DNA from: Phycisphaerae bacterium | GTDB lineage: Bacteria; Planctomycetota; Phycisphaerae; Phycisphaerales; Phycisphaeraceae | DNA length: 64,000 nucleotides | NCBI GenBank assembly: GCA_030425705.1 | Contig: JAUHZU010000002.1 | Span: forward strand, 124,001-188,000 | Direction: 5' to 3' | Shown: piece by piece, positions 1 through 64,000 of the stretch | Position numbering within the stretch: position 1 is the stretch's first letter | Layout of the letters: each line of letters starts with the position of its first letter | Translations under genes and position numbers: made by a program | Notes under the pieces: model-generated | Told to the model about the DNA's origin: nothing | The model's input: the letters and a program-made list of their open reading frames with translations, nothing else | Databases searched by the model: none

Positions 1-1
1 C

Positions 2-28
2 TTCAGCCCCGAATTGGCCGGCGAATAG
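2..28 (+). CDS. Possible 3' end of an upstream gene (partial)
   Basis: Reading from base 2 gives eight codons (FSPELAGE) and a TAG stop, with the gene start lying outside the window. A short open tail at an edge can occur by chance, so the only support is that the next gene points the same way and that no other gene covers these bases. No function can be assigned. Confidence 0.2.
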   Translation, partial: FSPELAGE

Positions 29-153
29 TCACCCTTGTCGCCGCACAGCAGGCGCTGCCGCGCCCATCCTGCACCTCGCATGCCGCAGCCACGGTCGGCG
101 AGTGATCCCCTCACTTACCCTCGACCGGTCGAAACCCAGCAACGGTAAAGTCC

Positions 154-1152
154 ATGAACATCCTTCGTTTTCTGGTACCTGGTTTCCTTTTGGCGTTGTC
201 GGGAGCGGTGTTTCTAGGAGGCCGCGCGCCTTATGTAGACGCGAGTGAGGCCCGGCCCGGCGAGGGCTCACCGATCGAGAAGATCGGTACGATCGATGTA
301 GACACGGTCGAGACCAGCCCGGTCGTGTTCAAGGACACGCTATACCGCTTCGAGTCGATCCGGCCCGGCTACCACGGCAACACGACCGGCCAGCCCTACT
401 TCCAACTCGTCGATGTCGCGACGGGCCAAGCCACACCCGCGTTCGCACACGGGCATGCGCTGGGCTCGGCCTATGCCGAGGACGGCACGATGTATGTCTA
501 CGGCACCGCGGGATGGGGCAGCTCGATCGTCCGGGTCTTTGTCTCCACCGACCTCGAACACTGGGAGGAGCACGTCGCCCTCGACCTGCCGGGTTGGGAG
601 CTCTATAACACCAGCGTCTGCAAGGCGGAGGACGGATATGTCATGGCCTTCGAGGTCGGCGGGCCGCCCGAGGTCGCCGGCCAACGCTTTACCGGCCGGT
701 TCGCGTTGTCCGACGACCTGCTCGAGTGGACGCTGCTGCCCGAGCCGGCCGTCTACACCAAAGAAAAGTACTCCGCCTGCCCGACGATCCGCTGGTCCAA
801 CGGGTGGTACTACATGACCCACCTCGAAGCGATCGGCGGGTACCGGTTCGAGACCCACATGGTCCGAAGCCGGGACCTGGCAACCTGGGAGATCAGCCCG
901 GGCAACCCGGTCATAACGTTCGATGACCGCGACAAGGCCATCGCGTCGGATCGGCTGACCCGCGAGCAGATCGAGCACATCCGCGGCGCGCTGAACCGGA
1001 ACAACTCCGATATCGACTACACCGAGTTCGACGGCCAGGTCGTCATCTACTATTCCTGGGGCGACCAGACCGGCAACGAGTTCCTGGCCAAGGCGTTTTT
1101 CCGCGGGACCCTGGATGAGTTTTTCGCGTTCTACTTCGACACGTCCGAGTAA
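154..1152 (+). CDS. Secreted GH43-like five-bladed beta-propeller protein
   Basis: A 332-residue protein with an N-terminal hydrophobic stretch (about residues 1-25) that looks like a signal peptide, so it probably acts outside the cytoplasm. The rest has the repeated WxxSxDLxxW-like blade pattern of family 43/62-type glycosidase propellers, for example STDLEHWEEH, SDDLLEWTLL and SRDLATWEIS. I did not identify the catalytic acid triad with certainty, so it may be a glycosidase (arabinosidase/xylosidase type) or a non-catalytic propeller. It lies 27 bases before an SDR gene and just upstream of a fucosidase on the same strand, which suggests a small polysaccharide-use operon. Family assignment is moderate and the substrate is unknown. 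Confidence 0.65.
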   Translation: MNILRFLVPGFLLALSGAVFLGGRAPYVDASEARPGEGSPIEKIGTIDVDTVETSPVVFKDTLYRFESIRPGYHGNTTGQPYFQLVDVATGQATPAFAHGHALGSAYAEDGTMYVYGTAGWGSSIVRVFVSTDLEHWEEHVALDLPGWELYNTSVCKAEDGYVMAFEVGGPPEVAGQRFTGRFALSDDLLEWTLLPEPAVYTKEKYSACPTIRWSNGWYYMTHLEAIGGYRFETHMVRSRDLATWEISPGNPVITFDDRDKAIASDRLTREQIEHIRGALNRNNSDIDYTEFDGQVVIYYSWGDQTGNEFLAKAFFRGTLDEFFAFYFDTSE

Positions 1153-1179
1153 GACCCCGATCCCCCGAGCACAACGGGC

Positions 1180-1959
1180 ATGAAGCTGCAGGATAAAGTC
1201 GTTGTTGTGACCGGCGGCAGCAAGGGGATCGGGCTCGGCTGCGCCCGTGTGATGGGCCGGCACGGCGGCAGGGTCGTGATCGCGGCGCGCGGGGAGGCCG
1301 CGGGCCAGGACGCCGAGCGGTCCCTGCGTGACGCGGGCATCGACGCGCTATTCATCCCCTGCGATGTCACCCGCGAAGATGCGATGCGCGGGCTGATCGA
1401 CCGTACCCTTGAGCGCTTCGGCCGGCTGGACTGTTTCATCAACAACGCCGGCTGGCACCCGCCGGCGATGACGATCGACCAGGTCGGGCTGGACGACTTC
1501 GAGTCGCTGCTCCGGCTGAACCTGACCAGCACGTTCCTGGGCTGCAAGCTCGCGCTGCCACACCTGCTCGAGACACGGGGCAGCATCATCAACATGTCCA
1601 GCGCGGTTGGCGAGATCGGCCAGGCCGGGGCGTGCAGCTATGTCACGACCAAGGCCGGGCAGATCGGCATGACCAAGGCGCTGGCGCTGGACCTCGCGCC
1701 GCGCGGAGTGCGTGTCAATGCGGTCGCGCCGGCGGGTGTCATGACCCCGCTCATGCAGGAGTGGGCCGACACCGAGTACGACCCGAAGGCCGCGCTCGAG
1801 ATGGTCGACCGCTGGCACCCCGTGGGGCGGATGGCCACGATCGACGAGGTCGGCGAGGTCTGCGCCTTCCTCGCCAGCGACGAGGCCGCGTTCATCACCG
1901 GGCAGGTGATGATGGTCGATGGCGGTGCCGGCCTGGGGTACGCCGACAAGGCCACCTGA
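1180..1959 (+). CDS. SDR-family NAD(P)-dependent oxidoreductase
   Basis: A 259-residue classical short-chain dehydrogenase. The cofactor-binding glycine motif is TGGSKGIGLG near residue 12, the structural NNAG motif is near residue 88, and the catalytic Ser plus Tyr-xxx-Lys appear as MSSAVG and SYVTTKAG near residues 140-160. The C-terminal ITGQVMMVDGG is typical of 3-oxoacyl-ACP reductase/sugar dehydrogenase-like SDRs. Its place between a GH43-like protein and an alpha-L-fucosidase hints at a sugar dehydrogenase, such as L-fucose dehydrogenase, but this is inference from context only. The family call is secure; the substrate is not. Confidence 0.85.
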   Translation: MKLQDKVVVVTGGSKGIGLGCARVMGRHGGRVVIAARGEAAGQDAERSLRDAGIDALFIPCDVTREDAMRGLIDRTLERFGRLDCFINNAGWHPPAMTIDQVGLDDFESLLRLNLTSTFLGCKLALPHLLETRGSIINMSSAVGEIGQAGACSYVTTKAGQIGMTKALALDLAPRGVRVNAVAPAGVMTPLMQEWADTEYDPKAALEMVDRWHPVGRMATIDEVGEVCAFLASDEAAFITGQVMMVDGGAGLGYADKAT

Positions 1960-1995
1960 CCCACACGTTTGCCTTTTCTTTTTAACCGGAGACCG

Positions 1996-3777
1996 ATGAT
2001 GAGATCGCTTGCATCAATGGGGTGGCTGTGCCTCTGCCTGTCCGCCGTGGCCTGTAACGCCACGCCGGCGGCGGCAGAGCCCGAGCCCGTGACGGACCAG
2101 GACGCACGCATGGCGTGGTTCCGCGAAGCGCGTTTCGGGATGTTCATCCACTTCGGGCTCTACTCGGTCGCGGCCGGCGAGTGGGACGGCCAGCCCGTGG
2201 GCTTCGTGGAGTACTTCGGTTTCCGCAACCCCGAGGACTGGCAGGCCCTGTTGGACGACTTCAACCCGGTCGATTTTGATGCCGACGAGATCGTCCTGGC
2301 CGCAAAAGACGCGGGCATGCGCTACCTGGTGGTGACGTCCAAGCACCACGACGGGTTCTGCCTGTTCGACTCGGCGTACACGGACTTCGATGTGATGTCG
2401 ACGCCTTTCCGCAGGGACATCGTCCGGGAGCTGTCCGAGGCGTGCCGCCGACACGGGCTGCGCTTCGGTCTGTATTACTCGATTATCGACCTGGACCACC
2501 CCGACTATCTGCCGCGCCACGACTTTGACCCCCGGCCCGAGGAGGACGCGGACTTCGAGCGGTACATCCAGTTCATGAAGGACCAGCTCCGCGAGCTGCT
2601 GACCGGCTACGGCCCGATCGATGTCGTCTGGTTCGATGGGGAGTGGTACGACACGTGGGACAGCGAGCGGGCACACGAGTTCTGGGACTTTGTGCGCGGG
2701 CTGCAGCCCGACGCGCTGATCAACAACCGGATCGACAAGGGCCGGGCCGGCATGCAGGGCATGAACACCGACGATCATTACCTTGGCGACTTCGGCACGC
2801 CCGAGCAGGAACTGCTCACACGCAACCCCGGCGCAGACTGGGAGACCTGCCAGACCATGAACCGGCACGGCAACTGGGGCTGGCGGCACGATGAAGGCAA
2901 CTACTACAGCCAGACCGAACTGGTCCACCAGGTGATCCGCTGTGCGAGCATGGGCGGGAACATGCTCCTGAACATCGGCCCGAAGGATGATGGATCGATC
3001 CCGCAAACCCACCGCGACCGGCTCGAGGCGATCGGGCGGTGGATGTCGATGCACGGCGACACGGTGTACGGATCGCAGGCATCGCCCTACTCCCAGCCGC
3101 CGGCATGGGGCTGCTGCACGCTGAACGGCAGCACGCTGTACTGCCACGTCTTCGCGTTCCCCCCGGACAGGAGACTGGTGCTGCCGGTGATCGAGGGTGA
3201 GATCGTCGAGGTGTGGGCCCACGCGGATGCCGGGCGCCCGGCGCTCGCGTTTGAACGGTTGGAGGATGGATCGGTCGCGGTGGATCTGTCCGGGGTAGAG
3301 CCCGACCCGCATGCGACGGTGGTTGCGATGCGCTTCGCGGCGCCGCCGACCGCCCCGCCGTTCTCCGTGCGGCCCGACCACAACGGCGTGCTGACGCTGC
3401 GGGCGGCCGATGCGGCGATCCACGGCTCAGCCCGTTACGACGCACAGCGCGGGAGCGTGGGCTACTGGGTCGACGCCTCCACCTCGGTTAGCTGGCCGGT
3501 CACGGTTACGGCACCCGGGCGGTACACGGTCGATGTGAGCTACGGCTGCGCGGGCGATGGCGGCGGCACCTACGCGGTGGAGCTCGCCGGCTCGCGCGTG
3601 ACCGCCGAGAGCCAGGACACCGGCGGCTGGTTCGAGCGGCAGACCGACACCGTCGGCGAGTTAGTCGTTGAGCGGGCCGGCACATACGACCTCACGGTGA
3701 GCATTGTTGACATGCCCGGCGTCGCGGTGTTTGACCTGCAACACCTGGTGCTCCGTCCGGTCACGGACGCGCCATGA
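1996..3777 (+). CDS. Alpha-L-fucosidase, GH29
   Basis: A 593-residue exported glycoside hydrolase. Family 29 hallmarks are RFGMFIHFGLYS near the N-terminus, SKHHDGFCLFDS, and VVWFDGEWYDTW, whose Asp after WF is the expected nucleophile. A C-terminal beta-sandwich (about residues 440-590) with a carbohydrate-binding look follows the catalytic barrel. The start is set at ATG 1996 after an ACCGGAGACC ribosome-binding region rather than at an upstream ATG. The N-terminus is a signal peptide ending near AVAC, which could be a weak lipobox. Together with the preceding SDR it suggests use of fucose-containing glycans. No clear terminator follows. Confidence 0.9.
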   Translation: MMRSLASMGWLCLCLSAVACNATPAAAEPEPVTDQDARMAWFREARFGMFIHFGLYSVAAGEWDGQPVGFVEYFGFRNPEDWQALLDDFNPVDFDADEIVLAAKDAGMRYLVVTSKHHDGFCLFDSAYTDFDVMSTPFRRDIVRELSEACRRHGLRFGLYYSIIDLDHPDYLPRHDFDPRPEEDADFERYIQFMKDQLRELLTGYGPIDVVWFDGEWYDTWDSERAHEFWDFVRGLQPDALINNRIDKGRAGMQGMNTDDHYLGDFGTPEQELLTRNPGADWETCQTMNRHGNWGWRHDEGNYYSQTELVHQVIRCASMGGNMLLNIGPKDDGSIPQTHRDRLEAIGRWMSMHGDTVYGSQASPYSQPPAWGCCTLNGSTLYCHVFAFPPDRRLVLPVIEGEIVEVWAHADAGRPALAFERLEDGSVAVDLSGVEPDPHATVVAMRFAAPPTAPPFSVRPDHNGVLTLRAADAAIHGSARYDAQRGSVGYWVDASTSVSWPVTVTAPGRYTVDVSYGCAGDGGGTYAVELAGSRVTAESQDTGGWFERQTDTVGELVVERAGTYDLTVSIVDMPGVAVFDLQHLVLRPVTDAP

Positions 3778-3861
3778 CGATGTGTCCCATCGTGCGTTGT
3801 GCAGCATGACACGAGCCGGTGTGGACCTAGGGAGGCCCCTACAGGTTAATCCACTACTGGA

Positions 3862-3889
3862 TTGACGCCCGGGTTTCGGCCGATATCTT
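3862..3889 (+). promoter_or_regulatory. Candidate sigma-70-type promoter of the lysine operon
   Basis: TTGACG at 3862-3867 and TATCTT at 3884-3889 are separated by 16 bases. They sit immediately before the leader ATG at 3898, so transcription would begin within a few bases of that ATG. The leader peptide would then be read from an almost leaderless transcript, which fits the absence of a ribosome-binding site before it. This is inferred from sequence resemblance only. Confidence 0.5.
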
Positions 3890-3897
3890 GTCCCGCC

Positions 3898-3987
3898 ATG
3901 ACCTTCCTGACCAAAAAATCCGTCAAAGCCAAAGACGCCTCCGGCGTCCGGGCTGTGGCGGTGGCTGAGGGTCGAGCGATTCACTAG
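3898..3987 (+). CDS. Lysine-rich attenuator leader peptide (29 aa)
   Basis: A 29-codon reading frame begins MTFLTKKSVKAKDASG and ends at a TAG at 3985. Four of residues 6-12 are lysine, all encoded AAA (3913-3918, 3925-3927, 3931-3933), whereas the four lysines of the downstream lysX are all AAG. The frame lies directly ahead of overlapping RNA hairpins and an intrinsic terminator, the classical layout of a ribosome-mediated attenuator in which stalling at lysine codons would report lysine shortage. There is no obvious Shine-Dalgarno sequence, and the promoter position implies a near-leaderless start. The peptide itself probably has no other function. Confidence 0.75.
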   Translation: MTFLTKKSVKAKDASGVRAVAVAEGRAIH

Positions 3988-4044
3988 AACGCTCCACACG
4001 ACAGACCAACCTTCCAGACCCCCGGACGCTGTTCGGGGGTTTTT
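3934..4044 (+). promoter_or_regulatory. Lysine-operon transcription attenuator (competing hairpins)
   Basis: Three mutually exclusive pairings can be read. Segment 1 (GACGCC, 3934-3939) pairs perfectly with GGCGTC at 3943-3948, directly behind the last lysine codon. Segment 2 (GCGTCCGGG, 3944-3952) is perfectly complementary to CCCGGACGC at 4021-4029, giving an antiterminator. Segment 3 (4019-4027) pairs with segment 4 (4031-4039) to form the terminator. A ribosome stalled on the lysine codons would cover segment 1 and free segment 2 to block the terminator. A ribosome that reaches the stop codon would let 1:2 and 3:4 form. The structures are seen; the regulation is inferred. Confidence 0.75.
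4019..4044 (+). terminator. Intrinsic terminator of the lysine attenuator
   Basis: A nine-pair stem (CCCCCGGAC at 4019-4027 with GTTCGGGGG at 4031-4039, including one G-U pair) has a three-base loop and is followed at once by TTTTT at 4040-4044. It lies between the leader peptide and lysW, where only a conditional terminator makes sense. Confidence 0.8.
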
Positions 4045-4071
4045 CTATCCACGACCCGAAAGGTACCCACC

Positions 4072-4257
4072 ATGCTCGAGACGACGACCCCCCCCGCCCT
4101 CTGCCCCGAATGTGACGCGGAGATCCGCTTTGCCCGCCCGCCTCTGAACGGTGAGATCGCGCACTGCTCGGCCTGCAGCGCCGAACTCGAGGTGACCTGC
4201 ACGCAGCCGATCCGGCTGGAGCTGGCGCCCGAGGTCGAGGAAGACTGGGGCGAGTAA
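4072..4257 (+). CDS. lysW: LysW-type amino-group carrier protein
   Basis: A 61-residue acidic carrier protein. It has two Cys pairs of a zinc-ribbon (CPEC at 11-14 and CSAC near 32-35) and ends in the diagnostic EDWGE tail, whose terminal glutamate gamma-carboxyl is the attachment point for the amino group of alpha-aminoadipate (or glutamate) in known LysW systems. It is the first structural gene after the attenuator and is followed by lysX, lysY, lysZ and lysK. LysW protects the amino group and carries the intermediate between the pathway enzymes in the cytoplasm. AAAGG upstream of the ATG is a reasonable ribosome-binding site. Confidence 0.95.
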   Translation: MLETTTPPALCPECDAEIRFARPPLNGEIAHCSACSAELEVTCTQPIRLELAPEVEEDWGE

Positions 4258-4303
4258 CCCCGCGGAACCCCGTGATTTTCAGCCCCGAACAAGGACGACC
4301 CGA

Positions 4304-5179
4304 ATGCGACTCGCGATGACCTATACCCGCCTGCGGACCGAAGAACGCCTGCTGTTGGATGCGTTCGAGGGGCAGGGGATCGACGTAGACCCGATCGACC
4401 TGCGGTCGGCGGTGTTTGACCCGGCGGACGCCGGCGACTGGCGGCGCTACGACGCGGTGCTGGACCGGTCGGTGAGTCTGACCGCGACGCTCACGGCGGT
4501 GCGGGTCCTCGAAGGGCTCGGCGTGCGGTGCATCAACCCGCTGTCGGCGGTCGAGGCGTGCTCGGACAAGCTGGCGACGACGATCGCGCTGCTGCGGGCC
4601 GGTGTACCGACGCCCGCAGTCCGTGTCGCCACGGGGGTCGAGTCGGGACTGGTGGCGATCGAGGCGATCGGCTACCCCGCGGTGCTCAAGCCGACGGTCG
4701 GGAGCTGGGGCCGGCTGGTCGCGCGGGTCAACGACCGGGACGCGGCGGAGGCGCTGCTCGAACACCGAGCGACGCTCGGGTCCGCCCAGCAGGGCGTGTT
4801 CTACGTGCAGGAGCACATCGACAAGCCCGACCGCGATATCCGCGTGTTTGTGGTTGGCGGCGAGCCGGTCGCGGCGATTGTCCGGCACAGCGCGCACTGG
4901 GTCACGAACACCGCGCGCGGCGCGACGGCAGAGGGGCTGGAGCTGACCGACGCGTTGCGGTCGATCGCGCGGCGCTCGGCCAAGGCGGTCGGCGCGGACC
5001 TGGTCGCGGTGGACCTGCTGGAGTGCCCGCGGCGCGGGCTGCTGGTCAACGAGCTGAACCACTCGATGGAGTTCCGCAACAGCATCACGACGACGGGCGT
5101 GGATATCCCTGGCCTGATCGCCCGTTACGCCGCGTCGATCGCTGACACGCTCCGCGCGCGGGAGGCCGCGTCCGCATGA
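4304..5179 (+). CDS. lysX: LysW-aminoadipate ligase LysX (ATP-grasp)
   Basis: A 291-residue RimK-like ATP-grasp ligase that joins the amino group of alpha-aminoadipate to the C-terminal glutamate of LysW at the cost of ATP. Visible marks are SDKLATTIALLRAGVPTP near residue 87, VLKPTVGSWGR near 126, the hinge VQEHIDKPDRDIRVFVVG and the metal/substrate motif NELNHSMEFRNS near residue 252, which is characteristic of LysX/ArgX. I cannot decide from sequence alone whether it takes aminoadipate or glutamate, but the lysine-coded leader supports aminoadipate. The stop overlaps the start of the next gene by four bases (ATGA), indicating translational coupling. Confidence 0.93.
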   Translation: MRLAMTYTRLRTEERLLLDAFEGQGIDVDPIDLRSAVFDPADAGDWRRYDAVLDRSVSLTATLTAVRVLEGLGVRCINPLSAVEACSDKLATTIALLRAGVPTPAVRVATGVESGLVAIEAIGYPAVLKPTVGSWGRLVARVNDRDAAEALLEHRATLGSAQQGVFYVQEHIDKPDRDIRVFVVGGEPVAAIVRHSAHWVTNTARGATAEGLELTDALRSIARRSAKAVGADLVAVDLLECPRRGLLVNELNHSMEFRNSITTTGVDIPGLIARYAASIADTLRAREAASA

Positions 5180-6204
5180 GCTTGCGCGCTTCCATCATCG
5201 GCGGCAGCGGGTACACCGGCGGGGAACTGCTCCGGCTGCTGCACGGCCACCCCCGGGCCGAGGTCGGCCAGGTCTCCTCGCGGGCGCTGGCCGGCCAGCC
5301 CCTGCACCGCCGGCACCCGAACCTGCGCGGCGTGATCGACACGCCGTTCTGCACACCCGATGACGTCGGCCCGTGCGACGTGTTGTTCCTGTGCATGCCG
5401 CACGGCCGCGCGGCCGGCGAGATCGAACGCTGGCGGCAGCTCGCGCCGCTGGTCGTCGACCTGTCCGCCGACTTCCGCCTCAGCAACCCCGACGACTACC
5501 GGCGGTGGTACGGCGAAGACCACCCGTCCCCCACGCGGTTGGGCGAAGCGGTTTACGGTCTGCCCGAAGTCACGGGCGATCGGCTGAACGGTGCGCGGCT
5601 CGTATCCGGCGTCGGCTGCAACGCGACGGCGATGACCCTGGCGCTCCTGCCCCTGGCGCGGGCCGGGCTCATCCGCCGGGCGATCGCCGACGTCAAGGTC
5701 GGCTCGTCCGAAGCGGGGGCCGAGCCCTCGGCCGGCTCGCACCACCCGGTCCGCGCCCGTACCGTGCGGACCTACAGCCCGTCGGGGCACCGCCACCTGG
5801 CCGAGGTGTTCCAATCGCTGGGCGAGCTGGACCTGGACGCGACGGTCAGCGCGGTCGACATGGTCCGCGGCGTGCTGTGCACCGCGCACGTCGAGCCCAC
5901 CCGGCGGTTGGAGATGAAGGAACTCTGGCGTCTGTTCCGCGAGGCGTACCGGGACACGCCGTTCGTCCGGCTGGTCGCGGACCGCTCCGGTCCCAACCGC
6001 CTCCCCGACCCGCGCGTGCTGGTGGGCTCGAACTTCGCGGACGTGGGCTTCGCGGTCGATGAGCGCTCGGGCCGGGTCATCGCGGTCAGTGCGATCGACA
6101 ACCTGGTCAAGGGCGCGGCGGGGTCGGCCGTGCAATCGATGAACCTCGCCCTGGGCCTGGACCAGACCCTTGGGCTGACCTTCCCGGGGCTGCACCCGGC
6201 CTGA
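5176..6204 (+). CDS. lysY: LysW-aminoadipyl-phosphate reductase LysY (ArgC family)
   Basis: A 342-residue NADPH-dependent reductase of the ArgC/LysY family that converts LysW-bound aminoadipyl phosphate to the semialdehyde. The nucleotide-binding motif GGSGYTGGELLRLL is at residues 9-22, and the catalytic cysteine lies in VSGVGCNATAM near residue 150, the LysY-type variant of the ArgC active site. The expected GSSEAGAEPS and HLAEV segments follow. It starts inside the lysX stop codon and ends 16 bases before lysZ. It could in principle serve arginine synthesis if the pathway is bifunctional. Confidence 0.93.
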   Translation: MSLRASIIGGSGYTGGELLRLLHGHPRAEVGQVSSRALAGQPLHRRHPNLRGVIDTPFCTPDDVGPCDVLFLCMPHGRAAGEIERWRQLAPLVVDLSADFRLSNPDDYRRWYGEDHPSPTRLGEAVYGLPEVTGDRLNGARLVSGVGCNATAMTLALLPLARAGLIRRAIADVKVGSSEAGAEPSAGSHHPVRARTVRTYSPSGHRHLAEVFQSLGELDLDATVSAVDMVRGVLCTAHVEPTRRLEMKELWRLFREAYRDTPFVRLVADRSGPNRLPDPRVLVGSNFADVGFAVDERSGRVIAVSAIDNLVKGAAGSAVQSMNLALGLDQTLGLTFPGLHPA

Positions 6205-6220
6205 TTTTTTGGAGCGTTTC

Positions 6221-7048
6221 ATGAGCATGCTGGTGATCAAGATCGGCGGGGGCGAGGGCATTGACCCGAACGGGATGGCGGCGGAGATCGCCGGGCTGGT
6301 GCGCGCGGGCGAGCGGCTGGTCGTCGTGCACGGCGGCTCGCACGAGACCAACGTCGTGGCCGAGGCGCTCGGCCACCCGACGCGCACGATCACCAGCCCC
6401 GGCGGCCAGCAGTCGCGCCGCACCGACCGCCGGACCCTCGAGGTCTTCGAGATGGTCTACTGCGGCAAGGTGAACAAGGGGCTGGTCGAGGCGCTGCGGG
6501 CCGAGGGCGTAGACGCGGTCGGGCTCAGCGGGATCGACGCGGGGCTGTGGACCGGCGAACGCAAGACCGCGATCCGGTCGGTAGAGGACGGCCGAACGGT
6601 CATCGTGCGTGACGATTTGTCGGGGCGGGTGGTGTCGGTGGATGCGGCGTTCCTGAACCTGCTGCTGGACGCGGGCCGGGTACCGGTGCTCACCCCGCCG
6701 GCGGTCACCCCGGAGGGTGTGGCGATCAATGTGGATGCGGACCGCGCGGCGGCGGCGACGGCGGCGGCGCTCGGGGCCGACGAGCTGCTTCTGCTCTCCA
6801 ACGTGCCGGGCCTGCTCCGTGACCCGGCCGACCCGGCATCGCTGATCACGGCCTGTGGTGCCGACGAGATGGACACCGCGCACGCCGCCGCGATGGGGCG
6901 GATGAAGAACAAGGTGCTCGCCGCGGAGGAAGCGCTGTGCGGCGGGGTGGCAACAGCCATCATCGGCTCGGCTCAGGGCGACCACCCGATCGCCCGGGCC
7001 CGCAATGGCGCGGGTACACGGTTCATGCAGGGGGTGACCAGCGGATGA
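6221..7048 (+). CDS. lysZ: LysW-aminoadipate kinase LysZ (ArgB family)
   Basis: A 275-residue amino-acid kinase that phosphorylates the side-chain carboxyl of LysW-bound aminoadipate before reduction by LysY. Family motifs include LVIKIGGGEG at the N-terminus, VVVHGGSHETN near residue 44 and NVDADRAAAATAAALGADEL near 170. The ATG at 6221 is chosen because GGAG lies six bases ahead; an upstream TTG at 6209 would overlap that site. Its stop overlaps the lysK start by four bases (ATGA). Length is as expected for the family. Confidence 0.93.
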   Translation: MSMLVIKIGGGEGIDPNGMAAEIAGLVRAGERLVVVHGGSHETNVVAEALGHPTRTITSPGGQQSRRTDRRTLEVFEMVYCGKVNKGLVEALRAEGVDAVGLSGIDAGLWTGERKTAIRSVEDGRTVIVRDDLSGRVVSVDAAFLNLLLDAGRVPVLTPPAVTPEGVAINVDADRAAAATAAALGADELLLLSNVPGLLRDPADPASLITACGADEMDTAHAAAMGRMKNKVLAAEEALCGGVATAIIGSAQGDHPIARARNGAGTRFMQGVTSG

Positions 7049-8190
7049 CCACGACGCCGATCGAGATCAACGACGATGACGTGCGCGTGCTGTTCGACCT
7101 GGTGTCGACCCCCAGCGTATCGGGCGACGAGCGGCGCGCGGCCGAGGTATTTCAGGGCCACGCCGACCGCATGGGCATGGACACGGAGATCGACGCCGTC
7201 GGCAACGCGCTGGCGCACCGCGGTGCGTCTGAGCACGCCGCGGCCGTGCATCTGGTTTTGCTTGGGCACATCGACACGGTGCCCGGGGACATCCCGGTCC
7301 GCGTCGAGGACAACATCCTGCACGGCCGGGGCAGCGTCGACGCGAAGGGCCCGCTGTCGGCGATGCTGGTCGCGGCCGCGCGTGCCGAGCTGCCCGAGGG
7401 CGTCCGCGTCACGGTGGCCGGTGCGGTGGGCGAAGAGTCGCCGACCTCGCCCGGGGCGAGGCACCTGGTGCCGCGTTACCGCCCGGACGCGTGCATCATC
7501 GGCGAGCCCAGCGGGTGGGAGGGCGTGACGCTCGGCTACAAGGGCCGGCTGGTCGTGACCGCGACGGCGACCGGCCCAAACGCTCACAGCGCGGGTCAGC
7601 AGCCGTCGATGGGCGATGAGGTAGCCGCGTGGTGGTCGCGCGTGCTCGCGTACGTTGCCGAACTGAACGCGGGCCGGCACGGCATCTTCCACACGGTTCA
7701 GGCGACGATACAGCGGCTGGAGACGGCCTGCGACGGGCTGACGCAGCGGGCGTTGATTGAAGGCGGCTTCCGCCTGCCCCCGGGCGTCGATCCGGATGAA
7801 TTCGAGGCCGAGCTGCGCGGGCTAGCCGGGGAGCATGTGGAACTGAGCGCACACGGGGCCGAGGCCGCGCACGCGACCGACCGCAACAACCCGGTCGCAC
7901 GGGCGCTCTCGTCGGCGATCCGGGCCCAGGGCGCACGCCCGCACCCGAAGCTGAAGACCGGCACCGCCGACCTCAACGTCGTCGCGCCCGTCTGGCGGTG
8001 CCCGATCGCCGCCTACGGCCCGGGCGACAGCGCGCTCGACCACGCCCCGGACGAGCGGCTCGACCTGGAAGAGTACGCGCGATCGATCCGCGTGCTTACT
8101 ACAGCGATCGAGACCCTCGCGAACGAACTTTCAACACCTCGATCGGTCGACGCAGCGCGCCGCGACCTTGCCGGGAGCCCTACACGATGA
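7045..8190 (+). CDS. lysK: LysW-lysine hydrolase LysK (M20 family)
   Basis: A 381-residue zinc carboxypeptidase of the M20/ArgE-DapE fold that in known systems releases lysine from LysW. The metal-binding segments LLGHIDTVPGD near residue 76 and GRGSVDAKGPLSAM near 97 are intact, followed by GAVGEESPTSPGARHL with the general-base glutamates. The start is placed at ATG 7045, overlapping the lysZ stop, rather than at a distant in-frame upstream codon. No LysJ aminotransferase gene is found between lysZ and lysK or elsewhere in the operon, so the amination step before LysK must be done by an enzyme encoded elsewhere. The next start codon overlaps its stop (ATGA). Confidence 0.9.
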   Translation: MTTTPIEINDDDVRVLFDLVSTPSVSGDERRAAEVFQGHADRMGMDTEIDAVGNALAHRGASEHAAAVHLVLLGHIDTVPGDIPVRVEDNILHGRGSVDAKGPLSAMLVAAARAELPEGVRVTVAGAVGEESPTSPGARHLVPRYRPDACIIGEPSGWEGVTLGYKGRLVVTATATGPNAHSAGQQPSMGDEVAAWWSRVLAYVAELNAGRHGIFHTVQATIQRLETACDGLTQRALIEGGFRLPPGVDPDEFEAELRGLAGEHVELSAHGAEAAHATDRNNPVARALSSAIRAQGARPHPKLKTGTADLNVVAPVWRCPIAAYGPGDSALDHAPDERLDLEEYARSIRVLTTAIETLANELSTPRSVDAARRDLAGSPTR

Positions 8191-9035
8191 CGACCACCGC
8201 CTCTTCCACGACCGCCCCCCGGCCCCGGCGGTTCGCCGGCGAGAGCTGCGTCCGCGACGGCGAGATCATCGCACGCGGCGAGCCGATCGGGGCGCTGGTC
8301 GGCTCGACCAGCTACATCGAGATGGTGTTCTTCCAGCTGCTCGGCCGACTTCCCGCCCCGCGCGAGGCGGCGATGCTGGACGCGTACCTGGTGTCGCTCT
8401 GCGAGCACGGGGTGACTTCGCCCTCGACGCACAGCGCGCGGGTCGCCGCCAGCGTCCGCGCCCCGTTCGCCGCGAGCGCGATCGGGTTTATCTCGACCGC
8501 GATGGGCCCCTACCACTTCGGCGCGCTCGAACGCGCGATGGCCGAGCTGGTCGAGCTCGACCGCAGCGGCGCGTGCACGACCGGCTATGTCGAGGCGCGC
8601 ATCGACGCTGGCCAGCGTATCTGGGGCTACGGCCACCGCTTCCACACCAGCGCGGGTGACCCCGAGCCCCGCCGGCAGGTCCAGGAAGACGCCGACCCGC
8701 GCGTCCGCCGACTCATCCAGCTCGCCGACGAGCTTGGCTGGGACGGCCGACACCTCCGCCGGGTCCGCGAGATCGGCCGGCTGCTGCACGAACGCAAGCG
8801 CGTACCGATCAACATCGACGGCGTCGCGGCCGGGCTGCTGCTGGACATGGGCTTCGCCCCCGAGTCGGCATTGCTCTTTGTCATCATCGGCCGGCTGCCC
8901 AACATCGCCCGCCTCCACGCCGAGGAGCAACACGAACCGATCAACCGATTCGTGGCGCTCGCGACGCGCGATGACCCGGGCTTTGACCGCACCATCGACC
9001 GCGAACAGCACCCGCCTTCCGAGGACCCGCAGTGA
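8187..9035 (+). CDS. Citrate-synthase-fold enzyme, possible alternative homocitrate synthase
   Basis: A 282-residue protein, shorter than citrate synthase (about 370-430) and close in length to citryl-CoA-lyase-like domains. All three catalytic positions of citrate synthase can be matched: His in GPYHFGALE, His in GYGHRFH, and Asp in NIDGVAAGLLLDMG. RLPNIARLHAEEQ matches the C-terminal RxxGxxAHxxEQ region. The start at 8187 overlaps the lysK stop by four bases and the stop overlaps the next gene, so it is fully embedded in the lysine operon. Because no DRE-TIM-type homocitrate synthase is present, I infer that it may condense acetyl-CoA with 2-oxoglutarate. Citrate or methylcitrate synthesis, or lyase activity, remain alternatives. 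Confidence 0.75.
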   Translation: MTTTASSTTAPRPRRFAGESCVRDGEIIARGEPIGALVGSTSYIEMVFFQLLGRLPAPREAAMLDAYLVSLCEHGVTSPSTHSARVAASVRAPFAASAIGFISTAMGPYHFGALERAMAELVELDRSGACTTGYVEARIDAGQRIWGYGHRFHTSAGDPEPRRQVQEDADPRVRRLIQLADELGWDGRHLRRVREIGRLLHERKRVPINIDGVAAGLLLDMGFAPESALLFVIIGRLPNIARLHAEEQHEPINRFVALATRDDPGFDRTIDREQHPPSEDPQ

Positions 9036-9628
9036 CCGACCTGACGACCGAGGACTACGACCGCGTGCTCGGGCTTTTCCCCGTGCTCGCCGAGGTACGC
9101 GACGCGTCCTTGCGCATGCGCGTGGCATCGGCCTGGGACGACGCGATCCGCACGGGCAACGCCGGCCGGGGCTGGACCGTGCAGCAGCTCCGCGCGATCC
9201 CCTTCACGTTGCTGGCCGGCGAGACCCGCATGGGCTTTATCGAACACCTCAACAGCTGCGCCCTGCAGTGCCTCGCCATCGCGCGCGTGCTGGGCGAGAC
9301 GTTCGATGGCCGCGTCCCGATCGACCTCGATGTGCTGCTGGCCGGGGCGCTGCTCGCGGACGTGGGCAAGCTGGTTGAGTTCGAGTTGGACGCGGCGGGG
9401 AACCCGACGCAGGGCGAGACCGGCCGGCTCCTGCGGCACCCGTTCACCGGCGTGGCACTCGCGGACCGGCACGGCCTGCCGCCGGCGGTGATGCACCTCA
9501 TCGCCGCGCACAGCCACGAGGGCGACCGGATCGAGCGGTCCATCGAGTGCATCATCTTCCACCACGCCGACTTCGTGGACTTCGACATCGCGAAGTTCCT
9601 CGGCCGGCGTGCGGGACGGGGGGCGTGA
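9032..9628 (+). CDS. HD-domain-like protein with altered HD motif, in lysine operon
   Basis: A 198-residue all-alpha protein resembling HD-superfamily metal phosphohydrolases: EHLNSCALQC near residue 72, LLADVGKLVEF near 110 where HD enzymes usually read LLHDIGK, HPFTGVALADRHG near 140, AAHSHEGD near 160 and IIFHHADFVDFD near 175. The first residue of the HD dyad is thus Ala, although several other metal-ligand histidines and aspartates remain. Start and context (four-base overlap upstream, two-base gap downstream) tie it to the operon. Its job is unknown; it could be a hydrolase acting on a CoA or phosphorylated intermediate, or a non-catalytic partner. Confidence 0.6.
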   Translation: MTDLTTEDYDRVLGLFPVLAEVRDASLRMRVASAWDDAIRTGNAGRGWTVQQLRAIPFTLLAGETRMGFIEHLNSCALQCLAIARVLGETFDGRVPIDLDVLLAGALLADVGKLVEFELDAAGNPTQGETGRLLRHPFTGVALADRHGLPPAVMHLIAAHSHEGDRIERSIECIIFHHADFVDFDIAKFLGRRAGRGA

Positions 9629-9630
9629 GG

Positions 9631-11613
9631 ATGTCGGCCGAACCGAGGACCGCGATCGAGAAGATGGTCGCCCGCCACACCGTCGGGTGGGACGCCCCGC
9701 GCCCACCGCGCGCGGGCGACTTTGTCGTCATCCGCCCGCGGCACGTGATGACGCACGACAACACCAGCGCGGTGCTGCCGAAGTTCCGCGCGATCGCCGG
9801 GGCCGATGACCGGGTGTTGGACCCCGATCAGCCGGTGATCGCGATCGACCACGACATCCAGAACCACACGCCGGAGAACCTGGCCAAGTACGCGGCGATC
9901 CGCGCGTTCGCCGAGCGCCAGGGGGTCCGCTTCTACCCGCCGGGCCGCGGCATCGCGCACCAGGTCATGATCGAGGAGGGGCTGGTTACGCCCGGCTCGC
10001 TCGTAGTCGGTTCGGACTCGCACGCGAACATGTACGGCGCGCTGGGCGCGCTCGGCACGCCGGTCGTCCGCACCGATGCCGCGGCGATCTGGGCGACCGG
10101 GGAGACGTGGTGGCAGGTCCCGCCGCAGGTCCGCGTCGTGCTGCACAGCGAACTCCCCCCGGGCGTGACCGGCAAGGACGTGATCCTCACCCTGTGCGCA
10201 CTGTTCAACGCCGGCGAGGTGCTCAATACCGCCGTGGAATTCCACGGCGACGGGGTCCTGTCGCTGTCGATCGAAGACCGCCTGACCATCGCCAACATGA
10301 CCACCGAGTGGGGCGCGCTCGCCGGCTGGTTCCCGTTCGACGGCGTGGCCTACGCCTACCTGCGGGAACGCGTCAACGCGCTCGCCTCGGCGGGACGGCC
10401 CGCGCCCTGGGCGGACGGACTGGACCAGCAGTGGCACGACCGGTACCTTCTGACAGCCGACCCGGACGCGGTCTACGTTCGCGAGATCGAACTCGACCTC
10501 GCGACTCTCTCACCCCACGTCACCGGGCCGAACAACATCGGTAACGCCCGCCCCGCAAGCGAGCTCATGACGGAGCAGGTCCGCATCGACAAGGCCTACC
10601 TGATGGGCTGTGTCAACGGCCGGCTGAAGGACCTCGAGTCCGCCGCGCGTGTCTTCGAGGGCGGGCGTGCCGTCGCGCCGGGCGTCTCGTTCTACATCGC
10701 CGCGGCGTCCAGCGAAGTGGAAGACGCCGCCCGTGCGAGCGGTGCCTGGCAACGCCTGCTCTCGGCGGGTGCGGTCGCGCTCCCGCCGGGCTGCGGCGCG
10801 TGCATCGGGCTGGGCCGCGGCACCTTGGAGCCGGGCGAGGTCGGCATCAGCGCGACCAACCGGAACTTCGAGGGCCGCATGGGCTCGGCCGACGCCGAGT
10901 GCTACCTCGCCAACCCCGCGGTCGTGGCCGAGAGCGCCGCACGCGGGTACATCGCATCGCCCGACGATGTTTCACGGGAACCTTATGGCACCTGCCGGGC
11001 ATTCACTTCGCCGGGCGAGACGCAGACACCGCAGGCCATCGTCGACGGCTTCCCCAGTCGGTGCGTCGGCCGGGCGTTGTACCTGCCCCTGGACAACATC
11101 AACACCGACGGGATCTATGGCAAAGACGTCACCTACCGCGACGACATCACCCGCGAGCAGCAGCGCGGCCACGCGATGGTCAACTACGACCCGGCGTTCC
11201 GCGAGACCGTGAACGTAGGCGACATCCTCGTCACCGGGCGCAACTTCGGCACGGGTTCCAGCCGGGAACAGGCAGCGACAGCCCTGCTGTCGAGCGGCAT
11301 CCGCGTCGTGGTCGCGGCGAGCGCGAGCCAGACCTTCCAACGCAACGCCTTCAACAACGGGCTGGTCGTGATCGAGTGCCCGGCGCTGGCCGACCACCTG
11401 GCCGGCATGTTTGCGCAGCGGCTGGTATTGGGCGACCGCACGATCGTCGGCCCCGAGATCGCGGTCGACTTCGGTGCTTCCTCGGTGACCTGCGGCAGCG
11501 CGTCGTTTCGCTTTATGCCGGTGAGCGCTGTCGCGCAGCAGCTCGTTGTAGCCGGCGGCCTGGAGCCGTGGGTCGCCGGCCGGCTTAACCCGGCGGTCGG
11601 GGGGGCGCGATGA
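9631..11613 (+). CDS. Fused aconitase-family hydratase (LeuC-LeuD type; candidate homoaconitase)
   Basis: A 660-residue single-chain member of the aconitase superfamily in which the large catalytic (LeuC/HacA-like) and swivel (LeuD/HacB-like) parts are joined. The [4Fe-4S] ligands are visible as C327 in GCVNGRLKD and C388/C391 in CGACIGLGRG. The swivel begins near residue 480 with DNINTDGIYGKD and contains GTGSSREQAATALL. ATG 9631 is chosen because the upstream frame overlaps the HD gene. In this operon it most plausibly hydrates cis-homoaconitate to homoisocitrate, feeding the next gene's dehydrogenase. Isopropylmalate, citrate or methylcitrate chemistry cannot be excluded from sequence. Confidence 0.85.
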   Translation: MSAEPRTAIEKMVARHTVGWDAPRPPRAGDFVVIRPRHVMTHDNTSAVLPKFRAIAGADDRVLDPDQPVIAIDHDIQNHTPENLAKYAAIRAFAERQGVRFYPPGRGIAHQVMIEEGLVTPGSLVVGSDSHANMYGALGALGTPVVRTDAAAIWATGETWWQVPPQVRVVLHSELPPGVTGKDVILTLCALFNAGEVLNTAVEFHGDGVLSLSIEDRLTIANMTTEWGALAGWFPFDGVAYAYLRERVNALASAGRPAPWADGLDQQWHDRYLLTADPDAVYVREIELDLATLSPHVTGPNNIGNARPASELMTEQVRIDKAYLMGCVNGRLKDLESAARVFEGGRAVAPGVSFYIAAASSEVEDAARASGAWQRLLSAGAVALPPGCGACIGLGRGTLEPGEVGISATNRNFEGRMGSADAECYLANPAVVAESAARGYIASPDDVSREPYGTCRAFTSPGETQTPQAIVDGFPSRCVGRALYLPLDNINTDGIYGKDVTYRDDITREQQRGHAMVNYDPAFRETVNVGDILVTGRNFGTGSSREQAATALLSSGIRVVVAASASQTFQRNAFNNGLVVIECPALADHLAGMFAQRLVLGDRTIVGPEIAVDFGASSVTCGSASFRFMPVSAVAQQLVVAGGLEPWVAGRLNPAVGGAR

Positions 11614-12749
11614 AACGCTGCCGTATCGCGCTGTTGCCCGGCGACGGGATCGGGCCCGAGGTCGTCGCCGCCGCGCGCACCGTGCTGAACGCGGCCGGCT
11701 TCGAGGCCGACTACCCGGCCGGCCGGGTCGGCTGGGCGTGCTGGTGTGAGTCTGGCGACGCCCTGCCGCCAGAGACAATCGAGACCCTGCGCGGCTGCGA
11801 CGCGGCGCTGTTCGGCGCGATCACCAGTAAGCCCGCCGACGAGGCCGAAGCCGAGCTCGCCCCAACGCTGCGCGGCACGGGGCGGCGCTACACCAGCCCG
11901 ATCGTCCGTCTCCGGCAGCTGTTCGAGCTGCACACCGCGCTGCGTCCATGCCGGGCCATCCCCGGCAACCCGCTGAACCTCCGCGACGACATCGACCTGG
12001 TCGTCTTCCGCGAGAACACCGAGGGGTTGTACGGCGGGATCGAGTGGCACCCGCTGCCTGAGCCGCTCGCGCGCCAGATGGCCGACCCCGATACAGGCCA
12101 CCCCGCGAAGATGCGGCGCTGGTTCGATGCCGGGCTCGAGAGCGTTGCGGTCTCGACGCGCATCATGAGCCGGGCCGGCTGCGAACGCATCTGCCGCGCC
12201 GCCTTTGGCTACGCGCGGGACCACCACCGCCGGCGGGTCACGCTGCTGGAGAAGCCCAACGTCCTGCGCGAGACCGGCGGGCTGATGACCCGGGCCTTCC
12301 GCGATGTGGCGCGGCAGTACCCCGGTATCGAGGCGGCGGAGGCCAACATGGACGTCGCGTGTATGCACTTGGTCACCGACCCGACGCGCTTCGATGTGAT
12401 CGTCGCGGAGAACATGTTCGGTGACATCGCCAGCGACCTCGCGGCGGGGCTTGTCGGCGGGCTGGGCTTTGCGCCTTCATCGAATATTGGCGACGACTTT
12501 GCCGTCTTCGAGCCCACGCACGGCTCGGCCCCCGACCTCGCGGGGCAGGACCGAGCGAACCCCGTCGCCATGATCCTCAGCGCCGCGATGATGCTCCGCT
12601 GGCTCGGGGAGACGCCCAAGGCCGACGCCATCGAATCCGCTGTCGCCGACGCCGTGGCGGCCGGCGAGATCCAGACCCGCGACGTCGCCGGCCCCGCTGG
12701 CCGCGGAACCACCACCGGGACCGCGGCGCTCATCGCACAACGACTCTAG
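11610..12749 (+). CDS. Isocitrate/homoisocitrate/isopropylmalate dehydrogenase family enzyme
   Basis: A 379-residue beta-decarboxylating dehydrogenase. Family hallmarks are LLPGDGIGPEVVAAART at the N-terminus, the substrate loop FRENTEGLYGGIEWHP near residue 132, EKPNVLRETGG with the catalytic-type Lys near 212, the metal-binding DVIVAENMFGDIASDLAAGL near 260 and FEPTHGSAPDLAG near 297. The ENTEGLYGG substrate loop looks more like isocitrate or homoisocitrate dehydrogenase than isopropylmalate dehydrogenase. It overlaps the hydratase gene by four bases, so it is likely to make 2-oxoadipate from homoisocitrate for lysine. The exact substrate is inferred from the operon. Confidence 0.85.
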   Translation: MKRCRIALLPGDGIGPEVVAAARTVLNAAGFEADYPAGRVGWACWCESGDALPPETIETLRGCDAALFGAITSKPADEAEAELAPTLRGTGRRYTSPIVRLRQLFELHTALRPCRAIPGNPLNLRDDIDLVVFRENTEGLYGGIEWHPLPEPLARQMADPDTGHPAKMRRWFDAGLESVAVSTRIMSRAGCERICRAAFGYARDHHRRRVTLLEKPNVLRETGGLMTRAFRDVARQYPGIEAAEANMDVACMHLVTDPTRFDVIVAENMFGDIASDLAAGLVGGLGFAPSSNIGDDFAVFEPTHGSAPDLAGQDRANPVAMILSAAMMLRWLGETPKADAIESAVADAVAAGEIQTRDVAGPAGRGTTTGTAALIAQRL

Positions 12750-12773
12750 CGACCACCTCCGAGATACCCCCGC

Positions 12774-14228
12774 ATGCCGACCGCAACCATCGCCCCGCCG
12801 CCTTACCGCGCCGACCGCTTCATTGCGCGCGACCTCGCCGAGTGGGTCTCGGCTCTGCGCTACGAGGACCTGAGCCCCGAGTCGGTCGCGCTGGCCAAGC
12901 GTTTCTGGTTCGACTCGTTGGGCTGCGCGGCGGCGGGCAGCGCGACCCACGACGCGCGGATCCTGCTCGACCACACGCGCGCGATGGCCGGTGGCGCGCA
13001 CGGCCCGTGCGGCGTTTTCTGCAGTGAATTCAGCACGAACCCGGTCGACGCGGCGTTCCTCAACAGCCACCGGGTGCGCGCACTGGACTTCAACGATGTC
13101 TACTGGAAGGCCGACCCCGCGCACCCGTCGGACCTGATCTGCGGGCCCCTGGCGCTCTGCGAAGCGCTCGGGCGATCGGGCCGTGACATGATCCTCGCGA
13201 CCGTAGTCGTTTACGAACTGCAGTGCCGGTTCGCGGAGATCGGTCGGCCGGGCATCCGCGAGTACGGCTGGCACCACGCGACGCTGTCGGGCTTCGCCGC
13301 CGGGCTCGCCGCGGGCAAGGTCCTCGGGCTGTCGGTGGATGAGCTGGTCAATGCGACGGGTATCGCCGCGTCGCGCACCGGCTCGCTGGGCGCGGTGACG
13401 GCCGGCGACCTGACCATGATGAAGAACACGGTCGACCCGTGGGCCGCACGCATGGGGGTCGAGTCGGCGCTGCTCGCGCAGCGCGGCTATACCGGCCCGG
13501 CCCACATCATCGACGGCAAGGAAGGGCTCTTCCACGTCATGGGCCACAGCCGTGTCGCCGGCGAAGCGTGCTCCTTCGATGCCGAGGGCCTGACGCGTGG
13601 CCTGCCGACCTCGGCGGAGGCGCACTACCGCATCGCGGACTGCTCATTCAAGTCGTTCCCGGTCGAAGCGCTGATGCACGCGCCGCTGTCGGCTCTGATG
13701 TCGCTCAAGGCCGAGCACGCCTTTGCGAACGACGAGATCGACGAGGTGCGGGTCGAGGTGATCGCCCGCGCGGCGGACATCCTCGGCGACCCGAAGAAGT
13801 ACCGGCCCAAGACCCGCGAGTCCGCGGACCACTCGCTGCCCTACTGCTTCGCGGTCGGTCTGGCCGACGGCGCGATCGGGCCGGCGCAGTTCGACGCTGC
13901 GCGTGTGCGTGACGCGTCGCTGATCCCGCTCATGGACAAGGTCCGCGTGCTGCCGAACGAGGCTTTCGAGGCGCGTTTCCCCGCGGCGCAGCCCAGCCGT
14001 GTGACCGTGGTCCTGCATAACGGCATCGAACACACGGCGGTGGTCGAGTACCCGACCGGCGATCCCCGGAACCCGATGTCGGACGCCGCGCTCTCGGCGA
14101 AGTTCCGCGCCCTGGCCGAGCCGGTGCTGGGGGCCGAGCGTTGCGACCGGGTCTCTTCACTCGTGGCGGGCCTGGACGGCTTGGCTCATGTGCGCGAGCT
14201 TGTGGGCGCGATGGCGCTGCCGGCCTGA
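12774..14228 (+). CDS. MmgE/PrpD-family dehydratase, possible homocitrate dehydratase
   Basis: A 484-residue member of the MmgE/PrpD family, which includes 2-methylcitrate dehydratase and cis-aconitate decarboxylase. Visible family segments are FDSLGCAAAGSATHDAR near residue 46, HRVRALDFNDVY near 99, HPSDLICGPLALCEALG near 116 and GDLTMMKNTVDPWAARMG near 207. It is the last gene of the operon, 24 bases after the dehydrogenase. In the 2-methylcitrate cycle PrpD dehydrates and an aconitase rehydrates. By analogy I infer that this enzyme may dehydrate homocitrate to cis-homoaconitate, a step that some bacterial homoaconitases perform poorly or not at all. A separate role, such as propionate metabolism, is possible. 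Confidence 0.8.
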   Translation: MPTATIAPPPYRADRFIARDLAEWVSALRYEDLSPESVALAKRFWFDSLGCAAAGSATHDARILLDHTRAMAGGAHGPCGVFCSEFSTNPVDAAFLNSHRVRALDFNDVYWKADPAHPSDLICGPLALCEALGRSGRDMILATVVVYELQCRFAEIGRPGIREYGWHHATLSGFAAGLAAGKVLGLSVDELVNATGIAASRTGSLGAVTAGDLTMMKNTVDPWAARMGVESALLAQRGYTGPAHIIDGKEGLFHVMGHSRVAGEACSFDAEGLTRGLPTSAEAHYRIADCSFKSFPVEALMHAPLSALMSLKAEHAFANDEIDEVRVEVIARAADILGDPKKYRPKTRESADHSLPYCFAVGLADGAIGPAQFDAARVRDASLIPLMDKVRVLPNEAFEARFPAAQPSRVTVVLHNGIEHTAVVEYPTGDPRNPMSDAALSAKFRALAEPVLGAERCDRVSSLVAGLDGLAHVRELVGAMALPA

Positions 14229-14256
14229 CGCACGAATCAGGCACCGGCCCCGACGG

Positions 14257-15852
14257 TCAGGGCATCGGGACGGCGAGGTCCTTGACCTTCTTGTTGAGCG
14301 TGTTGCGGTTGATGCCCAGGAACTCGGCTGCGCGCAGCTTGACGCCGTTGCAGTGCACCAGCGCCTCGTGGATGAGCTGCCGCTCGACCTCGCCGACAAC
14401 CAGGTCGTAGACCTGCCCGTCATAGACCTGCAGCTGGCGGATCGCGTGGCCCGCCAGCTTGGCGCACAGCGCCTCGACGGTCTCGTCGGCCGCGTCGCTG
14501 CGCGTCTGCTCGGAAAACAACCGGACCTGAAGCGGCAGCAGGTCCATGCCCAACTCGTCGCCGGTCGACATCACCACCGCCCGCTCGATCGCGTTCTCCA
14601 GCTCCCGCACGTTGCCCGGCCAGGGGTAGCGCAGCAGCACGTTCAACACGTCCCGGCTGATCCGCGTGATCGATCGCTCGTTCTCTGCGTTGAATCGCTT
14701 GAGGAAGTGGTCGATCAGCATCGGGATGTCCTCGCGGCGCGAGCGCAGCGGGGGCAGGTTGATCGACACCACGCTCAGGCGGTAGTACAGGTCGTCGCGG
14801 AACGTGCCGGTGCGCGATTCTTCTTCAAGGTCGAGGTTGGTCGCCGCGATGATGCGGACGTCTGTCTTGATCGTCTTGTGGTCGCCGACGCGCTCAAACT
14901 CGCGCTCCTGCAGGACGCGCAGCAGCTTGACCTGCAGCGTCGGGTCCAGCGTGCCGACCTCGTCGAGGAACAGCGTCCCGCCGTCGGCCGCCTCGAACCG
15001 GCCGATCTTGTCGCGGACTGCGCCGGTGAATGCGCCCTGGATGTGCCCGAACAGCTCCGACTCGAGCAGCTGCGGCGACAGCGCGCCGCAGTTGACCTTA
15101 ATGAGCGGCTTGTCGCGGCGTGGCGAGTTGTAGTGGATCGCCTTCGCAACGAGTTCCTTCCCACAGCCGGTCTCACCCAGCAGCAGGCACGTCGCACGCG
15201 AGGAGGCGACCTGTGCGATCGTGCCGAGCACGTCCTCCATCGCCGGGCTGCTGCCGATGATGCTGTCGAAGCGGTACCGGCCGCGCAGGTCGTCGGTGAG
15301 CTGCTGCTTCTCCTCCAGCCACTGGTCCCGCTCCATGCGCACCTGGTGGTGGATGCGGATCGTCTGCGCGATCATCCCCGCGAAGATCGTGACCAGCCGC
15401 TGGTCCGACAGCAGCGTCGGCTCGTCGGTGAACGGCTTGAGCACGCCGATCGTGCCGACCGTCTGCTGGCCATTGAACACCGGCACGCAGAGGTAGCTCT
15501 GCCGCTTGCCCGCCGGGTCGGTGTCGGCCGAGCCCGTGCGGTTCAGGAAGTCCGGCTGCTTGGAGATATCCGGCACCACCGCCGGCTGACCGGTCTGGTA
15601 CACCCGCCCGGAGACCCCCTCCCCCGCCGCATACCGCCCCTTCCGCTGCTCCTGCGGGGACATCCCCACCGACGCCACGATGCGAAGCTGCTGCGTCGCC
15701 GGGTCTTCCAGCGTCAGTGCCGCCCGATCCAATCCCAGCGAGTGCCCAAGCACGGCCGTAGCTCGCTGAAAGACTTCTCCCAGCTCCATGCCGCCGCTTA
15801 GAATCTGACTGATCTCGACAAGCGTGTCTAATTCTTGAACATGTCGCTCCAT
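14257..15852 (-). CDS. Sigma-54-dependent transcriptional activator with GAF domain
   Basis: A 531-residue regulator of the NtrC class. An N-terminal GAF-type sensor (about residues 20-165) precedes an AAA+ domain with Walker A GETGCGKELVAKAIHYNS, the sigma-54 contact loop GAFTGA and the Walker B region GGTLFLDEVGTLDP. A Fis-type helix-turn-helix closes the protein (RAAEFLGINRNTLNKKVKD). There is no receiver domain, so a small ligand rather than a kinase probably controls it. The start at ATG 15852 is preferred to a frame extending 30 codons further. It is convergent with the lysine operon and its target genes are not evident in this window. Confidence 0.92.
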   Translation of the reverse strand: MERHVQELDTLVEISQILSGGMELGEVFQRATAVLGHSLGLDRAALTLEDPATQQLRIVASVGMSPQEQRKGRYAAGEGVSGRVYQTGQPAVVPDISKQPDFLNRTGSADTDPAGKRQSYLCVPVFNGQQTVGTIGVLKPFTDEPTLLSDQRLVTIFAGMIAQTIRIHHQVRMERDQWLEEKQQLTDDLRGRYRFDSIIGSSPAMEDVLGTIAQVASSRATCLLLGETGCGKELVAKAIHYNSPRRDKPLIKVNCGALSPQLLESELFGHIQGAFTGAVRDKIGRFEAADGGTLFLDEVGTLDPTLQVKLLRVLQEREFERVGDHKTIKTDVRIIAATNLDLEEESRTGTFRDDLYYRLSVVSINLPPLRSRREDIPMLIDHFLKRFNAENERSITRISRDVLNVLLRYPWPGNVRELENAIERAVVMSTGDELGMDLLPLQVRLFSEQTRSDAADETVEALCAKLAGHAIRQLQVYDGQVYDLVVGEVERQLIHEALVHCNGVKLRAAEFLGINRNTLNKKVKDLAVPMP

Positions 15853-16018
15853 TGTCTGCCTATTATCGCGCCGTGCGACGGGGTTGGCAAGTCGAATAGG
15901 CCCCCGTGCGCACAATAAACACGCTTGATGCAATTCTCGCACCCGGCGGGTTCAATTTTTATTGAATGTTGATTGGCAAGGGCTTAGCGGCCGGGCGGAT
16001 CCCGCCCGCGGCGGTCGC

Positions 16019-16057
16019 GTGCGCATGGCCCCGGTTCGTCGGCCAGGGGTGAGGGCC
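16019..16057 (-). repeat. Copy 1 of a 39-base GTGCGCA/GCCCCGG element
   Basis: These 39 bases match 42649-42687 at 31 of 39 positions. A further GTGCGCA copy lies 113 bases to the left at 15906, and the second element likewise has one 110 bases to its left at 42539. Each copy lies downstream of a minus-strand gene (a GNAT gene here, the phage-type repressor at the other copy) and can fold through CCCCGG and GGCC-like arms. The element may be a shared 3' processing or termination sequence or a mobile remnant; no function is proven. Confidence 0.4.
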
Positions 16058-16113
16058 CGGAACACGCACGGGCCAGCCACGGAGCCCCAGCACCCGCCCC
16101 CAACGCGACCGGC

Positions 16114-17316
16114 TCACGCCGCGTCCAGACGCTTTACCTCCACCACCTCGATCACCCGTGCATCAACCTCATGCCCCGACCCGACCCCGAGACATCGGCC
16201 GACCGCATACTTCCCCCGCGCCTCGAGCCGCAGCCCCCGCCCGGCCGCGCCCGACTCCCCCGCCGGCAGCCCGGCGCCCGGCCCCGCGACCGCGTCCAGC
16301 CAGCGGTCCCGCAGCTCCCGCGCCATCGCCACCAGCTCCGGGTCGTTCTTCTTGGACACCTCCGCCTCCGCCCGCTTGCGTGCCGCCTTCGCGGCTCGCT
16401 GCGCCTCGCGGTCCGCGCCCGACGCCGACGCCGGCGCACCAAAACGCAAACCCCCCGCGCCCACCGACGACGCACGCGCCGCCTCCGCCGCCTGCTCCGC
16501 ACGCTTCGCGGCGCGGCGGCGCTGCTGCTCCTGCTTCGCGGCCTGCTCCGCCTCCTGGCCTCCCCCCTCGACCGATAGACGCTTCACCGCCCGCTCCCGC
16601 TCCGCCGCCGCCGCGTCCGACGCACGCACCGGCTTCTGCCAGAAGATGTGGATCCGCGGGCCCCTACGCCTCACCCCGTCCGCACCGACCCAGCTCTTCT
16701 TCCGACTCCCCGTCCGGAACGCGATCGGCACAAACCCCATCGCCTCCCAGAACCGGTTCGCCTCCAGGTCCTGCGCGCACCAGCAACAGAACAGCTTCAC
16801 CCCATACGCGCTCCGCTCCAACATCGCCCGGAGCAGCGCCGCCCCCACCAGCCCCCGCCGCCGACCGGGCACCACGTTCATCTGATAGATCACCCCCGTG
16901 TCCTCCCGCTTGAAGTACTTGTCCACGCCGATGCAGTAGCCCACGGGGGTAGGGTCTAGGGTCTGAGGTCTAGGGTCTAGGGCGGAATCGTTGATCTGTC
17001 CTGGGGTCGTTTCTTGACTAGACCCTAGACCCCAGACCTTAGACCCTTTCATCGCCTCCGCCACCAACACATGCCCCTGCTCGATATGCCCCGCCAGCTG
17101 CGCGTGCGGCATGAAGCCCACCGCCTTGTTGTTCGCCTTCTGCAGCGCATCGATAAACCCGGTGTCCCCCGGCACCGCCTCCCGGATCGACACCGCACCC
17201 CCGGCCAGGTGCTCCGGCGCCGGCACCGGCAGCAACGCGTCCGGCGGCACAGGCATCTGGCCTGTGGCATCCCCAACGACCCCGCCCCGAACCACAACAC
17301 GTTCAACACCCGACAT
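16114..17316 (-). CDS. GNAT-fold protein with in-frame palindromic insert and charged coiled-coil tail
   Basis: A 400-residue protein. Residues about 40-220 look like a GNAT acetyltransferase: IREAVPGDTGFIDALQKAN, then PVGYCIGVDKYF, the acetyl-CoA-binding strand/loop QMNVVPGRRRGLVGAALLRA, and FWEAMGFVPIAFRTGSRKKS. The remainder (about 245-350) is rich in Ala, Arg, Glu and Lys and likely coiled coil. About 34 residues between VAEAM and PVGYC are encoded by a palindromic DNA insert that keeps the frame. ATG 17316 has a strong GGGAGG ahead. The substrate is unknown; a phage-derived origin is possible. Confidence 0.6.
   Translation of the reverse strand: MSGVERVVVRGGVVGDATGQMPVPPDALLPVPAPEHLAGGAVSIREAVPGDTGFIDALQKANNKAVGFMPHAQLAGHIEQGHVLVAEAMKGSKVWGLGSSQETTPGQINDSALDPRPQTLDPTPVGYCIGVDKYFKREDTGVIYQMNVVPGRRRGLVGAALLRAMLERSAYGVKLFCCWCAQDLEANRFWEAMGFVPIAFRTGSRKKSWVGADGVRRRGPRIHIFWQKPVRASDAAAAERERAVKRLSVEGGGQEAEQAAKQEQQRRRAAKRAEQAAEAARASSVGAGGLRFGAPASASGADREAQRAAKAARKRAEAEVSKKNDPELVAMARELRDRWLDAVAGPGAGLPAGESGAAGRGLRLEARGKYAVGRCLGVGSGHEVDARVIEVVEVKRLDAA
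16952..17046. repeat. Palindromic element inserted in-frame in the GNAT gene
   Basis: A 29-base left arm (16952-16980) built from TCTAGGG-type repeats is matched at 27 of 29 positions by the inverted right arm (17018-17046), with 37 bases between. It interrupts the GNAT fold at a surface-loop position without a stop codon. Its low-complexity TCTAGGG/CCCTAGA composition differs from the flanking codons. Confidence 0.8.
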
Positions 17317-17365
17317 GACCAACCTCCCGGTGAGAGACACCGTCAACAGAAACACGGACCACAAG

Positions 17366-17398
17366 AAAACGCGGGGGAAGCGCTTCCCCTCCCCCGCG
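17366..17398 (-). terminator. Intrinsic terminator after the 230-residue unknown gene
   Basis: On the minus strand CGCGGGGGA pairs perfectly with TCCCCCGCG around an 11-base loop and is followed directly by TTTT. It lies about 70 bases beyond the stop at 17466 and before the GNAT gene start, so it separates the two transcripts. Confidence 0.75.
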
Positions 17399-17465
17399 CG
17401 AAAGGCCTTGGCACCACCACGGGCACATCACGTCCCGCCCGCGGCCGCGCCACACGCCACGGGGG

Positions 17466-18158
17466 TTACGCCGCCTTCTTCGACAGCCCGTCGCCGCTGA
17501 TCAGCCGGCTCACCGGCATCGCCGCCGGGCCGGTCTGCAGCTTCCGGTTCACCCAGGCCGCCGTCAGCCACACCTTCGTCCCCGGCGCAAGCGTGCTCGG
17601 GAAGATGACCTTCGTGGTCGTCCGGCTGGCCGTGCCCTCAAACTTCCAGGCGTCCACATCCACCGGCGCAACATCCCCGACGTATGTAAACACCAGCGCC
17701 CCGGTCACGCCCTCCGGCTTGCCGCGGCTCGTCGCGCTGTCGTCGTGCAGCCGGATGTTCAGCGTCCACCCCTCCACCGACAGCACATCGATCGTCGGCG
17801 ATTCACTCGGCGGCGGGACCGGCGTCGGCGTGGTGTCGCGGATCGTCAGGCCCATGTCGTACCGCTGCTCGTCCGTCACGCCCGGGTGGTTCGTCACGAT
17901 CATCGCCAGCCTGCGCGACTCGGCGACCAGCGCCTTCTTCGCGTTGTTCTTCGCCAACACCGTCGCCCCGCCCCGCGTCTCGGGGTTGATCGACGCCGCC
18001 AGCTTCGTGGCGTAGTCCCCGCTCAGCGACGCGTACGCCATCGTCTGGTCGAGGGTGAGGCCCAGCGCCGTCGGGTCGCCGCCCGCCGAGATCTGGTCCG
18101 AGAAGTTTTTGGCCCAATCCCGCAAAGGACCGTCCGCCAGGGGCAAATAAGAAGCCAT
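17466..18158 (-). CDS. Conserved-looking protein of unknown function
   Basis: A 230-residue protein that I cannot assign. Its N-terminal half (about residues 1-110) is helical with Ala, Asp and Lys, ending in ESRRLAMIVTNHPGVTDEQR. A proline-rich linker (TPTPVPPPSESPT) then joins a beta-rich C-terminal half resembling a fibronectin-type or phage tail-like sandwich (VTGALVFTYVGDV, GTKVWLTAAWVNRKLQ). There is no signal peptide. GGGAGG lies just ahead of ATG 18158. It has its own terminator downstream. Confidence 0.6.
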   Translation of the reverse strand: MASYLPLADGPLRDWAKNFSDQISAGGDPTALGLTLDQTMAYASLSGDYATKLAASINPETRGGATVLAKNNAKKALVAESRRLAMIVTNHPGVTDEQRYDMGLTIRDTTPTPVPPPSESPTIDVLSVEGWTLNIRLHDDSATSRGKPEGVTGALVFTYVGDVAPVDVDAWKFEGTASRTTTKVIFPSTLAPGTKVWLTAAWVNRKLQTGPAAMPVSRLISGDGLSKKAA

Positions 18159-18491
18159 CACAGCCTCCCTTCTAAAAGGTTGACGCAGCGGCCCACTGGT
18201 TCCCCGGCCCGTAGAATCCCCGACGCGATCCGCGCATGCCTGCCTGAGTCTGTGGTGAATCCCTGCGGAAGCGAAGCCCGAAATCCCAGAACCGGAAGAA
18301 CCGACGGGGCCCCCCCGTCATGTTCCCGCAAGCCCCCGGCGACACGTCGCCGCCCGTCGGGCCTTGCGTGTTAGAGACCATCGGCCCGCACATCCCGCAA
18401 CTTCAGCACCACCCCTAAAAAAGTTCGCCCACCCCCTACACACGCCCTAACCGGCGGCACCGGATAGGATCAACGCCGAGCACAAACCCCG
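18159..18491. other. Intergenic region, 333 bases
   Basis: This lies between two divergent genes and should hold the promoters of both. A minus-strand frame crosses it but has poor codon character and no family resemblance. I see no convincing -35/-10 pair, RNA gene or repeat. Confidence 0.4.
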
Positions 18492-19058
18492 ATGGTCTGC
18501 ATTCGCGCCAAAACCTGGATCTTCTGGGCACAGGCCATCGTCTTCGGCGGCTTCGGCCTGTTCTGCCTGATCCTCGGCCCGCTGTTCCTCACCGGCATCC
18601 TCACCCCCGCGCACGGCGGCTCGGGCCAACCCGCCGGCGTCGCGCTATCCATCTTCGCCTGCGCTTTCCTGGCCGTCTTCGCCTTGGCTATCTTCAACAT
18701 TCTGGCCTGCCGCCAACCGCTGATCGTCTGCGACCACGAGACGGCCCGGTTCGGCCTGGTCGGCGCCTCCGCACTCAACGGCGTGCCGATGGTCCCCGGC
18801 TTTGTCCGTGTCGGCTGGCTGATCCTCAGCGGCCAGGGCTTCCGCAAACAGGTCATCACCGTGCCGCACGACGCCATCCTCGGGGTGGATGTCCAGGGCC
18901 TGCCCATGCAAAAATCCCTGACAATCCGCTTCGCCGACGGGTTCGCCCCGGACGGGCGTGCAGCCCTCCGTGAGATTCGTTACTCGGACGCCGCATTCGT
19001 CGAGCCGATCGACGCCGTCGCCGAACAGCTCCGCGCCTACCTGCTGCAACACGCCTAG
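18492..19058 (+). CDS. Small membrane protein of unknown function
   Basis: A 188-residue protein with two membrane segments near the N-terminus (about residues 10-35 and 50-75), followed by a soluble beta-rich domain that recalls a PH-like membrane-protein domain (VPHDAILGVDVQG, KSLTIRFADG). I do not recognise a named family. It is convergent with the DNA glycosylase gene and leaves only five bases between the two stop codons. Confidence 0.6.
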   Translation: MVCIRAKTWIFWAQAIVFGGFGLFCLILGPLFLTGILTPAHGGSGQPAGVALSIFACAFLAVFALAIFNILACRQPLIVCDHETARFGLVGASALNGVPMVPGFVRVGWLILSGQGFRKQVITVPHDAILGVDVQGLPMQKSLTIRFADGFAPDGRAALREIRYSDAAFVEPIDAVAEQLRAYLLQHA

Positions 19059-19063
19059 CCCCT

Positions 19064-19561
19064 TCAATCCCCCCGGCTCAGCCGCGCGACCTCGTGCCAG
19101 TACGACACATCCCAATACCCGTTGGCCGCGCCGCTTGTCGACGGCGCGACGAACACACGCGTCGCCCCGACCGTCGAGTCCAGCAGACCGTACCCCACCG
19201 TCCGTGCCCCCAGCCAGCGCTTGGCCGCGAGCTTCCCGTTGAAGCACAGCACGCGCGGCTGCACACGCTCGATCTTCGCCCGAAGCCCCGCCACATCAAA
19301 ATCACCGGCCGACAACCCCGCATCGCTCCCCGAGGCAAACTTCCCCAGGTCCGTCAGCCCCACGCCGTACGCCGGCAGCAAAGCGAACTCCTCGGGCCGC
19401 AAAACCCGCGGCGTCAGGCCGACGTCATGCAGCGTGCGATAAAACCGGTTGCCCGGCCCGGCGTAGTACGCCCCCCGAGCCGCCGACACCGCACCCGCCG
19501 CCGTCCCACAAAACACGACGCCCAGCCCCGCCCCCAACACATCCGGCAGCACCTCACCCAT
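19064..19561 (-). CDS. mug: Mismatch-specific uracil/thymine DNA glycosylase (MUG family)
   Basis: A 165-residue single-domain protein of the uracil-DNA glycosylase superfamily that would excise U or T from mismatches with G. The first active-site motif appears as VVFCGTAAG near residue 17, followed by YYAGPGNRFYRTLHDVGLTP, and the second as VAPSTSGAAN near residue 140. The CGTAAG form of motif 1 differs from the CGINPG of E. coli Mug but is a known type in this superfamily. It stands alone on the minus strand. Confidence 0.85.
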   Translation of the reverse strand: MGEVLPDVLGAGLGVVFCGTAAGAVSAARGAYYAGPGNRFYRTLHDVGLTPRVLRPEEFALLPAYGVGLTDLGKFASGSDAGLSAGDFDVAGLRAKIERVQPRVLCFNGKLAAKRWLGARTVGYGLLDSTVGATRVFVAPSTSGAANGYWDVSYWHEVARLSRGD

Positions 19562-19638
19562 CCCCCCATCCTACCCCCACACCCCCACCAACCCCCGATA
19601 ACCACCCCCAACCCCGTCCAAACCCAGCTTATCCCTAC

Positions 19639-19972
19639 CCTGCGCAAGCGCAGCGCCGCCCTGCGCCCGCGCAGCACCGCCGTGCGCCCGCGCAGCGCCG
19701 CCCTGCGCCCGCGCAACGCCGTCCTGCGCCCGCGCAGCGCCGCCCTGCGCTCGCGCAGCGCCGCTCTGCGCTCGCGCAGCGCCGCCCTGCGCTCGCGCAG
19801 CGCCGCCCTGCGCTCGCGCAGCGCCGTCCTGCGCTCGCGCAGCGCCGTCCTGCGCCCGCGCAGCGCCATCCTGCGCTCGCGCAGCGCCGCCGTGCGCTCG
19901 CGCCGCGCCGCCCTGCGCCCGCGCAGCGCCACCCTGCGCTCACGCACATCTCTGCTGCGCCCGCGCCATGCG
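19639..19972. repeat. 21-base tandem repeat array, about 16 copies
   Basis: The unit is CCTGCGCTCGCGCAGCGCCGC with point variants (CTC/CCC, CGC/CGT, AGC/AAC). It repeats without interruption about 15 times, followed by a degenerate copy. Each unit contains the inverted pair TGCGC...GCGCA, so every copy can form a small hairpin. Because 21 is a multiple of three, several frames stay open across it and encode heptad-like RSAALRS or LRERRAA strings, but no frame has a credible start or flanking domain. Confidence 0.85.
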
Positions 19973-20179
19973 TCCCCCTCCCCGCCGAGGACCACGCTTC
20001 CGCCCTTGGATGGAACAAGACCGCCGACCCACACCGCAAGCACACGGTGGATCGACGCGTCAGCAAGTTGTTCGGGAACGAATAGGCCCGGTGTCCACAC
20101 GTGAACGCAACGTTACGGGGTGTGAATCAGTATCCACGAGACAGATATGCGGCTTTCCCCGATACAAGTGACCTATCGT
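19973..20179. other. Composition boundary before the SIR2-HerA island
   Basis: Here the sequence changes from very GC-rich repeats to more balanced DNA. It contains no gene I can support and no clear terminator for herA, whose stop lies at 20180. It may mark the left edge of a horizontally acquired segment, but I see no direct repeats or integrase. Confidence 0.35.
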
Positions 20180-21958
20180 TTATCTGGCTTGTTTACGGAG
20201 TGTCTCCACGGCAGTACGGATTGCCTGCTCGGAAGAGCTAAGGTTACCCCAATCTTGCCAGAAGTTTCTAGTTTGGCTAAGGGGCTCAATGGATGGGAGG
20301 GAGAGTTTGACTCGGGTTGGTAGCAGGACTGCATCGCCTAACAGAAGAGCTTCTCCGGTGTCGAGCATTGGCAATCCGTCCAGTACCCCGGCCATTGAAT
20401 CGGGCATCAATCTACGTACAACGTTCTGATCTTGGTCATTGGTCAAGCGGAGAATCACAAAGTTATTGCACTGACTGAGGATTGTTCGACTAACGTCTGA
20501 TGGTCGTTGACTAACAACCAAGAGCGAGACACCATATTTTCTACCTTCCTTGGCGATTCGCTCAAATGTTGCCAATGCCTGCTTCTCTACGGTGGACGAA
20601 TCTTGACGTACAGGCAAATATAGATGAGCCTCATCACAGACAAAGACAAAGGGTGTTCGTTCCTCGGGTTTCATCCAGAATTGGATGTCGTACAGGAGCC
20701 GAGCCAGAACGCCCGTCACCACTGGGAGAACATCCGACGGTACCTCAGAGAAATCAATGATCTTGATACCGTGTCGATTCTTTTGGCAATCTAGAAGCGC
20801 GGCAACTTGCCCAGCAAGCCAGTCATAGTCCTGTGCTTTGGACGGGGGCATAAACATGAAGCCGTACCGCCGATCTTCGAGTTTAGACTCAAGGCGGGCA
20901 ATGAAACGAGTAAGTTTACCTTCCCAATCTCCTTTGACCGGCTGCCCTTTCGCACCGGTTCCCTTAGCGGTGTCATCGTGTTTCAACTTATCTAAGAGTT
21001 TTTTTATTGGGTAGGGGATTGGGGAATCAACAGTGAAAGTCTTTTCAACCTCCGATTTCGATTCCTTAGTTAGCGTATCTTTCTTCAATTGACGAACGTG
21101 GCGGGTAAAACGCGATGCTTGATTGGGTGCATTCTGGTCGCTACGATCTAAGATCATAGATAACATCTCGTCGCGGTTGAGTAACCAGTATGGTAAAAAT
21201 AGAGCATTTTCTGGTGGCGAATCGAGGTCACCTGGGCCAGCGATGCGATACTGAGTGGCAATCGGTGCTAGATCGGATCGGTTGAGTTTTCCCTTGGGAT
21301 CGGCGAGCGATGCATACTCACCGTGCATGTCGAACACGATAAGGTTAGCGTGCTCGCGCGAGTGCGATTTTTCTAGAATTGTGGATACACACCAACTCTT
21401 ACCAGAACCCGTGCTACCGAGGATGGACGCGTGACGCTGGAAGAACCGGTCGCCGTTGACGATAGCCACTGCATCGGGATCGAGTACAAACCGACCGATC
21501 TCGAGTCGTTCGTTCTCGGCGATCCCTTCGCCAAGTAGGCCCATAAATGCTTGGAGGTTCGGTCCTTCAATCAGGAAGCACTCGCGATCGATCTGCGGAA
21601 ACGAGTCGGCACCACGCTTAAAACGGTTGCGTTGCTTACCCTCGACGGTGCGGTAAGTGCCTAGCAGGACAACTCGGATTGCGTCATCTGGAACGACTTC
21701 TGACTCAAGTTCGGTTGGCGAAAGAGGATCGAGTGTAGCCAGTTGCTCACGTAGCTGGCGAGTAACCCGTTCGGTCATCCCGATGAGATACTCCTGCGCA
21801 GTCGTTCCTTGGATCGCAACCAAGCTCCCGACGGCCGCTCGGGGCAGCAACTCGGCATTGTCAACCGCGACCAGTACGCGACTAGTGTCTACAGAAACCA
21901 CTTGGCCTAGTTTTTGCGCATCACTGAAAGTGATAGCTATGTTGTTCTGCTTGTTCAT
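20180..21958 (-). CDS. HerA-type ATPase of a SIR2-HerA defence pair
   Basis: A 592-residue HerA/FtsK-like hexameric ATPase. An N-terminal beta-barrel (about residues 1-170) precedes a RecA-like core with Walker A GSTGSGKSW near 194 and the following LIVFDMHGEYASL, Walker B FVFVCDEAHLYLP near 440, and the arginine-finger region VSLLVVSQRPSDVSRTILSQ near 480. HerA ATPases pair with nucleases (NurA) or, as here, with SIR2 proteins. Its ATG overlaps the SIR2 stop by four bases. Codon use is clearly less GC-rich than that of its neighbours, suggesting transfer. Confidence 0.9.
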   Translation of the reverse strand: MNKQNNIAITFSDAQKLGQVVSVDTSRVLVAVDNAELLPRAAVGSLVAIQGTTAQEYLIGMTERVTRQLREQLATLDPLSPTELESEVVPDDAIRVVLLGTYRTVEGKQRNRFKRGADSFPQIDRECFLIEGPNLQAFMGLLGEGIAENERLEIGRFVLDPDAVAIVNGDRFFQRHASILGSTGSGKSWCVSTILEKSHSREHANLIVFDMHGEYASLADPKGKLNRSDLAPIATQYRIAGPGDLDSPPENALFLPYWLLNRDEMLSMILDRSDQNAPNQASRFTRHVRQLKKDTLTKESKSEVEKTFTVDSPIPYPIKKLLDKLKHDDTAKGTGAKGQPVKGDWEGKLTRFIARLESKLEDRRYGFMFMPPSKAQDYDWLAGQVAALLDCQKNRHGIKIIDFSEVPSDVLPVVTGVLARLLYDIQFWMKPEERTPFVFVCDEAHLYLPVRQDSSTVEKQALATFERIAKEGRKYGVSLLVVSQRPSDVSRTILSQCNNFVILRLTNDQDQNVVRRLMPDSMAGVLDGLPMLDTGEALLLGDAVLLPTRVKLSLPSIEPLSQTRNFWQDWGNLSSSEQAIRTAVETLRKQAR

Positions 21959-22983
21959 AAAATTTCCTTGACAAGTTCGCCCAAGTCCCAGATATCAGGA
22001 GCTGTAGGTTCTTCATCCGCGTTATGCTGAGAGTGGATGTGGATACCAGGCTTGGTCGTATGCTTCGAGATACAAACACATTTTGGGGAATCATTGACCA
22101 AAGTGACGATGTTTCGGGTTACGCTGCGGTTGAGGATGAGCGTTGGTACGCCTTCTTTAATTCGTTTTACAAGATGGACTTGAAGGTGGTCATCATTGAA
22201 CCCATATCCGACGATGAGCAGGTTTGTACATCGATTGATTTGGTCATTTGCAAGGTCCCGGTGTTTATCAAATGGGGCGTTATAACCCTGCTTATATTTG
22301 TTTAGGCCCGGCGTGATGACCATCCGCGATCCGTCCAAGTCGTAGCTGCATCGTCGGGGGCCCGATGGCGACGAATACCAGTCAAAACTTCCGTGCGGCT
22401 TGAGTACGACTGCTCTCGGGAAATGATCAAGCACAGAGAGTTTGGCTCTCTTCTTCACTCCACGACACGAACCAAACAAGCTGCGAGTGTGATCAAACGC
22501 TCCCGCATAGTGGCCTACTGCTGTAGTATCCACATGAAGCCCCGCGAGTTCACATGCTACCTCGACCAGACGGTCGTAGTTCGTCGTGATGATCGGCAGA
22601 CCTGCGGGATGTTTTATAATCTTCTCAAGAAGCCGATGTAGTCGCAGGACACGATTGCCAGAAATTGCGTCGGCGATCACGCTTCGCTCTTCTGGCATCA
22701 GGCATTCACAAGTCTGCTCGACAATCCATGTTTCGAGGGATTCCGATGGTGGGTGTTTAAGTAGTGCAGCTTCAAGACCAGTCTTCTTCGCGAGTTCGGC
22801 GTCTATTTTTGCCCATTCGGCTGCATGAGCACCAGTTAGGGCACTTGATGCGGTGTGGAGATGATTCGCCAGAGCAACCATTCCCGGAATCCCTTCGGCT
22901 GCGGAGAGACCTGAACCCACCACGAGGACTAGACCATCGGTTAGGTGATTTTGTATAAATGTCGTGACGTCTGTGTAGTTCAT
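21955..22983 (-). CDS. SIR2-family protein (likely NADase) of a SIR2-HerA defence pair
   Basis: A 342-residue SIR2-fold protein. NAD-binding marks are VVGSGLSAAEGIPGM near residue 20, ITTNYDRLVE near 130 with the catalytic-type Asn and Asp, and VLKPHGSFDW near 195, whose His is the expected catalytic residue. A C-terminal VGYGFNDDHL segment is common in defence SIR2 proteins. In known SIR2-HerA systems the complex depletes NAD+ or attacks DNA during phage infection. The start is ATG 22983, ten bases from the upstream DUF2130 stop. The gene shares the lower GC of herA. Confidence 0.88.
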   Translation of the reverse strand: MNYTDVTTFIQNHLTDGLVLVVGSGLSAAEGIPGMVALANHLHTASSALTGAHAAEWAKIDAELAKKTGLEAALLKHPPSESLETWIVEQTCECLMPEERSVIADAISGNRVLRLHRLLEKIIKHPAGLPIITTNYDRLVEVACELAGLHVDTTAVGHYAGAFDHTRSLFGSCRGVKKRAKLSVLDHFPRAVVLKPHGSFDWYSSPSGPRRCSYDLDGSRMVITPGLNKYKQGYNAPFDKHRDLANDQINRCTNLLIVGYGFNDDHLQVHLVKRIKEGVPTLILNRSVTRNIVTLVNDSPKCVCISKHTTKPGIHIHSQHNADEEPTAPDIWDLGELVKEIL

Positions 22984-22993
22984 CCCTGCTGTT

Positions 22994-24403
22994 TCAGTTT
23001 GCCTCCAACTGTCCCTGAGTATCTTCCTCGTCCATCTCAAGCAGCGATAACCCCTCAATCTCCTGCAACGACTGCCCGGCGATGCCTTGGAGTTCGCCGT
23101 ACATGCCGACGGTGGCTTCCATCACGCGGGCGATCTGGGTCTCGCGTTTGGCCCACTGGCGGGTGATGGCCTTCTTCTCTTTGGCCAGGTCGGTCTCCAG
23201 CTCGGTGAAGGCCTCGACGATGGCCTGCACCCGGAGGCGGAACTTGGGGCCGGTCAGGTAGTGGTAGACCATCTCGGTCTTGGTCTGCTGGCCCTCGCCG
23301 GCCTGCCGCGCGGCGGCGATCTCGATCAGGGACTGGCGCAGCGTCAGGGCGACGGGCAGCACGCAGCGCGGGTCGATGACCCACACGCCGTCGATCTGGT
23401 CGAAGCTCTCGCAGCCCTTGGGCAGCGCGACGCTGACGATCGCGGCGACCTCGGCCTTGGCCTGCCGCTGGTCCTCGCGGAGCTTGGGCAGCCAGGTGTC
23501 GGACCAGTTCTTGGTGCGCTTGGATTCCCAGAGGATCGTGCCTCCGGAAGCCCCGGTCGGTGTCATGACACGCTGGAGCACGTCCCCGCCGTGCTCGCCC
23601 TTGGGGACGGGCTCGATCGTGTCGTGGGGGAAGCGGGCGGCGAGGATCGATTCAAGCTGGAGCTCGAGGGCCTCGCCCTGGAGTTGCTGGGAGCCCTGCT
23701 CGGCCTTCTTCTTGAGTTCTTCGATCTTCTTCTGCATCGAATCGATCTGCGTCTGCTTCTCAAGCAGCTTGAGCGATGCTTCCTCCTCGGCTTCCTTCTT
23801 CGCCTGCTCGCGGGTCTTCTCGACACTGGCGGTGACGCGCTTCTCGATGGTCAGATCCATCTCGCGCCTGGCATCCGCCAGCTCGCGCTCCTTGCGGACC
23901 AGCTCGGCCTGGGCCTTCTGGGCCTCGGCGAGCTTCTTGTCGCGCTGTTTGAGGATGTCGCCGAGCTCGGCGAGGGCCTTGTCTTTTTGTTCGAGGTCGT
24001 CGCCGAGGGCGCGCTTGGCCTTCTTGGCCTCTTCGGCGGCGATGGCGGTGCGCTCCTGCTTGAGCTTCTCGGCGACGGTGGCCTCGACCGCTTCTTTTTC
24101 CTTTGCGAGCGCGGCCTCGCGGTCTTGGAGGGCTTTGTCTTTCTTCGCGGCGGCGGCGGCGAGCTTGTCGCGCTCGGCTTTGAGCTTTTCGGCGACGGTG
24201 GAGTCGATGGATTCCTGCGCGGCGGCGAGTGCTTGCTCGCGCTGCTGGACGGCCTTCTCACGCTTGGCGTAGTCGGCAGATTGTTTGGAGAGGCGCTGCT
24301 CGTAGTCCTTCTTCGTCGCTTCGATCAGCGGCGCGGCGAGTGACTCGTTGAGCTTGATCTCCGTGCCGCATTCGGGGCATTGGATCGTCGGGTCATTGGG
24401 CAT
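22994..24403 (-). CDS. DUF2130 protein: zinc-ribbon, coiled coil and nuclease-like domain
   Basis: A 469-residue protein. It starts with a zinc-ribbon fragment (IQCPECGTEI), continues with a very long charged coiled coil (about residues 30-240), and ends with the DUF2130 domain. There QGEALELQLESIL and ILWESKRTKNW resemble the Glu and E-x-K positions of a restriction-endonuclease-like fold; nuclease activity is inferred only. It reads directly into the SIR2 gene ten bases later and may form one transcript with SIR2-HerA. Its GC-rich codons match the host chromosome rather than the SIR2/HerA pair, so it may be an older resident gene behind which the pair inserted. Confidence 0.8.
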   Translation of the reverse strand: MPNDPTIQCPECGTEIKLNESLAAPLIEATKKDYEQRLSKQSADYAKREKAVQQREQALAAAQESIDSTVAEKLKAERDKLAAAAAKKDKALQDREAALAKEKEAVEATVAEKLKQERTAIAAEEAKKAKRALGDDLEQKDKALAELGDILKQRDKKLAEAQKAQAELVRKERELADARREMDLTIEKRVTASVEKTREQAKKEAEEEASLKLLEKQTQIDSMQKKIEELKKKAEQGSQQLQGEALELQLESILAARFPHDTIEPVPKGEHGGDVLQRVMTPTGASGGTILWESKRTKNWSDTWLPKLREDQRQAKAEVAAIVSVALPKGCESFDQIDGVWVIDPRCVLPVALTLRQSLIEIAAARQAGEGQQTKTEMVYHYLTGPKFRLRVQAIVEAFTELETDLAKEKKAITRQWAKRETQIARVMEATVGMYGELQGIAGQSLQEIEGLSLLEMDEEDTQGQLEAN

Positions 24404-24510
24404 GTGGGGTCCCCCGAGGGTGCGGGCCGGAAGGGTGTGAGCCGGGTACTGGTGTACGGCCGGCCGCCGGGCCTGTCAAGGGTTGGGGGCCGCGGGGCCG
24501 GGCGGGGCGC

Positions 24511-24547
24511 AAAAAACCGCCCCGCGCGTCGTGAGACGCAGCGGGGC
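24511..24547 (-). terminator. Second of two tandem terminators
   Basis: On the minus strand GCCCCGC-T-GCGTC pairs with GACGC-GCGGGGC around a four-base loop, with one bulged base, followed by GGTTTTTT. It backs up the terminator at 24608-24633 and keeps the small gene at 24641 from reading into DUF2130. Confidence 0.75.
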
Positions 24548-24607
24548 AGCTTCCGGGGGCGAAGTGGTCGTGCTTCATTGTAGCGTCCTGCGCGGCGGGC
24601 GGGGTGC

Positions 24608-24633
24608 AGAAAACACGCCGCGCCCGCGCGGCG
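24608..24633 (-). terminator. First of two tandem terminators
   Basis: CGCCGCG at one arm pairs perfectly with CGCGGCG around a four-base loop (24616-24633), followed on the minus strand by TGTTTTCTG. It begins seven bases after the stop of the gene ending at 24641. Confidence 0.7.
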
Positions 24634-24640
24634 GGGCGGG

Positions 24641-24928
24641 TCAGGCGCTGACCGAGGCGGTGTGGCCCTTCTGCGGCTTCTTGGCGGCCTGGTAGCCGCC
24701 GTCCGGGCTGGCCGGGTCGCACGGGTCCTGGACGAAGGAGAACAGCGGGGCGCAGGGCGAGCCGGGCTCGCGCGGGTAGACGGTGATCCGCCAGCAGTCG
24801 CCGATCTTGATCAGGACGACGAGCTGGAAGTCGCCCTCGGTGCCGACGTAGGGGCCGCTGGGGTCCGGGCCGACGACGGTTTGTGTCCCCGAGCACGGGC
24901 CCTGTACAGTGATGGTGCGTGAGGCCAT
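24641..24928 (-). CDS. Small protein of unknown function
   Basis: A 95-residue protein starting MASRTITVQGPCSGTQ with AGGAG seven bases ahead. The middle is beta-rich (EGDFQLVVLIKIGDCWRITV) and it has four cysteines, two of them in DPCDPAS and GSPCAPL, which might pair as disulfides or bind metal. There is no signal peptide or membrane segment. It is a single-gene transcript between a divergent PEP-CTERM gene and two terminators. I do not recognise the family. Confidence 0.55.
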   Translation of the reverse strand: MASRTITVQGPCSGTQTVVGPDPSGPYVGTEGDFQLVVLIKIGDCWRITVYPREPGSPCAPLFSFVQDPCDPASPDGGYQAAKKPQKGHTASVSA

Positions 24929-25029
24929 GGTTCGATTCTCCTGGCGCTGGACCCCCGCCGGTCCGGGCTTTGTGGTGTTCTTGGGGGGGCGGGCCCCCTG
25001 GGGCGGTCCCAACAAGCGAGGGAAGAGCG

Positions 25030-25596
25030 ATGCGGAACCCGGTGGTTGCTTCGGTGTGCGGTGTGGTGTGGGGTGTGTTGCTGGGCGTGCACGGCGGCGC
25101 GGCCGCGGAAGCGCCGGTCGCCAGCGGCCCGGGGGTGGGCCTGCCGGCGGTGCTGTTCGAGGCGCCGGACCCGCCGGGGTTCTGGGCGATGGGGAGCGTG
25201 TGGTTCGGCACCCCGGGGTACATCGACCTGTCGTTTGAGGTGCCGGCGGGCGCGGCCGGGGGCACGTACACGGTGATCCTCACGGTCACGAACGACACGG
25301 GCCAGGACCTGGGCGCGGGGCTGGACCTGTGGCTGACGGGGCCGGCGGCGTTCAGCGCTTCGCCGTTCCCGGTGTCGCTCGCGCCGCTGGGCGACCTGCC
25401 GACGGTGTTCGAAGACGACCACCTGCGTTTCGAGGGGATTACGTGGGCCGACGGCGACAGCAACATCCTGAACACCAACCTCACCGTGTCGGGGGCCGGG
25501 CCGGTGCAGGTCCGGCTGGCCCCGATCCCGGAGCCGGGGACGCTGGGGGGTGTGCTGCTGGGGGGCATGGTGCTCCTGCGTCGGGGGCGGCGGTGA
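25030..25596 (+). CDS. PEP-CTERM sorting-domain protein
   Basis: A 188-residue secreted protein with an N-terminal signal peptide (about residues 1-25) and a beta-sandwich middle. It ends with the tripartite PEP-CTERM signal: PIPEPGTLG, a hydrophobic stretch and the basic tail RRGRR. Such proteins are sorted to the cell surface or exported by an exosortase, which is not encoded here. ATG 25030 follows GGGAAGAGCG. Its stop abuts the stop of the convergent kinase gene with no gap. Confidence 0.8.
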   Translation: MRNPVVASVCGVVWGVLLGVHGGAAAEAPVASGPGVGLPAVLFEAPDPPGFWAMGSVWFGTPGYIDLSFEVPAGAAGGTYTVILTVTNDTGQDLGAGLDLWLTGPAAFSASPFPVSLAPLGDLPTVFEDDHLRFEGITWADGDSNILNTNLTVSGAGPVQVRLAPIPEPGTLGGVLLGGMVLLRRGRR

Positions 25597-27600
25597 CTAC
25601 TCGGTCGGGGCGGCGTGCCAGCGCGCGACGCCGAGGTTGGACTCGACGTAGACGGCCCGCTCGGACGGCTCCCAGGCGAACCGGGTGACGAGTTCGTTGA
25701 CGACCAGCCGGCCGCCGAGCGTGACGGTGCGTTTGAGGTCGCTGAGCCGGAACACGTGGATGCCCAGCGAGGCGACGAACAGGCGGTCCTCCGCGGGGAC
25801 GTACAGCACGGCGGAGACGTCCCCCTCGGACGGGCAGCTGACCTGCCGCCAGCGGTCGGCGGCGGTGTCGTAGATCGCGACGGTGCCGTCGTCGAACCCG
25901 AGGAACAGCCGCCCGGTCTCCGCGCAGAACTCGGCGCACTCGATGATGCCGTCCTGCCGGTCCATCGGGGTGTCCGGCAGCAGGACCTCGCCCCCGATGG
26001 TCTTGACCGCGGCGACGCGGCGGCCCCCGGGGTCCCGGCCGAGGTAGGCGACGACGCCGGCCGCGGAGTGGACCTGCAGCGCGGTCTTGTAGCCGTGCTC
26101 ATCGATGGTGTGTTCGGCCCGGTCCCAGCGGTGGATGGTGCTGGTGATGCGCTGCATCGCGTAGACCAGACCGCCCGCGAGGTATGCGGCGCGGGCGTCG
26201 GTGATGGGTGTCTTGTCCATCTCGACCGGCCGGTCAGGGAAGAGCGCCGCGGTGTAGACATCCAGGTTGTCGTCGATCAGGGCGGCGTGCTTCCCGTTCG
26301 CGGAGAACTCGATGCCCAGCAGCATCGGGGTCGGGCTGGTGACGGCGGGCGCGTCCGGGCCCGTGCGGTGGAAGAACCGGCCGTCGGCGGAGTACCACGC
26401 GAGCGACCCGCTGGGGTGGTGGTACCGCCAGGTGAGCGCGGGGAGCTCGCCGAACGGCGCTTCGCCGAAGGGCTGGGTTTCCCCGCCGTGCCGGACGAGG
26501 CCGACCTCCCACGCGGTTTGCTCGGCTTCGGGGAGCGCATCGATCGCGGCGAGGAACTGGTCGCGTGCTTCGCCGGCCGCGATGTGGCCTTCGGTCCAGT
26601 CCAGGTCGAGCAGGGTCCGCGGCTTGGCGGGGCCGGGGTCTGTCCATGTAGGGGGCGGGCCCGGGGCGGTCGCCAGCAGGACACCGACCACGACGGTCGC
26701 CACGACGCCCACCGATGCGGCGATCGACGCGATCAGGCCGGGGCGGCGCGGCCGGGTCGCGCGGGTCAGGTCGGCCAGCAGGGCCCGGGCGTCCGCGTAG
26801 CGTTCGTCCGGGTCCGGGCGGGTACAGGTCTGCAGGACCCGGGCGACGGATCGGCGGGCCCGCGCGCCGTTGTTCTGCGTCCACAACTCGATCAACCGGC
26901 CGAGCGTGACCCCCAGCGAGTAGACGTCCTGCCGGGGGTCGTGGCGGGTCGCCCGGCCGGACGCGATCTCCGGGGCGATGTAGCCCGGCGTGCCGGCCAG
27001 GCACGACGGTGTGTTGAGCTCGCGCATCGGGCTCTGCAGGTTGGCGGACAGGCCGAAGTCGACGAGGACCGGTGTCTCGTCGTTCATGATGAAGTGTTGC
27101 GGCTTGAGATCGCCGTGAACGACCTCGTGGCGGTGGAGGTCGGCGACGGCCTGAACCGCACGCACCAGCAGCGCATAGAAACCGGTGGTGTCGTTGCGGT
27201 AGCGGTTGGCGGCGAAGTAAGCGATGTCATCATCGCCGGCGTAATCGATCGCGAGGTAGCTGGCGCATCCGTCCAGCTTCTTAAGCCGGCCTTTGACAAT
27301 CCGGCTGGACGAAAGCTTGCTCAGGAACTCAAACTCCGCCGAGACCCGCTCAACGATCTCGTCATCCGACAGGGGCGTGTCGAGCGCCGCGGTCTTGATC
27401 ACGACTTCCCGTCCGCTGTTGGGCTCGAAACAGCGCCAGACGGACCACGCCCGGGACTGGTGCAGCTCCGAAGGCATGGTGTAGCCGTCCCGAACCGCCG
27501 CGAGCAGCCCGGCGGGGACAAACGCCGGGTCCAGGGCGGGTTCGTCGAACACGCTGTGGACGAAACGGTCGAGCGCCGGCTTGTGCAGGGTTTCAGGCAT
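25597..27600 (-). CDS. Membrane Ser/Thr protein kinase with extracellular beta-propeller
   Basis: A 667-residue protein. The kinase domain covers about residues 40-285, with the catalytic-loop motif VVHGDLKPQHF (HGD replacing the usual HRD), VDFGLS as the DFG motif, and GTPGYIAPE. The N-lobe Lys is in EVVIKTA, but no clear glycine-rich loop is visible. One membrane segment (IASVGVVATVVVGVLLAT, about 292-312) leads to an outer domain of WD/quinoprotein-like propeller repeats. ATG 27600 is chosen over a GTG two codons upstream. The next gene upstream on the same strand is a sigma factor, a pairing known in Planctomycetes. Confidence 0.85.
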   Translation of the reverse strand: MPETLHKPALDRFVHSVFDEPALDPAFVPAGLLAAVRDGYTMPSELHQSRAWSVWRCFEPNSGREVVIKTAALDTPLSDDEIVERVSAEFEFLSKLSSSRIVKGRLKKLDGCASYLAIDYAGDDDIAYFAANRYRNDTTGFYALLVRAVQAVADLHRHEVVHGDLKPQHFIMNDETPVLVDFGLSANLQSPMRELNTPSCLAGTPGYIAPEIASGRATRHDPRQDVYSLGVTLGRLIELWTQNNGARARRSVARVLQTCTRPDPDERYADARALLADLTRATRPRRPGLIASIAASVGVVATVVVGVLLATAPGPPPTWTDPGPAKPRTLLDLDWTEGHIAAGEARDQFLAAIDALPEAEQTAWEVGLVRHGGETQPFGEAPFGELPALTWRYHHPSGSLAWYSADGRFFHRTGPDAPAVTSPTPMLLGIEFSANGKHAALIDDNLDVYTAALFPDRPVEMDKTPITDARAAYLAGGLVYAMQRITSTIHRWDRAEHTIDEHGYKTALQVHSAAGVVAYLGRDPGGRRVAAVKTIGGEVLLPDTPMDRQDGIIECAEFCAETGRLFLGFDDGTVAIYDTAADRWRQVSCPSEGDVSAVLYVPAEDRLFVASLGIHVFRLSDLKRTVTLGGRLVVNELVTRFAWEPSERAVYVESNLGVARWHAAPTE

Positions 27601-28073
27601 GGGCACCGCCGCTCTGCCTACGGGTGACGGCGGGTGCCGGGGCGGTGCAGCGGTCGTAGCTTACCCTAGCGCTGCGCCGGGAAGCCGGGGTAGATTCTGT
27701 TTCGGTTGGTGGACGTTGTAGACGGATCGTTGGACTCACGCTACGGGCCTTCTCTATTTACGCGGGAAGGATCCGCGACGCTTCGGTCTGGGAGCAGCCC
27801 AATCGGGGGTTCACTTAGTTAGTACGCATTACTGTGGCGGGCTCTGCGCAGCCGGAAGAAAAAACATCTATTCGCCGATAGAAAACCCCGTTTGGCTTTC
27901 CCGCACATGCCGGGATCGTCATACGGGGTCGCAAGAGTCACGGAAAGAGTGCCCTCTACCCTAGGGGGGGGTGGCGAGCAGAGGGCACCCCAGCGTTAAG
28001 AACGCGACGGTTCGGCCGATTCTGCGCGCATGACGCATTTGTTTCAGACGGTTCGGTGATCCGTACGCACGAA
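27601..28073. other. Intergenic region between sigma factor and kinase
   Basis: These 473 bases contain no supportable gene. They should hold the kinase promoter, possibly one read by the upstream sigma factor. The one clear structure is an inverted repeat at 27949-27988, listed separately. Confidence 0.5.
27949..27988 (-). terminator. Inverted repeat downstream of the sigma factor gene
   Basis: GTGCCCTCT at 27949-27957 is a perfect inverted match to AGAGGGCAC at 27980-27988, with a 22-base loop that contains ACCCTAGGGG. On the minus strand a weak CTCTTTCC tract follows. It lies about 90 bases after the sigma factor stop, so it is probably that gene's terminator, though a regulatory site is possible. 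Confidence 0.45.
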
Positions 28074-28868
28074 TCAGCGACTGCGATAGGGGTGTGGTGA
28101 TCTGTTCTGCAGGATCTCGAACAGCTCACCGATCTCCTGCCGGATCTGGTTCTGGGATGGCGTGTACTCGCCGACGACCTGTGTGATGTTACGCTGGAAC
28201 TTGCGTATGCCCGTCACGAGCCAGTTCTGGACCTGCTTCGTGTCAGACGCACCCAGCCGAGAGCGCAGGGTCTCAAACGGGACCGGTTCGTCTAGCTGCC
28301 CGCGCATCGGCAGGACCAGACGGGATTCGAAGACCACCCAGATATGAGACTGGTCCTTGTGGCTTGTCTCTCGATCCGCCCGGAGGCATTCGGCCCGAGT
28401 CATCGCGATCGAGCGGTCGAGCACCGCGTGTGCCCACTCCAGATCGAACACGTCCCCCCGCCAGGTATCCGGCCGTTGTTCATGGTGATTCGGTTCATCG
28501 GCGCTTCCACCGACAGCACTCACACCGATGGGGTTGCGCTTACGGAGTTTTGATTTCGCAAAGTTATCGAGACAGACCGCAAGATAGGTGCGCAGCCGGC
28601 CACCGTCTCGGGTCACGCGGTCTAACAGTTGTGATGCGATGATCTTGTCGGAGATAAAGTCGGACAGGAGGTCATCCGTATCGTGATCGTTTCGGTAGTA
28701 CCGCTTCGCGATCAGGTAGGAACGCATCGCAGGGAGATATTGTTCTAAGAACCGGCCGAGTACATCACGCTGTGCCTGTGGGTCCGCTGCCTGTACCGCC
28801 CGGACCAGTGACCAGTCGGTGTGCGGGAACTCGCAACGCGTTGGAGAAAAAGATTGGGGCGGAGACAT
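28074..28868 (-). CDS. ECF-type RNA polymerase sigma factor (planctomycete type)
   Basis: A 264-residue sigma-70-family protein. Region 2 is visible near residues 50-110, with DTDDLLSDFISDKIIASQLL and GGRLRTYLAVCLDNFAKSKL as the -10 recognition helices. Region 4 near residues 190-235 is divergent. It is longer than standard ECF factors (about 170-200), with an acidic linker between the regions. It lies upstream of a membrane kinase on the same strand, as seen for planctomycete sigma-kinase pairs in which phosphorylation is thought to control the factor. No anti-sigma gene is seen. Confidence 0.8.
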   Translation of the reverse strand: MSPPQSFSPTRCEFPHTDWSLVRAVQAADPQAQRDVLGRFLEQYLPAMRSYLIAKRYYRNDHDTDDLLSDFISDKIIASQLLDRVTRDGGRLRTYLAVCLDNFAKSKLRKRNPIGVSAVGGSADEPNHHEQRPDTWRGDVFDLEWAHAVLDRSIAMTRAECLRADRETSHKDQSHIWVVFESRLVLPMRGQLDEPVPFETLRSRLGASDTKQVQNWLVTGIRKFQRNITQVVGEYTPSQNQIRQEIGELFEILQNRSPHPYRSR

Positions 28869-29163
28869 CAGGGGTCCTCCGGTGTCACTTGCATGCGGGT
28901 TCAGGATACCGGAGTGTGGCGCGAGCCGCTTGGTTTGCAGGCTCCATGTCAGCAGACCAAGAGGAGTATGTGTTTGGCAATATGATTTTCGAATGCAAGC
29001 GGGTCGATTTCATCGTGGGATTGCCTGATCTTCTGAGCATAGTTATAGAACGCATTCGTGTGGAGTAGTCCTTGTGTCATGGGAATGTCCCTTTCCCTAG
29101 TATAGCGCGACACGGGACAACCCTCGGCTTGTAGGCATGATGCGGCCGACGTATGCTCGAATC

Positions 29164-29748
29164 ATGCGTAGCTTGTGGCGGGACATCCCGGCGGTGTTGC
29201 TGTTGGCGGCTTTCGTCGCGACGGCCGGCTGTGCGCCGAAGGGGTCGGCGATGGACCCAGGGACGCGTACGCCGGTGCAGGGCACGCCCGGGCCCGCGCC
29301 GGAGCGCGCCCGACTGCCCGCGTGGTTCCCGCGCGCGGTGGACCTGCGGGTGCACCCGGCGACGCGCTACGTCCAGGAACGCGACGAGCTGATCCTCGAA
29401 GCGCGCATCGAGCTGCTGGATCAGGCGGGCGAACCGATCAAGGACATCGGCCGGTTCGTCTGTGAGTTGGGGCAGGTCGACAGCAACGGCGAGGTGGTGC
29501 TGGTGGAGGGCCGGCAGCGCGTGCTGCATTTCGAGCTGGACGTGACGACGGCCGAGCAGCACGCGGAGTACTGGGACCCGGTCGCGCGGGCGTATGTCCT
29601 GCCGCTGAAGGTAGGGCTGGCGGACGCGGACCTGCCAACGGGCGTGACACGGCTGTGGGTGACGTTCCGCCCCGCCTGGCCGGGGAGCACCGAGCTGCCG
29701 CCGAGCACCGGGTCGCGCGGGCCGGTGGACATCCGGGTGGATTGGTAG
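29164..29748 (+). CDS. Putative lipoprotein of unknown function
   Basis: A 194-residue protein with a lipoprotein signal: hydrophobic residues 8-20 ending in the lipobox TAGC at about residues 19-22. The mature part is a beta-sandwich-like domain (DLRVHPATRYVQERDELILE, VLHFELDVTTAEQH) that may be immunoglobulin-like. ATG 29164 is preferred because it leaves a normal-length signal sequence. It is convergent with ribD. I do not recognise a named family. Confidence 0.65.
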   Translation: MRSLWRDIPAVLLLAAFVATAGCAPKGSAMDPGTRTPVQGTPGPAPERARLPAWFPRAVDLRVHPATRYVQERDELILEARIELLDQAGEPIKDIGRFVCELGQVDSNGEVVLVEGRQRVLHFELDVTTAEQHAEYWDPVARAYVLPLKVGLADADLPTGVTRLWVTFRPAWPGSTELPPSTGSRGPVDIRVDW

Positions 29749-29773
29749 GGGCTTAGAAGGTTGTAGTTGAAGA

Positions 29774-29804
29774 CCCCTTGGCGTTGCTACGCAAAGCCGT
29801 GGGG
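29774..29804. terminator. Hairpin between convergent genes, GCCGTGGGG family
   Basis: CCCC-TT-GGC at 29774-29782 pairs with GCC-GT-GGGG at 29796-29804 around a loop starting GTTGC. It lies between the convergent lipoprotein and ribD genes. It resembles the hairpins at 40192 and 41807, including the GGCGTTGC left arm and loop. Confidence 0.5.
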
Positions 29805-29847
29805 CTGGGCCTTTTCCCCCAACCCCCAACTCTTGAATCCTACCTCT

Positions 29848-30984
29848 CTACCCCACCCGGTAGTCCAGCAGCACATCGTCTTCGATGCGTTCGACGTGGT
29901 GGAGGTTGAGCGGGGTCGCGTCGTTGATGGTGTCGGCGGTGAGGCCGGTGACAGCGCCCAGGGCGTTCGCGTCGCCCAGGAGCTTGGGGGCGATGAAGAC
30001 GAGCAGCTGGTCGGCGAGGTTCTGCTTGAGCAGCGAGCCGGTGAGGCCGGCTCCGCCCTCGACGAGGATGTGGGTGGCGTCGTGCGCGGCGACGAGGTGG
30101 CGCAGGAGGGGTGCGAGGTCGAGGTGGTGGTCGGGGAGCTGGGGGAGCGGGACGATCTCGATGCCGTGCGCGCGGTAATCGTGGAGGCGTTGGCCCGGTC
30201 CGTCGACGAGGTGTTCGTCGATGGCGAGGGTGACGGGCGGGTCGCCGGGTTCGCTGCCGAGCGTGAGCCGCGCCTGCGGCGGCAGGCGGAGTTCGGGGTC
30301 GAGCACGACGCGGCGGGCGACGCGGCGGACCTCGACCTCGCGGGCGGTGAGCTGGGGGTCGTCGGCGAGCGCCGTGCCCACGCCGACGAGGATGGCGTCG
30401 GCACGGGCGCGCCACTCGTGGACGCGTCGGCGCGAGGCGGGCGAGCTGATCCAGCGGCTGTCGCCCCGGTGGGTGGCGATCTTGCCGTCGAGCGTCGCGG
30501 CCCACTTGATCGTGACCCACGGCAGGCCGGTGGTGATCCGCTTGATGTAGGGCGCGTTGACCTCGCGGGCCCGGGCCTCGCACACGCCGGTGACGACCTC
30601 GACGCCCGCCTCGCGCAGCTTCGCCAGCCCCCGTCCCGCGACGCGGTCGAACGGGTCGCCCATCGCGACGACGGCGCGGGCGATGTGCGCCTCGATCAGC
30701 GCCTCGGCGCACGGCGGGGTCTTGCCGAAGTGGCTGCACGGCTCGAGCGTGATGTAGGCGGTAGCGCCCGCGGTGTCTTCGCCACGCTGGCGCGCGTCGG
30801 CGAGCGCGGCGGCCTCGGCGTGCGGGCCGCCGAACGGCGCGGTGTGGCCCCGGCCGATCTCCCGGCCCTGCTTGACCAGCACGCACCCCACCAGCGGGTT
30901 GGGCTCGGCGGAACCACGGCTGCGCTCGGCTAATGCCAGCGCCTGCCACATCCACGCCTCGTGCTGGGGGTCGTGATGCTCCAT
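29848..30984 (-). CDS. ribD: Bifunctional riboflavin biosynthesis deaminase/reductase
   Basis: A 378-residue RibD. The N-terminal zinc deaminase (about residues 1-145) has PHAEAAALADA with the catalytic HAE and ITLEPCSHFGKTPPCAEALI with the two zinc cysteines. The C-terminal reductase (about 150-375) has VTIKWAATLDGKIATHRGDS and ILVEGGAGLTGSLL. Together they convert the pyrimidine product of GTP cyclohydrolase II to 5-amino-6-ribitylaminouracil phosphate. ATG 30984 is chosen because the deaminase fold begins right after it; earlier in-frame codons overlap the divergent gene's promoter region. No other rib genes are nearby. Confidence 0.95.
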   Translation of the reverse strand: MEHHDPQHEAWMWQALALAERSRGSAEPNPLVGCVLVKQGREIGRGHTAPFGGPHAEAAALADARQRGEDTAGATAYITLEPCSHFGKTPPCAEALIEAHIARAVVAMGDPFDRVAGRGLAKLREAGVEVVTGVCEARAREVNAPYIKRITTGLPWVTIKWAATLDGKIATHRGDSRWISSPASRRRVHEWRARADAILVGVGTALADDPQLTAREVEVRRVARRVVLDPELRLPPQARLTLGSEPGDPPVTLAIDEHLVDGPGQRLHDYRAHGIEIVPLPQLPDHHLDLAPLLRHLVAAHDATHILVEGGAGLTGSLLKQNLADQLLVFIAPKLLGDANALGAVTGLTADTINDATPLNLHHVERIEDDVLLDYRVG

Positions 30985-31142
30985 CGCCCGGCTCGTCGGC
31001 CGATCTCCTCGCCCCGATTGAGTTCCCGGTGAATCCGCTTCGCCCCACGGCCGACTCATCATAAGATGATACGGTTCGCGTGGACAAACCCGACTCACCC
31101 ATCCTCTCGCCCGGCCCAGCGGGCACCGCCGGAGCCCCCCTC

Positions 31143-32102
31143 ATGAAGCTGCTCATCAAACTCGTCGTCGTCCTGGTCCTGCTGGTTGCGATCGGCGCGG
31201 TCGCCGGGTTCGTTTACATGGACAAGATCGCCACCGCCGCGGTGAAGAAGGCGACCGCCTACGCGACCCAGTGCGAGGTCGAGGTCGGCAAGGTCGATGT
31301 CAAGCCGATCTCCGGCGAAGCGACGATCAGTGAGCTGGATATCAAGAACCCCGAGAAGTTCCGCGAGATCCACGACAGCTTCCTCGTGCTCGGCACGGGC
31401 GAGGCGGGCGTGTCGCTCGGCACGCTGCGGTCGGACCTGGTCGAGATCCCCAAGGTCGGCGCGACCGGTGTGGTCGTGTCGCTCATCGGGCGCGACGGCG
31501 AAACCAACTACGAAACGATCCTCGAATCGCTCAAGCGGCTGCAGGGCGAGGAGGCCCCGGCCGACACCGCGGCGGACGGCAAGGAGTTCATCATCCGCAC
31601 GGTGGACCTCCCGGACGTGAAGGTCATCGTCGATATGGATGAAGACCCCGCGCTGGGGCTCATGCCCGTGCAGTTGGAGCTGACCCTCAAGCCCATCACG
31701 CTGACCGACGTGGGCCAGGGCGGAGTGCCGCTGTCGCAGATCTCGGCCGACCTGATCGCCGACATCCTCGTGCAGGTCGTCGCGCAGCTCGGCAACCAGC
31801 TGGGCGACCGCGTCCTGAGCGGGCTGACCTCCGGGCTCGCGGGGGTGCTGGGCCCGGACGTGCTGCAGGGCCAGCTCTCGGACATCACCGCCTCGCTCGG
31901 GCTGGACAGCATCAACGTGTCCGGCCAGCTCGAACGGGCCGGCGAACTGGGCACGGCGGTCGGCGAGCAGCTCGAAGGGCTGGGCGACCGCGCGGGCGAA
32001 GCGGTCGAGGGAGTGAACGACGCCATCGGCGGCGCGCGGGACCAGCTCCGCGGCGTCGGCGGCGGGCTGCTCGGCGGCGGGGACGACGACGAAGAAGAGT
32101 AG
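31143..32102 (+). CDS. Membrane-anchored AsmA-like protein
   Basis: A 319-residue protein with one N-terminal membrane segment (LIKLVVVLVLLVAIGAVAGF, residues 4-23) and the rest predicted outside. The AsmA-like features are the pattern EVEVGKVDVKPISGEATISE followed by repeated beta-strand segments (LGTLRSDLVEIPKVGATGVV). The C-terminal third is rich in Gly, Gln and Leu and ends in an acidic DDDEEE tail. AsmA-type proteins have been linked to envelope lipid transport, but this is a distant resemblance. ATG 31143 leaves the membrane anchor at the very start. Confidence 0.6.
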   Translation: MKLLIKLVVVLVLLVAIGAVAGFVYMDKIATAAVKKATAYATQCEVEVGKVDVKPISGEATISELDIKNPEKFREIHDSFLVLGTGEAGVSLGTLRSDLVEIPKVGATGVVVSLIGRDGETNYETILESLKRLQGEEAPADTAADGKEFIIRTVDLPDVKVIVDMDEDPALGLMPVQLELTLKPITLTDVGQGGVPLSQISADLIADILVQVVAQLGNQLGDRVLSGLTSGLAGVLGPDVLQGQLSDITASLGLDSINVSGQLERAGELGTAVGEQLEGLGDRAGEAVEGVNDAIGGARDQLRGVGGGLLGGGDDDEEE

Positions 32103-32128
32103 ACGGAACTTGGTCGAATGGTGCCGCC

Positions 32129-33127
32129 CTACCCGGCCCGCGCGGCCTCGACCGTGTACAGCGCGATCGCCGCGGTCATCACCCCCGCCGCGATGAACCG
32201 GCGGGCCACGACCGGCCAGGGGGCGTGCTGCTCCAGGTGGTGGTGCCCGAGGTACGCGATCCCCGCGCCCAGCAGCACGGACATCAGCCCGCGCGTCGAC
32301 TGCAGGATCCCCCCGAACACGATGCCCACCAGCGAGAAGCAGCTGAACAGGCAGACCATCGACATGAACCACGCGCCCGCGTACGGCAGCCCGCCGGGCA
32401 GCGTGCGCACCAGCGCCCGGGTGAAGCCCTCGGCCCGGCCGTGCAGCACAACCGGCAGCATGGCGACCGCGACGCCGCCACACCAGACGTAGGCCAACGC
32501 CATGCCCGCCATCGCCGCGGTGATGCGCTGCTGTTTGTCGGCCGCGTCGAGCGCGACCCCCGCGGGGAGCCAGGCGGGGATCATCTGCTTGATGCAAAGG
32601 TCCGAGAGCACAAAGCCCGCGCAGGTCGCGAGGATCATGGCGAGGGTCTTGACGGACAGCCGGCCGCCGGACGTGCCGAGCATCACCGCCGCGCCCGTGG
32701 CCATCATGACCGCCAGCCACTGCAGGGCGGTGAAGTCCTCGGCCGTAAACAGCTCGACGGTGAGCGCGAGCATCACGACCTTGAGCCCGAGCAGGGGCGA
32801 GACGCGCGAGGCGTCGGTCAGCCGGAGGGTGAGGAAGAGGAAGACGTTGCCCAGCAGGTAGAAGAGCGCGACGCCGGCGGAGGTCAGCGCCGCGAAGCCG
32901 GGGCGTTCCGGCCGGGCGTCCATCGCGGTCACCAGCAGCGGCAGCGCGGCCAGGCAGACACCGGCGAGCCAGGTGTGCGCGGTGACGAGGAGGCGCAGCG
33001 GCGGGCGCCAGGGGGTGGCGTCGGGCTCCTGCTGGGCGGCGCGGACCGCGTAGCGCCGCGAGCAGAGGTAGGCCAGCGAGGCGCCCAGCGCGCTGAGCAG
33101 GCCGAGGATGATGCCGAGGGTCTGCAT
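32129..33127 (-). CDS. EamA/DMT-family transporter-like membrane protein
   Basis: A 332-residue integral membrane protein with about ten hydrophobic segments arranged as two repeats, as in drug/metabolite transporters. The first is LGIILGLLSALGASLAYL right after the start, with LFYLLGNVFLFLTLRLTDAS and VMLALTVELF further on. The long upstream frame has no membrane character, so ATG 33127 is chosen. The substrate is unknown. It is followed by a short gap to the convergent AsmA-like gene. Confidence 0.7.
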   Translation of the reverse strand: MQTLGIILGLLSALGASLAYLCSRRYAVRAAQQEPDATPWRPPLRLLVTAHTWLAGVCLAALPLLVTAMDARPERPGFAALTSAGVALFYLLGNVFLFLTLRLTDASRVSPLLGLKVVMLALTVELFTAEDFTALQWLAVMMATGAAVMLGTSGGRLSVKTLAMILATCAGFVLSDLCIKQMIPAWLPAGVALDAADKQQRITAAMAGMALAYVWCGGVAVAMLPVVLHGRAEGFTRALVRTLPGGLPYAGAWFMSMVCLFSCFSLVGIVFGGILQSTRGLMSVLLGAGIAYLGHHHLEQHAPWPVVARRFIAAGVMTAAIALYTVEAARAG

Positions 33128-33180
33128 GGCCCGGCAGTGTAGGGCAAGCAAGTGGTTGGGATCGCGCCGCGCGCACGACA

Positions 33181-33207
33181 CCGCCGCGGGTGCGAGACCC
33201 GCGGCGG
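33181..33207. terminator. Perfect GC-rich hairpin after the MerR gene
   Basis: CCGCCGCGGGT (33181-33191) and ACCCGCGGCGG (33197-33207) form an 11-pair stem with a five-base loop, 13 bases beyond the MerR stop. No T-tract follows on either strand, so it may end or protect the transcript without being a standard intrinsic terminator. Confidence 0.5.
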
Positions 33208-33219
33208 CGTGTGGCGTGT

Positions 33220-33519
33220 TCAGGCCGAGCGGCGGACCGCGTGGCTGAACATGGGCTCGTCCGACGCCTCGTCGTCGAGGTCGTCGACATCGATTGCGCC
33301 CGGGGCGTAGAGCAGCTTGTAGACCGCGTCTACGTGGTCCCGGTTGTAGCGCCGGTGCCCGCCGGGCGTGCGGTGGGCGCGGGGGATCAGCCCCGCGCGT
33401 TCCCAATTACGCAGCGACTCGGCGGAGATGTTGAACCGGCGGACGAGGACGCCGATCGGGAAGGTTCGTGCCGAGGCCTCTTGGGTCTGCGGCGCGGGCC
33501 GGGTCTGGAGGGGTGCCAT
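33220..33519 (-). CDS. Small MerR-type HTH regulator
   Basis: A 99-residue DNA-binding protein. Residues about 20-70 form a MerR winged helix: FPIGVLVRRFNISAESLRNW, then GLIPRAHRTPGGHRRYNRDH. The rest is a short acidic tail (IDVDDLDDEASDE) in place of an effector domain, so it probably dimerises weakly or needs a partner. Its target is not apparent. It is a lone gene ahead of a hairpin. Confidence 0.8.
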   Translation of the reverse strand: MAPLQTRPAPQTQEASARTFPIGVLVRRFNISAESLRNWERAGLIPRAHRTPGGHRRYNRDHVDAVYKLLYAPGAIDVDDLDDEASDEPMFSHAVRRSA

Positions 33520-33617
33520 GATGGCCTCCTGGTGTTACGCCAAGAGCAGACCGTCAGCCACCCCGGCCACACGCCGGGGGTTTGCTATTCGTTTTCGTTC
33601 CGTGTGTCGTCGCCGGG

Positions 33618-34754
33618 CTACACCCCCAGCCAGCGCGGCGCGAGCAACGTAAGTGCCCCGGCCAGCCCGCACGCCAGCGCGGCGCTCAGCCCGAGCACCA
33701 GCCCCAGCTCGATCGCCTGGGTCTGCACGATCAGCCACCGGCCGCAGCCGAGCAGGTGCAGTGTCCGGCGTTCGGCCGTGCGCAGCTTGAGCGACAGCGT
33801 CACCACCAGCCCGAGCAGCAGCCCGGTCGCCAGCAGCACCAGCGCAAAGTTCGCGTCAAAGAACCGCTTGACGCGGAAGACCAGCCCCATCAGCTCGTCC
33901 ATCACCGTCGGCGGGTCGAGCGCCTGCACGCCGGGCGTCGCTTGGTTGAACCGCGCGGTCAGGATCGTGCGCGACTTGTCGCTGTCGGGCAGGACGATTA
34001 CGGCCGAGAGCGGCAGCGCATCCATATCGCCGTGGAAGTGGAACGAATCCACGTTGTCTTCGGTGACCTCGACGGCGAGCCGGGCGGCGCGGTGCAGCGC
34101 CTCGTCGTCGTGGATCTCGGGCGCGTGGCCGTGGCCGTGCCCGCCGATGAGCCAGCAGGTCCGCAGCGAGACAAAGACGGCGCGGTCGTCGGGCGAGTGG
34201 GTCGGGGCGAGGACACCGACGACGCGGAGGCGCAGCGGCATGTTGCGGGCGAGGTTGTAGAGGTTCTGCTGGTCGGTGGTGAGCGTGTCGCCGGGCCCGA
34301 GCCCGAGCCGCTCTGCGGCGTCGTGGCCGAGCACCGCCTGCCCGAGCATGCGGGGCCAGTCGCCCTCGGCAACGGTCAGCCCGCGGAAGGCGGCATACTC
34401 CGCGAGGTCCGTGCCGACGACCGGGGCGTCCTGCGCGGTGTAGCGTACGTGCAGCGGGATGCCGACGGCCATGCCGTCGCGCTCGGCGTCGTCGGCCAGC
34501 GACGCGGGCACCGTCCCGACGCGCCCGGCCCGGAAGTACAGCGCCTGCAGCACCAGGTCGTAGCGGTTGCCTGCGGCCCCGACGACCATCGGCGTCGCCG
34601 CGGCGCGTTCGCCGAGCTGGCGGTCGTACGCACGGACCAGCACGGTCACGGCCAGCGGCAGCAGCAGCGTGAGCGTGACGGCCGCGACCATCACCGCCGT
34701 CTTGCCGCGGTGCCGACGCATGTAACGTGTAGCCAGGTAGAACGCCCCGCTCAT
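33618..34754 (-). CDS. ABC transporter permease (FtsX/MacB type) with His-rich loop
   Basis: A 378-residue permease of the FtsX/MacB topology: one membrane segment at residues 18-40 (KTAVMVAAVTLTLLLPLAVT), a large outer domain, then three segments near 290-375. The outer domain contains a histidine-rich patch, GGHGHGHAPEIHDDEALH near residues 198-213, which suggests metal binding or a metal-related cargo. The start overlaps the stop of the ATPase gene by four bases. These transporters usually move lipoproteins or peptides, or transmit mechanical signals; the cargo here is unknown. Confidence 0.85.
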   Translation of the reverse strand: MSGAFYLATRYMRRHRGKTAVMVAAVTLTLLLPLAVTVLVRAYDRQLGERAAATPMVVGAAGNRYDLVLQALYFRAGRVGTVPASLADDAERDGMAVGIPLHVRYTAQDAPVVGTDLAEYAAFRGLTVAEGDWPRMLGQAVLGHDAAERLGLGPGDTLTTDQQNLYNLARNMPLRLRVVGVLAPTHSPDDRAVFVSLRTCWLIGGHGHGHAPEIHDDEALHRAARLAVEVTEDNVDSFHFHGDMDALPLSAVIVLPDSDKSRTILTARFNQATPGVQALDPPTVMDELMGLVFRVKRFFDANFALVLLATGLLLGLVVTLSLKLRTAERRTLHLLGCGRWLIVQTQAIELGLVLGLSAALACGLAGALTLLAPRWLGV

Positions 34755-35419
34755 GACACCCCCCCGCCGTCTACATGCACAACACGGTCGAAGCGTTCGA
34801 GCACCGACGGGTCGTGCGTCAGCACCACCAGCGTCGTCCCGGTCTCCTCGGCCAGCTCGAACACGAGGTTGAGCGTGGCCCGCGCGGTGTCGGCGTCGAG
34901 GGCGCTGGTCGGCTCGTCGGCGAGCAGCAGCTCAGGCCGGGCGATGAGCGCACGGCAGATCGCGACGCGCTGCCGTTCGCCCTGCGAGAGCTTGTCGATC
35001 GCGCGGCCCAGCTTGTCGCCGAGCCCGACGCGGTTGGCGAGCGATTCGGCACGGTCCTTCGCCTCACGGTCCAGCACCAGCCCGCCGCCTAAACGGTACG
35101 GCAGGAGGATGTTGTCGCGCACCGAGAGGTAGTCGAGGAGCTGGATGTCCTGGAACACCATGCCCATCGAGCGCAGCCGGGCGCGTCGGCGCTGCGCATC
35201 GGGCAGGCCGCCGAGCTCTTCCTGGTTGACGACGACCCTGCCCTGCACGGGCGTGAGGATGCCGGCGATGAGGTGCAGCAGCGTGGTCTTGCCCGAGCCG
35301 GACGGACCGACGACCGCGGTGCGCGAGCCCGCGCCCAAAGCGAGCCGGTCGACGCGCAGCTCGAACGCGCCGGACGCCGATGCGTCGTAGCGGAAACGGA
35401 CGTCGGTCAGCTCGATCAT
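34751..35419 (-). CDS. ABC transporter ATP-binding protein
   Basis: A 222-residue ATPase of the LolD/MacB class. Walker A is VGPSGSGKTTLLHLIAG near residue 35, the Q-loop region is VFQDIQLLDYLSVRDN, the signature is KLSQGERQRVAICRALI near 135, and Walker B is LLLADEPTSALDA near 160. It starts within the stop of the upstream membrane protein gene (four-base overlap) and its stop overlaps the permease start, so the three genes are translationally coupled. ATG 35419 is preferred because the fold begins there. Confidence 0.93.
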   Translation of the reverse strand: MIELTDVRFRYDASASGAFELRVDRLALGAGSRTAVVGPSGSGKTTLLHLIAGILTPVQGRVVVNQEELGGLPDAQRRRARLRSMGMVFQDIQLLDYLSVRDNILLPYRLGGGLVLDREAKDRAESLANRVGLGDKLGRAIDKLSQGERQRVAICRALIARPELLLADEPTSALDADTARATLNLVFELAEETGTTLVVLTHDPSVLERFDRVVHVDGGGVS

Positions 35420-36822
35420 CCGTCGTCGGTCCCCAGGAGGTTGTCGAGGTTCGGCACCGGTTCGCGGTCTTCGGCCGGGTCGTCGAGGCGCTCCTGACGG
35501 TGCAGCTCGGTGTCGACAATCCGCCACCCGCCGTGACGCGGGGCGAGGATGTAGGTCGCCTCGAAGGCGTTGAGCCGTTCGTGCGTGTGGCCGAAGTGGC
35601 TGACCAGCCCGCGGACGGTCCACCGGCAGCGCACCGCGAACGGCGGCGGGCCGGCGGCGTCGGCCCCGACGCGGCGGATCGCGTCGTGCTTCCCCCCTGC
35701 CGACGGTAGGTCGACCACCCGCGCTTCCTCCACATCAACCTCTTGCACCTTGCTGACCGCGCCGCCCTCGTCCTGCAGGATCAGGCTCACGTACACGTCG
35801 TTGAAGATCGTGTCCAGCTCCGGGCCGTCCACACTCTGGGCGAGTGCATCGTAGATCGCGCTGTCGGTGTTGTAGTCGAACGCGCGGTAGATGTTGCGGT
35901 GCAGCTCGGTAAAGACCGCGACGGCCTGTTCGTCGTCGAGTTCGGCAACAGGCGGCGGCGCGTGCTCGGCGACCGTCACCCAGCCGTAGGGGAACCCGAC
36001 CGCGGCGGCGACGAGCGTGAGGAGCACGCCGCCGGGCACCCACTTGTAGGATTGCCGGACACCGACCCACAGCGTGATCAGCCCGCCGACCAGGATCAAG
36101 CCGAGCGACAGCGCGGGGACGCGCGTCGGCTCGGGCGCGGCAGGAGCCGGTGTTCGCTGCGCCCGTCCCGCCAACGCGGTGGCCGGCGGCCCGGCCCGCT
36201 CGTTGTGCCAGGTGTATCCGGGCTCTTCTTCGCTGAGCACCTCCAGCTTGGTCTTGCCGTAGGCCGACACCTCCGCGACCAGCGGCAGGCGCTCGCGCGG
36301 CGTGAGTTGCTCGGCCTGACCCAAGGGCGGGCTGAACGTCGCCAGGTCATCGTACGCATACACGCCCCACACGATCCCGACGCGGCTGGGCCGGCCCAGC
36401 GTCGCGTACTCGGCGGTGTAGCTCAGGACCGCGTGCCGCTCGTACTGCTCGGGGTCGATCGCCTCGGGCGGCACCGCGGTCGGGGGGACCGTCACCTCGA
36501 TCCCGCTCAGCACCGGCTGGACCGCGATGTTATTGATCGTCAGCGGGTTCACCGCGGTGTGGTAGCCGGCCAGCTCGTTTTGGACGTCCTGCGGGTCCCG
36601 CTGCTCCAGCGCGTCGAGCGTGATCCCGCCGAAGACCTCGTCGAGCGCCTGGGTGAGCGGGATCATCACGCGTTGCTGGACGTATGTATCGGTGACCTTG
36701 ATCTCGAGCCGGACCTGGTTCACATAGTCACCCGGGTGCGCCGCGGCTCGGCCGGCACACAGCGCCAGGGCGCATGTGCACAGCATTCGGAAAGCACGCG
36801 GGATCCGTCGGGCGGCGGGCAT
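35416..36822 (-). CDS. Exported/membrane protein of the ABC transporter operon
   Basis: A 468-residue protein with a signal peptide (about residues 1-28, cleavage near GRAAAHPGDY) and two membrane segments near 245-290 (LSLGLILVGGLITLWVGV and VLLTLVAAAVGFPYGWVTV). An N-terminal outer domain of about 200 residues precedes them, and a C-terminal domain follows (FTELHRNIYRAFDYNTDSA), possibly also outside. It is the first gene of the transporter operon. I do not recognise a named family; it may be the substrate-handling partner of the exporter. Confidence 0.65.
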   Translation of the reverse strand: MPAARRIPRAFRMLCTCALALCAGRAAAHPGDYVNQVRLEIKVTDTYVQQRVMIPLTQALDEVFGGITLDALEQRDPQDVQNELAGYHTAVNPLTINNIAVQPVLSGIEVTVPPTAVPPEAIDPEQYERHAVLSYTAEYATLGRPSRVGIVWGVYAYDDLATFSPPLGQAEQLTPRERLPLVAEVSAYGKTKLEVLSEEEPGYTWHNERAGPPATALAGRAQRTPAPAAPEPTRVPALSLGLILVGGLITLWVGVRQSYKWVPGGVLLTLVAAAVGFPYGWVTVAEHAPPPVAELDDEQAVAVFTELHRNIYRAFDYNTDSAIYDALAQSVDGPELDTIFNDVYVSLILQDEGGAVSKVQEVDVEEARVVDLPSAGGKHDAIRRVGADAAGPPPFAVRCRWTVRGLVSHFGHTHERLNAFEATYILAPRHGGWRIVDTELHRQERLDDPAEDREPVPNLDNLLGTDDG

Positions 36823-36900
36823 GGGCTTATGTTACCCGTCGTGCGGCGGCCGAACGCGAGCGTGCGTGCCGCCGCACCGGACGGGATGCCCCGCACACAA

Positions 36901-36973
36901 TCACCCCGGCAGGGATCGAACCTGCAACCTGCGGCTTCGTAGACCGCCGCTCTTCCGGTTGAGCTACGGGGCA
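36901..36973 (-). tRNA. tRNA-Arg (anticodon ACG)
   Basis: Reading the minus strand gives a 73-base cloverleaf. The acceptor is TGCCCCG with CGGGGTG, the D-arm GCTC/GAGC, the anticodon stem GCGGT/GCCGC around the loop CTACGAA (anticodon ACG), and the T-arm GCAGG-TTCGATC-CCTGC. The discriminator is A and CCA is not encoded. The acceptor ends in U-G and G-U pairs, which is unusual for a bacterial arginine tRNA. The ACG anticodon would be edited to ICG and read CGU/CGC/CGA. Confidence 0.9.
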
Positions 36974-37519
36974 AGGGCGAGAACGCCGGCATGGGGCACG
37001 CGCCGCGCGTGCCCCGGAATGCCGGGGCCGGCGTCTCCACCGGCCCCGGGTTTGGGCTTGAAACAGTCTGCTCTTGACTTGTCAATGAACGTCGTGTGCC
37101 GCCGCTGTATCCGCGGCGGGTTTTCGTGGGGCCGTGAGACCCCGGTGTTTCTCGGCGCGAAGCTATGCAACGGGCGCGGCGATCGCGCATCGGCTCGGCC
37201 CGCGTTTGGGGCCGGCGTTGTATGGCTCCGGGTCCGTGGCGGTCGTGCGGCGTCGGGGCTGAGCCCGTGTCCGTGCATCGGTGTCGGCTTGGTCCGCCGG
37301 CGCGTCTGCGGTCGGGTGTTACGCCGCGTCGGTGTGTTGCATGATCGGGTCCGTTAGGTTGCGGGTGCTTGTAGAGACGGTCCCGCCTGGGCCGGTGTCG
37401 GCGGGCGGGGTCGGTGACGACGCGTCAGGCCGAGGGATCGGCCGCGGGGGTCGTGCCGGGGAGCGCGCGAAAACGCGTGATTCCCTGGGCGAACTGCCTG
37501 GTTGTGGGTCGGGGGTGGG
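36974..37519. other. Gene-poor region with two adjacent hairpins
   Basis: A large hairpin spans 36986-37025 (CCGGCAT and GGGGCACGCG arms with a three-base bulge), followed at once by a second one, GGGGCCGG with CCGGCCCC (37024-37047). The rest shows only frames without family resemblance. It precedes the tRNA on the minus strand and so may include its promoter; no other gene is supported. Confidence 0.4.
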
Positions 37520-37738
37520 TCAGCCGATGGCGGGTGCGGTGTGGCCTGGGATCAGGCGGCCGCACACATCGGTTGACACGGGTCGGCATTCGCGGGAGAC
37601 GCTGGGGCGTCCGCCAAAGAGCATGCCGTCCGTCGAGCGATAGGCCGAGAACCGGCCGATCTGCCCAAAGCCACCAAGCAGCCATGCACGGTTGGTGCAC
37701 GACGAGCGATTCGAGTTGTGTTGCTTGGTGGTGTTCAT
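37520..37738 (-). CDS. Possible small protein, unknown
   Basis: A 72-codon frame starts ATG at 37738 with AAAGGGA about six bases ahead and ends TGA. The product is basic at the start (MNTTKQHNSNRSSC) and then GGFGQIGRFSAYRS; it has three cysteines and no signal peptide or membrane segment. No family is recognised. The ribosome-binding site and the AT-richer upstream region are the only support, so it may not be a gene. Confidence 0.3.
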   Translation of the reverse strand: MNTTKQHNSNRSSCTNRAWLLGGFGQIGRFSAYRSTDGMLFGGRPSVSRECRPVSTDVCGRLIPGHTAPAIG

Positions 37739-37916
37739 GATTCGGTCCCTTTACACGAGGGGGTTCGAGGAAAGATATCGGTAGATCGGATCGGTTGCAA
37801 CACAAAACACGGGATTTTGCGCCATTTTCTTATCGAAACGCGCGTAAGTCCTGCGTTGACAGGTTTCGGAGATTCTGCGGCAGCGCCTTTCACGCGTGTT
37901 TTGGGCTGGCGAGCGG
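37739..37916. other. Short AT-richer intergenic segment
   Basis: No gene is supported here. It would carry the promoter for the small frame at 37520-37738 and the 3' region of the membrane protein gene ending at 37917. I see no clear terminator. Confidence 0.3.
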
Positions 37917-38342
37917 TCAGATCATGGCCAGCGCGATCACGCCCCGCGCGGACCATGCGGCGGTGCGCAGCCAGTTGCCGAGGACCAGCCGGCGGTGCAC
38001 CGCGGGGTCGAAGCCGTGCGCCAGCTTCCGGTGGCAGGGGACCTGCAGCCGCGCGGTGCTCAGCCAGATGACGGCGAGCAGCACCAGCCCCGCGAGGGGC
38101 AGCCCACGCCCCAACTCTGCCGGCGGGAGCGCCACGAGCCAGACGGCGCAGGCCAGCTCGGTCAGCATCGCGGGCCCGACCGCCCACGCGGTGCGCCGCG
38201 CGTGCTGCGCCTGGTAGACGTCGTACCCCTCCCGCCCGACGCGGCGCATCAGCGGGTAATGAACAAGCTGCACGAACCAGATGAGCCCGGCCATGTACAG
38301 CGTCGCCCCGGCGTGCAGGTGAACGAGCCAGCCGGGCGTCAT
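37917..38342 (-). CDS. Small integral membrane protein
   Basis: A 141-residue protein with four hydrophobic segments, the first near residues 8-30 (LHAGATLYMAGLIWFVQLVH). The pattern VHYPLMRRVG followed later by LQVPCHRKLAHGFD resembles small DUF-type membrane proteins with a conserved His and Cys. Its start overlaps the SRPBCC gene's stop by four bases (ATGA), so the two are co-translated. Function unknown. Confidence 0.65.
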   Translation of the reverse strand: MTPGWLVHLHAGATLYMAGLIWFVQLVHYPLMRRVGREGYDVYQAQHARRTAWAVGPAMLTELACAVWLVALPPAELGRGLPLAGLVLLAVIWLSTARLQVPCHRKLAHGFDPAVHRRLVLGNWLRTAAWSARGVIALAMI

Positions 38343-38851
38343 GCGCTGCCGCCCGTGTGCTTGCCATCGGAGAAGTGGTCGGTCAGCCACTGCGCGCGGT
38401 GGCGGAAGATCGCGAGGACGTCGCGCTGCACGGCGAGCTTGTTGATGAGCGGCGCGAGCGGCCCGCCGGGCGGGCGGTAGCGGACGCGGTCGGTGCACAG
38501 CGTCCCGCCGTCCTGCGGGTCGAAGGTATGCGTGTGGTGCCAGCGCTGGTAGGGCCCGCGGAGCTGGTTGTCGATGAAGCGGTGCGGCGGGTCCCACGCC
38601 TCGATGCGGGTGCGCCAGCGCAGCGGGATCCCGCGGACGCGGAGCTTGTAGTCGATGAGGGTACCGGCGTGCATGTCGATCGGTGCGGGGGTGAGGACCT
38701 TAAAGCCGAGCAGGTCGGGGGTGATGCGCTCGAGGTTGTGGGCGTCGCCGAAGAAGGTGAACAGCGCGTCGGGCGGCAGGGGCAGCCACTGGGTCATGTC
38801 CAGCCGCCAGTCCTTGCCGTCGCGGGTGATCGTGGGTCCGGTCGTCTGCAT
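38339..38851 (-). CDS. SRPBCC/START-like ligand-binding protein
   Basis: A 170-residue single-domain protein with the SRPBCC helix-grip fold. The N-terminal pattern LPLPPDALFTFFGDAHNLER, the central GIPLRWRTRIEAWDPPHRFI and the C-terminal helix resemble polyketide cyclase/dehydrase-type proteins used by many bacteria to bind hydrophobic ligands. It has no signal peptide. It is the first of a two-gene unit with a membrane protein; the ligand is unknown. Confidence 0.8.
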   Translation of the reverse strand: MQTTGPTITRDGKDWRLDMTQWLPLPPDALFTFFGDAHNLERITPDLLGFKVLTPAPIDMHAGTLIDYKLRVRGIPLRWRTRIEAWDPPHRFIDNQLRGPYQRWHHTHTFDPQDGGTLCTDRVRYRPPGGPLAPLINKLAVQRDVLAIFRHRAQWLTDHFSDGKHTGGSA

Positions 38852-39195
38852 GCGGGTCCTGGGGGTCTATGGCGTGTTGTGGACGGGTTCGACCGATGGG
38901 CCGGCCCGGATTCGCCCAGGCGGGGCGGAGTGGCCGATAAAGGGGGTGAGGGGGCGGCTGCGGCGTCGTGTGCGGGTTTTGTGCGCGGTGCCGGGCCGAT
39001 GCGTGGTGGACAAGCTATCCTATGCGGCCGGCTGAACCGGCTGGAATCGGGGGAGCAGGGTGGCGGAGCCGCCCGCCCTGGGTGCACGAGGTGCCTAGGA
39101 TTGGACCCCGCCCGGCCGACGCCGGCCCCACCGCTGCGACGCCCCGCGACGCACGCCCCACCTCCGCCGCGGACCCCGCGGCGACGAGATACGAG
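38852..39195. other. Intergenic region upstream of the desaturase
   Basis: These 344 bases separate two divergent genes. Long frames cross it on both strands, but they are GC-driven and lack family resemblance. It must hold both promoters, yet I cannot point to a convincing pair of -35 and -10 boxes. Confidence 0.4.
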
Positions 39196-40152
<957 letters not shown>

Positions 40153-40191
40153 GGCGATCCAGGCTTCGGGTTTAGAAACGGACGGATGCAT

Positions 40192-40230
40192 ACCCACCGC
40201 GTTGCGCCAGCAGTGCCGTGGGTTTTCTTT
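40192..40230 (+). terminator. Terminator after the desaturase gene
   Basis: ACCCAC (40192-40197) pairs with GTGGGT (40218-40223) with a loop of about 20 bases beginning CGCGTTGC, followed by TTTCTTT. Its stem and loop closely resemble the hairpin at 41807-41840. Confidence 0.7.
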
Positions 40231-40383
40231 GCGCCGCCGCTCCGCACCGATCCTCGAAAGAAACCCCGCCCGGGTCCCGGAATACACCCGCCGGGGCTTG
40301 CTGTAACATAGTCCCTGTCCCCGGCATCCCTCGGATGCACTTGTTTCTTTTCCCTTCCAACACCCCGATCCAAGCGAGCCACC

Positions 40384-41751
40384 ATGACCAAGCCCAAGCG
40401 TATGACCCGCCGACGGTTCCTCCAGTCTTCCGCCGCGGTGGCCGCCGCGTCGACGTGGTCGCTCTCCGCGTCGTCCTACCGGCGGGTGTTCGGCGCGAAC
40501 GCCCGTCTGAACGTCGCGTTCATCGGTGTCGGCGGGATCGCCTCGGGCCAGCACATCCCCCAGCTCCAGGGCCTGGGGGCCGGCTGCCCGTGCTACTGCG
40601 ACGCCGACAGCAACCGCTGGGGCGCCGCCGCCTCGCGATGGGAAGGCGCGACCGGCTACACCGACTACCGCGAGATGTACGACAAGCAGCACGGCGACTT
40701 CGACGCGGTCATGGTCGGCACGCCGGACCACCACCACTACCCCGCGTCGATCATCGGCATGATGCTCGGCAAGCACATGTACACCCAGAAGCCGCTGGCC
40801 CACACCGTCTGGGAGGCCCGCCAGCTCAAGCTCGCCAAGGAGCGCTACCAGGTCGCCACGCAGATGGGCAACCAGATGCACGCCAACGAGGGCAACCGCC
40901 GCATCGTCGAGTGGGTCCGCTCCGGCGAGCTGGGCGTGATCAAGGAAGCCCATATCTGGACCAACCGCCCGATCTGGCCCCAGGGCCGGGACGCGCCGTC
41001 CGGCGAGAGCGACATCCCCGAGAACCTGGACTGGGACGCGTGGGTAGGCCCCGCCCCCGAACGCCCCTTCGTCGGCCGTGACGGCCGCGGCCCGTACCAC
41101 CCGTTCAACTGGCGCGGCTTCACCGCCTTCGGCACCGGCGCGCTGGGCGACATGGGCTGCCACACCACCGACGGTTTCTACTGGGGCATGGACCCGGGCT
41201 ACCCCACCTCCGTCGAACTGCTCAGCGACAACCCCATCGGCGACGCCGACATGTTCGACAGCCGGGGCGTCGTCAAGTTCCAGTTCCCCGAGAAGCTCTC
41301 CCGGCCGTCCTTCGACTACTACTGGTACGAGGGCGGGCTCAAGCCCGACAAGCCCGACTACGTCGAGGGCGACGAGCTGCCCAACTCCGGCGGGCTCATC
41401 ATCGGCGAGCGCGGTGCGATCCAGTACCTCGACGACTATGGCAACAACATCCGTGTCTTCAGCTTCGGCAACAACGAACTCAAGGAACCGGAGCAGACCC
41501 TCGAACGCTCCGAAGGCCACCACGAAGAGTGGTACAAGGCCTGCATCGGCGAGAAGCCCTACACCTACCCCCGCTCCAACTTCGGCTACGCCGCCATGCT
41601 CACCGAGTCCGTCGTCCTGGGCACGATCGCCCAGAAGACCGGCGGCCGGCTCGAGTACGACTGGGTCAACCAGCGCATCACCAACAACGAAAACGCCAAC
41701 CAGTACATCTCCAAGGACTACCGCGACGGCTGGGACTTCAAGATGGACTAA
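40384..41751 (+). CDS. Gfo/Idh/MocA-family oxidoreductase with Tat signal
   Basis: A 455-residue NAD(P)-dependent oxidoreductase. A twin-arginine signal (RRRFLQSSAAVAAASTW, residues 9-25) sends it across the membrane already folded. The Rossmann motif VAFIGVGGIASGQH is near residue 43, and the family motif TQKPLAHTVWEAR near residue 138 has the catalytic-type Lys. C-terminal segments EGHHEEWYKACIG and NFGYAAMLTESVVLG are typical of the many planctomycete members. Substrates are probably sugars or cyclitols but cannot be named. It is a single-gene unit ended by a strong terminator. Confidence 0.9.
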   Translation: MTKPKRMTRRRFLQSSAAVAAASTWSLSASSYRRVFGANARLNVAFIGVGGIASGQHIPQLQGLGAGCPCYCDADSNRWGAAASRWEGATGYTDYREMYDKQHGDFDAVMVGTPDHHHYPASIIGMMLGKHMYTQKPLAHTVWEARQLKLAKERYQVATQMGNQMHANEGNRRIVEWVRSGELGVIKEAHIWTNRPIWPQGRDAPSGESDIPENLDWDAWVGPAPERPFVGRDGRGPYHPFNWRGFTAFGTGALGDMGCHTTDGFYWGMDPGYPTSVELLSDNPIGDADMFDSRGVVKFQFPEKLSRPSFDYYWYEGGLKPDKPDYVEGDELPNSGGLIIGERGAIQYLDDYGNNIRVFSFGNNELKEPEQTLERSEGHHEEWYKACIGEKPYTYPRSNFGYAAMLTESVVLGTIAQKTGGRLEYDWVNQRITNNENANQYISKDYRDGWDFKMD

Positions 41752-41806
41752 GCGGCACCTGCAGGTGAGACGCGAAGGACCGGAAGCGTCCGCACAACAA
41801 CACGAA

Positions 41807-41840
41807 GCCCACGGCGTTGCAACACAATGCCGTGGGTTTT
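41807..41840 (+). terminator. Terminator after the oxidoreductase gene
   Basis: CCCACGGC (41807-41814) pairs perfectly with GCCGTGGG (41828-41835) around a 13-base loop starting GTTGC, with TTTTT following. It sits between convergent genes. Confidence 0.85.
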
Positions 41841-41843
41841 TCG

Positions 41844-42488
41844 TTACCGCGCGCCGACCGGCTGCTGCACCAGTGTGTCGATCAGCCCGGCCCGCTCGAA
41901 GGCGGTGTGTCGGCGGCGGCAGCCCGCGCAGGCACGGCACGGCTTCTCGCCCGGCCGGACACAGCACCACGCCAGTGTCCAGTCCACGCCAAGCTGCCCG
42001 CCCAGCTCGACCACCTGCTGGTCGGTGAACTCGGCCAGGGGTGTGTCGATCCGCGGCGAGGGGTCCTGCTCCGCCTGCGCCAGGTGCTCGACCAGCACGG
42101 CCTGCTCGGTCGCCTGCGCCGCCTCGCGCGTCACGGCGTTGACCGACACCGGCCAGATCACCAGCCCCGCCTGCTGGTGGCGGGCCTCCGCCAGCGCCGC
42201 GAGCAGCAGCTGCGGCCGGGCAAACACCCCCATCGGCCCGCCGTCGGGGAGCTGCCCGTAGCCGTGGCCGTACAGGTGCGGCATCGACAGCTCGGTGACG
42301 CGGGTGATACCCATCGCCTTGGCCTGCCGGCGGACGTAGCCGATACGCGACGCCCGCGCCTCCCGGCCGTCGTCGATGTGCAGGAGTGTGACCTTCGGCG
42401 GGGGCTCTTCGCCCAGCGCCAGCGCCGTCGCCACCAGCGACCTCGGCCCCCCGTTGTTCAGGATCATGACGTGCTGGCCGGTGCTCAT
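41844..42488 (-). CDS. QueC/PP-loop-like protein with altered ATP motif
   Basis: A 214-residue protein that resembles 7-cyano-7-deazaguanine synthase (QueC). The C-terminus has the zinc-binding cluster CCVRPGEKPCRACAGCRRRH followed by FERAGL, as in QueC. The N-terminal PP-loop, normally SGGxDS, reads NNGGPRSLVA, so the Asp-Ser pair is changed and activity or substrate may differ. A central VIWPVSVNAVTREAAQATEQ matches the QueC region after the PP-loop. ATG 42488 is chosen because the fold starts there. It may be a diverged QueC or a 7-deazapurine-related enzyme; no other queuosine genes are near. Confidence 0.7.
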   Translation of the reverse strand: MSTGQHVMILNNGGPRSLVATALALGEEPPPKVTLLHIDDGREARASRIGYVRRQAKAMGITRVTELSMPHLYGHGYGQLPDGGPMGVFARPQLLLAALAEARHQQAGLVIWPVSVNAVTREAAQATEQAVLVEHLAQAEQDPSPRIDTPLAEFTDQQVVELGGQLGVDWTLAWCCVRPGEKPCRACAGCRRRHTAFERAGLIDTLVQQPVGAR

Positions 42489-42648
42489 GCCCCTGTTATC
42501 GGCCGCCGGTGCCGGGCCGGTCGAATGTTGCCGGCCCCGTGCGCACAACCATCCGTCCGCCCCGCGTCACGGCGTGCCCCGGCCGTGCATCCCTAACCGC
42601 CTGCCTCGCAAGGATCAATAACGATTGAACCCCGTCTGGGGCCGGCCC

Positions 42649-42687
42649 GTGCGCACAGCCCCGGTGCCTCGGCCGGGGGTAGGGGCT
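42649..42687 (-). repeat. Copy 2 of the 39-base GTGCGCA/GCCCCGG element
   Basis: These bases match 16019-16057 at 31 of 39 positions and run up to the stop codon of the repressor gene. A second GTGCGCA copy lies 110 bases to the left at 42539. The CCCCGG and CCGGGG arms can fold. See the entry for copy 1. Confidence 0.4.
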
Positions 42688-43649
42688 CAGAGCCGGCTCA
42701 TCCGCCAGACGGCGCGGAACATGCCCGCCACCTGTTCCCGGTCGACCGTCCGCGGCTCGTACGCCGGGTTCAGCGGCTGCAGCCGGATCCGCCCCGCGTC
42801 GTCGTCCAGAAACACCCGCTTGAAGGTCGTCTCATGGTCCGGCTCCAGACGAACAAAGCAGTCGCAGCCGTCCACCACGTCCGCCAACGGCGAGAACACG
42901 ACGATGTCGCCCTCGGCGTAGGCCGGCTGCATCGATGCGCCGCACACCGTCGCCGCGAACGCATCGGGGTCGTTGCCGCCGTGCATCCCCGTGTAGCCCG
43001 GCACGACGACCAGCCCATCGCCCACCCGCGCGGGGTAGTCCAGGTCGGTAAACCCGGCCGGGTACCCCGCCGCGACCTTGTTGATCAGCGGGACGGGGGA
43101 GGGGTGAGGCGTGAGGGGCGGGGATGGAGCGAAGCCGTTCGGGGCACGGTCCGTGGGGGGCGACGACGCGGCCTCTCCCCCGGAGCCCACCTTCGCCGAA
43201 CGTGTGCCTCCCGCTCCGCGCGCCTCGATCCGCACCCCCCCCGCCTCGCCCCCCTCCCCCAGCACCGCGTTCAGCCGCCGGCCGAGCTGGCCGCTGCGGT
43301 ACAGCGCATCCAGGTCCTTGCCCGTGCCCTGCCGACGCTTCGCCCCCACCTGACGCAGCCACTGCGCCAGCTCGTGCCCGGCCCGGGCGCGGTCCTCGGC
43401 CTGCGCCAGCCGCTCCCGGATCGCCGGCGGCGTCCGTTCCCATTGCGCCGACCGCTCCAGCGCGCCCGGCTCCAGCTTCAGGGCGCGACCCAGACGCGCG
43501 AGCACCTTCCCCGACGGCGGGTTGTCCACGCGGTGGTTCTCGATCATCGAGAGGTACCCGCGCGTTACCCCCGACGCGTCGGCGAGGTCCGCCAGCGTCA
43601 GCCCCAGCGCTAAGCGGCGTTCGCGTACCCAGGCGCCAAGCTGCTGCAT
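42687..43649 (-). CDS. Phage-type repressor: HTH plus LexA/S24-like domain
   Basis: A 320-residue regulator. An XRE-type helix-turn-helix occupies about residues 1-65 (ALGLTLADLADASGVTRGYL, then SMIENHRVDNPPSG). A low-complexity linker follows, then an S24/LexA-like peptidase domain with the catalytic Ser in CGASMQPAYAEGD and the Lys in HETTFKRVFLDD. By analogy with cI and LexA it could cleave itself upon DNA damage. ATG 43649 is chosen because the HTH starts there. It is divergent from the HTH gene at 43776, and the region between holds inverted repeats that are candidate operators. Confidence 0.85.
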   Translation of the reverse strand: MQQLGAWVRERRLALGLTLADLADASGVTRGYLSMIENHRVDNPPSGKVLARLGRALKLEPGALERSAQWERTPPAIRERLAQAEDRARAGHELAQWLRQVGAKRRQGTGKDLDALYRSGQLGRRLNAVLGEGGEAGGVRIEARGAGGTRSAKVGSGGEAASSPPTDRAPNGFAPSPPLTPHPSPVPLINKVAAGYPAGFTDLDYPARVGDGLVVVPGYTGMHGGNDPDAFAATVCGASMQPAYAEGDIVVFSPLADVVDGCDCFVRLEPDHETTFKRVFLDDDAGRIRLQPLNPAYEPRTVDREQVAGMFRAVWRMSRL

Positions 43650-43673
43650 CGGTCCGGTTCCGGGCCCCACGGC

Positions 43674-43695
43674 GGGTTCAGAATCGGTTGAACCC
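43674..43695. promoter_or_regulatory. Candidate repressor operator 1
   Basis: GGGTTCA (43674-43680) and TGAACCC (43689-43695) form a perfect seven-base inverted repeat with an eight-base spacer. It lies 25 bases upstream of the repressor start, between two divergent genes, where a cI/LexA-like protein would bind. Confidence 0.55.
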
Positions 43696-43720
43696 GGCTT
43701 GACGCGGCCGGCCGATTCTG
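43679..43720. promoter_or_regulatory. Candidate operator 2, overlapping a TTGACG box
   Basis: CAGAATCGG (43679-43687) and CCGATTCTG (43712-43720) form a perfect nine-base inverted repeat separated by 24 bases. A TTGACG at 43699-43704 lies between the arms and points toward the gene at 43776. The arrangement suggests a regulated divergent promoter. Confidence 0.5.
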
Positions 43721-43775
43721 CGAAACTACCATACAAATACCAAACAAGCATTCACGCGTCAACCCGGAGGACCCC

Positions 43776-44186
43776 ATGGACCTGAAACACGTCACCGCCG
43801 CCAGCCAGGACCGGCGGACGGCCCTGCGGCTGGACCCCGAGCAGCTGGTCCGCCTCGCCGACGCCCTGCCCCGCGACGAGGCCCACCTCATCGTCGGCCG
43901 GTTCGCCGAGGGGCTGACCTACCGCGACCTCGCCCGCCGGCACCGCACGAACGCCCGCCTCATCCGCCGGCGGGTCGAACGCATCGCCGCACGCATGCAG
44001 TCCCCCGAGTTCCGCTTCACCCTCCTCCACGAGAAACAGCTCCCCGCCCGCATGCGCAAGACCGCCCGGCTGCTGTTCCTCCACGGCCAGTCCCTCCGCG
44101 AGACCGCCGAGGTCACCGGCCACACGCTCCACCGCATCCGTACCGACCGCGCGACCCTCAGCACCCTCGCCCGCGCCGCGGGGTAA
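43776..44186 (+). CDS. Small HTH (sigma region 4-like) protein
   Basis: A 136-residue protein with two helix-turn-helix-like segments: AHLIVGRFAEGLTYRDLARR near residue 40 (sigma-70 region 4 pattern) and RLLFLHGQSLRETAEVTGHT near residue 98. It has no sigma region 2, so it may be a transcription activator or late-gene regulator in the cassette. A clear GGAGG precedes the ATG. It is divergent from the repressor and may be its main target. Confidence 0.65.
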   Translation: MDLKHVTAASQDRRTALRLDPEQLVRLADALPRDEAHLIVGRFAEGLTYRDLARRHRTNARLIRRRVERIAARMQSPEFRFTLLHEKQLPARMRKTARLLFLHGQSLRETAEVTGHTLHRIRTDRATLSTLARAAG

Positions 44187-44251
44187 CCCACGCGTGCCGC
44201 CACAGACCCTGTAAGCCCGACCGCGCAACGCCGCGCGGCGGCCGTACCGCC

Positions 44252-44986
44252 ATGCTCGAGCTGACCCTTCAACACACCGTGACACAGCACCGCGCGGTCA
44301 CGCCGCGCGCCCTGGAAATCGCCGGGATGTTCGGGCTGGACCCGGGCGGGGCCGAGGGCGTTGTGGTCGTCCCGCCGACGACGCTGACGCTCGCGCCGGG
44401 CCGGGTGGTCTTCATCACCGGCGCGTCGGGCGGCGGCAAGTCGACGATGCTCCGGCTCATCCGCGAGCAGGTCGCGGCGCTGCGCGACGACGCATCAGGG
44501 GCGGGCGGGCCCGTTACGGTGCCGGCCGTGATCGAGATGGGCCGGGTGCCGGTGCCGGGCGACCGCGCGGTGGTGGATGGGTTTGACCCGGCCTTGCCGC
44601 TGGCGGGGGTCTTGCGTTGCCTGGGGTTGGCCGGGCTCAGCGATGCGCGGGTGATGCTGCGTCGGCCGGGCGAGTTGTCGGAGGGACAGTGCGCCCGGCT
44701 GGTGCTGGCGCACACGCTCGCCGCCGCGCAGGCCGCAGACAGCGGCTGGGTCGTCGTGCTGATCGACGAGCTGGGCGCGACGCTGGACCGCCCGACGGCG
44801 CGGGCGATCGCCGCGGGGCTGCGCAAGTGGGCGACGCGATCAAGCGTGTGCATCGTCGCCGCGACCACGCACGACGACCTGCTCGAGCCGCTCTGCCCCG
44901 ACACCGTGGTTGACAAGGGGCCCGGCGGAGCGATCGACGTCATGCACCGCGCACCCGACCACACCCCCGGGCGAGACACGGCTTGA
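44252..44986 (+). CDS. ABC-type ATPase, partner of the GNAT protein
   Basis: A 244-residue soluble ABC ATPase with no membrane partner in the cassette. Walker A is GASGGGKSTMLRLIREQ near residue 66, the signature is LSEGQCARLVLAHTLA near 148, and Walker B is VVVLIDELGATLD near 170. With the next gene it matches the architecture of ABC-ATPase-acetyltransferase fusions (COG2401), here split into two genes with overlapping stop and start. Such ATPases act on DNA or RNA rather than in transport. The exact role is unknown. Confidence 0.8.
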   Translation: MLELTLQHTVTQHRAVTPRALEIAGMFGLDPGGAEGVVVVPPTTLTLAPGRVVFITGASGGGKSTMLRLIREQVAALRDDASGAGGPVTVPAVIEMGRVPVPGDRAVVDGFDPALPLAGVLRCLGLAGLSDARVMLRRPGELSEGQCARLVLAHTLAAAQAADSGWVVVLIDELGATLDRPTARAIAAGLRKWATRSSVCIVAATTHDDLLEPLCPDTVVDKGPGGAIDVMHRAPDHTPGRDTA

Positions 44987-45816
44987 AATCGTACGCAACG
45001 ACAACCGCCCCGCCTACATGCCCGGGCCTGCGCACACGATTCGACGCGCTGCCGGCCGCGCGGGCCTGGGATGGGATTCAACTGCGCACCGGCACGGCGC
45101 AGGACTTCGCCGCGCTCGCGGGCCACCACTACCGCGCGGCCCGGCCGGCCACGATGATGCGCGTGTTCGCGCTGCACGACCCGGCCCCCGCCGTCGCCGA
45201 CCGCTTCTACGGCCGGGCCGATCCCAACGGCCGGGCGGTCGCGGTGCTGGTCGAGTCGCTGCCCGCGCTGTCGTGCCTTCTGCGCGACGCGGCGTTGGGC
45301 GGGCGGTACAACGCGCTCCCGGCTCGGCAGCGCGCCCGGCTGCTCAACGCCGAGGTCCGCTGCATCAGCCGGGTGATCGTCGACCCGCGCTACCGCGGGC
45401 TGGGCCTGGCCGTCCGGCTGGTCCGGCACGCGCTGGCGACCGCGACGACGCCCTACACCGAGGCACTCGCGGCGATGGGCACGGCCAGCCCGTTCTTCGA
45501 GAAGGCGGGGATGTCGGCGTACGAGCGCCCGCCCCACCCGCACGATGAACGCCTGGCCGCCGCGCTGGCTGCGTGCGGGCTGTCGACACACGCGCTGCTG
45601 CGTGCCGACACGTGGGAGGGTGTGTTGGGTGCGGTCGAACCGGGCCGGCATGCCTGGCTGACGCGTGAGCTGGCGCGGTGGTACCGCTCGGCCGTTGGCC
45701 GATCCGCCGGGGCGTCGCGCGACCCGGCCGACCACCTCCGCGCTGCGCGGCACAAGCTCGGGGCCCGGCCCGTGTACTACCTGCATGCCAACCCGCACGT
45801 CATCGCACCAACGTGA
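44983..45816 (+). CDS. GNAT acetyltransferase-like partner of the ABC ATPase
   Basis: A 277-residue protein with a GNAT acetyl-CoA site: NAEVRCISRVIVDPRYRGLG near residue 126 and a following AVRLVRHALA. The C-terminal part (about 190-277) has no recognised domain. Its start is a TTG that shares a TGA with the ATPase stop, so the two are co-translated and probably bind each other. GNAT-type proteins linked to phage genes include DNA-modifying Mom, but I see no proof that this one modifies DNA. An alternative is a toxin-like or RNA-acetylating enzyme. Confidence 0.75.
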   Translation: MKSYATTTAPPTCPGLRTRFDALPAARAWDGIQLRTGTAQDFAALAGHHYRAARPATMMRVFALHDPAPAVADRFYGRADPNGRAVAVLVESLPALSCLLRDAALGGRYNALPARQRARLLNAEVRCISRVIVDPRYRGLGLAVRLVRHALATATTPYTEALAAMGTASPFFEKAGMSAYERPPHPHDERLAAALAACGLSTHALLRADTWEGVLGAVEPGRHAWLTRELARWYRSAVGRSAGASRDPADHLRAARHKLGARPVYYLHANPHVIAPT

Positions 45817-45889
45817 TAACGCGCCTTACGCCACGCCTGTTTCTCACGGAATGATGTCCGATTCGCACCCCCGACCGGGACGCTACAGG

Positions 45890-46483
45890 ATGAGTACCCC
45901 CACCCCGCGGCCGATCGCGCTGGACCGGCTCCGGCCGCACCCGCGCAATAGCAACGTGATGCCCGGCAAGCTGCTGAAGAAACTGACCGAGCACATCGGG
46001 CGGACCGGGCGATACCCGCCGGTCATCGTTCGGCCGCTGGGTGCGGATTACCAGGTCCTCGACGGGCACCACCGTGTGCAGGCGCTGCGGGAGCTTGGCC
46101 ATCACGCGGCGCGCTGCGAGGTGTGGGATGTGGACGACCGCGAGGCGTTGGTGCTGCTGGCGACGCTCAACCGGTTGGAGGGGGCCGACAACCCGAAGAA
46201 GCGCGGGGCGTTGGTCGGCGCGTTGCGTGAGACGGCGGCGCTGCCGGACCTGGCGAAGCTGTTGCCCGAGGAGACGGGCCGGCTCGCGGCGCTGTCGCGG
46301 CTGCACGATGCGCCGCCGCCCGCGCCGCTGCCGCCGGACGCGCTGCGGGATGCGCCGGTCGCGGTCACGTTTTTTATGACGCCCGACCAACGCCGGGCCT
46401 TGGACAGTCGGCTGAACGCGCACGGCGGGACCCGCGCGTCGGCGCTGCTTGAGCTCGTCGGGGTGGTGACGCATGGCCGATGA
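45890..46483 (+). CDS. ParB/Srx-like nuclease-domain protein
   Basis: A 197-residue protein with an N-terminal ParB/sulfiredoxin-type domain: DRLRPHPRNSNVM near residue 9, GRYPPVIVRPLG, and the signature DGHHRVQALRELGH near 55 (family GxxRxxA/E). The C-terminus is short and helical. No ParA partner is present, so it is unlikely to partition a plasmid; in phage clusters such domains are often predicted to help DNA modification or packaging. ATG 45890 is chosen, with ATG 45851 as an alternative. Its end overlaps the next gene by 11 bases. Confidence 0.78.
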   Translation: MSTPTPRPIALDRLRPHPRNSNVMPGKLLKKLTEHIGRTGRYPPVIVRPLGADYQVLDGHHRVQALRELGHHAARCEVWDVDDREALVLLATLNRLEGADNPKKRGALVGALRETAALPDLAKLLPEETGRLAALSRLHDAPPPAPLPPDALRDAPVAVTFFMTPDQRRALDSRLNAHGGTRASALLELVGVVTHGR

Positions 46484-46928
46484 TGCACCACCCGGCGGTG
46501 TGGCCGGCCCCGCGGCGTCGGCGCTGATGCGCGAGCTGGCCCGGGCCGAGCACGACGTGCTGACGCTCGGCGAGCGGCACGGCCTGGGGCTGAGCGAGCT
46601 CTCGGCCTGGGCGGCGCAGCCCGAGACCCAGCGCACGGTAGCCGGGCTCTGCCTGCTGGCCGACCTGCAGACGCAGCTCCTGCTGTCGCGCTATCGCCTG
46701 GTCGCCGCGACGCGTCTGGTCGGCCAGGCGACCGGGCGGGACGAGTCGCTGTCGCCCGAGCAGGTGCGCAAGGCCTGCGTCGACCTCCTGAAGATCGAGC
46801 TGGACCGCGTCGCTTCAGTCTCGACGGCCGATGCGGACGCGCTGGATGACCCCGCGCTCGATGCGTTGCGCGCGGCGTTGGATGTGCCGGCCGGTGGGCC
46901 GGTGGCAACACCCCAGGACCCCGAGTGA
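46473..46928 (+). CDS. Small terminase-like protein (by position)
   Basis: A 151-residue, mostly helical protein (LMRELARAEHDVLTLGERHG, then LADLQTQLLLSRYRLVAATR) that overlaps the ParB gene by 11 bases and the large terminase by four. Its size, helical character and place directly ahead of the large terminase fit a small terminase subunit, but I cannot see a definite DNA-binding motif. The call rests mainly on context. Confidence 0.5.
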   Translation: MADDAPPGGVAGPAASALMRELARAEHDVLTLGERHGLGLSELSAWAAQPETQRTVAGLCLLADLQTQLLLSRYRLVAATRLVGQATGRDESLSPEQVRKACVDLLKIELDRVASVSTADADALDDPALDALRAALDVPAGGPVATPQDPE

Positions 46929-48508
46929 GCCGACCGATGGCTGTACGTCTGAAGGCGGTCGCGCCGCGCCCCGGGCGGCGGCTGCGCCAGTTGCAACACC
47001 TGCGCCCGACCACGCCCGGGCAGCTCTACCGGTTTGTGTCGGCGGGGCTGGGGCTGTCGGTGCCGAGCGTGTCGGTGTCGGGGCTGGGGTGCTCGCCGTT
47101 CGACTACCTGCAGGACGGGTACTTCGGTGCGGCGGGTGATGCGTTGGTGTGGGCGAACCGGGGTGGGGGCAAGACGATGCTGGGCGCGGCGGCGACGCTG
47201 CTGGACCTGTTGTTCCGGCCGGGCGTGCAGGTGCGGGTGCTGGGCGGGTCGCTGGCGCAGAGCGAGAAGATGTACGAGCACCTGCGTGCGCTGCTGGATC
47301 GTCCGGTGTTCCGTGGGGGTGGCGGGGTGCTGGCGGGTACGCCGACGGCGCGGCGGGTGGTGCTGGCCAACGGCAGCCGGGTAGAGCTGTTGGCGGGCAG
47401 CCAGCGGAGCGTGCGCGGCACGCGGGTGCATATCCTGCGCTGCGACGAGGTCGAAGAGATGGACCGCGACGTCTGGGAGGCGGCGCAGCTTGTCACACGC
47501 TCGGGTGTCTGTGGGGGCGCGTGGGTGCAAGGCCGGATCGAGGCGCTGTCGACCATGCACCGGGTCGGCGGGCTGATGGCTTCACTGACCACAGGGAGCG
47601 AGGGCGTAAGCGTCGGCACTCCGCAGGCCGCGTCGGATGCCGAACACCCCCCGGGCCTGGCGAAGCGGAAGCTGTACCGGTGGAACGCGATGGACGTGGT
47701 GGCGCGTTGCCCGGCGGCGCTGCCTTGCGAGGGGTGTGCGTTGTGGGACGCGTGTGGCGGCCGGGCGAAGCGTGCGGACGGGTTCGTGCCGGTGTCGGAC
47801 CTCCTGCGGTCGCGGTCGCGGGTGAGCGACCGGGCCTGGGAGTCGGAGATGCTGTGCCTTCGGCCGGTGACGCGGGACTGTGTGTACTACCAGTTCTCGC
47901 GCGACCGGCACGTGCTGTCGGAGGGGGACCCGCGATTGCACTGCGCTCAGACTCGGTGGGAGGATGGTGCGCGTTGGGTGGGGGGTATGGATTTCGGGAT
48001 CCGCGGTGAGACGACGCTGCTGTGGGCGGTGTCGGCGGGCGAGGGGCCGGACGCGGCGCTGACGGTGGTGGCCGAGTACGCGGAGCGCGACCGCACGGTG
48101 TCGGCGAACCTGGAGCACGCCGCGGCGCTGGCGGACCGTCTGGGGCTCGTGCCGCCCGCGGGGCTGGCGTGGTTGGCGGCGGACCCGGCGGGTCAGCAGC
48201 GCAACGGGCAGACCGGGAGGACGGACCTGGCGGTGCTGCGGTCGGCGGGCTGCCGGGTGCGGGCCCCGCGGGCGTCGGTCGCCGTGGGGATCGACAAGGT
48301 CCGTCGTCGGCTGGACCGGGGGCTGCTGGCGATCCACCCGCGGTGTGTCCGGCTGGTGTCGGCGCTCGAGCGTTACCACTTCGACAGCGCCCGCCCGCAG
48401 CGCGAGGAGCCGGTGAAGGATGGGGCGGACCACCTGTGCGATGCGCTGCGTTATCTGGTCCTCGCGCAGGACGCGGGGGCCGGGCCCGTGACGGTTCGGG
48501 GGTACTGA
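46925..48508 (+). CDS. Phage large terminase-like protein with Cys cluster
   Basis: A 527-residue protein with the two-domain plan of a large terminase. The ATPase part has Walker A WANRGGGKTMLGAAATLL near residue 79 and Walker B VHILRCDEVEEMDRD near 170. The nuclease part has acidic positions in GGMDFGIRGETTLLW, AADPAGQQRN and DHLCDALRYLVLA, matching the RuvC/RNase H-like fold. Between them is an unusual cysteine cluster (CPAALPCEGCALWDACGG, about residues 261-278) that could bind zinc or iron-sulfur. The start is GTG 46925, overlapping the previous stop. No portal, capsid or tail genes follow. Confidence 0.85.
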   Translation: MSRPMAVRLKAVAPRPGRRLRQLQHLRPTTPGQLYRFVSAGLGLSVPSVSVSGLGCSPFDYLQDGYFGAAGDALVWANRGGGKTMLGAAATLLDLLFRPGVQVRVLGGSLAQSEKMYEHLRALLDRPVFRGGGGVLAGTPTARRVVLANGSRVELLAGSQRSVRGTRVHILRCDEVEEMDRDVWEAAQLVTRSGVCGGAWVQGRIEALSTMHRVGGLMASLTTGSEGVSVGTPQAASDAEHPPGLAKRKLYRWNAMDVVARCPAALPCEGCALWDACGGRAKRADGFVPVSDLLRSRSRVSDRAWESEMLCLRPVTRDCVYYQFSRDRHVLSEGDPRLHCAQTRWEDGARWVGGMDFGIRGETTLLWAVSAGEGPDAALTVVAEYAERDRTVSANLEHAAALADRLGLVPPAGLAWLAADPAGQQRNGQTGRTDLAVLRSAGCRVRAPRASVAVGIDKVRRRLDRGLLAIHPRCVRLVSALERYHFDSARPQREEPVKDGADHLCDALRYLVLAQDAGAGPVTVRGY

Positions 48509-48625
48509 CGGGTCTGGCGCGGCTGGGCGGGATGGTGTTGGCCGGGGATCGTGGTGTGGGGTAAAGCACGGGCCGGGGTGGGCCGAAGAGCGAGATAACC
48601 CATGTCACGATGAGGAGGCCAGGGG

Positions 48626-49378
48626 ATGAGCCAGGGCTGGATGCGGATCAGAGAGGCAGCACATTTGATGGAACTGAGCCAGTCGACGGTCCGCCGTCGG
48701 GTGGACAACGGCGAGATGCGCGGGCGGGTCGGCCCGTCGGGGCGGCAGGAGGTGTTCCTGCCGGCGAAGCTGCGCCGCGAACTGGAAGCGAAGGCGACGC
48801 CGCCATGCGCGCCCGGCCACCTGCTGCGTGGCAAGGGCGAAGACGAACACGAAGATTCGGCGGGTCAAACGCCGGAGCCCGTCGCGGAGACGCCGACCGA
48901 AGCCGCCGCAGCGACCGAGGCGTCGGCCGACGAAACGGCGCAGGCCGGAGGCGACGTGCTGAAGCGGTACGAGCGCTTGGCCGGCGGGAGCCTGATGCTC
49001 GCGCAGCAGCACAGCGACGAATTGAAGAAGCACGCGGACAGCGCCTACGAACAGCTCGCGCACACGCGTAGCCAGATCCGCCAGCTGCGCAAGTTCGCGC
49101 TGGCCGGGTGGGTGAGTAGCGCGGCGGCGTTGGTGTTTGGGTTGGTGCTGGCGGTGAACGCCTCTGCCGGGAAGCACAAGGCCCAGGCCGAGGCCGCGGC
49201 GAGCAAGGTCGAAGCACGCGAGGCCGATCAGCGTGCCAACGAGCTCAGCGACCTGCTCCGCGCGGCGCGCACCTCCTCGGCGCAGCCCGCGGCCGACGGC
49301 GTGCTCGGCACGGGTCGGGGCCTGATCAGCGAGGGCCGACGCGGCCCGGACCGCACCGCGAACGTGACCACCGAGTAG
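48626..49378 (+). CDS. HTH protein with coiled coil and membrane anchor
   Basis: A 250-residue protein. Residues 1-55 form an excisionase/MerR-like HTH (MRIREAAHLMELSQSTVRRR). An acidic Ala/Glu-rich linker and a coiled coil (about 105-155) follow, then one membrane segment (AGWVSSAAALVFGLVLAVNA, about 157-176) and a second helical region. A DNA-binding domain tied to the membrane is unusual; it could anchor DNA or sense the envelope. GAGGAGG precedes the ATG. It closes the phage-derived cassette. Confidence 0.65.
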   Translation: MSQGWMRIREAAHLMELSQSTVRRRVDNGEMRGRVGPSGRQEVFLPAKLRRELEAKATPPCAPGHLLRGKGEDEHEDSAGQTPEPVAETPTEAAAATEASADETAQAGGDVLKRYERLAGGSLMLAQQHSDELKKHADSAYEQLAHTRSQIRQLRKFALAGWVSSAAALVFGLVLAVNASAGKHKAQAEAAASKVEAREADQRANELSDLLRAARTSSAQPAADGVLGTGRGLISEGRRGPDRTANVTTE

Positions 49379-49407
49379 CGACAGCGCACATCATTACGTG
49401 ATACACA

Positions 49408-49437
49408 GCCGCCGCGTCACACGCGGCGGTTGTTGTT
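49408..49437 (+). terminator. Terminator at the end of the phage-derived cassette
   Basis: GCCGCCGCGT (49408-49417) pairs with ACGCGGCGGT (49421-49430) around a three-base loop, followed by TGTTGTT. It lies 30 bases after the HTH membrane protein stop and before the convergent peptidase. Confidence 0.8.
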
Positions 49438-49455
49438 TGGATTCCGCCGATTGGC

Positions 49456-51201
49456 TCACGCCTCATCCGCGAGGTCGTCCATTATCTCGGCGACATCGTT
49501 GATGAGCGGCTCGAGCGTGTCGCGGCTGAAGTCGAAGCGGATGCCCGCGGCCTCGAACAGCCCCGGGAGCGTCCGCGTCTTGCCCAGCGACAGCGCGTAG
49601 CGGTAGTGGGCGAGCGCCTGCTCCGGGTTGCTCCGGTACTGCTGCCAGAGCTGGAGCGCGCCGAGCTGGGCGATGCCGTACTCAACGTAGTAGAACGGGT
49701 AGTGCGGCAGGTGGATCTGCCGCTGCCAGTAGGCGGCGAGTTCGTCGTCTAGGCCGGACCAGTCGACACCCGCGCCGCCGTGCCGCGTGCCGTAGGTCTC
49801 GACGATGTTTAGCCAGGCGGCGGTGCGTTCGTCGGGGGTGTGCGCTGGGTTGGCGTAGACCCAGTGCTGGAAGCGGTCGATGACGGCCATCCAGGGGAAG
49901 AAGCGGACGATGCCCTCGAGCAGCTCGTGCTTGGCGCGGCGGGCGGCGGCCTCGTCGCCGGGGTAGAACCGGCCGTAGTGGTCGAGCCCGAACAGTTCCA
50001 TCGTCATCGACGCGACCTCGGCGAACTCGATCGGCGTGCCCTGGTTGAAGTAGCACGGCTGGGTGGCGCTCGCCCACATGTAGTGGAACGCGTGGCCCGC
50101 CTCGTGCAGCATCACGCGCACATCGATCTGCCGGCCCGCGGCGTTCATGAAGATGAACGGCTCGCGGCGCTCGGTCAGCGACGACTGGAACCCGCCGCCC
50201 CGCTTGCCCTTGCGCGCGACCAGGTCGAGGTTGCGGCCCATCTTCAGGTGGGCGAAGTCCTCGGCCAGGGACGGGTCCACCTCCGCGAAGATCGCCGCGC
50301 AGCCATCGACCAGCCCCTGCGCATCGTCGGAGGCAAAGGGGTTGAGCGGGGCTCGGCCGTGCGGGTCGGCGTTGGCGTCCCAGGGGCGGAGGGCATCGAC
50401 ACCCAGCGCGGCCCGGCGCTTGGCGTTGAGCGCACGGACGCGGGGCACGCAGACCTCGGCGATCGCGTCGCAGAACCGGGCGCAGTCGTCGCGGGTGTAG
50501 TCGAACCGCCGGCTGTCGCGCCACTGCCACTCGGTGTAGTCGGGTAGCCCGGCGTTCTTCGCCATCTGGTCCCGCAGCGCAACCTGCTCGCTATAGATCG
50601 CGTCGATCGCGTCGCGCACGGTCAGCCGCTGCTCGGCGTCCAGGCGCCAGGCCTCCTCGCGGGTCGCGCGGTCGGGGTCTTCCTGGTACTTCGCGAGCTG
50701 GGGCAGCGCACGTTCTTCGCCGCGGAACTGTACGGTCAGGCCGCCCAGGTGCTTGTCGTAGTCGCTGGCCAGTTTGGTGAGCCGGGTCTGCAGCGGGACG
50801 TTCTCGGCACGGAACAGCTCGACGCCCGCCCGCCAGTCGCGCACCATCGTCGAGAACTCGTCGGCGGGTAGCTGATCCGCCAGCCCGCTGTCCAGGAGCT
50901 TGCGTTCGAGCACGTCGCGGGCCGGGGCGAGCTTGGGCGCGATCTGCTCGACCCAGTGCAAGAACGCGCGGTCGACGTCGTCCGATTCGGTATCGCAGGC
51001 CTTGGCGATGTTGACCCGCGCGCCGTGCTCGCGGAGGACGGCGACCAGCTCGCCGTAGTCCGCGACCCACTGCTCCGCCTCGCCGACGGTGGCGAGCGTG
51101 CGCTGGGTGAGGTCGTCGAAGAGCGGCTGGGCCTGCGCCCAGTCGGCGGGGTCGAAGTCCTTGGGGACGAAGCGGCGGGTGAGGGCGGCGGCGACGGGCA
51201 T
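49456..51201 (-). CDS. M3-family oligoendopeptidase
   Basis: A 581-residue zinc metallopeptidase of the M3 (thimet/PepF) family. The zinc-binding HExxH motif is in LHEAGHAFHYM near residue 370, and the third ligand Glu is expected in EFAEVASMTMELFG near 397. There is no signal peptide, so it acts on peptides in the cytoplasm. A three-base gap separates it from the membrane protein gene upstream, suggesting one transcript. Length is typical of the family. Confidence 0.92.
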   Translation of the reverse strand: MPVAAALTRRFVPKDFDPADWAQAQPLFDDLTQRTLATVGEAEQWVADYGELVAVLREHGARVNIAKACDTESDDVDRAFLHWVEQIAPKLAPARDVLERKLLDSGLADQLPADEFSTMVRDWRAGVELFRAENVPLQTRLTKLASDYDKHLGGLTVQFRGEERALPQLAKYQEDPDRATREEAWRLDAEQRLTVRDAIDAIYSEQVALRDQMAKNAGLPDYTEWQWRDSRRFDYTRDDCARFCDAIAEVCVPRVRALNAKRRAALGVDALRPWDANADPHGRAPLNPFASDDAQGLVDGCAAIFAEVDPSLAEDFAHLKMGRNLDLVARKGKRGGGFQSSLTERREPFIFMNAAGRQIDVRVMLHEAGHAFHYMWASATQPCYFNQGTPIEFAEVASMTMELFGLDHYGRFYPGDEAAARRAKHELLEGIVRFFPWMAVIDRFQHWVYANPAHTPDERTAAWLNIVETYGTRHGGAGVDWSGLDDELAAYWQRQIHLPHYPFYYVEYGIAQLGALQLWQQYRSNPEQALAHYRYALSLGKTRTLPGLFEAAGIRFDFSRDTLEPLINDVAEIMDDLADEA

Positions 51202-51204
51202 GGG

Positions 51205-51762
51205 CTAGTTCTCGCTGGGCTGGATGATGATCGGGTCGTCGTCGGGGTCGGTGGTGCCCGGGCCGCTCTCGGAGCCCGGCGGGGTGACGGCCGTCTGGAC
51301 GTGTGCGGTGAGCAGGCCCGTCGACCCGGTCAGCCGGGCGTCGACATCGCCGGCGTAGTCGCCGGCGGCGACGGCCTGCATCCGGAAGACCACGCGGACC
51401 TCTTCCCCGGCCGGGATCGGGAGGTTGTAGTCAAACCCGCGGAAGACCGGGCCCTCTTCCTCCGCGACGTAAGGCGGCTCGGTGCGGATCAGGACGAACC
51501 CGTCGAGGTACCCCCCGGACAGGTCGATGCCGACGAGCGAGATCGGCTGGTGGGTGGCGTTGTGCACCCGGACGGCCATCTCGACGGTGTCGCCCTCGGT
51601 GACGCGTTCGGGCGTCTCGACCCGCAGCGTGACGATTGCGGCCTCGGTCTCGGGCTGGGCCAGCACGTACCACACCACGCCGACCCCGACGACGATCGGC
51701 AGCAGCAGCACGCCGACCACCAGCATCGTGGCGAGGCGGGTGTTGGAGGGGGTCGTATTCAA
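51205..51762 (-). CDS. Membrane-anchored beta-sandwich protein, unknown
   Basis: A 185-residue protein with one N-terminal membrane segment (MLVVGVLLLPIVVGVGVVWY, about residues 13-32) and an outer domain. The outer domain is built of strands such as AAIVTLRVETPERVTEGDT and VEMAVRVHNATHQPISLV, an immunoglobulin-like pattern. The tail is acidic and disordered (DPDDDPIII). It is co-directional with the peptidase three bases downstream. No specific family is recognised. Confidence 0.65.
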   Translation of the reverse strand: MNTTPSNTRLATMLVVGVLLLPIVVGVGVVWYVLAQPETEAAIVTLRVETPERVTEGDTVEMAVRVHNATHQPISLVGIDLSGGYLDGFVLIRTEPPYVAEEEGPVFRGFDYNLPIPAGEEVRVVFRMQAVAAGDYAGDVDARLTGSTGLLTAHVQTAVTPPGSESGPGTTDPDDDPIIIQPSEN

Positions 51763-51835
51763 GCGTCGGCTCCGGCGGGTGCGCGGTCGCCGCCATGATA
51801 GCCCCCCTCCGCGGCGGGCCTCGGCGGCCGGGGGC

Positions 51836-53086
51836 TCAGCCCTGGTAGCCCTGCTTCGCGCCGCGGACCTGCATGGGCAGGCCGTACAGGTCGATGAACC
51901 CGCGGGCCGCGGTGATGTCGTACCCGTCCATCGCGAAGCTGGCGAGGTCGGCGTCGTAGAGCGAGCTCTTCTTCGCGTCGGCCTCGACGGCGACGGCCCG
52001 CCCCTTGTAGAGCTTGACCTTCACCGTGCCGTTGACGTGCTCGTTGCTCTCATCGACGAAGGCCTGCAACGCCTCGCGCAGCGGGTGGAACCACTGGCCG
52101 TAGTACACGATCTCTCCGTACTTGAGCGCGAGCTGCTGCTTGGTGTGGTAGAGGTCGCGCTCCAGGCAGAGCTGCTCCAGCGCCTTGTGCGCTTCGTAGA
52201 GGATCGTCCCGCCGGGCGTCTCGTAGACCCCGCGCGACTTCATGCCGACCAGCCGGTTCTCGACGAGCACGGTCTGCCCGACCGCGTGTTTGCCGCCGAT
52301 CTTATTGAGCGACTCGATCATCACATCGCCGCGCAGCGCTTTGCCGTTGAGCTTCCACGGCGTGCCGCGCTTGAAGGTGATCTCGACGGTCTCCGCTTTC
52401 GCGGGGGCCTTCTCGACGGGGACGCTCATGACCAGGCAGCGCTTCCAGTCCGGCTCGCGCTCGGGGTGCTCGATCTCGTCGCCCTCGTGGGAGATGTGCC
52501 AGAGGTTGCGGTCGCGGGAGTAGATCTTCTTCTTGGTCTGCTCGATGGGGATCTTGTGCTGCCTGGCGTAGTCGATGGCGGTAGCACGGTCGGTGAGGCC
52601 GTCGGCGATGAAGGCCGGGTCCTTCCACGGGCTGACGATCTTGAGCTTGGGGGCGAGGGCCTTGTAGGTCAGCTCGAAGCGGACCTGGTCGTTGCCCTTG
52701 CCGGTCGCGCCGTGGCCGAGCGCATCGGCACCGGTCTTTTGCGCGGCGAGGACCTGGTGCTTGGCGATCAGCGGCCGGGCGATCGACGTGCCCAGCAGGT
52801 AGTCGCCCTCGTAGGTCGCGTGGGCGCGGAGCATGGGGTAGCAGTACTGCTCGGCAAACTCCTTGCGTAGGTCCTTGACGATGACCTCGTCGGCGCCGCT
52901 GGCGTAGGCCTTCTTCTCGATACCCTTGAGCTCGTCGCCCTGGCCCAGTTCGGCCGCGAACGCCACAAGCTTGACGCCGGGGTAGCGGTGCTTGAGCCAG
53001 GGGAGGATGACGGAGGTGTCCAGCCCGCCGGAGTAGGCGAGGACGATCTTTTTGGGGTGGGTCGGGTCTTGCGTGCGCTTGGCCAT
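51836..53086 (-). CDS. argG: Argininosuccinate synthase
   Basis: A 416-residue enzyme that joins citrulline and aspartate using ATP in arginine synthesis. The PP-loop VLAYSGGLDTSVILPWL is at residues 17-33, with YCYPMLRAHATYEGDYLLGT near 81 and GHGATGKGNDQVRFELTYKA near 125, all typical of ArgG. ATG 53086 is preferred over an upstream codon that adds a basic extension. No other arg genes are nearby, so arginine synthesis is dispersed. Confidence 0.96.
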   Translation of the reverse strand: MAKRTQDPTHPKKIVLAYSGGLDTSVILPWLKHRYPGVKLVAFAAELGQGDELKGIEKKAYASGADEVIVKDLRKEFAEQYCYPMLRAHATYEGDYLLGTSIARPLIAKHQVLAAQKTGADALGHGATGKGNDQVRFELTYKALAPKLKIVSPWKDPAFIADGLTDRATAIDYARQHKIPIEQTKKKIYSRDRNLWHISHEGDEIEHPEREPDWKRCLVMSVPVEKAPAKAETVEITFKRGTPWKLNGKALRGDVMIESLNKIGGKHAVGQTVLVENRLVGMKSRGVYETPGGTILYEAHKALEQLCLERDLYHTKQQLALKYGEIVYYGQWFHPLREALQAFVDESNEHVNGTVKVKLYKGRAVAVEADAKKSSLYDADLASFAMDGYDITAARGFIDLYGLPMQVRGAKQGYQG

Positions 53087-53152
53087 GGTGGGTCTAACCT
53101 GCGGGTTCGGTGGCGGAAACCGCACAGGATAGCGGGTGGGCGTGTACGGGGT

Positions 53153-53689
53153 TTACCAGCCGTGGGCCTGCGCGAGGGCGACAGCGGTGTAGACCTTGAC
53201 GTCGATAGCGTCGCCGGCGTCGACGCGTTGGGCGAGCCAGCGGTCCGCGTCATCCAGGGGGACGCGGTGGACGGTGATGTCTTCGCCCTCGTGCGCCGTG
53301 CCCCCGCCTTCGCCGGTGCGCGTGAGGCCGGTGGCGTGGTAGAGGTCGATCACCTCGCCGGTGAGCCCGGGGCTGGTGCAGACCCGCCAGAGCCGGCGCA
53401 TCTCTGACGCGCGGTAGCCGGTCTCCTCCTCCAGCTCCCGGCGGGCGGCGAGCTCGAACGCCTCGTCCGGGTCGTCGCCGTCCCCCGCCAGGCCTGCGGG
53501 CAGCTCCAGGCAAGGCCGGCCCAGCGGTACCCGTTGCTGCTCGACGATCAGCAGCTCGCGCTGCGGCGTCACCGCGATGATCGCCACCGCCCCGGCCGAG
53601 CCGACTCGGCGGACGTACTCCCACCGCCCCTCCTTGACCATTTCGAGGAACCGGCCGGCCGCGAGGATGTGGCGTGATTCGTCGGGCAT
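53153..53689 (-). CDS. Nudix hydrolase (ADP-ribose pyrophosphatase type)
   Basis: A 178-residue Nudix protein. The Nudix box is visible as GDGDDPDEAFELAARRELEE plus ETGY near residues 70-93, preceded by the strand LELPAGLAG that is typical of ADP-ribose pyrophosphatases. It would cleave ADP-ribose or related nucleotide diphosphates. It stands alone between argG and the divergent DUF1800 gene. Confidence 0.9.
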   Translation of the reverse strand: MPDESRHILAAGRFLEMVKEGRWEYVRRVGSAGAVAIIAVTPQRELLIVEQQRVPLGRPCLELPAGLAGDGDDPDEAFELAARRELEEETGYRASEMRRLWRVCTSPGLTGEVIDLYHATGLTRTGEGGGTAHEGEDITVHRVPLDDADRWLAQRVDAGDAIDVKVYTAVALAQAHGW

Positions 53690-53876
53690 GGCCCCATGCT
53701 ACCCGCGCCGACCACCCGGGGTGCTGGGCGGATCACCGGTCCGTGCGGCCCGGCCTATAACCGCCGTCAACGTGTTTTAGGCCGATTTTTCTGGCTTGAA
53801 CCCCCGATGGTCCGTAACATTAAATAGTTCGCCATCGTCGCCAAACGATGGAACCCCCGCCAGACGAGCCCCCCTC

Positions 53877-55622
53877 ATGCCGCGATACCCCCGTTGTTTC
53901 CGCCCTGTGCTGCTGTACGTGCTGTTGCTCGGGCTCCTGCTGCCGGCCGTCCCGACCCTGGGCCAGGCGACCCGTGAGGACCGCGACCGCGAGACCGAAC
54001 GGCGGATCCGCGAGCTGGGCATCGGTGCCGGCCGGGACCGCGACCGCTCCAGCCGGGACGACGACAACCCCGGTGCCGAGACCAACCAAGGCGCCCCCCT
54101 CACCGAGCGCGAGATCGCCGCGCATGTCCTCAACCGCCTGAGCTTCGGGCCCCGCCCCGGGCAGGTCGAGGAGGTCATGGAGTACGGCTGGGAGGAATGG
54201 GTCCGCCGGCAGCTCGACCCCGCGTCGATCCCCAACGACCGGGTCGACTCGTTCCTCGCCTCCGAGCACCGCTGGACCGTCATGTCCATGGGCGACATCT
54301 TCCGGTCCTACCGCCCGGCTTACACGACCAACCCGCCCTCGCAGGAGGAGCAGGACGAGCGCAACCGCAACCTCGACCGCATCCGCCGCGAGCTGCAGGA
54401 GGCCACGCTCTACCGCGCGGTCTATTCCGAACGCCAGCTCGAAGAGGTCATCGTCGAGTTCTGGCGGAACCACTTCAACATCGACCAGCAGAAGGACGAC
54501 GTCGGCTACCTCGCCAACCACTACGAGGAGCAGGTCATCCGCCGGTTCGCCTTCGGCAAGTTCGAGCACATGCTGCTCGCGTCGGCCCGCCACCCGGGCA
54601 TGCTGATCTACCTGGACAACATCGTCAGCCAGAAGCCGCTGACCGAACGCGAGCAGCGACTGGTCGAGCGCTACGAGAACCGCAACAACATCCCACGCTC
54701 GATCCGTGCGCTCGGCCGGCAACGCGGGCTCAACGAGAACTACGCCCGCGAGCTCATGGAGCTGCACACCCTCGGCGTCGACCGCGAGTACACCCAGCGC
54801 GACGTCACCGAGATGGCCCGCGTCCTCACCGGCTGGACCGCCCGGTGGGAGGACGGCTCGTCCTACGGCCAGACGCCCGACTCGCGCGGCAACCTGCCGG
54901 ACTACGGCTTCTACTTCCGTGAGGAGGTCCACGACACGAACAACAAGCGCGTGCTCGGCTCGTCGCTGCGTGGCGGCGGCGAGGAACAGGGCATCATGGT
55001 GATCCGCGCACTGGCGAACCACCGCTACACCGCCGACCACATCAGCCGCAAGCTGTGCACCTACCTGCTCCGCGACGAGCCGAGCGAGGCCCTGGTCGCC
55101 GAGGTCGCCCGCGTGTTCCTGCGCAGCGACGGCGACCTGCCGGAGGTGTACGCCGCGATCATCTTCTCCGACGATTTCCTGTACCGGCAGAACCACCGGG
55201 TCAAGTTCAAGACGCCGTTTGAGTACGTGGTCTCCGCGCTGCGCGCGACCGGGGCCCAGGTCGAGAACTGGAACGAGACCCGCGAGGCCATCCGCCTGAT
55301 GGGCCAGCCGATCTACCGGTGCGAGGACCCCACCGGCTACGAGGACACGGCCGAGGCCTGGCTGGACCCGGGCGTGCTCGTGTACCGCTGGTCGTACGCC
55401 CTGCGGCTCGCGCGCAACCAGGTCGAGGGCGTGCGCGTCGGCGAGTCGTTGCTCGCGAACCTCCCCCGCGACGAGATGAAGGACAAGCTCATCGGCCGGG
55501 TCGTGCCCGGCGGCGTGAGCCCGCAGACCAACACCGTGCTCGACGAGTACCTCCGCGACCGCACCAGCGCCGCCGACCTGCTCGGCCTTCTGCTCGGCTC
55601 GCCGGACTTCCAGCAGCAGTAA
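53877..55622 (+). CDS. DUF1800 family exported protein
   Basis: A 581-residue protein with a signal peptide (RPVLLYVLLLGLLLPAVPTL, about residues 9-28). It has the conserved DUF1800 segments HVLNRLSFGPRPGQVEEV near residue 83, FWRNHFNIDQQK near 199, ENYARELMELHTLGVD near 288, and ARVLTGWT. DUF1800 and DUF1501 genes are commonly adjacent in Planctomycetes and other bacteria; their function is unproven, with exported carbohydrate-related roles suggested. ATG 53877 is chosen to place the signal peptide at the start. Confidence 0.9.
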   Translation: MPRYPRCFRPVLLYVLLLGLLLPAVPTLGQATREDRDRETERRIRELGIGAGRDRDRSSRDDDNPGAETNQGAPLTEREIAAHVLNRLSFGPRPGQVEEVMEYGWEEWVRRQLDPASIPNDRVDSFLASEHRWTVMSMGDIFRSYRPAYTTNPPSQEEQDERNRNLDRIRRELQEATLYRAVYSERQLEEVIVEFWRNHFNIDQQKDDVGYLANHYEEQVIRRFAFGKFEHMLLASARHPGMLIYLDNIVSQKPLTEREQRLVERYENRNNIPRSIRALGRQRGLNENYARELMELHTLGVDREYTQRDVTEMARVLTGWTARWEDGSSYGQTPDSRGNLPDYGFYFREEVHDTNNKRVLGSSLRGGGEEQGIMVIRALANHRYTADHISRKLCTYLLRDEPSEALVAEVARVFLRSDGDLPEVYAAIIFSDDFLYRQNHRVKFKTPFEYVVSALRATGAQVENWNETREAIRLMGQPIYRCEDPTGYEDTAEAWLDPGVLVYRWSYALRLARNQVEGVRVGESLLANLPRDEMKDKLIGRVVPGGVSPQTNTVLDEYLRDRTSAADLLGLLLGSPDFQQQ

Positions 55623-55655
55623 CCCCACCACTTTTGTCACCCCGGAGCGATCGCT

Positions 55656-56993
55656 ATGTCCCCCACCCGCCGTGATTTCCTGAAGTCGTCTTCCGCGTTG
55701 ATGATGGGCGCGACGGCGCTGGGGCTGTCGCCCGCCGCGTTGGCGCAGGCGCTGCGTGAGGACGGCCACCCGCCGACGCTTGTGGTCGTCTACCTCCGCG
55801 GCGGCGCTGACGCGCTCAACACCGTCATCCCCGCCGGGGACCAGGACTACTACAGCGTCCGCCCGACGATCGGCGTGCCCACCCCCGCCAACGCCGGGGA
55901 GAACAACCCAGGCGTGATCCCCGTGACCAACATGTTTGGCTTCCACCCCGCGCTGGCGCCGCTGCACGAGCTGTACCAGCAGGAGCGGATGACCGCGATC
56001 ATCAACGCCGGCTCCACGCACCCGACGCGCAGCCACTTCGATGCGCAGGACTTCATGGAACGCGCCGCGCCGGGCGTCAAGTCCATCACCGAGGGCTGGC
56101 TGAACCGCTACCTCAGCGCGACGCGGACCAACGCCGACCGCGACCTCCGCGCGGTCTCGCTGCAGAGCACCCTGCCCCGCTCGCTCCGCGGGGAGTACCC
56201 GGTCCTGGCCGTGCCCGGCTACGGCGCGGACGAGGCGATGCGCGCCTTCGAGCGGATGTATTCCTGTGAGGGCAACGCCGAGGCCCAGCCCGGCGAGGCG
56301 GGCATGACCGACGACGGCCCGCGCGTCGGTGGCGGGCCCGCGACCGTCGAGGAACGCGACCACGCCCGTGAGCGGCAGCAGGAGATCCTCACCGCCGGGG
56401 CCCAGAGCATCGAGAAGCTCCGTCACCTCCAGGGCATCGTCCGCAACGGCGGCCGGCCGCAGGGCTACCCCGGCGGCGGGCTGGGCAGCCAGCTCGCCGA
56501 CATCGCCAAGGTCATCAAGGCCGGCGAAGGCCTCGAGATCGCCGCGCTCGACTACGGCGGGTGGGACCACCACGCCTACCAGGGCGGCAGCACCGGCACG
56601 ATGGCCAACATGCTCAACCACGTCGCGCAGTCCGTCCGCGCGTTCCACGACGACCTGGGCCCGCTCATGGACAAGACCGTCGTGCTGGTCATGTCCGAGT
56701 TCGGCCGAACCGTGCACGAGAACGGCAACAACGGCACGGACCACGGCCACGGCGGGTTCATGATGGCCGTCGGTGGGCCGGTCCGGGGCAACCGGCTCTA
56801 TGGCCGGTACAACGGCCTGGGCCGACGCGAGCTCTACCAGGGCCGCGACCTGCCGGTCTACACCGACTTCCGCAGCGTCTTCGCCGAGACCCTCTACGCG
56901 CTGTTCGGCTTCAACTCCGACGAACGCCAGTTCTTCCCCGAGTTCGAAGCGAACGAGCGGGCCGTCGGCTTCCTCAACCCCGTCGCGGGGTAA
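55656..56993 (+). CDS. DUF1501 family protein with Tat signal
   Basis: A 445-residue protein with a twin-arginine signal (TRRDFLKSSSALMMGATALG, residues 4-23). Family features are LVVVYLRGGADALNTVIPA near residue 42, FGFHPALAPLHELYQQERM near 102, INAGSTHPTRSHFDAQDFME near 120 and SEFGRTVHENGNNGTDHGHG near 348, which resemble the alkaline phosphatase/sulfatase superfamily. It follows the DUF1800 gene by 33 bases, the usual pairing. A 14-pair hairpin follows. The substrate is unknown. Confidence 0.9.
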   Translation: MSPTRRDFLKSSSALMMGATALGLSPAALAQALREDGHPPTLVVVYLRGGADALNTVIPAGDQDYYSVRPTIGVPTPANAGENNPGVIPVTNMFGFHPALAPLHELYQQERMTAIINAGSTHPTRSHFDAQDFMERAAPGVKSITEGWLNRYLSATRTNADRDLRAVSLQSTLPRSLRGEYPVLAVPGYGADEAMRAFERMYSCEGNAEAQPGEAGMTDDGPRVGGGPATVEERDHARERQQEILTAGAQSIEKLRHLQGIVRNGGRPQGYPGGGLGSQLADIAKVIKAGEGLEIAALDYGGWDHHAYQGGSTGTMANMLNHVAQSVRAFHDDLGPLMDKTVVLVMSEFGRTVHENGNNGTDHGHGGFMMAVGGPVRGNRLYGRYNGLGRRELYQGRDLPVYTDFRSVFAETLYALFGFNSDERQFFPEFEANERAVGFLNPVAG

Positions 56994-57023
56994 GCACCAA
57001 GACGTCTCACCCTGTTGTAATCC

Positions 57024-57054
57024 CGAAGCCCACGCCGCCACGGCGTGGGCTTCG
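57024..57054. terminator. Perfect bidirectional hairpin between convergent genes
   Basis: CGAAGCCCACGCCG (57024-57037) and CGGCGTGGGCTTCG (57041-57054) form a 14-pair stem with the loop CCA. It lies between two converging genes and could end transcription in both directions, although T-tracts are weak. Confidence 0.7.
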
Positions 57055-57091
57055 GTCGTTATCGCGGGGTGCTGTGTTTCCGACGGCTCGT

Positions 57092-57835
57092 CTAGTCGAG
57101 CTGCAGGTCGGCCGGGAAGCCCGACTCGGGCACGGTGAGCAGGCCGATACCGATCTGCCGGTTGGTTCGGTCGTGCTCGACGAACGCGGTGGTGTCGAAC
57201 TGCTGGGTGAGCTGTTTCCACAGGCGGTCGACCTGGATATCCGGGTCGTGGGGCGCGGGCATGATGTCGTGGAAGCCGATCTTCCCGCCGGGCCGGACAA
57301 GCGGGCCGTACTGCAGGAAGTCCTGCTTCACGCCGGGGTAGAGGTGGTCGCCGTCGATGAAGAGGAAGTCGACGGGCCGGTCGGCGAGCGCGTCTTTGGT
57401 CTTGGCGAGGGTCTCGGGGGTGTGCGAGTCCTCGCGGAGCAGCTTGAGGGTCTGGCCCTCCTGGGTGAAGGCCTGGTAGAGCGGGACCCGGCAGGGCAGG
57501 TACCCGCCGCCGAACTGCCCGCCGGGGAGGTCGACCGAGACGATGAGCGCGTCGGGTGTCGCGGCCTGCGCCCAGAGGTAGAGCGTGCCGCCCTTGGCGG
57601 TGCCGATCTCGAGGACGGTCGCGGGGCGGAGCTCGCGGATGGCGGCGTAGAGCGCGTGGATCTCCGAGGGCGTCTGCCGGGGGCGGATGCTGCGGAAGTG
57701 GCCGTCGCCCTGGTAGGTGAAGGGGACGGCGAACCGCGCCTCGGGCGAGGGCAGGTGGTACTCCATCCGCTTGAGCTTGCGGATTGCGGACGCCTGGTGC
57801 TTGTTGGCGCAGAGGTTCCAGAGCAGGTTTCGCAT
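57092..57835 (-). CDS. CmcI-like / class I SAM-dependent methyltransferase
   Basis: A 247-residue protein with a Rossmann-like methyltransferase core. VLEIGTAKGGTLYLWAQ near residue 68 is the SAM-binding glycine loop, IVSVDLPGGQFGGG near 93, and FLFIDGDHLYPGVKQDF near 142 with a conserved Asp-His typical of the CmcI/Methyltransf_24 group. An N-terminal basic segment precedes the fold. ATG 57835 is preferred, with 57856 as an alternative. The substrate is unknown; relatives act on sugars or small molecules in cell-surface and antibiotic pathways. Confidence 0.82.
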   Translation of the reverse strand: MRNLLWNLCANKHQASAIRKLKRMEYHLPSPEARFAVPFTYQGDGHFRSIRPRQTPSEIHALYAAIRELRPATVLEIGTAKGGTLYLWAQAATPDALIVSVDLPGGQFGGGYLPCRVPLYQAFTQEGQTLKLLREDSHTPETLAKTKDALADRPVDFLFIDGDHLYPGVKQDFLQYGPLVRPGGKIGFHDIMPAPHDPDIQVDRLWKQLTQQFDTTAFVEHDRTNRQIGIGLLTVPESGFPADLQLD

Positions 57836-58022
57836 AGGGCTGGGATCATTCCACATGGGTCTGGCGGTGTCAATCAGTCGGGGTGTTGTGTGCCGCCCCG
57901 GCTGCTTGCCGGGCGCCCCCTGGGTGCGATCGGTGGCGTTGACGGTGCCCTCACGCCGGCCCCGATATAATCCGGGATTCCTGATTCCCCCCCGCCGGCA
58001 GGCCTCGGACGCCCCAACGCTC

Positions 58023-59864
58023 ATGAAGGCCAACCCCTTCTTCAAGTACCTCCGCGAGCTGCTGCGGTACCGCACGGCCCTGCTCGTGTCGCTCGGGCTG
58101 GTGCTGTTCAACGCCGCGTTCGCCTTCGCGGGCTTCGGGCTGTTCCTCAAGTCCGTGCAGGTGATCTTCACGACCGAGGGCTCGGTCCGCGACCTCGCCG
58201 CCGACTGGCTGGCCAACCCGGAGGTCACACGTTGGATCGGCGACCGGTCGTCGCTGGCGCAGTACGTCCCGGTCGACAAGTTCAACGCGTTTGCGGCGAT
58301 GCTCGGCGTGATCTGTGTGATGGCGCTGATCGGTGCAGCCCTGCGGTTCGCGTACGACTACATCGTCATCGAGGTGAGCTACCGGACGATCCGGCGGATC
58401 CAGACCCGGTGCTTCAAGCACCTGATGCACGCCAGGTGGGAGTCGCTCAACGCGATGGGCGGGGCGGACATCCTCAACCGGATGATCTTCGACTGCATCT
58501 TCGTGAACCGGGGGTTCGCGGCGATCCTGAGCAAGTCGCTGCGGGACGCGGTGATCGGCGTGTTCTTCCTGGCCGGGGCGATGTGGGCCGACCCGCTGCT
58601 GACGCTGCTGTTCCTGCTGGTCGTCCCGGTGGTGTTCACGCTGACGCGGAAGTTCGGCAAGCGCGTCCGCCGGGCCGCGAAGTACTCGATGCAGGCCAAC
58701 AGCATCATCATGCGCGTCGTGAACGAGGTGACGGCGGGGATGGTCGTCCTGCGTACGCACAACGCCGAGGGCCAGGCCCGCCGGCGGTTCAACACCGCGT
58801 TGCGTCGGCACTTCATGCTGGTGATGACCGGGCGCAAGGCGCGGGCGTTGACCGCGCCGGTCGTAGAGTTCGTCACGCTGGTGGGCGCGATGGGCGTGTC
58901 ATTGGCCGCGGCGTGGTACGTGTTCGTGCAGCAGCGGACCGACCCGGCGGAGATGGTGATCGTGCTGGTCTGGCTGGCGCTGGCGGGGGCGTCGTTCAAG
59001 CCGCTGTCGAAGCTGAACAACGAGCTGCAGGAGGCCGGGGCCGCGGCCCGGCGGATCGACGAGCTGCTCGCGATGCCCGAGGAGCAGGACGCGCCCGGCG
59101 CGACCGAGCTGCCCGAGCACCGCGAGCACATCCGCTTCGAGGACGTGACGTACCGGTACCCCGACGCCGACGAGCCGGCCGTCACCGGGCTGTCGCTGGA
59201 GGTGCCCCACGCGCAGACCGTTGCGATCGTCGGCGCCAACGGCTCGGGCAAGTCCACGCTGGTCAACCTCGTGACGCGTGTTATCGAGCCCTCGGCCGGT
59301 ACCGTCCGCATCGACGGGCACGACCTGGCGGGCTGCACCTACCGCTCGCTGCGCAACCAGGTCGCGCTCGTGCCCCAGCAGTCGATGCTGTTCACCGGCA
59401 CGGTCGCGGACAATATCGCGCTGGGCAACCTCGGCGCGCCGCGCGATAGCATCGTCGCCGCCGCGAAGCACGCGCTCGCCGACGACTTCATCCAGGAGCT
59501 GCCCGACGGCTACGACACCGTCATCGGCGAGGGCGCGGCGGGGCTGTCCGGCGGGCAGCGACAGCGGCTGTGCATCGCCCGCGCCGCGCTGCGTCGGCCC
59601 CGGCTGCTCATCCTCGACGAGGCGACCAGCATGGTCGATACCGACTCCGAGTCCCGCATCAACGACGCCCTCCGCGCCGTCCGCAAGGGACGCACCACCC
59701 TCGTGGTCGCCCACCGGCTGGCGACCGTGCTCGACTGCGACCGCATCGTCGTCATGGACGAGGGCCGGATCGTCGGCGACGGCAACCACGCCGACCTCGC
59801 CCGCGACTGCGAGGCGTACCGCCGGCTCTTCGACCTGGACACCAAGACCCGCGCCCAGGCCTGA
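58023..59864 (+). CDS. MsbA-like ABC exporter (fused permease-ATPase)
   Basis: A 613-residue half-transporter. Six membrane segments occupy about residues 15-330, starting with ALLVSLGLVLFNAAFAFAGF. The ATPase has Walker A VGANGSGKSTLVNLVTR near 407, signature LSGGQRQRLCIARAALR near 513, Walker B LLILDEATSMVDTDSE near 533 and the H-loop VVAHRLATVLDCDRI. The type exports lipid A-like lipids, glycolipids or drugs. ATG 58023 is chosen because upstream sequence lacks the fold and overlaps the divergent methyltransferase. The pairing hints at surface lipid or glycan work. Confidence 0.93.
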   Translation: MKANPFFKYLRELLRYRTALLVSLGLVLFNAAFAFAGFGLFLKSVQVIFTTEGSVRDLAADWLANPEVTRWIGDRSSLAQYVPVDKFNAFAAMLGVICVMALIGAALRFAYDYIVIEVSYRTIRRIQTRCFKHLMHARWESLNAMGGADILNRMIFDCIFVNRGFAAILSKSLRDAVIGVFFLAGAMWADPLLTLLFLLVVPVVFTLTRKFGKRVRRAAKYSMQANSIIMRVVNEVTAGMVVLRTHNAEGQARRRFNTALRRHFMLVMTGRKARALTAPVVEFVTLVGAMGVSLAAAWYVFVQQRTDPAEMVIVLVWLALAGASFKPLSKLNNELQEAGAAARRIDELLAMPEEQDAPGATELPEHREHIRFEDVTYRYPDADEPAVTGLSLEVPHAQTVAIVGANGSGKSTLVNLVTRVIEPSAGTVRIDGHDLAGCTYRSLRNQVALVPQQSMLFTGTVADNIALGNLGAPRDSIVAAAKHALADDFIQELPDGYDTVIGEGAAGLSGGQRQRLCIARAALRRPRLLILDEATSMVDTDSESRINDALRAVRKGRTTLVVAHRLATVLDCDRIVVMDEGRIVGDGNHADLARDCEAYRRLFDLDTKTRAQA

Positions 59865-59876
59865 CGCGCGTACGCA

Positions 59877-60797
59877 TCACCCGCCCGCGAGCGCCCGACA
59901 CGCCTGCGCTGCCGCGCCGCCTGTGGTCGGCTGGATCGTCATCAGCGCGAGCGTGAAACTCATCGCGTTGAACCCCGCGTGTACCGCGATCGCGCACCAC
60001 AGCGAGCCCGTCCGCTCGTACACCCAGCCGAACACCACGCCCAGCAGCACCAGCACCGGCACCATGAAACCCGGCACCGCGCCGATATGCACCACCCCGA
60101 AGAACGCGGCGCACGGCAGGATGCTCAGCCAACGACGCTCGTGGCCGATCACCGCCTGCAGCCCGGTCTGCATCAGCCCGCGGAAGAACACCTCTTCCCC
60201 GATCGGCGCGATGACCACGGCCGCGACCAGCAGCCAGAACACCAGCAGCGTCGAGTCGTTGTCCGCCAGCGTCTCGAAGATCACGTGGCCGTGCTCGGGC
60301 AGCGGCTGCTGCACCAGCGTCATCACGAACTGCAGGACCGTCCCCAGCCCGGTCGCGAGCACGAACGCGACGACGACGCCCACCGCCGCGACCCCCAGGT
60401 CGCGCATCGGCCGACGCGGGATGACGCCGCCCAGACGGAGGTGGCCGCCGCGCGCCAGCCGGACCACCAGGTAGACCGCCGCCGGCAGCCAGGCCACGGC
60501 CTGCACCAACGCACTCACCGCCGCGCGGGTCGTCACCGGTACCCCCGCCCCACCGTCAGATGTGAGTTCTACCCCGAGCGCCGGCGGGATGAACGACGCC
60601 AGCAAGGGCCCGAGCACGAACAGCCCCAGCCCGGCGAACAGGTCCGCGGGGGTCCAGCCGACGTCGCGCACCGGCCCGCGCGCCAGCGCCTCGGGCTTGT
60701 GCAGGCCGGCGGCGAAGACCGCGGCGAGCGTCGCGGCGAAGGCCACGAGCGTCAGCAGGTGCCAGCCGTTGAGTCCGAACAGGAGGGGGGTGTTCAA
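59877..60797 (-). CDS. CPBP-family intramembrane protease
   Basis: A 306-residue membrane protein with about eight hydrophobic segments. The CPBP/Abi motif EEVFFRGLMQ near residue 202 supplies the catalytic Glu pair and Arg. A His follows in FFGVVHIGAVPGF, and another in AIAVHAGFNAM. The start is uncertain: TTG 60797 has AAAGG eight bases ahead and starts exactly before the first membrane segment, and no ATG fits. It is convergent with the exporter gene, 12 bases apart. Roles include CAAX-type processing or small-protein immunity. Confidence 0.85.
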   Translation of the reverse strand: MNTPLLFGLNGWHLLTLVAFAATLAAVFAAGLHKPEALARGPVRDVGWTPADLFAGLGLFVLGPLLASFIPPALGVELTSDGGAGVPVTTRAAVSALVQAVAWLPAAVYLVVRLARGGHLRLGGVIPRRPMRDLGVAAVGVVVAFVLATGLGTVLQFVMTLVQQPLPEHGHVIFETLADNDSTLLVFWLLVAAVVIAPIGEEVFFRGLMQTGLQAVIGHERRWLSILPCAAFFGVVHIGAVPGFMVPVLVLLGVVFGWVYERTGSLWCAIAVHAGFNAMSFTLALMTIQPTTGGAAAQACRALAGG

Positions 60798-60922
60798 GGG
60801 ATCGCCTTTTTCGGGGCCGTGGGGGATAACTTTAGCCGATCCGCCCCCGAGCGATTGCCAAGCCACGTTGATGCGGCTACGCTTACCGATTCGGATTTTT
60901 TGTACGACGCTTGGGGAGATCG

Positions 60923-63900
60923 ATGACGCAGTTGACGGCCTGGTCGGCTTACTTCGACAGCAAGGCACGGATGCGGGGCCGGGCCCTACAGCTTGAACGC
61001 AAGGTCCGCCGGCTCGAGCCGGAGGACGGCGAACTGCTGCGCGCCGAGGTTGATGGCGAAGACGACGAGCTCGTCACCGTCGCGCTGCGCAGCGAGGGGC
61101 GGATGGCGATCATCGAGTGCGACTCCGCCGCCGCGGCCGAGGGCGTGTTCTGCGAGCACATCTGGGCGACGCTGCTGCACCTGGTGCACGAGCCGTCGGG
61201 CCCGGGCGCGCCGCTGGAAGAGGTCGTCAAGCTCAAGCCCCAGCCGCCTAAGGCCCGCAAGCGCGAGGGCACCCGCCGGCCCACACGGCAGAACGAGCCG
61301 ATGTGGATGGGCCGGCTCGCGCTGCTCCGCCCGTCCAGTGCCGACCTGCAGGAAGAGGCCACCAGCGTCTTCCCTGTCCAGCGGCAGGTCTGCTACGTCG
61401 TCCTGCCGCGCGCGAGCGCGCGGCACAACGGGCTGGTCGTCGAGCTGCGCCAGCGCTCCGCCACCGCCACCGGCTGGGGCCGGCCCAAGCCGCTGAAGGT
61501 CTCCGCCGAGACCGTCAAGGCCCTGACCGACCCGGCCGACCGCGAGGTCTGTTCGCTGCTGCTGGGCGCGATGTGGGTCACCGAGCAGGAGGCCGCCGAT
61601 GCGTTTCTCGTCCCACGGTCCCACGCGATGTACCGCGTCGCTCCCAACGCGCAGCGCCGGCTGCTCAAGCAGATGATCGCCACCGGACGCTGCGCGCTCG
61701 ACCCCGGCGACGCGATCAACAGCACCGGCGGCGAACTGACTGCTCTGCGGTGGGACGACGGCGAGGCCGGCCAGGCCCCCTGGACCCTGCACCTGCACGG
61801 CATCTACGACGAGCAGGACGACCACGCGGACCCCGAGGCCGACGATGACGCGGCGGGTTTCGACCCGGCCGGCGAAGACGACGAGACCCCCGACGATGCG
61901 CCGCGCGACCTACTCATCGACCTGCAGGCGCGGCGCGGTGGGCGACGCATCGGCATCGACGAGCCGGAGCTGGTGCTCGGCGGGCCCGACGGGCTGCTGA
62001 TCCACAAGGGACGGGTCGCCGCCTTCGACGACCGCGAGGCCTGGCGGTGGGCCCAGCAGTTCCGCGACGAACGCTTCACGGACGACCAGGTCGAACGCCC
62101 GGTCATGCGCATCCCCGCGGACGACATCCAGCGGTTCCTCGACCGGCTGTACATGCTCCCGCACCTGCCGGACATCGACCTGCCCGAGGGGCTCGGCCGG
62201 GCCGAGCAGACCATCGAGCCCGTCCCGCACCTGGACCTGCACAGCCCCAACTCCTTGCCCGCCATGGAGCTCGCGCCGTCCACCGCGAAGAACCACCTCG
62301 TCGGCCGGCTGTGGTTCGGCTACGGCGAGCAGCGCGTCAGCCCTGTGCAGCCCGGCCGGTTCGTCCCCATCACCCCGGCCGCCGGCGAAACCGCCGGAGC
62401 CGCCGGCAACGATGAGACCCCGCCCGCGCCGGCCCCCGTCGCAGAAGACTCAGGGGGGGGCACCGCGCCGGATGCGGCGACCGCGACGCAGACCGCGCCC
62501 GACCCCGCGCCGATGGATGACGACGACCCGTTCGCGCTGCCCGAGGACGGTGCCCGGCTGATCCGCCGCAACCGCCGCGCCGAGCGCCTCGCGATCCAGC
62601 GGGCCTGCTCGCTGGGGCTGCGTCACATCGACACGCCGGCCGGTGACACGATGCTCCTGCCCGTCAAGCTCATGCCCCCGGTCGTCGCCAACCTCATGAA
62701 CGAGGGCTGGGTCGTCGCCGCCGACCAGCAGGCCGTCCGCACCGCCGGCCCGCCGTCCTTGTCCATCACCTCCGGCATCGACTGGTTCGAGCTGCGCGGC
62801 AACGTCACCTTCGCCGGCGAAGACGGCACGCAGCACGAGGTCGCCCTGCCCGACGTCCTCGCCGCCGCGCGGGCCGGCCGCAACATGATCACCCTCGGCG
62901 ACGGCACGCAGGGCCTGCTGCCCCAGCAGTGGCTCGAAGAGCACGGCCTGCTCACCGCGCTGGGCCAGCTCAACGGCGACCACCTCCGCTTCCGCTCGTC
63001 CCAGGCGGCCATGCTCGACGCGCTGCTGGGCGAGCGCGAGGGCGTCAGCGTCGACGAAACCTTTACCCGTGTGCGCGAGCAGCTCCGCGCGTTCGAGGGC
63101 GTCAAGCCCATGCAGCCGGCCGACGACTTCGCCGGCACGCTCCGCGCCTACCAGCAGCGGGGGCTGGGCTGGCTGGGGTTCCTCCGGCGGTTCGGGATGG
63201 GCGGGATCCTCGCCGACGACATGGGCCTGGGCAAGACGGTCCAGGTCCTCGCCATGCTCCAGGGCCGCAAGCTCGGGCTCACCGAGTACACCGACGCCGT
63301 CGCCATGCCCGGCAGCGAGAACGCGACCAACCGCCCGTCGATCATCGTGGTCCCCCGCAGCGTGATCTTCAACTGGGTCGACGAGGCGCGCAAGTTCACG
63401 CAGGACCTCCGCGTCCTGGCGTACACCGGCCCCGACCGCGAGCAGTCCGCCGAGGCGCTGAACCGCTACGACCTGATCGTCACGTCCTACGGCCTGATGC
63501 GCCGCGACATCGACTTCCTCAGCCAGATCGACTTCGACTACGCCGTGCTCGACGAGGCCCAGGCGATCAAGAACCCCCAGAGCCAGTCCGCCAAGGCCGC
63601 GCGCCTGCTCAAGGCCCGCCACAAGCTCGCGCTGACCGGCACGCCGATCGAGAACCACCTCGGCGACCTGTGGTCGATCTTCGAGTACCTCAACCCCGGC
63701 ATGCTCGGCAGCAACGCACGCTTCGCCGAGCTCATCCGCGGGGCCGCGGGCTCCACCGGCCGACGCGCGGGCCAGCCCGCCGCCAACGGCGCGTTCGTCA
63801 CCCTGCCCGGCACGCTCCCGGCCGACGGCCTGCCCCCGGCCGGCGACGACGGGCCCGACGCCGAACGCGCCGCCGACGCCGCGGCCGCCTCCAACACCGA

Positions 63901-64000
63901 CAGCCAGGGTGACAGCGACGGCCCCAGCCGGGACGCGCTCGTCCAGGTCGCCGGCGCGATCCGCCCGTTCATCCTCCGACGCACCAAGCACCAGGTCCTC
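60923..64000 (+). CDS. SNF2-family helicase, 3' end cut by the window
   Basis: At least 1026 codons are open from ATG 60923 to the window end, so the C-terminus is missing. The helicase core begins near residue 740 with LRAYQQRGLGWLGFLRRFGM, the Walker A is ADDMGLGKTVQVLAMLQG near 765, DEAQAIKNPQSQSAKAARLL near 877 is the DEAH-type box, and GTPIENHLGDLWSIFEYLNP follows. A degenerate SWIM-like Cys/His pair (C66, C77-E-H79) lies near the N-terminus. The long middle (about 120-700) is typical of bacterial SNF2 proteins. It would remodel DNA-protein complexes using ATP. Confidence 0.9.
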   Translation, partial: MTQLTAWSAYFDSKARMRGRALQLERKVRRLEPEDGELLRAEVDGEDDELVTVALRSEGRMAIIECDSAAAAEGVFCEHIWATLLHLVHEPSGPGAPLEEVVKLKPQPPKARKREGTRRPTRQNEPMWMGRLALLRPSSADLQEEATSVFPVQRQVCYVVLPRASARHNGLVVELRQRSATATGWGRPKPLKVSAETVKALTDPADREVCSLLLGAMWVTEQEAADAFLVPRSHAMYRVAPNAQRRLLKQMIATGRCALDPGDAINSTGGELTALRWDDGEAGQAPWTLHLHGIYDEQDDHADPEADDDAAGFDPAGEDDETPDDAPRDLLIDLQARRGGRRIGIDEPELVLGGPDGLLIHKGRVAAFDDREAWRWAQQFRDERFTDDQVERPVMRIPADDIQRFLDRLYMLPHLPDIDLPEGLGRAEQTIEPVPHLDLHSPNSLPAMELAPSTAKNHLVGRLWFGYGEQRVSPVQPGRFVPITPAAGETAGAAGNDETPPAPAPVAEDSGGGTAPDAATATQTAPDPAPMDDDDPFALPEDGARLIRRNRRAERLAIQRACSLGLRHIDTPAGDTMLLPVKLMPPVVANLMNEGWVVAADQQAVRTAGPPSLSITSGIDWFELRGNVTFAGEDGTQHEVALPDVLAAARAGRNMITLGDGTQGLLPQQWLEEHGLLTALGQLNGDHLRFRSSQAAMLDALLGEREGVSVDETFTRVREQLRAFEGVKPMQPADDFAGTLRAYQQRGLGWLGFLRRFGMGGILADDMGLGKTVQVLAMLQGRKLGLTEYTDAVAMPGSENATNRPSIIVVPRSVIFNWVDEARKFTQDLRVLAYTGPDREQSAEALNRYDLIVTSYGLMRRDIDFLSQIDFDYAVLDEAQAIKNPQSQSAKAARLLKARHKLALTGTPIENHLGDLWSIFEYLNPGMLGSNARFAELIRGAAGSTGRRAGQPAANGAFVTLPGTLPADGLPPAGDDGPDAERAADAAAASNTDSQGDSDGPSRDALVQVAGAIRPFILRRTKHQVL

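Follow-up and report, generated by a model that had tools for sequence, protein, structure and literature searches.

Our analysis indicates that the sequence ahead of lysW in the window (the whole 64,000-nt stretch of Phycisphaerae bacterium DNA that was analysed) very probably controls a LysW (alpha-aminoadipate) lysine operon as a ribosome-mediated transcription attenuator, with lysyl-tRNA as the sensed signal. Attenuation in response to lysine had been proposed in an earlier note on this DNA, and the leader reading frame, its codons, the competing helices, their conservation and their matched variation all support that reading.

Transcription would begin at or next to the leader ATG, and a ribosome would bind the 5' end of the near-leaderless RNA. 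When charged tRNA-Lys is scarce (chiefly the UUU isoacceptor, the reader of AAA), the ribosome would wait at codons 10-12 and cover segment 1, leaving segment 2 free to pair with the terminator 5' arm; with this antiterminator formed, RNA polymerase would continue into lysW. When lysine is plentiful, the ribosome would pass, segment 2 would be covered and then presumably captured by segment 1 behind it, and the terminator would form, ending transcription near 4044. The conserved control codons are 10 and 12; with the ribosome held at codon 6 or 7, segment 1 would stay exposed. We infer the start site, translation, stalling, termination and the lysine response from sequence.

The leader in the window

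Features of the leader and of the operon behind it are collected in Table 1. The leader ATG lies at 3898-3900 and the TAG stop at 3985-3987, and the predicted peptide is MTFLTKKSVKAKDASGVRAVAVAEGRAIH. Read from the bases, the frame has the 29 codons claimed for it, with lysine at 6, 7, 10 and 12, all AAA; 4 of 29 leader codons are therefore lysine, versus 1.5% in eleven window genes. The claimed pairings are likewise exact: GACGCC (3934-3939) with GGCGTC (3943-3948) in 6 of 6 pairs; 3944-3952, GCGTCCGGG, with 4021-4029 as a perfect complement (9 of 9, and an extra G-U possible between 3943 and 4030); and 4019-4027 with 4031-4039 in 9 of 9 pairs, one of them G-U, followed by TTTTT at 4040-4044. 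An intrinsic terminator thus sits between the leader ORF and lysW, the first gene; it is absent from the terminator-scan list and was seen by folding and by the hairpin search. The fold of the 151-nt leader (-66.4 kcal/mol, z -4.41) was equalled by 0 of 200 shuffles, and the match between segment 2 and the terminator arm by 0 of 200 leader shuffles.

We rejected the hairpin as a terminator of the upstream gene, because a promoter-like site and the leader ORF stand between them; the upstream ORF, with an alpha-L-fucosidase domain (PF01120), ends at 3777, 241 nt earlier.

Table 1. Predicted leader elements and operon genes in the window
Feature	Position	Strand	Evidence
Promoter-like element: TTGACG 3862-3867, 16 nt, TATCTT 3884-3889	3862-3889	+	Motif scan
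Leader peptide ORF, 29 codons and TAG	3898-3987	+	Conserved in relatives
K-A-K core, codons 10-12, putative control codons (conserved)	3925-3933	+	K10/K12 conservation; switch point of folding scan
Segment 1, partner of 3943-3948 (protector hairpin 1:2)	3934-3939	+	88% of cells paired in 21 leaders
Segment 2, common to hairpin 1:2 and antiterminator 2:3	3943-3952	+	Fit and covariation tests
Segment 3, 5' arm and loop of terminator; 4021-4029 is antiterminator partner of 3944-3952	4019-4030	+	
Segment 4 with T-run TTTTT, completing terminator 3:4	4031-4044	+	Sequence, fold, hairpin search
lysW, amino-group carrier protein	4072-4257	+	TIGR01206, 59.7 bits (cut-off 53.2)
lysX, LysW-alpha-aminoadipate ligase	4304-5179	+	TIGR02144, 316.5 bits (cut-off 275.6)
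Putative lysY, argC-like reductase	5176-6204	+	TIGR01850, 353 bits (cut-off 233.6); LysY from gene context
lysZ, [LysW]-aminoadipate kinase	6221-7048	+	NF010659, 341.2 bits (cut-off 223)
lysK, [LysW]-lysine hydrolase	7045-8190	+	NF003367, 412.5 bits (cut-off 363)
Protein with a citrate-synthase domain; overlaps lysK in this reading, its start being uncertain	8031-9035	+	PF00285, 90.2 bits
HD-domain gene, beside the citrate-synthase-like gene	9032-9628	+	PF01966
Homoaconitase	9625-11613	+	TIGR00139, 668.2 bits (cut-off 529.9)
Homoisocitrate dehydrogenase-like	11610-12749	+	Under cut-offs of all 16 families listed

Conservation and matched variation among relatives

Genomes of family f2 were taken as LysX-positive at E up to 1e-50 (91 of 163). 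Set A comprises 22 close leaders including the window, and set B 16 distant leaders whose ORFs were picked by eye. The duplicate rows L049, L051, L052, L057 and L059 were dropped. L038 was left out of the alignment, and the covariance model R1 was built from the 21 aligned set A leaders. R1 gave 48 full-length sites (E up to 3e-8) among the 163 f2 genomes, one per genome. Of these, 43 lie 239-539 nt upstream of lysX on the same strand, two near contig ends (G518, G529) stand before lysW in genomes where no LysX was found, and two (G476, G477) precede a citrate-synthase-like gene. The window's own genome has this site only (next match E 0.69), and a class-wide scan of 397 genomes with an E limit of 1e-4 yielded, besides the window, 13 f2 genomes and a single false match. 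The last, in G060 (f14, E 1.2e-5), was rejected as the Ala/Lys-rich end of a reading frame entering from upstream, plus a terminator; weak matches in G471, G487, G499, G475 and G435, which had no leader of this type, were rejected too. A match in G543 (E 0.0048) was retained for its context alone; the second rows of G380, G259, G549 and G298, and the rows of G421, G509, G510 and G523, were weak and lay outside the assessment. The 48-leader set used below is the window plus 47 of the 48 f2 sites; G229, which is L045 of set A, is not in it.

The leader was also sought by a rule, namely an ATG-initiated ORF of 15-60 residues with three lysines in nine, fixed after sets A and B had been seen and before the further loci were read. 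By this rule, 79 of the 91 LysX-positive f2 genomes have a leader before lysW, nine do not and three were unjudged; two of the nine (G485, G514) carry a GTG-start leader. A chance ORF was rejected as an explanation, such frames occurring in only 21 of 764 control windows. They occur in the window, at every R1 site with lysW save G485 and G514 (43 of 45), in 20 of 21 set A loci, which overlap the R1 sites, in 14 of 16 set B loci and in 24 of 28 further assessed loci, and in none of four LysX loci outside f2 (G375, of f22, is not among the four). These further loci derive from 31 listed, of which 29 were read (G436, which begins at a contig end, and G478 were excluded) and one, G457, had no lysW in reach; two loci with just 85 and 238 nt of upstream sequence were scored as misses. 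Strict terminators occur in just 7 of the 24 further loci with the ORF. Among the exceptions, G295 (L038) has two lysines and no R1 match, and G485 (L133) had no clear terminator in the scan. The remaining one of the 48 R1 sites, a leader with a terminator (L120 in G521, E 2.5e-8), precedes a long ORF that no search identified and that does not resemble a lysine gene, in a genome that is 61% complete and in which no LysX was found.

In the comparison with relatives that the earlier note had proposed, the lysine codons proved to be among the best-conserved residues, the opposite of what would speak against lysine sensing. Among the 21 aligned peptides K10 never varies and A11, K12 and A14 hardly do; the columns average 41% identity, and the conservation lies mostly in the lysine core. 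Moreover, lysine-dense leaders persist at distant loci whose other sequence has changed. This low mean identity, with conservation centred on the core, and the pairing of segment 2 with the terminator arm argue against a lysine-rich small protein that has a role of its own, with 4019-4044 as a plain small-RNA terminator without a link to lysW. We regard this as extremely improbable, even though a terminated leader RNA would be a short mRNA and the trpL leader peptide of Sinorhizobium meliloti acts in trans, according to the available passages of PMC7298713. Several distant leaders (L070-L074, L205, L206, L209, L214 and L222) have arginine-rich ends such as SGDGRVRVR and GPDRVRVSP, which may be imposed by the RNA helices or may add arginine sensing.

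The promoter-like element scores 9 of 12 (shuffles mean 0.1) and would place the transcription start at or just before the leader ATG. The almost-leaderless start predicted from it gains weight from the relatives, where the same spacing recurs: 26 of 48 leaders have TTGAC 35-41 nt upstream of an ATG, against a shuffle mean of 0.75 (maximum 3), and the other 22 do not. All 26 promoter-spaced ATGs are in frame with the lysine codons over 9-13 codons, a count that is not wholly independent, such starts having been preferred when the ORFs were chosen. A Shine-Dalgarno-like motif is present upstream of 7 of 48 leaders versus 37 of 39 lysW genes, the latter count allowing free choice among Met codons. 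The recurrent TTGAC-to-ATG spacing suggests that the leader RNA is probably leaderless.

Lysine codon choice in the leaders departs sharply from that of the genes behind them. Set A leaders have 86 AAA and 8 AAG versus 10 and 69 in lysX of the same 22 loci, and set B leaders 56 and 6 versus 5 and 78 (lysX of L058 is shortened by a stop in this count); the 48 R1 leaders total 192 AAA and 13 AAG. Eleven window genes use 5 AAA and 56 AAG in 4079 codons. The contrast drawn in the earlier note between an AAA leader and an AAG lysX is therefore found in the window, where lysX has four AAG and no AAA, and it recurs in relatives. At the DNA level, codon 10 is AAA in 21 of 21 set A rows, and codon 12 is AAG, a synonymous change, in L044 and L047. 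The window's genome encodes one tRNA-Lys(UUU) and one tRNA-Lys(CUU), from 50/51 tRNA-like places, so that one tRNA would decode AAA and probably both would decode AAG. In theory, with some experimental support from E. coli, the synonymous codon that responds most strongly to starvation is preferred in attenuators (PMC1183508, available passages), and the choice of AAA may represent tuning. AAG-using genomes with AAA control codons would offer a natural test of why attenuators pick particular synonymous codons.

These codon data also bear on whether the competing helices form some other RNA switch, a ligand riboswitch or protein-bound leader, with an incidental reading frame. The leaders do have hairpins and a terminator, like riboswitches, and the nucleotide conservation of AAAGCCAAAGACGC in set A, like the AAA at codon 10 in every row, is what an RNA motif would give. 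However, the lysine codons survive in set B and the further loci despite differing surroundings, codon 12 varies synonymously, and the promoter-spaced ATGs share the lysine frame, with the partial independence noted above. Rfam, in addition, has no family at the window leader at the gathering threshold (one chance match at E up to 5) and finds tRNAs only at 16 loci. There is therefore no L-box (RF00168) or T-box match, and a riboswitch or T-box reading was rejected; we consider an RNA switch of any such kind very unlikely.

Segment 2 fits its own terminator arm better than those of other genomes. Across the 48 leaders the own-arm total is -953.0, against a permuted mean of -820.0 and best of -880.9 (0 of 10000), and across 22 leaders -428.8 against -376.1 (0 of 10000), although in L035, L036, L050 and L053 over half of 21 foreign arms fit as well. 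The own fit was reached by at most 10 of 200 shuffles in 18 of 22 set A and 6 of 16 set B leaders. The covarying stems sought since the earlier note were borne out for helix 2:3, where two of five measures beat all shuffles, and stayed weak for helix 1:2. In the 21 aligned leaders helix 2:3 is 86.6% paired, with both sides changed in 6 of 10 pairs (0 of 500 shuffles; slid alignments reach three at most) and further pair types also reached by 0 of 500, the other three measures being reached by 19, 68 and 23 of 500. In L040 both 1:2 and 2:3 have changed with pairing kept, as has 2:3 in L055. For helix 1:2, double-changed pairs were reached by 83 of 500 shuffles and the score by 27. Helix 3:4 is 72.3% paired on the same alignment, where misalignment of the inner part lets a one-column slide score equally well; in a search of each leader separately, 47 of 48 R1 leaders show a clear terminator hairpin. 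In the close leaders, to which this result applies, the predicted antiterminator 2:3 and the terminator are mutually exclusive.

The effect of ribosome position was modelled in 47 leaders (L133 dropped) by masking the RNA to 12 nt past the first base of the A-site codon and folding the rest before the terminator 3' arm exists, the RNA upstream of the ribosome being left out. Sequestration of the terminator 5' arm was 0.71-0.77 with the ribosome at the last lysine of the KxK core or up to three codons before, 0.53 one codon past it, 0.40 two past and 0.25-0.36 later; in the window it was 0.70 at the last lysine, then 0.47 and 0.28, and later 0.22-0.56. Without a ribosome the value was 0.56 (window 0.45). 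The sharp drop past the last lysine places the switch at the conserved control codons, where a stall is predicted to free segment 2. Window energies are -66.4 for 1:2 with 3:4 and -59.0 for 2:3; hairpin 1:2 alone has -8.3 versus -20.9 for 2:3, so that 1:2 does not win by itself at equilibrium and would have to act by forming first. A stall at any earlier codon also sequesters the terminator arm (0.66-0.75), as expected if the leader responded to the general rate of its translation, or to rho, and not to lysine, coupling lysW transcription to translational capacity. This is a poor candidate with little probability, as it gives no reason for the lysine density or the choice of AAA, and the device is linked to lysine-pathway genes, among them, in two genomes, those of the second half.

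The lysine operon and its history

LysW, LysX, LysZ and LysK all score above curated NCBIfam cut-offs within one gene cluster, and AAGG stands shortly upstream of the lysW ATG. An MmgE/PrpD gene follows the homoisocitrate dehydrogenase-like gene, and the plus-strand run continues to 14228; the longest ORF after the cluster is on the opposite strand (14257-15942). At L058 (G504:C1, CP053450.1; PNC22) an intact leader precedes an interrupted lysX, of which only a 113-residue piece was matched, with an in-frame stop, reflecting either a broken gene or a sequencing error.

The window's LysX is alone in its family, f1, where the next match among 51 genomes has E 4e-26. Class-wide, LysX at E up to 1e-35 occurs in 36 of 397 genomes: the window, 30 of f2, one of f4, three of f18 and one of f22. 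Of thirteen records found by name, eleven are from Phycisphaerales, Phycisphaerae or Planctomycetota, one comes from an uncultured bacterium and one matches weakly and is unrelated. The LysX tree nests the window in an eight-row set (support 95/86); the other seven rows are f2 genomes or named records that match f2 genomes. This nesting, with no close match in f1, suggests that the LysW cluster (4304-14228) was probably transferred horizontally, together with its leader, into the window's lineage.

The window's genome keeps lysA (433.5 bits, cut-off 297.9), and lysine would therefore have two routes there. In f2, lysA of the DAP route is above cut-off in 42 of 163 genomes, 10 of 91 with LysX and 32 of 72 without. 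Its rarity in LysX-positive genomes makes lysine the likely LysW-pathway product in f2, where this route seems to replace the final step by which lysine is usually made.

A classical homocitrate synthase may be missing from the pathway: 14 of 15 f2 genomes tested gave no TIGR02146 match (E up to 1e-20), and the window's genome has three sub-cut-off matches elsewhere. The exception, G301, has the TIGR02146 enzyme at the cluster (G301:C1:2948373, 444 bits; ORF 8835-10070 of L224) and neither a citrate-synthase-like nor an HD gene within the 15 kb read. The citrate-synthase-like gene was found in the clusters of G298 and G383, and also in L058, G476, G477 and G543; it was not found within 12 kb in G380, G226 and G429. 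In G476 and G477 the device precedes a gene for a protein that shares 71-73% identity with the citrate-synthase-like protein of the window, and a second lysine-rich leader precedes lysW, both parts of the split pathway having lysine-codon leaders. Since the attenuator marks lysine-synthesis genes, it helped to flag the citrate-synthase-family protein (8031-9035) as a candidate replacement homocitrate synthase.

Lysine-codon leaders with terminators stand directly before the citrate-synthase-like gene at L123 (G476), L124 (G477) and, weakly, L125 (G543), and lysW of these genomes has its own, different lysine-rich leader (L216, L215 and L211). The HD-domain gene (PF01966) adjoins the citrate-synthase-like gene in the window, G298 (L227), G476 (L123) and G477 (L124).

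A wider proposal, for and against which we see equal chances, is that Phycisphaerales have a lysine regulon whose leaderless attenuators monitor tRNA-Lys(UUU) alone through near-exclusive AAA. In some genomes it would precede each half of the LysW pathway; in its home family it would go along with replacement of the DAP decarboxylase route; and it would have been carried horizontally with the operon into the window's lineage.

Comparison with known regulatory systems

Bacterial lysine control is usually told in terms of a riboswitch (the L-box) or a repressor, and ribosome-mediated attenuators of amino acid synthesis are familiar from the his, thr, leu, ilv and phe operons. The lysine cluster of Thermus thermophilus, of the alpha-aminoadipate route, reportedly has a lysine-responsive leader peptide attenuator; this leader, of another phylum than Planctomycetota, was not found in the literature searched. 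Nor did that literature, in the passages available and with few subscription papers covered, yield a lysine-codon attenuator before a LysW operon. The L-box (RF00168) is described as a widespread lysine-specific control of lysine genes (PMC3766115, in part); it binds lysine directly, and the present leader has no match to it. A survey of Actinobacteria reports no conserved RNA structure before the lysine operons there, in the portion available (PMC1262725).

Two Sinorhizobium leaders are closer in form. In S. meliloti trpL, a leaderless attenuator, the RNA begins with the leader ATG (PMC7298713 and PMC10117765, available passages). The ATG-initial RNA is shared with the present leader, where it is predicted; trpL concerns tryptophan, has 14 codons and belongs to Alphaproteobacteria. 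The sORF SEP5 has been suggested to encode a leader peptide with six threonine and three lysine codons (PMC10117765, in part). It resembles our leader in having lysine codons near an aspartate family pathway, and differs in standing before an aspartate dehydrogenase gene, with no LysW operon and no attenuator in the passage of PMC10117765 concerned.

The trp operon is likewise governed by a ribosome-mediated attenuator (PMC7298713, available text), and the present device would be a lysine-specific case of this known type, without an Rfam match. Like trp- and his-type attenuators, it combines a leader ORF rich in codons for the product, a terminator before the first gene and a competing antiterminator, with a candidate protector hairpin adjoining the control codons. 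Unlike them, it would sense lysine in Planctomycetota from a near-leaderless start, and its control codons are mostly AAA in AAG-using genomes. Its stop codon, moreover, lies about 32 nt past segment 2, so that shut-off after full translation would have to depend on 1:2 forming again. If this reading is correct, regulation by ribosome sensing would extend to Planctomycetota, a lineage with little known gene regulation.
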